From the IMG/VR virus record IMGVR_UViG_3300024259_000158, positions 1 through 23,048 of that record: DNA of 23,048 nucleotides; one strand, 5' to 3'. The first letter of the stretch is position 1. Each line of letters begins with the position of its first letter. This document shows positions 1-23,048 of the stretch, in pieces. Made by a program: the position numbers and the translations under genes. A model generated the notes under the pieces. The model searched no databases and had not been told where the DNA came from. It saw nothing but the letters and a program-made list of their open reading frames with translations. The DNA is from a virus.

Positions 1-8
1 CGCTTCAT
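1..8 (-). CDS. Possible start of a further minus-strand gene (cut by window edge)
   Basis: An ATG at 8-6 overlaps the TGA stop (7-5) of the preceding minus-strand gene as ATGA, the usual translational-coupling arrangement in this packed gene set. GGAGAG lies a few bases upstream, at the end of the preceding gene, and could serve as ribosome binding site. Only two codons are inside the window, so nothing can be said about the product. Confidence 0.3.
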
Positions 9-181
9 TGCTTCTCTCCCATGATGCTTGGTTTAAAAGTAAGTACCGGTTTACATATAATGCCTTGCGGTGCTCCAGTCTCACATGTCATGCGACCTAC
101 GACATAGCCGCTAATTGTCAGTGCGCCGACCAGCGATAGTAAAAAGGTTATAATGTATACCGTCAGGATTATTGTTTTCAT
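5..181 (-). CDS. Small single-span membrane protein, 58 aa
   Basis: This short minus-strand gene starts at ATG 181-179 behind AGGGG and ends at TGA 7-5. The product has a short basic start (MKT) followed by a hydrophobic segment at about residues 4-25 (ILTVYIITFLLSLVGALTI), then a soluble tail of about 30 residues with two cysteines (CETGAPQGIIC). This is one membrane span with N-in topology, or an uncleaved signal anchor. No lipobox is visible. It follows the 39-aa gene with an 8-nt gap and overlaps the next ATG by four bases, so it belongs to the same transcription unit. Small phage membrane proteins of this type include lysis accessory and host-takeover proteins. The family is not recognised and no function is assigned. 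Confidence 0.6.
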   Translation of the reverse strand: MKTIILTVYIITFLLSLVGALTISGYVVGRMTCETGAPQGIICKPVLTFKPSIMGEKQ

Positions 182-189
182 GACTACCC

Positions 190-309
190 CTATTTGTATC
201 TAGTTGTGGTTGTTACAACAATCCTGTCTCTGATACAACAGAATTTTGTGCGTTTCAGCCTTGTTTTAAGACAAAGCCACTCTTTAAACATCTTCATCCT
301 CTTGAGCAT
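190..309 (-). CDS. Small basic protein, 39 aa
   Basis: ATG at 309-307 is preceded by a near-perfect Shine-Dalgarno site (GGAGG, seven bases upstream) and the frame ends at TAG 192-190. The product is rich in Lys and Arg (MLKRMKMFKEW..., KTRLKRTK) with three Cys and a threonine run near the end. The gene fills the gap between its two neighbours almost exactly, which with the ribosome site is the main argument that it is translated. No domain is recognised. A small positively charged phage protein might bind nucleic acid or a host protein, but nothing in the sequence decides this. Confidence 0.5.
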   Translation of the reverse strand: MLKRMKMFKEWLCLKTRLKRTKFCCIRDRIVVTTTTRYK

Positions 310-323
310 ATTGAATCCTCCGA

Positions 324-806
324 TCATAAGTCCCCGCATGATAAAGCCCTGTCAATCCGACTTGGTACAAATGCCTCTTTGATCTTCCCAATACCAATTA
401 GCAGGTTGATATATTCCTCTGGCAATTCTGCTGTTATGTAATCGTGGATCGAAAATTTAACCCCATCAAGCTCATGAGTGGCTTCGTATCTATATACTGC
501 CACTTCAGTGTCTTGCATATCGTTGATAAGATGCCCAATCTTATCAAAGCTGACTCTGTATGGTATATATGGAGTGAGGATTCTGAGAACGGGTTTACCT
601 TTTTCAAATTTAATATCAACACCTTCCCATGCTATAACGCTACGTCTTGAAATGCAGCCGTCCATAGCATAGATAAAATCAATGTACATCTGATTCATCA
701 TTGACATGCCTTCAACGGAACAGGCAACCTTTCTTGCTTTTTTAAGCCATTCAAGTTCAGACTTGAGCTTATCCTCACGCTTTGTGAAGTTATTCATCTT
801 CGCCAC
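324..806 (-). CDS. Hypothetical phage protein, about 160 aa
   Basis: The family is not recognised. The product has a charged helical start (residues 4-30, rich in Lys and Glu), a middle part with alternating beta-like segments (VDIKFEKGKPVLRILTPYIPYRVSF) and a helical end. No signal peptide or membrane span is visible. Two starts are possible: GTG at 806 with GAAGG upstream, or ATG at 797 with GGTGG upstream; both overlap the end of the upstream gene (stop at 790). The overlap indicates translational coupling with that gene. It is followed after 14 nt by the 39-aa gene, so the four genes 1179 to 5 look like one operon. The function is unknown. Confidence 0.75.
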   Translation of the reverse strand: MAKMNNFTKREDKLKSELEWLKKARKVACSVEGMSMMNQMYIDFIYAMDGCISRRSVIAWEGVDIKFEKGKPVLRILTPYIPYRVSFDKIGHLINDMQDTEVAVYRYEATHELDGVKFSIHDYITAELPEEYINLLIGIGKIKEAFVPSRIDRALSCGDL

Positions 807-1179
807 CCAGCACCTTCAGCCCTTGCACGATATGAAGAGCCAATGTTGTGAAATCCTCTGCCTGCTGCTTGTCGTCAGAGCAAAGGATTGCTTGAAAGGT
901 ATCACAGCCAGAACAGCTTCCATAGCTCACCCTAACAAACCAGTAATCGTTTGGCTGATAGCCAGCTTCCGCGATTACATATAGCAGTGTGCCCTGGTAA
1001 TTACCATCATCAATTGTATGGATTCTGTTGGGATCTGGTAGCCCGTATTCACTACTAGGATTGATTGCAGTAATAACATGTCTAACAAGATCCTCATAGC
1101 CTCCTGGTGGCGCTTGTTCAAAGGCAGCCTTTATTTGGGGCTTTGCCTCCATGAAACGGTTGACAAATTCCTTAATCAT
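790..1179 (-). CDS. Conserved-looking phage protein with YGSCSGCDT motif, 129 aa
   Basis: ATG at 1179 follows AAGGAG (AATAAGGAGTAACAGAAATG), a strong ribosome site. The product carries the striking run DDGNYQGTLLYVIAE (about residues 57-71) and then YGSCSGCDTFQAI (about 87-99), followed by a helix. I associate this pair of motifs with a family of small phage proteins of unknown function found near early genes; that is recollection, not a search. The two closely spaced cysteines (CSGC) could bind metal or form a disulphide. No signal peptide or membrane span is seen. It overlaps the next gene by 17 nt, so the two are probably co-translated. Confidence 0.8.
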   Translation of the reverse strand: MIKEFVNRFMEAKPQIKAAFEQAPPGGYEDLVRHVITAINPSSEYGLPDPNRIHTIDDGNYQGTLLYVIAEAGYQPNDYWFVRVSYGSCSGCDTFQAILCSDDKQQAEDFTTLALHIVQGLKVLGGEDE

Positions 1180-1260
1180 TTCTGTTACTCCTTATTTTGA
1201 GATTGAAATTGAGCAGTTTATTTTACTTGCCTTGGTTGCTCAGGGCAAAATGATTCTGCT

Positions 1261-1512
1261 TTACAGGCTTGGCATTGTTCTCTTGCCTAGTAATTCAGCG
1301 ATTTGACTGTTGAGAGCCTCAAATTGATGCTTCCGTTGATCCTTAATGGCCGGATAGAACATCACACGGATTGCTTCTGACTTTGCACGCTCATTTGCAA
1401 TCACTCTCATGGCCTGCTTTTTCAGCATATTTTTTGCTCCTTCCATTGAGATGTTACAGCAGGATCTTAATTCTGCTATTGTACGGGCCAATGGATCTGT
1501 CTTCTTTATCAT
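1261..1512 (-). CDS. Hypothetical small helical protein, 83 aa
   Basis: ATG at 1512 is preceded by GAGGAG with eight bases spacing. The product is basic and almost wholly helical in appearance, with two cysteines at residues 18-19, a methionine- and lysine-rich middle (MLKKQAMRVIANERAKSE) and a C-terminal helix. It is the first gene of the minus-strand set, separated from the next by about 80 nt, and is transcribed away from the repeat-rich control region 1513-1926. A small early phage regulator would fit the position. No helix-turn-helix can be claimed with confidence and the family is not recognised. Confidence 0.65.
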   Translation of the reverse strand: MIKKTDPLARTIAELRSCCNISMEGAKNMLKKQAMRVIANERAKSEAIRVMFYPAIKDQRKHQFEALNSQIAELLGKRTMPSL

Positions 1513-1926
1513 CTTTTCAACTCCTCAAAAGTTTATGGGTTTATGTGTTCGTCACCGCTTTTTTACCCTAAAACATAGCGGGAACGAGGTAGATATTACC
1601 CTAAAATAGAGAAAAAGATAATTAAAATTTTCAATCCAGCTATAGAGAATTTCTATATTAGCTCCTGCCGATATAGGTTTATTACTCCTATATAATAGGG
1701 GTAAGATAAAAGCGCCTAGGGATCGATAGAGACGGCCTAGGAAGCCGGGACGCTCTATAAAACTAAAAAATAGAGGAGCTTATAAGGGTAGGATTATAAA
1801 GAGCTTATAAGAGCTTATAGGAATTTATTAGCTATATCTAACGGCTTATAGTATAGTACGCCTCTTAATAGATACCGTTCTATTAGGAGTATTACAATTT
1901 TCATCAAGAAAAAGGAGATTGCACAA
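1513..1926. promoter_or_regulatory. Divergent control region with several short repeats
   Basis: This 414-bp spacer separates the minus-strand genes from the plus-strand replication block and has no convincing gene. It holds two TTACCCTAAAA copies (1563-1573, 1596-1606), two palindromic CCTAGG sites exactly 21 bp apart (1715-1720, 1736-1741) and an array of GAGCTTATAAG-like units (1776-1786, 1801-1811, 1811-1820, and GGCTTATAG at 1843-1851). Many short CTATA/TATAG palindromes are also present. A weak sigma-70-like pair, TTTATT (1824-1829) and TATAGT (1847-1852) with 17-bp spacing, points to the rightward gene. Operators and divergent promoters are the natural reading; a replication origin is an alternative. 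Confidence 0.5.
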
Positions 1927-2424
1927 TTGTCAGGTAACAAACAATCAATAGATGCTATGAGCATCAAGAACAAAGGAACTGCTGTTGCTTTTATACCTAT
2001 AGAAAGCAGGATCACCCGAATATCGGTGGATGAATATGAAAAGCTAAAGAAAGTGGGCTTGGCATTCCATTCTGGTCATCCCGTGACCCGATTATTCAGG
2101 GCAATAGAGTCAAATTACAGTGATAATTTTAAAGATCAGCTTGATTCTGAGGTTTCATGCTATCTGCCATTAGTGGATAGGGCTGAGAAACTAAAAATGC
2201 CAGCATTTTGGGCTTTACAAGGCTATAACCTCGCCGTGTCGGTGACTTATGCCATGAAGGCAGAGGAAAGGGACAAGGAAGCCTGTGGTAGATTAGCCGA
2301 ATTTGCTAGAAAATCGCTGTTACTGGCATCAAGAGGTGAGATATTGCCTACATTAAAGGCAACATGGCAGACAAGGAGGCTAGTTGATGGATTAGCTGAT
2401 TACAATTTACAATGGAGGGGTTGA
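1927..2424 (+). CDS. Hypothetical protein, 165 aa, TTG start
   Basis: The start is chosen as TTG at 1927 because AAGGAG (1912-1917) lies nine bases upstream; the first in-frame ATG (1957) has no such site. The product has a short Gly/Lys/Ser-rich start, a segment AVAFIPIESRITRISVDEYEKLKKVG, then a long helical part with a conserved-looking core (MPAFWALQGYNLAVSVTYAMKAEERDK). No catalytic motif, signal or membrane span is evident. It is the first gene of the replication block, and its stop is directly followed by the primase-helicase gene, whose ribosome site (GGAGGGG) lies inside its last codons. A replication accessory role is inferred from position only. Confidence 0.75.
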   Translation: MSGNKQSIDAMSIKNKGTAVAFIPIESRITRISVDEYEKLKKVGLAFHSGHPVTRLFRAIESNYSDNFKDQLDSEVSCYLPLVDRAEKLKMPAFWALQGYNLAVSVTYAMKAEERDKEACGRLAEFARKSLLLASRGEILPTLKATWQTRRLVDGLADYNLQWRG

Positions 2425-2427
2425 TTG

Positions 2428-4755
2428 ATGGCTGATGCTATTGAATTACAGACAGAAGGGCTACATTTTACACCAATCAGAGGCAAGGATGCTAGATATA
2501 AAGGATGGCCAACTGCAAGGCTATCATCACAGAGCGCTATAGATGAGGCAGCAAACAGTGGTGGGTATTATACTGGAATAGGTCTGGTTCACAAAACAAG
2601 TGGTACATGCTGCCTGGATATTGATGACATAGAGGCAGCAAGCATCTGGTTCCGTGACAAATATGACATTCCCGATCTTATGATGCATCTTGATGGTCAT
2701 TTTGAGGTGTTATCACCGAACGCTATGTCAGGGAAGTTTATGTTCAAGCTTCCACCTAGCATTGCAAGCAGTGCTATGCTACAAAAGTTTGTAATAACCG
2801 AATGTAAGCTGGAGTTTAGGACTGGGAGTCATCAGGATGCATGGCCAGGGAGTTTACACCCAATAAGCGGTTGGACAAGCAAGCAGAAGGGAGAAATTGA
2901 GGCGGATGGGGAATATTCCCATAGAGGAAGTGAATCATTGCTCGATTTGCCGCTTGAATTACTTAAAATCTGGCTTGAAAATCAGTCACCTATAGTTGCA
3001 AGAAAGGATGGCAAGGTTATCCGTGTTAATGGTCAGTCTATTGATAACATTGTAGAGGGCATAACATCTGGAAAGCTGATTCATCCGAATATGGTTGATT
3101 ATTCATACGGTCAGATCCGTGATGGTATAGCACCAGGGATTGTAAAGGCTACACTGAAGGGATTGCTACAGGCATGCAAGGGTACTGTTGATGAGATCAG
3201 ATGGCAGGCGCGATACGATGGCATTGAACAGACTGTAGATGGTGCTATTGCCCGTATTGAGAGTGAGAACAAGGAGAATGAGGCTGAGAACAATGCAAAG
3301 AAGATAACCGATGATGATATTGAGAATCATGTCAAACAGGATGGAAGAAACAAGAGAAATATACCTTGGCCACCTGGACGCATGGGAGAGTTAGCAACAG
3401 CTGCGCTTGATTATCAAAGATATCAGTACCCAGAACTGGCTGTCGTGAGTGCTGTTGGGCTGATAGCAGGTATATGTGGAAGGAAGTTTGATGTGAGTCA
3501 TCCAGCAACGGGGCTGAATGTGTATTTGACCGTGTTAGGGCCAACTGGAATAGGTAAGGGGTCAGTTGAGAAGTTTATCAATCAGGTATTATTCAATCAG
3601 TCTGGCCTTGGTAAGGTAATCAGCTTTGTTGGGCATAACGACTTTACATCTGGTACAATGCTACTGAAATCGCTTGAGAATGCCAAATGTCAGGTGAGTA
3701 TTACCGATGAGGCAGGACAGAGTCTGAGTAGCAAGAGCGGCGATCCGCAAAAGAAGACTGCTACACTGCTAGATCTGTATAGCAAATCTGGGAGCAATGA
3801 GCTGAGCATGAATCAGGCTCAACGTGACCGTGAGTTTACAACACAAAAGCTAAAAGGCGTCAGCTTCAGTTGGATTAACATCAGTACACCTGAGGTGTTC
3901 AAGAGAGAATTCCATAGTCAAGGTGCAGTAGCAAACGGCCTTGCTCCGAGAATGAGTATATATAGTATTGACGAGATAGTGCTGGTTGCAAACAGAAAGC
4001 CGCATCTAACTTTGTCCAGTGACCTGACTGACCGACTTGGGTATCTGATCACCGAGTGTAGTAAGATTCAGAGTGTAGATGACTTTAAGGCATGGCAACT
4101 TGAATTACACAAGGACATCGGCGGTGATCCGATGAATGATAGTGACGATGCATATGCGGCAACTGAAGCAGCTGTTCTTGAAAAACATTACCGTGAATGT
4201 ATGCGTGACCTGAGAGGCGATGATGTAAATAAGGCAGATATGCACAATCGGGCATACCTGAAGGTGCTAAAGTTTGCAGGCATTGCCACTGCATTGAATA
4301 AAACAAAATCAGACTCAAACCCACTGATAATTGGCAGAGCCGAATGGGAATGGGGCAAGGCAATGGTTGAGTATGAAATGGATAATATCAATAGCTTCTT
4401 TAGTGGCAGCTACTTCGGTGATGCACTAGTGGAAGGCATGGGTGTTGTTAGACATACTGTTTTCCGAATTCTGAGTGGCAGATGTGACATCAAAGATCCT
4501 CGTGGAAACGTGTCTCCCGAGCAACGGCGCCAGCGTATTGTTACAAAGTCTTCATTGTACAGGAGACTGAAGAATAATAACATATTAAAAGAACTGAATG
4601 ATGATCCGAAGTTTAAGTCAAAACCAAAGAGTGGGATTGATAAATGTGTTGAAGCAATGGCTGAAAATGGTGAGTTATTGGAGACAAATGATGCCAGTGT
4701 TCGTCAAGGGCAGAGGTGTTACCGTGTGATGGAGGGAATATTAGACGGATCTTAA
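2428..4755 (+). CDS. Primase-polymerase / DUF3987-type helicase
   Basis: This 775-aa replication protein should synthesise primers and unwind DNA. The N-terminal part (about residues 1-185) looks like the bifunctional DNA primase/polymerase domain: YTGIGLV (48-54), then an acidic catalytic strand CCLDIDD (61-67), then FRTGSHQDAWPGSLHP (130-145), matching the R...P.S.HP element of the fold. A charged helical linker follows. The C-terminal part (about 310-600) resembles DUF3987 helicase-like proteins: a GxMGELATAALDY entry helix, Walker A GPTGIGKGS (about 371-379) and a Walker B-like SITDEAG (424-430). ATG 2428 is chosen because GGAGGGG sits seven bases upstream. No DNA polymerase gene lies in the window, so elongation may rely on the host or on a gene outside. 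Confidence is high for the type, lower for exact domain limits. Confidence 0.9.
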   Translation: MADAIELQTEGLHFTPIRGKDARYKGWPTARLSSQSAIDEAANSGGYYTGIGLVHKTSGTCCLDIDDIEAASIWFRDKYDIPDLMMHLDGHFEVLSPNAMSGKFMFKLPPSIASSAMLQKFVITECKLEFRTGSHQDAWPGSLHPISGWTSKQKGEIEADGEYSHRGSESLLDLPLELLKIWLENQSPIVARKDGKVIRVNGQSIDNIVEGITSGKLIHPNMVDYSYGQIRDGIAPGIVKATLKGLLQACKGTVDEIRWQARYDGIEQTVDGAIARIESENKENEAENNAKKITDDDIENHVKQDGRNKRNIPWPPGRMGELATAALDYQRYQYPELAVVSAVGLIAGICGRKFDVSHPATGLNVYLTVLGPTGIGKGSVEKFINQVLFNQSGLGKVISFVGHNDFTSGTMLLKSLENAKCQVSITDEAGQSLSSKSGDPQKKTATLLDLYSKSGSNELSMNQAQRDREFTTQKLKGVSFSWINISTPEVFKREFHSQGAVANGLAPRMSIYSIDEIVLVANRKPHLTLSSDLTDRLGYLITECSKIQSVDDFKAWQLELHKDIGGDPMNDSDDAYAATEAAVLEKHYRECMRDLRGDDVNKADMHNRAYLKVLKFAGIATALNKTKSDSNPLIIGRAEWEWGKAMVEYEMDNINSFFSGSYFGDALVEGMGVVRHTVFRILSGRCDIKDPRGNVSPEQRRQRIVTKSSLYRRLKNNNILKELNDDPKFKSKPKSGIDKCVEAMAENGELLETNDASVRQGQRCYRVMEGILDGS

Positions 4756-5078
4756 ATAGCTTTTCAAAACCCCTTTTGCGCCCTCGGAATACCCCCAATT
4801 ACCCTCTAAAGAGGATTAGAAAGGTTATGTAAGAGGATGATTAGGAAAGGGTTTTTCGGAAAAAAAAATTTCGGGGGTACGAGGGTACGGGGGTACCGCG
4901 ACCGAGGGAGGGGGGTCGGGGGGCCGAACCCCGAAGAGCACGCGAATAAGAAAGCCTAATAGAATCAATAAGATATAATACACTCTCTAGGGTATTCTAA
5001 GGGTACTTTAAGGGCGCTCAGGGGCGCCAGAGGGTAAAGTCCTACCATTTACTAAGGAAACATAAAGAGAACAAAGCT
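4756..5078. other. Non-coding spacer after primase gene, with G-rich cluster
   Basis: No gene is supported in this 323-bp spacer. It starts AT/C-rich, holds a small CCTCT-AA-AGAGG palindrome (4803-4814), a long A run, then the G-rich cluster described separately, and ends with an imperfect GC hairpin GGCGC-TCAGG-GCGCC type element near 5011-5026. No clear Rho-independent terminator follows the primase gene. A replication origin or a structured control element is possible; the composition contrast with flanking AT-rich DNA is visible by eye. Confidence 0.5.
4873..4934 (+). repeat. G-rich cluster with three 8-bp GGGTAC repeats and a hairpin
   Basis: Five G tracts of three to six bases lie on the plus strand (4873-4877, 4883-4885, 4889-4893, 4906-4908, 4910-4915) plus another at 4918-4923, enough to form a G-quadruplex. 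The first three contain GGGTAC repeated at an exact 8-bp step (4875, 4883, 4891). The last G tract pairs with CCCCGA to make a hairpin (TCGGGG 4916-4921 with CCCCGA 4929-4934). It sits about 120 bp after the primase stop codon. Whether the structure forms in the cell is inference. Confidence 0.6.
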
Positions 5079-5447
5079 ATGAATGTCATATTATACCTGA
5101 ATTGGCCACCGTCAGTCAATAACTACTATACCCATACAAGGAATGGTGTATTTATCTCCTCCAAGGGGAAGAAGTACACCAGCACGGTAGCAGTAGATAT
5201 CCAAGAGCAGGTGGGTGCACTCAACATCAGTGAGGGTGTGCTCATGGAGGTGAAGATGTACCCACCGGATAGGCGCAAGCGTGACCTGGACAATCACATG
5301 AAGGCGCTGCAGGATAGCATAGTCAAGGCAGGACTGCTTGAGGATGACAGCCTGATCAATCAGTTATTCATCTATAGAGGTGAAGTAGTGAAAGGTGGGG
5401 TTGTAGTCGTAGAGATAACCGAATCGGGTCCGCTCGTATCCCGATAG
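5079..5447 (+). CDS. rusA: RusA-family Holliday junction resolvase
   Basis: This 122-aa protein matches the length and motif order of RusA resolvases (E. coli RusA is 120 aa), which cut four-way DNA junctions as dimers. Visible features are the N-terminal strand and PPSVNNYY loop (residues 10-17), the catalytic motif RDLDNHMKAL (68-77) with Asp69 and Asp71 and a following Lys75, and LEDDSLI (87-93) supplying the third acidic residue (Asp90). These correspond to Asp70, Asp72 and Asp91 of the E. coli enzyme, so all catalytic residues are present. The ribosome site is weak (AGAG about ten bases upstream). It stands alone between two non-coding spacers after the primase gene. In phages this enzyme resolves recombination and replication branches before packaging. 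Confidence 0.95.
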   Translation: MNVILYLNWPPSVNNYYTHTRNGVFISSKGKKYTSTVAVDIQEQVGALNISEGVLMEVKMYPPDRRKRDLDNHMKALQDSIVKAGLLEDDSLINQLFIYRGEVVKGGVVVVEITESGPLVSR

Positions 5448-5577
5448 CCTCGGTACTAACGGCTCTATACGGCTCTCTGAGCGGCTTATATATAATATTC
5501 GACTACGAGGTAGGGGTATACTATAGGAGCGCTCAGAACGCTTTATATACTTTCTATAATTTATAGAAAGTAAAAAA
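5448..5577. other. AT-rich spacer between resolvase gene and minus-strand terminator
   Basis: No gene is seen. The stretch carries repeated GGCTCT/GGCTTATA words, the motif TATAGGAGCGC (5522-5532) that recurs at 6358-6368, and a perfect AT-rich palindrome at 5550-5570. No poly-T terminator follows the resolvase gene on the plus strand before the palindrome. Confidence 0.4.
5550..5570. repeat. Perfect 21-nt palindrome (10-bp arms, 1-nt centre)
   Basis: CTTTCTATAA (5550-5559) is followed by a single T and by its exact reverse complement (5561-5570). It lies just downstream, in the minus-strand sense, of the terminator at 5578-5602. A near copy of its core (TTTCTATAAT...TATAGA) occurs at 18510-18531 after the capsid gene. 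The two positions next to terminators suggest a shared role in transcription ending, RNA processing or protein binding. Confidence 0.6.
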
Positions 5578-5602
5578 GCCGCTGTCCATTACAGACAGCG
5601 GC
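5578..5602 (-). terminator. Rho-independent terminator for minus-strand small genes
   Basis: GCCGCTGTC (5578-5586) and GACAGCGGC (5594-5602) form a perfect 9-bp GC-rich stem with a 7-base loop. In the minus-strand sense the stem is followed at once by six T residues, the classical intrinsic terminator. In the plus-strand sense it is followed by CATTTT, so it may also stop transcripts coming from the resolvase gene. It lies about 65 nt beyond the stop of the small minus-strand gene at 5667-5837. Confidence 0.85.
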
Positions 5603-5666
5603 CATTTTCAGGTGATCTCCAATTTTAGCGTCAACGAGTCTCACCACACTGACGTAACACACATAC

Positions 5667-5837
5667 TCAGTAAGTACAACTCCAGTCCCACTCCATCCAC
5701 ATACTGTTGTCCTTGCTGCTCGTTAGCAGCACATATACTATTCTACGGTTTGGGTGGTAGATGCCACGCCACAGTTTCATATCGACACTAGGATAATCCA
5801 TAACATTCTCCATTATTGAAATACTTGCCTGTCTCAT
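5667..5837 (-). CDS. Small aromatic-rich protein, up to 56 aa
   Basis: An open minus-strand frame starts at ATG 5837 (or ATG 5813, giving 48 aa) and ends at TGA 5667-5669. The product is rich in Trp and Tyr (LWRGIYHPNRRIVYVLL..., MWMEWDWSCTY), which is unlike random translation of AT-rich spacer DNA. It lies in the same direction as the 5894-6193 gene and just before a strong minus-strand terminator, which supports transcription through it. The ribosome site is weak (GGG about seven bases before the first ATG). No family is recognised. Confidence 0.45.
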   Translation of the reverse strand: MRQASISIMENVMDYPSVDMKLWRGIYHPNRRIVYVLLTSSKDNSMWMEWDWSCTY

Positions 5838-5864
5838 CAGTACCCAAGCGGCAATTTTGGGTAG

Positions 5865-5888
5865 ACAGGTGACCCAAAGGCCACCTGT
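5865..5888. other. Hairpin between two small minus-strand genes
   Basis: ACAGGTG (5865-5871) pairs with CACCTGT (5882-5888), with one mismatch and two further C-G pairs towards the loop. It begins a few bases after the stop codon of the 5894-6193 gene. There is no T run on the minus side, so it looks more like an RNA stability or attenuation element than an intrinsic terminator. Confidence 0.45.
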
Positions 5889-5893
5889 TTCAA

Positions 5894-6193
5894 CTATTCG
5901 CTATATGATTCGTGTAACTTGTTTGCAAATAACCAGATGCGCTTCATGTGAGATACATTTGGCTTTGCACCTGTGTCTATTATACCCTCAATGAAATTGT
6001 TGAATTCATCCTCACTACGCGTGAACTCTATGTACTCCAAAAAATCATTAAAATAACCACCAGCTGTTATCGCGCCATTCTCTTCACGGTACTCCTTCCA
6101 CGCAACCTCAGCTCCTTTCAGACCTGCAAAATCAGCATCCGTTGAGTGGTTGATGATATAACTTGTGATAAAATCACTTTTACTCATAGACAT
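5894..6193 (-). CDS. Hypothetical small protein, 99 aa
   Basis: ATG at 6193-6191 is chosen because GGAG lies seven bases upstream; a longer frame from a TTG at 6253 lacks that support. The product (MSMSKSDFITSYIINHS...) is acidic and helical, with a tryptophan-containing segment (GAEVAWKEYREENG) and a basic patch near the end (SHMKRIWLFANKLHE). No membrane span or catalytic motif is visible. It is transcribed leftwards from the 6194-6932 control region and is followed by a hairpin, a second small gene and a strong terminator, a complete two-gene unit. The function is unknown; an early host-takeover protein would fit the layout. Confidence 0.7.
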   Translation of the reverse strand: MSMSKSDFITSYIINHSTDADFAGLKGAEVAWKEYREENGAITAGGYFNDFLEYIEFTRSEDEFNNFIEGIIDTGAKPNVSHMKRIWLFANKLHESYSE

Positions 6194-6252
6194 AATGTTA
6201 CTCCATTTGGTTTGAGATAAATAGTAAAACGGTTTTCGTTCAACTAACAACA

Positions 6253-6281
6253 ATAATATACCTCTATCTTATAAAAGTAAA
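6253..6281 (-). promoter_or_regulatory. Candidate sigma-70-type promoter, leftward
   Basis: Reading the minus strand, TTTACT (6281-6276) and TATTAT (6258-6253) are separated by exactly 17 bp, about 60 bp before the ATG at 6193. The rightward promoter candidate at 6851-6879 has the same TTTACT box and the same spacing, which raises confidence slightly. AT-rich DNA gives such matches by chance. Confidence 0.35.
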
Positions 6282-6424
6282 GCTTTTAATTCAGTATTCA
6301 GAACTAAGGTTATCTATGCGGGTATTATATAAATTTATGCTGTTATTCTCTATCGTATATAGGAGCGCGCACGCGCGTATACTACAGTTTATCCATAAAG
6401 TCTAATAGATATATTCAATACGGT

Positions 6425-6454
6425 TATAAGTATAACTATAACTATAACTATAAC
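6425..6454 (+). repeat. Tandem hexamer TATAAC, five units
   Basis: TATAAG (6425-6430) is followed by four perfect copies of TATAAC (6431-6454). The array gives easily melted DNA. It is too short and uninterrupted to be a CRISPR array. Confidence 0.8.
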
Positions 6455-6482
6455 ATAGACAAAATCTATACGGATATAAAGA

Positions 6483-6580
6483 CTGGTTATAATAGCTGGA
6501 TCTATAAGTGTATAAGGCCTGTTTATATAAGCAAGTGCTTAATAAACCTGGTTTATGAGGGTATAAAGCTGGTTTATGAC
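6483..6580 (+). repeat. Iteron-like CTGGTTTAT repeats, four units
   Basis: Similar units start at 6483 (CTGGTTATAATAG), 6519 (CTGTTTATATAAG), 6548 (CTGGTTTATGAGG) and 6569 (CTGGTTTATGACA). Steps are 36, 29 and 21 bp. The last two share CTGGTTTATGA exactly. Regulatory protein sites or replication iterons are both possible. Confidence 0.45.
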
Positions 6581-6660
6581 AAGGCAACAAGCGGGTTCAA
6601 TGACGCCTACACCCCCTTATTGCGCTATTATAATTATTACTAAGCTACTCGAATTTTTGC

Positions 6661-6840
6661 ACCAAATTTCCCAAACCCTAAAAACCCTAAAAACCAAAGC
6701 CACTAAAAACCAAGCCTCAAAAGCCACCTTCAAACCCTTCAAACCATCAACACACACAAATCGGACCATCAACAAAAATTTTCTATAAAAATTCTCAATC
6801 ATCAAATAACCCTCAGTTAGTATTCCCTAAACCTCTTTAA
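6661..6840 (+). promoter_or_regulatory. C-rich, G-poor tract (possible Rho loading region)
   Basis: By hand count this 180-nt stretch has about 57 C and only about 7 G on the plus strand, the rest A and T. It includes CCCTAAAAA twice in tandem (6676-6693) and many CCA/ACC words. RNA made from the plus strand would be unstructured and C-rich, the known character of Rho utilisation sites. No meaningful protein is encoded here. Confidence 0.35.
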
Positions 6841-6850
6841 TATATAAGAC

Positions 6851-6879
6851 TTTACTTTCCCTCACAAATACGGTATACT
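6851..6879 (+). promoter_or_regulatory. Promoter candidate for the packaging/structural operon
   Basis: TTTACT (6851-6856) and TATACT (6874-6879) lie exactly 17 bp apart, a good sigma-70-type arrangement, about 55 bp upstream of the first small-terminase-like gene. Transcription would start near 6886, inside the palindrome at 6877-6893. No phage RNA polymerase gene is in the window, so host polymerase is the simplest user. Confidence 0.55.
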
Positions 6880-6893
6880 CGCTGTACGCGAGT
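6877..6893. promoter_or_regulatory. Palindrome over predicted transcription start (operator candidate)
   Basis: ACTCGC (6877-6882) and GCGAGT (6888-6893) are exact inverted copies around TGTAC. The palindrome overlaps the -10 box and predicted start point of the rightward promoter, the position expected of an operator. In RNA it would form a short 5' hairpin that could instead stabilise the message. Confidence 0.5.
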
Positions 6894-6932
6894 CAGTTGT
6901 GCCCTAGACAATCATAGAGATACGCGGTTTCT

Positions 6933-7313
6933 ATGCAAAACAAAGAGTTACTTATCATGATGACTTTTGAAATAGATTTTAAAACGGTAGATCCACCAAG
7001 ACGGCGTACCTTACAAGAGGTTGTTCACCTCTCAAGAGGCTTGACAGTGGAAGAGGTGCTTGCATCATTCGGGATGGATCTCGAAGATCTTGCTGAACAG
7101 GACGAGACCTTCAAGCGGGATTTCAAGATTGCCTTTATGAAAGGCAGAGCCAGCGGGAAGCGGGAAGCAATCGACAAGCTGTTCAATCAGATGACAAATG
7201 CTAAAGGTGGTGACAAAGCCTGTCTGGAATACCTATCACGGTTCGGTGATAAGTGGTCAGATGAAGCTGAAGGCATTACTGGATTTTCAATGAAATTCGG
7301 GAAGGATAAATAG
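6933..7313 (+). CDS. Small terminase-like protein, first of tandem pair (126 aa)
   Basis: The product has an N-terminal helix-turn-helix-like segment (LTVEEVLASFGMDLEDLAEQDETF, about residues 37-60), then a helical oligomerisation-type part ending in ACLEYLSRFGDKW (about 95-107). The second gene of the pair ends the same module with ASIFWLKARAGW, so the two look like distant paralogues. Small terminases recognise phage DNA and feed it to the large subunit; this placement at the head of the packaging operon fits. The start is uncertain: ATG 6933 has a poor ribosome site, and ATG 6957 or 6960 are alternatives. It could also be a related DNA-binding regulator rather than the packaging subunit. 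Confidence 0.65.
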   Translation: MQNKELLIMMTFEIDFKTVDPPRRRTLQEVVHLSRGLTVEEVLASFGMDLEDLAEQDETFKRDFKIAFMKGRASGKREAIDKLFNQMTNAKGGDKACLEYLSRFGDKWSDEAEGITGFSMKFGKDK

Positions 7314-7640
7314 ATGGAGAATAAGATCAAAGCCCTTATGGCATGCGGCGTTGAGCCAGCTAAGATTGCTATGATCTTAGACATGACACACGGGCAATTG
7401 ATGCAGAGATACGGGAAAGCCATTGCTACAGCGGAAGCTGAGGCTAATGCCGGTGTTGCACAGACATTATATAAAATGGCAACAAGCGGTAAGCATCCAC
7501 AAGCATCAATCTTTTGGCTTAAAGCACGTGCTGGCTGGGATGATAAGTCTGAGCTTATTGAACAATTACTTGATCACAATACACCAAGGGAAGAGATCCT
7601 CAAGCGGATCAAAGAACTTGAGACTGGGGCTGTTCACTAA
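7314..7640 (+). CDS. Small terminase-like protein, second of tandem pair (108 aa)
   Basis: ATG 7314 follows the upstream TAG directly, with GGAAGGA just before it. The protein begins with a helix-turn-helix-like segment (ALMACGVEPAKIAMILDMTHGQLMQRYG, residues 8-35), then a helix with alternating Ala/Glu, and the motif GKHPQASIFWLKARAGWDDK (about 63-82), which I associate with small terminase/DNA-packaging proteins. The C-terminal helix TPREEILKRIKELE could contact the large subunit. It ends in TGAVH, coded by a 20-nt segment repeated at the end of the next gene, and its stop overlaps the next ATG (TAATG). Of the pair it is the better small-terminase candidate. Confidence 0.7.
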   Translation: MENKIKALMACGVEPAKIAMILDMTHGQLMQRYGKAIATAEAEANAGVAQTLYKMATSGKHPQASIFWLKARAGWDDKSELIEQLLDHNTPREEILKRIKELETGAVH

Positions 7641-7642
7641 TG
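7623..7642 (+). repeat. Junction direct repeat, copy 1
   Basis: ACTGGGGCTGTTCACTAATG covers the last codons, the stop and the overlapping start codon at the junction of two genes. A copy differing at one base lies at 8801-8820, at the next junction. Bases outside the 20 nt differ, so the repeat is sharply bounded. Confidence 0.85.
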
Positions 7643-8818
7643 CCAACGGCAGAAGACTTTTATGGCGTAGACCCAACACTAATGCATGGTGTTGAGAGCT
7701 ATCCATCTGATGAGGCTATCGAGAAAGCTAATCGCTACCTATTAGATCAGGCACAGCTAGGTGTTGCAGAAGGGCTTACTTGGCCAATGATGCTGGCAGA
7801 CATTCCCCATATGGTATCTGAGCAGACTCTTGAGATGCCATTGTTTGAAAAGGCATCAAGGGGAGTTGCAGAGAAGATCGGATATGAGGATTTTGAGCCA
7901 CCAGGCGGCATGGCAGGAGAGACTGTTAAGCCGTTTGCTAACATAGCAAGATTAGGCACATCCATCCCTGGCCCTGTTACCCAATTCAAAGCGGCAAAAT
8001 CTGGCATTGGTGCACTTACAAAGGGCATCCAGGATACTACATATGGCAACTTGCCAGTTGAATCACGGAGAGCCTTCCTTAAAGGTATGGGCTACACAAG
8101 TGCTGCAGCTGCCACTGGTATTGCAGGCCTCAAGGTTGCCAAGCACATATCTGACTTACCATCGGTAAAAGCTGTTCCAAAGATGTCTTTGTCAAAAGCA
8201 AGACAGGCTTGGTGGAATCAGAACCCAGAGCGAAGTAAGTTCATCTCTAGTAAAATGCAAGATTATTTGCAGGATATTGCAGAACAAGACCTCTCTAAGT
8301 TTGGCCCAAAGGTTGAAAAGCTCTTTGAGCAGAGTGATGCCGCTCACGATCTTGGTAATGATCTCTACATGCAGGTCAACAAGTCTGCAGCAGACCTAAA
8401 GACATTAGGCAAAAGTGTTGGCCATAATGCGCCTGAATACCTACAGGCAAAGGCCAAGCATGATAGGCTTTGGAAGCAATATCAAGATAATGGCAATCTA
8501 ATCAATGAAATTGATGGTGCCATCCTACGTGACATGCCTGAAGATGTATTTGCTAAGCAACATGCGCAACATCAAAAGGCTGCTGCAAAAGCTGAGCAGG
8601 ATTATGAATGGCATGTTGCCAGGAAGGCTGAGCAGGACTCATTGGACTATTTTGGCCCAAACCGCATCTTTGGTGAGGATGTACATTCGGCAAGACGATA
8701 TGCAGATGATGCAAAAGACGAAGCGTATAAATTTGAGCAGAATATGGTCAAAGGCTTTGGAAAGGATCGTGATGATTATGCCAGGGCGCTACAAGATAAA
8801 ACTGGAGCTGTTCACTAA
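7640..8818 (+). CDS. Unknown phage protein with internal Tat-like motif, 392 aa
   Basis: This protein lies between the small and large terminase genes, a place usually free of long genes. Residues 1-140 are mixed helical with Pro/Gly loops. Residues 142-148 read SRRAFLK, an exact match to the twin-arginine export consensus, followed by a mildly hydrophobic Ala/Gly segment (YTSAAAATGIAGLKVA, 152-167). This is internal, not N-terminal, and no Met lies just before it, so true Tat export is doubtful. Residues 185-390 are long, highly charged helices rich in Ala, Lys, Asp and Gln, probably coiled coil. The gene overlaps both neighbours by one stop/start base, and both junctions carry the same 20-nt repeat. 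An injected or internal virion protein is one inference; the family is not recognised. Confidence 0.7.
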   Translation: MPTAEDFYGVDPTLMHGVESYPSDEAIEKANRYLLDQAQLGVAEGLTWPMMLADIPHMVSEQTLEMPLFEKASRGVAEKIGYEDFEPPGGMAGETVKPFANIARLGTSIPGPVTQFKAAKSGIGALTKGIQDTTYGNLPVESRRAFLKGMGYTSAAAATGIAGLKVAKHISDLPSVKAVPKMSLSKARQAWWNQNPERSKFISSKMQDYLQDIAEQDLSKFGPKVEKLFEQSDAAHDLGNDLYMQVNKSAADLKTLGKSVGHNAPEYLQAKAKHDRLWKQYQDNGNLINEIDGAILRDMPEDVFAKQHAQHQKAAAKAEQDYEWHVARKAEQDSLDYFGPNRIFGEDVHSARRYADDAKDEAYKFEQNMVKGFGKDRDDYARALQDKTGAVH

Positions 8819-8820
8819 TG
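8801..8820 (+). repeat. Junction direct repeat, copy 2
   Basis: ACTGGAGCTGTTCACTAATG matches copy 1 at 7623-7642 in 19 of 20 bases. It encodes the same C-terminal TGAVH, stop and overlapping ATG. The two copies are 1178 bp apart and bracket exactly one gene. Confidence 0.85.
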
Positions 8821-10857
8821 TCGCCATTGCTACTCGCCCGTTCAGCTGCTATACCAAAACCTCCTGTAACTGGGCAGTCTGATGCACCCGAACTATCGGC
8901 AGCAGATTTCTGGGAGGAGCTAGGCAACCTATCACCAGTTCACAATATGTTGTCAGTTGGCAAGGACTTCTATGAGGATTGGCTAGAGCATGAGAGGCAA
9001 AGGGGCAATTATCCAACGCCAGAGCAGAAAGAGAATGCTAAGAAAAGCCTTGGTGGTGAGCACCAAGGTGTCCCAATGCCTGGCAATGTCAAGGATAAGC
9101 TGAAGGACCCCGGTATGAGATCAGTTGCCAATGGTGTATCTGCACCAGATGACTCTGGCTTTGTTGATGCTAAACCTGATATCTACAGCGGTACCTTTCT
9201 GCCACAGGAGGCATATAGCACGGAGTCATTGCCGCAGGATCATACTATCGGTGCATATAGCAATCCAGCGTCTAATGGCATTGAGGATCTAACATACGGC
9301 AATCCATTCCCCACTGATGCGCCTGATACATCAATCATGCATATTATCAAGGAGAAAGGTGGCAACTGGGTAGAGGGTGCAGTTGAGTTAGGGACAGATA
9401 ACCTCAAATACAATTATTCCCTCTGGCTCCCAACAGATAATGGTTTTGAGCCAGAGGGAATAGCAGAGATCCAATATGAGGCAGAGGTATATAATACAAT
9501 TGGTGAGCAGTTGATAGCACAGAGAAACTCACTGAGAACACTACATAATCTTCAAAATGAGGATGATGGCTTTGACTGGTCAGATGAAATTGATGACTTG
9601 AAGGAAATGATTGCTAACAATGAGAGCAAATCTGAGTGGAATGACTGGGTTGAGACAAAACTCAACAAGTATATCAAGACCAGTATGGGGACTCAAGCAG
9701 ACCCGGTTCGTAAACGCATTAAAGAGACTGGCATGACACATATACAGAGCCTTGATGATGTATATAGCGCAGCAGTAGAGGACAACACCGATCTCGACCT
9801 AGATCCTGAAGATCAGCTGGAATATAGAAGAGAACAGCTAGGATACGATTTCTATGGGTCAGAGGCACCCGATAGCCCAGAGAGCAAGTGGGAGTACCTG
9901 TCTGATGATGCCTTTGCCAAAAGCAGTGCATCAGAGCAAGTCAATCGGTTCTCACCAGACTGGATGAAGAAGCTACCAGGAGATACCATATTCCATGATC
10001 TCTATACCGGCGTTTTGTCATCACTAGGGTTTGGTCATGTGCGTGATGAAATTGCAAATACAATGAGACCTGACTCTGGGCTTCCAGCTAATTTGCAGAT
10101 TAGACCAGGCAAGCTCGGCAAGATGTCAGTGCCAGATGTCCTACAGCGTGTGGCAGATATTAATGAGTGGCGATCTTTGAATCTGGCTGAGGCAGATAAG
10201 CAGAAGGCATTCAATAGAGCAACACACCCGATTGAAGAACTGCAATATGATGATTATGGCTGGGTTGAGCTTGCAGATAAAGGGCTAACGATGTCCGACT
10301 TGCAAGGAGGCATTGACCCGCTTCAGGTTGCCCTTGAGTATGAAGGCGACACAATGGGGCATTGCGTAGGGGGTTATTGTGGTAAGGTACGTGGTGGAAC
10401 AAAGATATACTCACTTCGGGACAGCGAAGGTGGTCCGCATACAACCATTGAAGGCCATGACAAGGATGGCACCCTGATGATTACGCAGATTAAGGGGAAA
10501 CAGAATAATAAGCCAAAGCCTGAGTATGTTGAGATGGTCCAGGACTTTATTTACAATCAGGATGATGTTGAATTTGCAGTAGGCTATAACATTGATGCTG
10601 GTGTTGGTGATCACCTCAATGCAGATATGGTAATGCTTGACTCCGACTCAGTTGATGCCTTTGAGCGATCTCCGGAGAGCCGCAATGCCATCATCAAGTT
10701 GGCAAGAGAATATGACGATAGCCTTGTTGATGATATATCGGCATCATACATAGCAGATGAAGTGGCCAATGAGTTGTTAAAGAGCGGCAAAAAATATGCT
10801 ACATTTAATGATGTCAGGAAGGCCATTGAAAAGGTAGACAGGGACACTCGCATCTAA
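8818..10857 (+). CDS. Large polyvalent-like protein with PcfJ-like C-terminal domain, 679 aa
   Basis: The first 400 residues are acidic, Pro/Gly/Asn-rich and low in recognisable motifs, with helical stretches near 215-290. The C-terminal part carries GDTMGHCVGGYC (about residues 510-521), then KIYSLRDSEGGPHTTIEG and TQIKGKQN (about 556-563). This series (HCVG.Y, SLRD, H.TIE, Q.KGK.N) resembles the PcfJ-like domain known from conjugative plasmids and from large multi-domain phage proteins. The biochemical role of that domain is not established to my knowledge. His515, Cys516 and Cys521 are potential metal or active-site residues. The ATG overlaps the previous stop, and the TAA overlaps the large terminase ATG, so it is co-translated with the packaging genes. 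Delivery with the genome or protection of phage DNA are hypotheses only. Confidence 0.7.
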   Translation: MSPLLLARSAAIPKPPVTGQSDAPELSAADFWEELGNLSPVHNMLSVGKDFYEDWLEHERQRGNYPTPEQKENAKKSLGGEHQGVPMPGNVKDKLKDPGMRSVANGVSAPDDSGFVDAKPDIYSGTFLPQEAYSTESLPQDHTIGAYSNPASNGIEDLTYGNPFPTDAPDTSIMHIIKEKGGNWVEGAVELGTDNLKYNYSLWLPTDNGFEPEGIAEIQYEAEVYNTIGEQLIAQRNSLRTLHNLQNEDDGFDWSDEIDDLKEMIANNESKSEWNDWVETKLNKYIKTSMGTQADPVRKRIKETGMTHIQSLDDVYSAAVEDNTDLDLDPEDQLEYRREQLGYDFYGSEAPDSPESKWEYLSDDAFAKSSASEQVNRFSPDWMKKLPGDTIFHDLYTGVLSSLGFGHVRDEIANTMRPDSGLPANLQIRPGKLGKMSVPDVLQRVADINEWRSLNLAEADKQKAFNRATHPIEELQYDDYGWVELADKGLTMSDLQGGIDPLQVALEYEGDTMGHCVGGYCGKVRGGTKIYSLRDSEGGPHTTIEGHDKDGTLMITQIKGKQNNKPKPEYVEMVQDFIYNQDDVEFAVGYNIDAGVGDHLNADMVMLDSDSVDAFERSPESRNAIIKLAREYDDSLVDDISASYIADEVANELLKSGKKYATFNDVRKAIEKVDRDTRI

Positions 10858-12377
10858 TGCAGACTGATCTCTCAAAATTCTCTGACGAGCAGCTGCATGA
10901 GTACCTGAATCTCAAAGAGCTGCTTTCTGAACAAGAGGTAATAACAAACGCAAGAGAGTCATTCCTTGGCTTTGTTGAGTTCATGTACCCAGATTTCATA
11001 TTCGGGAATCACCATAAGTCAATGGCTGACAACTTTGAAAAAGTTGCATCCAAGGAGCTTAAGCGAATAATTCTGAACTGCCCACCAAGACACTCAAAAT
11101 CACTATTAACATCACAATATCTACCTGCATGGTTAATTGGCAAAGACCCAAAGATGAAACTGATGTCAATCACACATACCACTGATCTTGCTGTTCACTT
11201 TGGCAGGACTGTGCGTGATATCATTCAGTCAGACCAGTATACAAAGGTATTCCCCAATACCACTGTTCGCGCAGATAGCAAGTCTGCTGGTAAGTGGCAA
11301 ACAAACGCAGGCGGCGAATTTTTCGCAGCAGGTGTCGGTGCTTCAGTTACTGGTCGTGGTGCTGACCTTCTCATTCTTGATGACCCTCACTCTGAGCAAG
11401 ATCTGCTCTCACCTAATGCCTTTGAGAATGCATGGGCCTACTACTCTGCTGGTCCAAGACAGCGACTACAGCCAGGTGGCACCATTATTGTAGTACAGAC
11501 AAGGTGGTCAACAGAAGATATCACTGGTCATCTTCTTGAAGAGCAGGCTAAATCCGATGACGCTGATCAATGGGAGCTGATTGAGTACCCTGCAATATTA
11601 CCATCTGGCAAGCCATTGTGGCCTGAGTTCTGGAATATTGATGAGCTAAAAGCAGTGAAGGCATCATTATTCCCACAGAACTGGTCTGCACAATGGCTGC
11701 AGCAACCAGCATCTGACGAGGCATCAATCCTCAAGCGAGGGTATTGGTCAAGATGGAGTAATGATACGCCACCTAAGTGTACTGATATCATCATGTCAAT
11801 GGACACAGCGTTTCAGGCTAAGGAGCTTGCCGACTATTCGGTAATTACAACCTGGGGAGTTTTTTACCCAGACGGTGAATATACAATCGGTAGTGGTGAA
11901 AGTGCGAGAACAAGGAACTTTGATGGGACAGAAGCCAACATTATGCTGCTGGATAGAGTCCGTGGGCAGTTTGACTTTCCAACCCTCAAGAAAAAAGCCT
12001 TTACTGCTTGGACAGATTGGAACCCCGACTCAACTATTATTGAGAATAAGGCTTCAGGGCAATCCCTTATTCAAGAGTTCAGACATCAGGGAATCCCAGT
12101 CCAAGGCTTCACACCCAATAAAGGACAAGACAAGGTTGTCAGAGCAAACTCGGTAGCTGATATATTCTATGAGGGCAAAGTTTGGGCACCTAATGAGTGG
12201 TGGGCTGATGAACTCATAGATGAGTGCCATGGCTTCCCATTTTCCTGTAAGAATGATGATCAGGTGGATTCAACAGTCATGGCAATGCTCAAGTTCCGTA
12301 GATCTGGCTACATCCAGCTCAAGAAAGACTGGAAGGATGAGCTTGGTAAGAGCTGGAAGACAAAAAATTATTATTGA
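10857..12377 (+). CDS. terL: Terminase large subunit (packaging ATPase/nuclease)
   Basis: This 506-aa protein pumps DNA into the prohead and cuts it. The ATPase half shows the phage-type Walker A CPPRHSKS (residues 75-82), a Walker B strand LLILDDPHS (171-179) with Asp175-Asp176, and the coupling-type segment VVQTRWSTEDITG (212-224). The nuclease half has the RNase H-like acidic triad: Asp316 in IMSMDTAF, Glu396 in STIIENKASG and Asp471 (or Asp467/468) in NDDQVDSTVMAM. Its length is normal for the family and all key residues are present. The ATG overlaps the stop of the upstream large protein. An insertion-like loop (SGESARTRNFDG, about 346-357) lies within the nuclease half. It acts at the portal vertex with the small subunit and the portal encoded next to it. 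Confidence 0.97.
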   Translation: MQTDLSKFSDEQLHEYLNLKELLSEQEVITNARESFLGFVEFMYPDFIFGNHHKSMADNFEKVASKELKRIILNCPPRHSKSLLTSQYLPAWLIGKDPKMKLMSITHTTDLAVHFGRTVRDIIQSDQYTKVFPNTTVRADSKSAGKWQTNAGGEFFAAGVGASVTGRGADLLILDDPHSEQDLLSPNAFENAWAYYSAGPRQRLQPGGTIIVVQTRWSTEDITGHLLEEQAKSDDADQWELIEYPAILPSGKPLWPEFWNIDELKAVKASLFPQNWSAQWLQQPASDEASILKRGYWSRWSNDTPPKCTDIIMSMDTAFQAKELADYSVITTWGVFYPDGEYTIGSGESARTRNFDGTEANIMLLDRVRGQFDFPTLKKKAFTAWTDWNPDSTIIENKASGQSLIQEFRHQGIPVQGFTPNKGQDKVVRANSVADIFYEGKVWAPNEWWADELIDECHGFPFSCKNDDQVDSTVMAMLKFRRSGYIQLKKDWKDELGKSWKTKNYY

Positions 12378-12389
12378 TAGGAAAGAATT

Positions 12390-14855
12390 ATGTCATTGAT
12401 TGATCGAAATACACCACTGCCTACTGGCGAAATTGATGACGATATTGTCATTGAGTTTCAGGCGCATCCACCAGAGGGCTTTGGTAATATTGATGGAGTT
12501 GAGATAACTGAGGATGCCGATGGTGCTATTGTTGACTTTGCACCAGCTAATGAATTGGATATCCCAGAGGACCTGCCACATGCTGCTAACTTAGCTGAGT
12601 ACCTTGATGATGAGTACCTCAAGATGCTTGCAATTGACTTAGAGGCAAAATATGAAGAGGATAAGTCCTCAAGGTCAGATTGGCTAAAACGATTCACTGA
12701 TGGCCTTGATGAGCTTGGCTTTACTGATGAGGATAAGACAGAGCCATTTGAAGGCGCATCCGGTGTATTCCACCCTCTATTAGCTGAGGCAGCAGCGCAG
12801 TTCCAGGCACAGGCATATAAAGAGCTGCTTCCTGCTGATGGGCCTGTATCAGTAAAGACTATTGGGAACCCCGATAAGACTGATCCAAAGGCTGTTGACC
12901 TTATGGAGCGGGCTGCTCGTGTCAAGGAGTTCATGAATTATCAGATCACAGAGGTCATGGAAGAGTTTGACCCTGAGCTAGATCAGATGCTGTTCTACCT
13001 CCCATTAAGCGGTAGCTCATTCAAGAAGATCTACTATGATGCAACCCTAGGAAGATCCGTCTCACAGTACTGTACAGCAGAAGATGTTGTTGTCAATTAT
13101 GGTGCAACAACTCTAAAGACAGCACAGCGGATTACGCATGTATTCAAGAAGAGTGTAAATGATCTCCGTAGAGAGCAGCTATTTGGATTCTATCGTGACA
13201 TTGAATTGAATGATCCAATGGCTCATAACGACAATGAAGTTGAGTCAAAGCTAGATGAGCTATATGGATCTAAGAATGCTGGTGCAAGCAGTGATGAATA
13301 TGAATTCCATGAAATGCAGATTGACATTGATTTAGAAGGCTTTGAGCATCCAGATGGCCTAAGTCTACCATACATTGTTACAACATGCTCTGATACAGGT
13401 GACATTCTTGCAATTCGTAGGAACTGGAAAGAGCAAGATCAGATGTTCAGGAAGCGGGATTACTTTGTTCATTACAAGTTCCTCCCTGGCCTTGGCTTCT
13501 ATGGCTTTGGCTTCATCCACATGATTGGTGGTCTAGCATCATCGGCAACATCAATCCTTCGGCAGCTTATTGATGCTGGCACATTTTCTAACCTGCCTGG
13601 TGGTTTCAAGCAGCGTGGTACTAAGATTAATGATGAGCCAGTATCTCCAGGCGAATGGCGTGATATTGACATCCCTAATGACAATATCAACAATGCCCTC
13701 ATGCCACTGCCATATAAGGAACCATCGTCCGTACTGTTCCAACTTCTTGGCTTTATAGTTGAGTCAGGTCGTAGATTTGCCTCCATTGCTGATACCTCAA
13801 TTTCAGAGTCTGGCTCACAGCAGAATCCTGTAGGCACAACAATGGCCCTTATTGAGCGTGGCTCAAAGGTCATGTCATCGGTACACAAGAGACTACATAA
13901 TTCTCAGAAGCGTGAGTTTAAGCTACTTGCTGATGTTATTGGGGAGTCAATGCCACCAGAGTATCCATATGCCATTGGTGGTGTGCCAAAGGTTATTAAA
14001 CGGGAGGACTTCGGACCTGAAGTTGATGTAATCCCTGTCTCTGATCCAAATATTTTCTCAGCAGCCCAGCGTGTTTCCTTAGCTCAGATGCAGCTACAGA
14101 TGGCTCAGTCTGCTCCAGAGATGCACAACCTGCGTGAGTCATATAAGAGAATGTATATTGCCCTTGAGGTTAAAGATCCAGAAGGGCTATTAGTGCCTAT
14201 AGATGATCCAAAGCCTCTGTCGCCAGCATTGGAACATGCCCGTGCACTTGAGGGTAAGAGGCTACAGGCATTCCCACAGCAGAATCATAATGCTCATATT
14301 CAGTCCCATGTGACATTTATGCAACTCCCATTTGTACAGCAGAACCCTGCATTTGTGACAAATATTGTTCAAGATATTATGCAGCATATCAACTTTATTG
14401 CTCAACAACAAGCGCAGCAGCAAATGCAGCAGCAATACCAACAGGCTGTTTCTCAGAACCCCCAGATTGCTCAGAATCCACAGCTGCAGCAGCAATTACA
14501 GCAGCAACTACAGCAACAGCTGATGACAATGGTATCGCAGATTGAGTCACAGATGATTGGGCAGATCATGCAGCAGATTATACCACCTCAGCAGCCTGAT
14601 CCTATGATCCAGATGCATGATAAAGAGATGCAAGTCAAGCAGCAAGGTGATCAGCTCAAAGCACAGACTGACACCCAGAAGCTGATGGAATCTGAAGCTA
14701 CCAAGCGTATGAGCATAGCAGCTGGTGAGGCACAGGCAAACCAAGATATAGCTCAGAAGCGTGAAAAGACAATGATAGATGCAGGGCTGAAGCAGCAAGA
14801 CTCATACAATAAGCTTGTTGCTGATGCACAGAAGAATGATGTGAGGACTCGATAG
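12390..14855 (+). CDS. Portal protein (P22-type, long), with Gln-rich C-terminus
   Basis: The 821-aa product is long, as in P22-like and other podovirus portals with an extended barrel. AGGAAAG precedes the ATG. The N-terminal 60 residues are acidic. Portal-like segments follow: FEGASGVFHPLLAEAAAQFQ (about 119-138), LPLSGSSFKKIYYD (about 206-219) and the wing/stem region around YKFLPGLGFYGFGFIHMIGGLASSATSI (about 365-392). From about residue 655 to 730 the chain is extremely rich in Gln (QQQAQQQMQQQYQQA type), followed by a charged helix with KQQGDQLKAQTDTQK, fitting a long helical barrel inside the capsid. Twelve copies would form the DNA channel and bind the terminase from the preceding gene and the adaptors encoded downstream. 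Confidence 0.92.
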   Translation: MSLIDRNTPLPTGEIDDDIVIEFQAHPPEGFGNIDGVEITEDADGAIVDFAPANELDIPEDLPHAANLAEYLDDEYLKMLAIDLEAKYEEDKSSRSDWLKRFTDGLDELGFTDEDKTEPFEGASGVFHPLLAEAAAQFQAQAYKELLPADGPVSVKTIGNPDKTDPKAVDLMERAARVKEFMNYQITEVMEEFDPELDQMLFYLPLSGSSFKKIYYDATLGRSVSQYCTAEDVVVNYGATTLKTAQRITHVFKKSVNDLRREQLFGFYRDIELNDPMAHNDNEVESKLDELYGSKNAGASSDEYEFHEMQIDIDLEGFEHPDGLSLPYIVTTCSDTGDILAIRRNWKEQDQMFRKRDYFVHYKFLPGLGFYGFGFIHMIGGLASSATSILRQLIDAGTFSNLPGGFKQRGTKINDEPVSPGEWRDIDIPNDNINNALMPLPYKEPSSVLFQLLGFIVESGRRFASIADTSISESGSQQNPVGTTMALIERGSKVMSSVHKRLHNSQKREFKLLADVIGESMPPEYPYAIGGVPKVIKREDFGPEVDVIPVSDPNIFSAAQRVSLAQMQLQMAQSAPEMHNLRESYKRMYIALEVKDPEGLLVPIDDPKPLSPALEHARALEGKRLQAFPQQNHNAHIQSHVTFMQLPFVQQNPAFVTNIVQDIMQHINFIAQQQAQQQMQQQYQQAVSQNPQIAQNPQLQQQLQQQLQQQLMTMVSQIESQMIGQIMQQIIPPQQPDPMIQMHDKEMQVKQQGDQLKAQTDTQKLMESEATKRMSIAAGEAQANQDIAQKREKTMIDAGLKQQDSYNKLVADAQKNDVRTR

Positions 14856-15053
14856 ATGCATGGAATAGACTTTGCTAGCAATATGATAGGCAAAATCAAC
14901 AAAGAGATCGAGCTTAGAAGAACTTCATTGGGCAATGGTAATGTGTCATCAATGGAGCAATATAAAAACGTTGTAGGTGAGATTTCAGGGCTATCACTTG
15001 CAATGGATGAAATAAAAGCCTTGCTTGAACGTATGGAGAAGAGAGATGGGTGA
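14856..15053 (+). CDS. Small helical protein after portal, 65 aa
   Basis: ATG 14856 directly follows the portal TAG, with GAGG about ten bases upstream. The product is mostly helical, ending in a leucine-zipper-like stretch (LSLAMDEIKALLERMEKRDG). No domain is recognised. It overlaps the next ATG (15046) by eight bases, so it is co-translated with the co-chaperonin. Small helical proteins are often found right after the portal in phages; assembly or virion roles are plausible but not shown. Confidence 0.7.
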   Translation: MHGIDFASNMIGKINKEIELRRTSLGNGNVSSMEQYKNVVGEISGLSLAMDEIKALLERMEKRDG

Positions 15054-15480
15054 TCTGCCTGATCGTGTTTTGAATTTTGGCGATTCAAAACCGCAAGAAG
15101 TTAAAGAGCCAATTGATCCAACTGAGATTGAAGAGTCACAACTAGATCAATTGCCAAAGCCAACTGGATATCGTATCCTTATTATGCCTTTTCAGGGCAA
15201 GCGCAAAACCAATGGTGGTATTGTCTTAACCGATGAGACTGTTGAACGTGAACGACTTGCAACAGTTGTTGGCTATGTCCTAAGTGTTGGTGAAGATGCA
15301 TACAAGGATGAATCAAGATTCAAGTCTGCATGGTGCAAAGAGGGTGACTGGATTTTATTTGGAAGATATGCCGGAGCCAAGATACCAATTGAAGGTGGCG
15401 AAGTCCGTATTCTCAATGACGATGAAGTCATTGCAACAGTTGAGACTCCTGAGGTGATCTTGACAACCTATCGCAGCTAA
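15046..15480 (+). CDS. GroES-like co-chaperonin, 144 aa
   Basis: From about residue 42 onwards the chain follows the GroES fold: GYRILIMPF, the mobile-loop element NGGIVLTDETVERE (about 53-66), ATVVGYVLSVGEDAY, WCKEGDWILFGRYAGAKI and the closing ILNDDEVIATVE. The GGIVL triplet region that binds GroEL is kept. Relative to bacterial GroES (about 97 aa) it has an acidic N-terminal extension of about 40 residues and a longer turn after VGEDAY. ATG 15046 is preferred since GGAGA lies six bases upstream; a TTG at 15025 is the alternative. Its place between portal and scaffold suggests that it redirects host GroEL to fold capsid protein, as T4 gp31 does; this is inference from family and position. 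Confidence 0.88.
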   Translation: MGDLPDRVLNFGDSKPQEVKEPIDPTEIEESQLDQLPKPTGYRILIMPFQGKRKTNGGIVLTDETVERERLATVVGYVLSVGEDAYKDESRFKSAWCKEGDWILFGRYAGAKIPIEGGEVRILNDDEVIATVETPEVILTTYRS

Positions 15481-15497
15481 TAAAAGGAGCGCGCAAA

Positions 15498-16481
15498 ATG
15501 ATTGTTGAAAATGAAAATGAGGAGTCAGCCTTTGAGGTTGATGAAGGTGCTGATCTAGAATCAACTATTGTTGATCATGGCAATGAGGAGGCTGATGCTG
15601 TTGAAGAGACAGTAGCTGCTGTTGAAGAGCAGCCTGAGGCAGATGAGCAGGAAGAGGATCATGCTGATGAAGTTGAGCAGTATGGCAAGAAAGTACAGAA
15701 GCGGATTAAAAAGCTGACAGGGCAATTGCGTGAGGCAGAGCGCAGAGAGCAAGCGGCAATCCAGTATGCAAAGGGTGTGCAAACTGAGCTAGCACAGAAG
15801 GATGCACTGAAGACTCAGGTCAGGAATAAGGATGAGGCTCTGTTTGATCAGTATAATAAAAATGTTGATAGCAACCTTTCCATCGCAAAAGAGAACTTCA
15901 AACGTGCTCATGACTCTGGTGACACAGAGGCGATGATTGAGGCGCAGCAGGATATTGCCAAGCTAACTGTTGAGCAGGAGAATCTGAAACGTGTTGCAGT
16001 AAGGCGCAAGACTGCAGCAGCGCAGGTAAGTCGGCAACAGGCACAGCAGCAACAAGTGCAACAAGTGCAACAGGTGCAGCAAGCACAGCAGCGACAGGCA
16101 CAACAGACTGTAGACCCAAGAGCGCAGGAATGGGCAATTGAGAATGACTGGTTTGGCAATGACAAGATCATGACCCACACAGCATTCGGGATACACGAAA
16201 AATTAAAGGAAGAAGGCGTAGACCCTAGTAGCGAAATATACTATAATAGGCTAGACAAGGAGCTTATGAGTTTATTCCCCGATAAGTTTAGTACATTAGG
16301 GAATTCTAATACTAATGGCTCCAATCAAACTTCATCAGTACAGACTGTATCTGGTGCTAATCGTTCAGTAGGAAATAAAGGACGATCTACAAAAGTTAGA
16401 CTCACACAGAGTGAGATTGCAATTGCAAACAAACTCGGTGTGCCCCTTGAGCAATATGCCAAGCATAAAAAGATAGCGTGA
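15498..16481 (+). CDS. Capsid scaffolding protein, 327 aa
   Basis: AGGAG lies eight bases before the ATG. The N-terminal 60 residues are strongly acidic (Glu/Asp runs), followed by a long charged coiled coil (about 62-180), a Gln/Val-rich low-complexity stretch with QVQQVQQVQQ (about 180-208), then DPRAQEWAIENDWFGNDKIMTHTAFGIHEKLKEEG, a segment seen in phage scaffold-type proteins, and a basic C-terminus (residues about 295-327) of the type that contacts coat protein. Acidic coiled coil plus basic tail just before the coat gene is the classical scaffold pattern. No protease motif is seen. It should be present in proheads and leave before DNA fills the head. Confidence 0.85.
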   Translation: MIVENENEESAFEVDEGADLESTIVDHGNEEADAVEETVAAVEEQPEADEQEEDHADEVEQYGKKVQKRIKKLTGQLREAERREQAAIQYAKGVQTELAQKDALKTQVRNKDEALFDQYNKNVDSNLSIAKENFKRAHDSGDTEAMIEAQQDIAKLTVEQENLKRVAVRRKTAAAQVSRQQAQQQQVQQVQQVQQAQQRQAQQTVDPRAQEWAIENDWFGNDKIMTHTAFGIHEKLKEEGVDPSSEIYYNRLDKELMSLFPDKFSTLGNSNTNGSNQTSSVQTVSGANRSVGNKGRSTKVRLTQSEIAIANKLGVPLEQYAKHKKIA

Positions 16482-16491
16482 GGATTAAATC

Positions 16492-16950
16492 ATGACAAAT
16501 ACGACAACAAGAGAGAGTCGCAAAACAGAAGAACGAGACACAAGTGCTCGCGTAAAAGAATGGCAACCGCCATCAGTACTGGATACCCCTCCACCGAGCG
16601 ATGGTTATAAATACCGTTGGTTGCGAGCAGAGGCGTTAGGTCAAGAAGACCGCACAAATATGACCAAGAAGATGCGTGAAGGATATGAGCTTGTTAAGGC
16701 AGAGGAATTTGCTGGTAGCATTCAATATCCATCAATTATAGAAGGTGTCCACAAAGGTTTCATTGGTGTAGGTGGTCTTGTTCTGGCTAAGATTCCAGTT
16801 GAACTTGTTGAGCAAAGAAATGCATACTACGCACAGCGTACTGCAGATCAGCAGCAAGCTATTGATAATGATTTAATGAAAGAGAGTCACTCATCGATGC
16901 CTATTGATAAACCAGAGCATCGTAGTAGAGCCTCTTTTGGAACTGGCTAA
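16492..16950 (+). CDS. Conserved-type virion-region protein, 152 aa
   Basis: GAGG precedes the ATG by about seven bases. The N-terminus is charged and disordered, followed by WQPPSVLDTPPPSDGYKYRWLRAEALGQEDRTNMTKKMREGYELV (about residues 20-65), a Trp/Pro-rich pattern I associate with small head-region proteins of podoviruses of unknown role. The middle (IIEGVHKGFIGVGGLVLAKIPVELVEQRNAYYA) is more hydrophobic, and the end is hydrophilic. Its place between scaffold and the capsid genes supports a role in head assembly or in the virion. No enzyme motif is seen. Confidence 0.75.
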   Translation: MTNTTTRESRKTEERDTSARVKEWQPPSVLDTPPPSDGYKYRWLRAEALGQEDRTNMTKKMREGYELVKAEEFAGSIQYPSIIEGVHKGFIGVGGLVLAKIPVELVEQRNAYYAQRTADQQQAIDNDLMKESHSSMPIDKPEHRSRASFGTG

Positions 16951-16970
16951 ATTTTTCAAGGAGTTATATT

Positions 16971-17546
16971 ATGGCTAATGTAGATAGCCCAAATGGTTTT
17001 ACTCCAGTACGTCACTTGACAGGCGGTACTATCCGTCAGGAAGAGTACGGCATCACCAGCGAAACTGCTGCGGCGATGTTTTCTGGAGATCTGGTAATTA
17101 TGGATTCTGATACAGGCAATCTTACGATTGCTGGCGCGGCTTCTGCTGCAGTATTAGGTGTGTTCATGGGGTGTTCTTACACTAACACCGCTGGTGAAGT
17201 TAAGTTCAGTAAATACTGGCCTGCTGCCCAAGCTACTAAAGGTGCTGTTGACGCAACTGGATATGTTGTTTCTGATCCTAGTGTTGTATTTGCAGTACAA
17301 CATGATGGCACTGGCGCAATTACTGGTAACGGTGCACTGTTTGATCTGACTGCCACTGCTGGTTCTACTAGCAATGGCCGTTCTAATCAGGAAGTTGACA
17401 CTGATGCTAGTACAGTTGACTTGCTTCGTCAGGTTGGCTTGGTCAAAAAGGCTGGCAACGCTTGGGGTGCAAACGCCGAAGTTGAAGTTGTCATTCACAA
17501 TCACATTCTGGCACCTGCTGCTGGCGTAACCGCACCTAGCGCATAA
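16971..17546 (+). CDS. Probable capsid decoration or head protein, 191 aa
   Basis: AAGGAG lies before the ATG. The product is Ala/Gly/Thr-rich with many short beta segments (DLVIMDSDTGNLTIAGAASAAVLGVFMGCSY, then AEVEVVIHNHIL near the end) and starts MANVDSPNGFTPVRHLTGG, a pattern I recall in small head proteins of marine phages placed directly before the major capsid gene. Well-spaced strong ribosome site and position suggest high expression with the coat protein. Decoration or capsid-stabilising protein is the best guess; a minor head protein is the alternative. Confidence 0.65.
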   Translation: MANVDSPNGFTPVRHLTGGTIRQEEYGITSETAAAMFSGDLVIMDSDTGNLTIAGAASAAVLGVFMGCSYTNTAGEVKFSKYWPAAQATKGAVDATGYVVSDPSVVFAVQHDGTGAITGNGALFDLTATAGSTSNGRSNQEVDTDASTVDLLRQVGLVKKAGNAWGANAEVEVVIHNHILAPAAGVTAPSA

Positions 17547-17557
17547 GGAGATAAATT

Positions 17558-18463
17558 ATGGCTATTAATCGCGCACAATTGGTAAAGGAACTTGAGCCAG
17601 GACTCAATGCTTTATTTGGTATGGAGTATGAGCGTTATAAAGATGAGTGGAAAGAGATCTTTGATGAGGAATCATCTGATCGTGCCTTTGAGGAAGAGGT
17701 TCTGCTTTCTGGATTTGGTGAGGCTGCAACTAAGGGTGAAGGTGCTGGAGTCTCTTATGACACTGCACAAGAAGTCTGGACTGCTCGTTACCAACATGAG
17801 ACTATTGCTTTGGCCTTCGCTCTGACTGAGGAAGCCATTGAGGATAACCTGTATGACAAACTGTCAACTCGTTATACTAAGGCATTGGCTCGTTCCATGT
17901 CCCACACTAAGAATGTTAAAGGTGCTGCTGTTTTCAACAACGCATTTAACTCTGCTTATGCTGGTGGTGATGCTGTTGAACTTTGCGGATCACATTCATT
18001 GCTCAACGGAACTTCTGTTAGCAACGAGCCTTCAACGGCTGCTGACCTGAATGAGACCTCTCTTGAGAATGCTGTAATTGACATTTCAAAGTACACTGAT
18101 GAACGTGGACTTAAAATTGCAATTCAGCCAAGCAAGCTTTGCATCCCAACAGACCTTCAGTTTGTTGCAGAGCGTGTTCTCAATAGCACTGGCCGTGTTG
18201 CTACTGCAGATAACGACCTTAATGCACTGAGTTCAACTTCAGCGATCCCAGGTGGATATGGTGTCAATCATTTCTTGACTGACCCAGATGCATGGTTCCT
18301 GAAGACTGATGCTCCTAATGGACTGAAGCACATGAAACGTGTTGCTATCAAAACTGGAATGGAAGGTGACTTCGAGACTGGTAATGTACGCTTCAAGGCT
18401 CGTGAACGCTACAGCTTTGGCTGGTCTGACTGGCGTGGTGTATATGGATCACCTGGTGCATAA
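17558..18463 (+). CDS. Major capsid protein (HK97-fold type), 301 aa
   Basis: This gene follows AAGGAG, uses codons smoothly and is closed by a hairpin terminator, as expected for the most abundant virion protein. The N-terminal helix region (LVKELEPGLNALFGMEYERYKDEWKEIF, residues 8-35) is followed by the extended-loop/core pattern with YQHETIALAFALTEEAIEDNLYDKLSTRYTKALARSMSHTKNVKGAAVFNNAF (about 77-130) and by the P-domain/A-domain segments IAIQPSKLCIPTDLQFVAERVL (about 187-208). It ends RERYSFGWSDWRGVYGSPGA, a typical coat protein ending. The assignment rests on this overall pattern and on position after scaffold. Hundreds of copies would build the icosahedral shell around the scaffold. Confidence 0.9.
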   Translation: MAINRAQLVKELEPGLNALFGMEYERYKDEWKEIFDEESSDRAFEEEVLLSGFGEAATKGEGAGVSYDTAQEVWTARYQHETIALAFALTEEAIEDNLYDKLSTRYTKALARSMSHTKNVKGAAVFNNAFNSAYAGGDAVELCGSHSLLNGTSVSNEPSTAADLNETSLENAVIDISKYTDERGLKIAIQPSKLCIPTDLQFVAERVLNSTGRVATADNDLNALSSTSAIPGGYGVNHFLTDPDAWFLKTDAPNGLKHMKRVAIKTGMEGDFETGNVRFKARERYSFGWSDWRGVYGSPGA

Positions 18464-18480
18464 CCAGTAGTCCTTGAATT

Positions 18481-18516
18481 CTCTCCCTGCAAAGGGAGAG
18501 GGTTTATTTAGTTTCT
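18481..18516 (+). terminator. Terminator after major capsid gene
   Basis: CTCTCCCT (18481-18488) and AGGGAGAG (18493-18500) form a perfect 8-bp stem closed by a GCAA tetraloop of the stable GNRA class. GGTTTATTTAGTTT follows, an imperfect T tract. It would end or attenuate transcription after the capsid gene and protect the message 3' end. Confidence 0.8.
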
Positions 18517-18531
18517 ATAATTATAGAGACT
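18510..18531. repeat. AT-rich palindrome related to the one at 5550-5570
   Basis: AGTTTCTATAA is followed by TTATAGAGACT, an 11-bp inverted repeat with a single G-T pair. The core TTTCTATAAT is shared with the palindrome at 5550-5570. Both stand beside a GC-rich terminator stem. Confidence 0.6.
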
Positions 18532-18603
18532 AACTAAGCCAAAATTATATAATCAATAGCCTGACAACTATTGGTATTGACTGAAGTAAACAGGAGAAAT
18601 ATT

Positions 18604-19053
18604 ATGTCAACCACTCATTTTTCAGGACCAGTTAATTCTACTTCTGGTTTCCAAAACGGCACTAGTTCTGTTGAGACATTAGCTGCTGCTAAAACCTTGA
18701 CCGTTGTTGATGACAACGGCAAGACATTCTTTCTAGGACTAGCAGGCGGGTTTACAGTTACACTTCCAGCACCCGCAGCCGGTTGCCAGTTTAAATTCAT
18801 CGTATCGGTAGCACCGACTACTGCATATATCATTGCAACCAACGGCGGCGCTGATATTATGATCGGCGGAGTCAATGAGCTGGAAGTTGATACTGCTGAC
18901 GACGGCCCCTATGATGCCAATGCTGATGTAATCAATTTTGTTGCTAGTACAGCAGTAGTTGGCGATTTCATCGAGATGGTTTCTGACGGTACTAGCTGGT
19001 ATTTTAATGGCCAGACTAACGCAGACGGCGGCGTTACCACAGCAACTACATAA
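18604..19053 (+). CDS. Beta-rich virion protein, 149 aa
   Basis: ATG 18604 is chosen since AGGAG lies eight bases upstream; a longer frame from TTG 18571 has no ribosome site. The product starts MSTTHFSGPVNSTSGF and is made of short beta segments (KTLTVVDDNGKTFFLGL, FTVTLPAPAAGCQFKFIVSV, FIEMVSDGTSWYFNGQ), rich in Ala, Gly, Thr and Val, with no charged helices. This is typical of phage surface, tail or fibre-associated proteins. It comes right after the capsid terminator and before further structural genes. The exact role (head fibre, decoration or tail) cannot be told. Confidence 0.75.
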   Translation: MSTTHFSGPVNSTSGFQNGTSSVETLAAAKTLTVVDDNGKTFFLGLAGGFTVTLPAPAAGCQFKFIVSVAPTTAYIIATNGGADIMIGGVNELEVDTADDGPYDANADVINFVASTAVVGDFIEMVSDGTSWYFNGQTNADGGVTTATT

Positions 19054-19062
19054 CTTTTAATT

Positions 19063-19088
19063 GACACCACCCTTCGGGGTGGTTAGTC
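19063..19088 (+). other. UUCG-tetraloop hairpin between two structural genes
   Basis: ACCACCC (19066-19072) and GGGTGGT (19077-19083) pair around TTCG, one of the most stable RNA tetraloops; GAC/GTC extend the stem after a two-base bulge. No T run follows, and AGGAG of the next gene begins three bases later. It may be a weak terminator, an mRNA-stabilising element or a translation control. Confidence 0.65.
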
Positions 19089-19101
19089 ATAGGAGAACAA
19101 G

Positions 19102-19488
19102 ATGGCCATTACAGTTACAAGCCAAACATTGGCAGATGGAGTTAAGACGGCAGTAATGAAGTTTACTGCTGAGGTTGGTGGGACTGAAAACGAAGCAGCG
19201 GTCAAGAAGGTGGATGTTTCTGCGCTTTCAGGTGCTCCATCCACTGTGAAGATTCAGCGCATTTGGTATGCTACTGATGGAATCTCTGTTAAAATTCTAT
19301 TCGATGCCACTGCAGATGTATTGGCGCATACATTGCCTAGCACAGAGGCCAATTATCTTGATTTTAGATCATTTGGCGGGATACAGAACAATGCTGGCAC
19401 TGGCGTAACTGGAGATATCATGTTCACCACCCTAGGTGGAACAGCTGGTGATAGTTACACAATTATTCTTGAGTTGAGCAAGACCTAA
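19102..19488 (+). CDS. Small beta-rich structural protein, 128 aa
   Basis: AGGAG lies just after the UUCG hairpin and six bases before the ATG. The product starts MAITVTSQTLADGVKTAVMKFTAEVGG and alternates beta strands (VKIQRIWYATDGISVKILFD, GDIMFTTLGGTAGDSYTIILELSKT). It has no signal, membrane span or catalytic motif. It resembles small structural proteins of marine phages, a recollection rather than a search result. Its stop overlaps the ATG of the 28-aa frame that follows (TAATG). Confidence 0.75.
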   Translation: MAITVTSQTLADGVKTAVMKFTAEVGGTENEAAVKKVDVSALSGAPSTVKIQRIWYATDGISVKILFDATADVLAHTLPSTEANYLDFRSFGGIQNNAGTGVTGDIMFTTLGGTAGDSYTIILELSKT

Positions 19489-19574
19489 TGGCCCAAGAAG
19501 TCATTGTTCAAGCACTTGATGCTGCAGGAAATGCCGACATTGAGGGCGGACTCTATTGGAGGGGGTTGACCTAG
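19488..19574 (+). CDS. Mini-gene, 28 aa, coupled between two structural genes
   Basis: ATG 19488 overlaps the upstream stop as TAATG and the frame ends at TAG 19572-19574, which overlaps the GTG start of the next gene as TAGTG. The product (MAQEVIVQALDAAGNADIEG, then GLYWRGLT) is acidic. It exactly fills the 85-nt gap between two genes, and double stop/start overlap argues for translation. It may serve mainly to carry ribosomes to the next start. No family can be recognised at this length. Confidence 0.5.
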   Translation: MAQEVIVQALDAAGNADIEGGLYWRGLT

Positions 19575-20224
19575 TGGCTACTTCTGGGACTACTACCTTT
19601 GCACTTCAAATTGACGATATTGTCGAGGAAGCATATGAGCGCTGTGGCAAAGAGCAGCGCTCTGGTTATGATCTAAAAACGGCAAAACGTAGCCTTAATC
19701 TATTGCTACAGAACTTGCAGAATGAGCATCCAGCGTTATGGAAAGAAGCACTCACATCACAGACATTGGTACAGGGCACTGTGTCATACACCCTTGACGC
19801 AAAGATACTTGAAATCAGCAGCGTTGTCCTAAGACGTAGCAGCATTGATACAAAGATGCTAAGGATTAGTCGTGATGAGTATCAGAATAGGCCAAATAAG
19901 ACGACTCAGAGTAGGCCATCTCAGTTCTTCTTTGAGAAACTGACAACCCCTGTTCTGCATGTGTATCCAGCCCCAGAGAATGCAACTGACACAATACGCT
20001 TTTATGCAAGAGAGCGAATCGAAGACATCGGTGCCTATACAAATACTATTGATGTGCCATCAAATCTGTTGCCAGTTATAGTCTCTGGATTGGCATACAT
20101 GCTTGCAATGAAGACATCCCCAGATAGGCTCCAATATTTAAAGCCGGTCTATGATGAGGAAAAGCTCAGGCTGAAGCAGATTGACTCTGAATCCATTGAT
20201 GTGAGGATTGTCCCAGGTGCCTAA
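19574..20224 (+). CDS. Head-tail adaptor / tail-tube-type connector candidate, 216 aa
   Basis: GTG 19574 is preferred because GGAGGGGG (19558-19565) lies eight bases upstream; a TTG at 19556 overlaps that site. The protein has a helical N-terminus (LQIDDIVEEAYERCGKEQRSGYDLKTAKRSLNLLLQNLQN), a beta middle with YTLDAKILEISSVVLRR and LTTPVLHVYPAPENATDTIRFYARERIEDIG, and a C-terminal helix with SNLLPVIVSGLAYMLAMK. This order, in particular L.VYPAP...D.I.FYA, is that of podovirus connector proteins which sit under the portal. The gene at 20540 has the same layout, so the two are likely related adaptors. Tail nozzle subunit is an alternative. Confidence 0.7.
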   Translation: MATSGTTTFALQIDDIVEEAYERCGKEQRSGYDLKTAKRSLNLLLQNLQNEHPALWKEALTSQTLVQGTVSYTLDAKILEISSVVLRRSSIDTKMLRISRDEYQNRPNKTTQSRPSQFFFEKLTTPVLHVYPAPENATDTIRFYARERIEDIGAYTNTIDVPSNLLPVIVSGLAYMLAMKTSPDRLQYLKPVYDEEKLRLKQIDSESIDVRIVPGA

Positions 20225-20543
20225 GTACACAACCGGAGAATATGCCCTTGGAATCTGCGATAGGTGTGGGGATCAGGTTAAATACAAGAGCCTTTTAAAA
20301 GAGTGGACGGGCCTGAAGGTTTGTGCCAGTTGCCTCGATCACAAGACAAAGCAGGAGTTCCCAACTAGGACTGTTGCAGATCCAGAGTCACTGAGCGAGC
20401 CAAGACCAGATAACGACAAAGAGGCAAGTATTGGTCGAGTTGTAGCAGAGGATAATACATCAGGTGGAACCCCAATCGGGAAGATGTTTGACCCTAATAA
20501 AACAACAATTAGTGTTGGCACAGTAACAGTGAGCATAACATGA
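20217..20543 (+). CDS. Small zinc-ribbon protein, 108 aa
   Basis: GTG 20217, overlapping the upstream stop, has GAGG ten bases before it and is preferred over a TTG at 20208. The N-terminal 45 residues hold two Cys pairs, CDRC (14-17) and CASC (36-39), around VKYKSLLKEWTGLKV. This EWTGL plus CxxC pattern is that of a small phage zinc-ribbon family common near tail genes. The remainder is hydrophilic and ends in TTISVGTVTVSIT. All four metal ligands are present. Its function is not known to me; it may be a virion or assembly protein. The stop overlaps the next ATG as ATGA. Confidence 0.75.
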   Translation: MPKYTTGEYALGICDRCGDQVKYKSLLKEWTGLKVCASCLDHKTKQEFPTRTVADPESLSEPRPDNDKEASIGRVVAEDNTSGGTPIGKMFDPNKTTISVGTVTVSIT

Positions 20544-21178
20544 CATACGCAGAACTTAGCCAACTTATCCAAGACTACATGGAATCTACCGAGACTACCA
20601 TGGCGGGCAATGTTGATAACTTCATTGAATTTTCTGAGAAGAAGATTTATCGTTCTGTTGACCTAAGCGAGGGCCATAAATATCAAACTGCAACTATGAC
20701 CATTGGTGATGAGTTTGTGTCATTGCCGTCAGATTGTGTTGTCATCAGAAGTGTTCAAGTCATAGATGCCAGTACAAATGATCGTACTACTCTTGAGCAG
20801 AAAGATTCAACTTTTATGGATGAATACATTCTTGATCGTGATTCAACTGGAACACCGAAATACTACTCTTGGTACGATGCGGATGCAATTCTTCTCGCGC
20901 CATCACCTGATGCCGCTGATACGGTAGAAATCGGGTATACATTTAGACCTACTCAATTAAGCTCAAGTCAGACGACTACTTGGCTGAGCACAGAGGCTCC
21001 TGATGTGCTGCTGAACGCCTGTCTACTTGAGGTAGCAGAGTTCAACAGGCTTGAGCAAGCTGATATACAATTTTATGAAAAGCGTTACATGGAATCATTG
21101 CAAGGATTATTGATGGAAGAGAACTTCCGCAATAGGCAGGATTCTGAAAGATTTAGAGACATTAAGGTAGGAGCATAA
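20540..21178 (+). CDS. Head-tail adaptor protein (SU10-adaptor-like), 212 aa
   Basis: ATG 20540 overlaps the previous TGA. The chain starts MTYAELSQLIQDYMESTETTMAGNVDNFIEFSEKKIYRSVDL, the helical opening found in phage adaptor proteins that bind the portal, then has beta segments (FVSLPSDCVVIRSVQVID, YYSWYDADAILLAPSPDAADTVEIGYTFRP) and a C-terminal helix pair (PDVLLNACLLEVAEFNRLEQADIQFYEKRYMESLQGLL). I liken it to the adaptor of phage SU10-type podoviruses. Twelve copies would link portal and tail. It shares architecture with the gene at 19574, possibly an old duplication. Confidence 0.8.
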   Translation: MTYAELSQLIQDYMESTETTMAGNVDNFIEFSEKKIYRSVDLSEGHKYQTATMTIGDEFVSLPSDCVVIRSVQVIDASTNDRTTLEQKDSTFMDEYILDRDSTGTPKYYSWYDADAILLAPSPDAADTVEIGYTFRPTQLSSSQTTTWLSTEAPDVLLNACLLEVAEFNRLEQADIQFYEKRYMESLQGLLMEENFRNRQDSERFRDIKVGA

Positions 21179-21179
21179 T

Positions 21180-21608
21180 ATGGCTATCACTCAAGCAATT
21201 TGTACATCGTTCAAGCAGGAATTAATGGAAGGGCTACATGATTTTAATGCAAGCGGCGGCAATGCATATAAAATAGCTCTTTACACATCATCTGCGACCC
21301 TAGATGCCACGACCACAGTATACAGTGCAACAAATGAAATTAGTGGCACAGGATATACTGCAGCCGGTGCAGCGCTTACTAACATTGATCCTACTACTTC
21401 TGGAACAACGGCATATCTTGACTTTAGTGATGTAAGTTGGACCTCAGCATCGTTTACTTGTGCAGGTGCTGTGATCTATAATACTACTAATGGCAATAGA
21501 ACAGTGGCAATATTGAACTTTGGTGGAGATCAAACAGTTGCAGCAGGAACCTTTACTATCCAGATGCCAACTGCTGATGCATCTAACGCCATCATAAGGA
21601 TCGCATAG
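21180..21608 (+). CDS. Phage structural protein, MAITQAxCTSFKQEL type, 142 aa
   Basis: The gene starts one base after the previous stop, with AGGAG (TAAGGTAGGAGCATAATATG) upstream. The product begins MAITQAICTSFKQELMEGLHDF and continues with KIALYTSSATLDATTTVYSATNEISGTGYTAAGAALTN, then beta strands with YLDFSDVSWTSASFTCAGAVIYN. I know this pattern from many phage genomes where it lies close to tail fibre genes and is labelled structural or hypothetical. It is beta-rich and lacks signal or enzyme motifs. A virion role at the tail or fibre base is the likely reading. Confidence 0.8.
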   Translation: MAITQAICTSFKQELMEGLHDFNASGGNAYKIALYTSSATLDATTTVYSATNEISGTGYTAAGAALTNIDPTTSGTTAYLDFSDVSWTSASFTCAGAVIYNTTNGNRTVAILNFGGDQTVAAGTFTIQMPTADASNAIIRIA

Positions 21609-21610
21609 AT

Positions 21611-22201
21611 GTGGCAGACTTCTCGGTCAGCTTTGAAGGTTGGGGCAACAATCAGTACGGAGTCGGTACGTGGGGCGACAACTATTCAGGATTGGATTCT
21701 CTCGCAGCTTCGCAAGGCGAAGAGAACGTCGAAGATAGGGTTCATCCAACTGGTCAGTCCTCGACAGCTGGACTTGGAGAAGAGAATGTATTGGTTTTGC
21801 TGTCCCCTACAGGACAAGTTCTCAATCTAGGGCTAGGTGAAGAAGAGATAATATGCACAATTTACCCAACAGGACAGAGTGCAACAGTCAGTCAAGGAGA
21901 AGAAGTAGCAGCAACTGTCATGTTGCCGAGTGGTCAGGAGTTGACAGTGGCTCAAGGGTCAATCGCTTTGATCCAGACCATCTTCCCAACTGGGCAAGCA
22001 GTGACGGCTTCGTTGGGCACAGAAGTTCCAGTGACCCTACTGGCATTGCTGGGGCAGTTATTAGATGCTCAAATGGAAGGGGTTTGGACTGTGCCTTTTG
22101 ATCAAGTAGGGCCAGATAGTTTCAGTGAGGTGTCACAAGGTGATACTAATAGTTGGTCAGAAATGCCAACATCTACAAATGATGAGGATTGGAGTGAATA
22201 A
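21611..22201 (+). CDS. Virion protein with six 20-residue repeats, 196 aa
   Basis: GTG 21611 is taken as the start; an ATG two bases earlier (21609) opens a different, shorter frame. AAGGA lies about ten bases upstream. The N-terminus FEGWGNNQYGVGTWGDN (8-24) is the WGxGTWG motif seen in marine phage structural proteins. Residues 33-152 are six repeats of exactly 20 residues, each with LGEE or QGEE near the start and PTGQ near the middle (GQ at 48, 68, 88, 108, 128, 148). The C-terminus (GPDSFSEVSQGDTNSWSEMPTSTNDEDWSE) is acidic. Regular repeats of this kind suggest a beta-stacked spacer in a fibre or tail protein. The stop overlaps the fibre gene ATG. Confidence 0.75.
   Translation: MADFSVSFEGWGNNQYGVGTWGDNYSGLDSLAASQGEENVEDRVHPTGQSSTAGLGEENVLVLLSPTGQVLNLGLGEEEIICTIYPTGQSATVSQGEEVAATVMLPSGQELTVAQGSIALIQTIFPTGQAVTASLGTEVPVTLLALLGQLLDAQMEGVWTVPFDQVGPDSFSEVSQGDTNSWSEMPTSTNDEDWSE
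21707..22066 (+). repeat. Six in-frame 60-bp repeat units
   Basis: The DNA encodes six 20-residue units with PTGQ (units 1-3 and 5), PSGQ (unit 4) and LLGQ (unit 6). Period at the protein level is exact, while the DNA has diverged, so the duplications are old and under selection for the protein pattern. Confidence 0.8.
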
Positions 22202-23048
22202 TGGCTGCAACAAATACAGACCGCCTTGGTCTTTTACTGATGGAAGAGGGGACAGAGAGCAACAATTGGGGTGATTTAGTAAATCTCAATTTTGATCGGA
22301 TGGATTCTGCTATCCGTGGTTATAAAAAGATCACATTGGCAGGCGCTGAGACACTTGACTCAACTGACATTGCTACTACATCTAGTACAGCACAGGAAGA
22401 GTCATTCTTTGCATTTATCGAGTTTGCAGGTACAGCTGGTACAGTAACGGTCCCCGCTGAGAACATGGTATGGATGGTTAAGAACTCAACTGGATCTGAC
22501 TTCACCTTCCAACCATCGGGCGGCACAGGCGTAACGCTTCGCGATGGCAATACACATATTATCGTGTATGGTTCTAGTGGAACTACATTTATCGATATGA
22601 CAGCCTCCCTCTATCTTGAGGACGCAGAGTTTGAGATTCGCGATGACGTTGACCCTACCAAAGTGGTTAAATTCCAAGTGTCTGGTGTTACGACAGGCAC
22701 TACTCGTACACTCACTGTCCAGGATGCTAATGATACTCTAGTAGGCAGGGCAACCACAGATACCCTTACCAACAAAACCTTAGCCTCCCCTGCTATCACT
22801 GGTAACACTACCACCACAGGCACAATAGACGGTCGTGATGTTGCCGCTGATGGTGCTAAGCTAGATGCTATTGAAGCAGCAGCAGACGTAACAGACACAA
22901 CCAACGTAACCGCTGCTGGCGCACTGATGGATAGTGAAGTAACTAACCTTGCTCAAGTAAAAGCATTTGATGCAACTGATTATGCTACTGCTGCTCAAGG
23001 TACTACTGCTGATGCTGCTTTACCTAAAGCAGGTGGTACTATTACTGG
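22201..23048 (+). CDS. Tail fibre protein, 5' part (runs off window)
   Basis: ATG 22201 overlaps the previous TAA as TAATG, and the frame stays open to the window end (282 codons seen). Residues 6-38 (TDRLGLLLMEEGTESNNWGDLVNLNFDRMDSAI) are the N-terminal motif of a broad class of phage tail fibres and fibre-like proteins. A beta-rich part follows, with VTVPAENMVWMVKNSTGSDFTF, then TDTLTNKTL (185-193) and GRDVAADGAKLDAIEAAADVTD (about 211-232), both common linkers in the shafts of marine phage fibres, and a Thr/Ala-rich stretch ending in AGGTIT. The missing C-terminus should carry the receptor-binding or chaperone domain. It would form trimers at the tail and set host range. Confidence 0.88.
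   Translation, partial: MAATNTDRLGLLLMEEGTESNNWGDLVNLNFDRMDSAIRGYKKITLAGAETLDSTDIATTSSTAQEESFFAFIEFAGTAGTVTVPAENMVWMVKNSTGSDFTFQPSGGTGVTLRDGNTHIIVYGSSGTTFIDMTASLYLEDAEFEIRDDVDPTKVVKFQVSGVTTGTTRTLTVQDANDTLVGRATTDTLTNKTLASPAITGNTTTTGTIDGRDVAADGAKLDAIEAAADVTDTTNVTAAGALMDSEVTNLAQVKAFDATDYATAAQGTTADAALPKAGGTIT

Follow-up and report, generated by a model that had tools for sequence, protein, structure and literature searches.

How did two adjacent genes in the packaging operon of this virus come to end in nearly the same 20 nt, and does the likeness mark a place where genes are exchanged? The window, by which we mean the whole stretch of DNA that was analysed, is the entire virus record of 23,048 bases. 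The operon comprises genes for a 126-aa protein, the terminase small subunit (TerS), a 392-aa ORFan, a 679-aa PcfJ-like protein, the terminase large subunit (TerL), the portal, a GroES-like protein, a 327-aa protein and the major head protein. The first-pass annotation had placed the repeat-bordered gene between the terminase subunits; it does lie in the TerS–TerL interval, but the 679-aa PcfJ-like gene separates it from TerL. The features used below are as follows.

7314..7640, + strand: TerS (terminase small subunit), 108 aa (phrog_309, E 2.9e-07); left wall of the slot
7623..7642, + strand: repeat copy 1, at the border of TerS and the 392-aa gene
7640..8818, + strand: 392-aa slot gene, an ORFan, with the motif GIQDTTYGN at residues 129-137
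8024..8050, + strand: motif codons (GIQDTTYGN) of the 392-aa protein
8801..8820, + strand: repeat copy 2, at the border of the 392-aa and 679-aa genes; strain L003 departs from the window inside it, between ACTGGAGCT and ATTCAATGATG
8818..10857, + strand: 679-aa PcfJ-like slot gene (PF14284, E 8.6e-09)
9277..9303, + strand: motif codons (GIEDLTYGN) of the 679-aa protein
10857..12377, + strand: TerL (terminase large subunit), 506 aa (phrog_38, E 1e-95); right wall of the slot
L003:475, L005:2191, L006:9585: motif sites in the relatives

Copy 1 of the repeat (ACTGGGGCTGTTCACTAATG, 7623-7642) ends TerS, and copy 2 (ACTGGAGCTGTTCACTAATG, 8801-8820) ends the 392-aa gene. The repeat proved to be as first described: the copies agree at 19 of 20 bases at these positions, and a comparison of their flanks revealed no similarity beyond the 20 nt. 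Both copies are read in the same register, encoding T-G-A-V-H-stop at the ends of the 108-aa (7314-7640) and 392-aa (7640-8818) proteins, with a TAATG in which the stop overlaps the next ATG; the lone mismatch is a synonymous GGG/GGA change. No other non-tandem pair of 20-mers in the whole 23,048-nt window has at least 19 identities, and in shuffled sequence 0 matches are expected at three or fewer mismatches. Given the same peptide and the codon use of this phage, the probability that at least five of the six codons would be identical is about 0.03. The match is thus probably one of DNA, beyond a common protein ending, and at the DNA level the extra gene ends in a copy of the preceding gene's 3' end.

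The TerS tail suggests which copy came first. TerS of the window ends in ELETGAVH, and its homologues in two relatives end in ELESTAEIH (L005) and ELESSSRVH (L006). Since the tails finish in [IV]H across all three lineages, this ending appears native to TerS, and the copy that ends the 392-aa gene is the likely newcomer.

The 392-aa protein has no Pfam match above the cut-off, no convincing PHROGs match and no phage match, and nothing credible was found in the viral contigs, phages or genomes searched. The one genome match, in Thalassospira, is apparently due to chance, its frame being antisense to a transporter gene, and a TAT-signal-like match was set aside as internal and below the cut-off. 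Predicted structures of this protein and of the 169-aa protein described below had mean pLDDT values of 48 and 44, too poor for folds to be compared.

A search with TerL yielded five informative contigs (L003–L007). Strain L003 and the window share 99.91% identity over an 11,518-bp segment that begins exactly at the TerL ATG (L003 position 593, window position 10857). The first 74 nt of L003 correspond to the end of the 392-aa gene (window positions 8749-8822), and the three mismatches between them all fall within repeat copy 2; the last 22 codons of that gene are present. Between these two segments, a 178-codon ORF with a DUF6973 domain (Pfam) stands in place of the 679-aa gene, to which it is unrelated. 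In this near-identical strain, a DUF6973 gene has cleanly replaced the PcfJ gene, the left breakpoint falling inside repeat copy 2 and the right one at the TerL ATG, where there is no repeat. The 392-aa gene ends in ACTGGAGCTATTCAATGATG in L003 versus ACTGGAGCTGTTCACTAATG in the window, so that its protein finishes in TGAIQ rather than TGAVH. L003 begins only 52 nt ahead of its repeat copy, and the TerS border falls outside the contig. L004, 99.87% identical to the window, has kept the 679-aa gene.

The 392-aa gene is absent from the other three contigs, which are about 70% identical to the window in DNA and are thus not near-identical strains. In L005 (TerL 79%), TerS is followed by a 750-aa PcfJ homologue, 36% identical to the 679-aa protein, and then by TerL. 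In L006 and L007, one unrelated 169-aa gene lies between TerS and TerL; the L006 protein carries HEYEH, an instance of HExxH spotted by eye. Each of these three contigs has one slot gene and a single junction, with no second copy at fewer than 7 mismatches. A relative in which TerS joins the PcfJ gene directly had been suggested as a check, and L005 has that gene order; its junction is homologous in position and reading only, with TerS ending in STAEIH, and is not the same 20 nt. No second junction copy is present in L005, L006 or L003, where the next best candidates have 6-7 mismatches (L003 stops short of TerS). Of the genomes compared, the window alone has a duplicated junction, and it is there that TerS is followed by the extra 392-aa gene. 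In L005 and L006 an 87-aa gene (L005:916-1179, L006:8885-9148) separates the 126-aa homologue from TerS; it is absent in the window, where the 126-aa gene directly adjoins TerS.

Wider searches added little. Exact-repeat scans of viral contigs yielded only L003, and a strain carrying these 20 nt just once was not found; nor was there a near-identical strain lacking the 392-aa gene among the viral contigs. A TerL scan of GTDB returned nothing, and an alignment scan with PcfJ gave zero matches, missing even the known homologue in L005, so that its empty result carries no information. The TerS scan recovered only one further, distant phage (L048:1122-3012), in which homologues of the 126-aa protein and TerS lie directly before a different TerL-like gene, with no slot gene. 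PcfJ-like sequences also occur elsewhere: directly after TerL, not before it, in phage DSL-LC04 (L042:5345-7822), and some 3 kb beyond TerL in both L052 and L054.

Close relatives therefore show four arrangements of the TerS–TerL interval, made up from four unrelated gene families, and one of these arrangements occurs in a genome that shares 99.9% identity with the window. Unrelated genes occupy one place between conserved neighbours; the slot is real and is active on the time scale of strains. This bears out the modular slot in the packaging operon that had been proposed, with one change of extent: the repeats do bracket only the 392-aa gene, but the slot is wider, extending from the stop of TerS as far as the ATG of TerL.

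A sister clade of nine contigs (L009-L017; TerL about 51%) has a different feature at this place. There, a run of 10-11 A immediately precedes the stop codon of the gene upstream of the slot (e.g., L010:8168, L017:2232, L014:1125), and in seven of the nine contigs another frame is open after the run up to TerL, over 25-610 codons. The products of this alternative frame have variable middles, and the longer ones that were read share a conserved tail (...EKQIDKIIRDDQS); two of these products have no Pfam domain above the cut-off. They may be fusions made by slippage, with swappable modules at the same place.

What, then, is the repeat? We favor the reading that the interval between the TerS stop and the TerL ATG is a swappable cargo slot and that the 20-nt repeat is a recombination scar of gene exchange, with a probability of roughly 0.7. 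Whole genes would be gained, lost or swapped in the slot, mostly as units that begin at their ATG and end with a stop codon overlapping or touching the following start; an incoming gene that keeps these borders would preserve translational coupling. In the ancestor, TerS would have ended in the 20-nt sequence with the PcfJ-like gene directly after it, as in L005. In a donor genome, the 392-aa gene would have had a similar end of its own (compare the L003 form above) and would have been followed by another gene. A single crossover within the common ACTGGRGCT...TTCA stretch would then put the 392-aa gene after TerS and ahead of the PcfJ gene, and leave it flanked by two copies of the junction sequence. 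This history is the simplest, since one exchange would yield the gene order of the window and both repeat copies at once.

The crossover through this microhomology, and its direction, are what we infer, the scans having turned up no genome in which these 20 nt occur once; an exchange inside the repeat, as earlier proposed, is thus the best reading and not a demonstrated fact. Besides this result and the L003 contig's stopping short of TerS, three points count against it. For homologous recombination, 20 bp is a short length. The TerL border of the swap has no repeat, and gene-border exchange in this slot thus needs none. Finally, the repeat holds a GGRG stretch resembling a ribosome-binding site about 10 nt before the ATG, so that selection for translation initiation could preserve part of the likeness.

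The proteins encoded in the slot share a short motif, [GS][IL]xDxTY, present in all five of them (392, 679, 750, 177 and 169 aa). These represent four families with no other clear similarity, the 750-aa protein being the homologue of the 679-aa one. The versions are GIQDTTYGN, GIEDLTYGN, SIADTTYEN, GLEDVTYDD and GIEDTTYIY. In a profile built from the five, they scored 29.9-34.9; the next best score among about 470,000 residues of ORFs from the window and the fetched loci was 14.3, and no other ORF in that set contained the motif. When one family at a time was left out, the best-scoring stretch of the omitted protein still fell at the motif, at about 0.001-0.003 per protein. The motif was first noticed by eye, which fixed the alignment; leaving families out lessens this bias and does not remove it. 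A second short likeness, EKGGxW, outscored the motif in two pairs (the 679-aa and the 750-aa versus the 177-aa protein). When viral contigs were scanned with a DNA pattern for one strict version of the motif, no further contig was found. The motif codons differ between the proteins, so that the motif is not a product of recent DNA copying.

What might the motif do? The interval might be a standing cargo bay, in which [GS][IL]xDxTYxN is a signal for capsid loading or proteolytic release and any gene so tagged can be swapped at the TerS and TerL borders. We consider this proposal tentative and rather doubtful. Our guess, that the motif would mark proteins ejected along with the DNA for loading or processing, accords with the role predicted for the polyvalent-type proteins of phages with portal and terminase. 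Among candidate effector-type domains, Pfam gave PcfJ and DUF6973, HExxH was seen by eye only, and the 392-aa protein had none. Our inference for the slot proteins is a role as virion-carried or early effectors with a common GIxDTTYGN tag.

An unlikely alternative is that the repeat is a conserved element for ribosome binding and stop/start coupling, selected at each coupled border. Each overlapping ATG does have GGGG or GGAG about 10 nt ahead of it, and GGAG is retained at the L003 junction though the rest of the tail differs. However, a ribosome-binding site requires a purine stretch and a spacing, not 19 of 20 bases; the other coupled starts in the window (7314 and 10857) lack the sequence, and the TerS junctions of L005 and L006 are different throughout. 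We think it less probable still that TGAVH is a functional C-terminal tail, the DNA match being its consequence. The [IV]H ending of TerS in three lineages fits such a tail, but the codon identity would be improbable from a shared peptide (about 0.03, as above), the 392-aa protein of the near-identical L003 ends in TGAIQ, and the slot proteins of L005, L006 and L003 have no such tail. Least probable of all is delivery of the 392-aa gene by a mobile element, through homing or transposition with the repeat as a target-site duplication: direct repeats do surround exactly one extra gene, but no Pfam family, whether nuclease, recombinase or any other, matches its protein above the cut-off, the PcfJ gene was swapped in the same slot with no such repeat on its right side, and the G+C content of the gene (0.458) is like that of its neighbors (0.453 and 0.461).

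The favored reading, a recombination scar, has counterparts in mycobacteriophages. In phage Island3, genes 67 and 68 (gp67/gp68) have a common 60-bp 3' end that is single in phage Brujita (PMC3029335). As here, the extra gene ends in a repeat of the preceding gene's 3' end at both protein and DNA level, and the two genomes also differ by the replacement of a neighboring gene at its borders. The Island3 repeat is longer (about 50-60 bp versus 20 bp), Brujita is a near-identical single-copy genome whereas the single-copy relative here is more distant, and the site in the window, unlike theirs, is the terminase operon (PMC3029335). In phage LRRHood a short direct repeat (29 bp) likewise borders added DNA and occurs once in relatives, but the insert is 1.35 kb with four genes, including a phage repressor (PMC3029335).

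For the proposed cargo, the closest comparison is with phage polyvalent proteins and their solo domains, which are tied to packaging through portal and terminase; the prediction is that they enter the capsid and are injected, and they include zincin-like HExxH domains (PMC5512222). HEYEH, which the L006 slot protein carries, has this HExxH form. Unlike polyvalent proteins, the slot proteins are smaller and encoded by separate genes, and PcfJ has 0 occurrences in that paper (PMC5512222).

Mosaicism of this sort is ordinary in kind, and the repeat is most likely a neat example of the type of crossover scar known from mycobacteriophages (PMC3029335). The locus offers a natural strain-level snapshot of a whole-gene swap inside an essential operon, made without breaking it and with a breakpoint within a 20-nt junction. 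The motif is the part most deserving of attention: should it prove to be a tag for loading or processing, it would provide a sequence handle on ejected phage effectors that otherwise share nothing.
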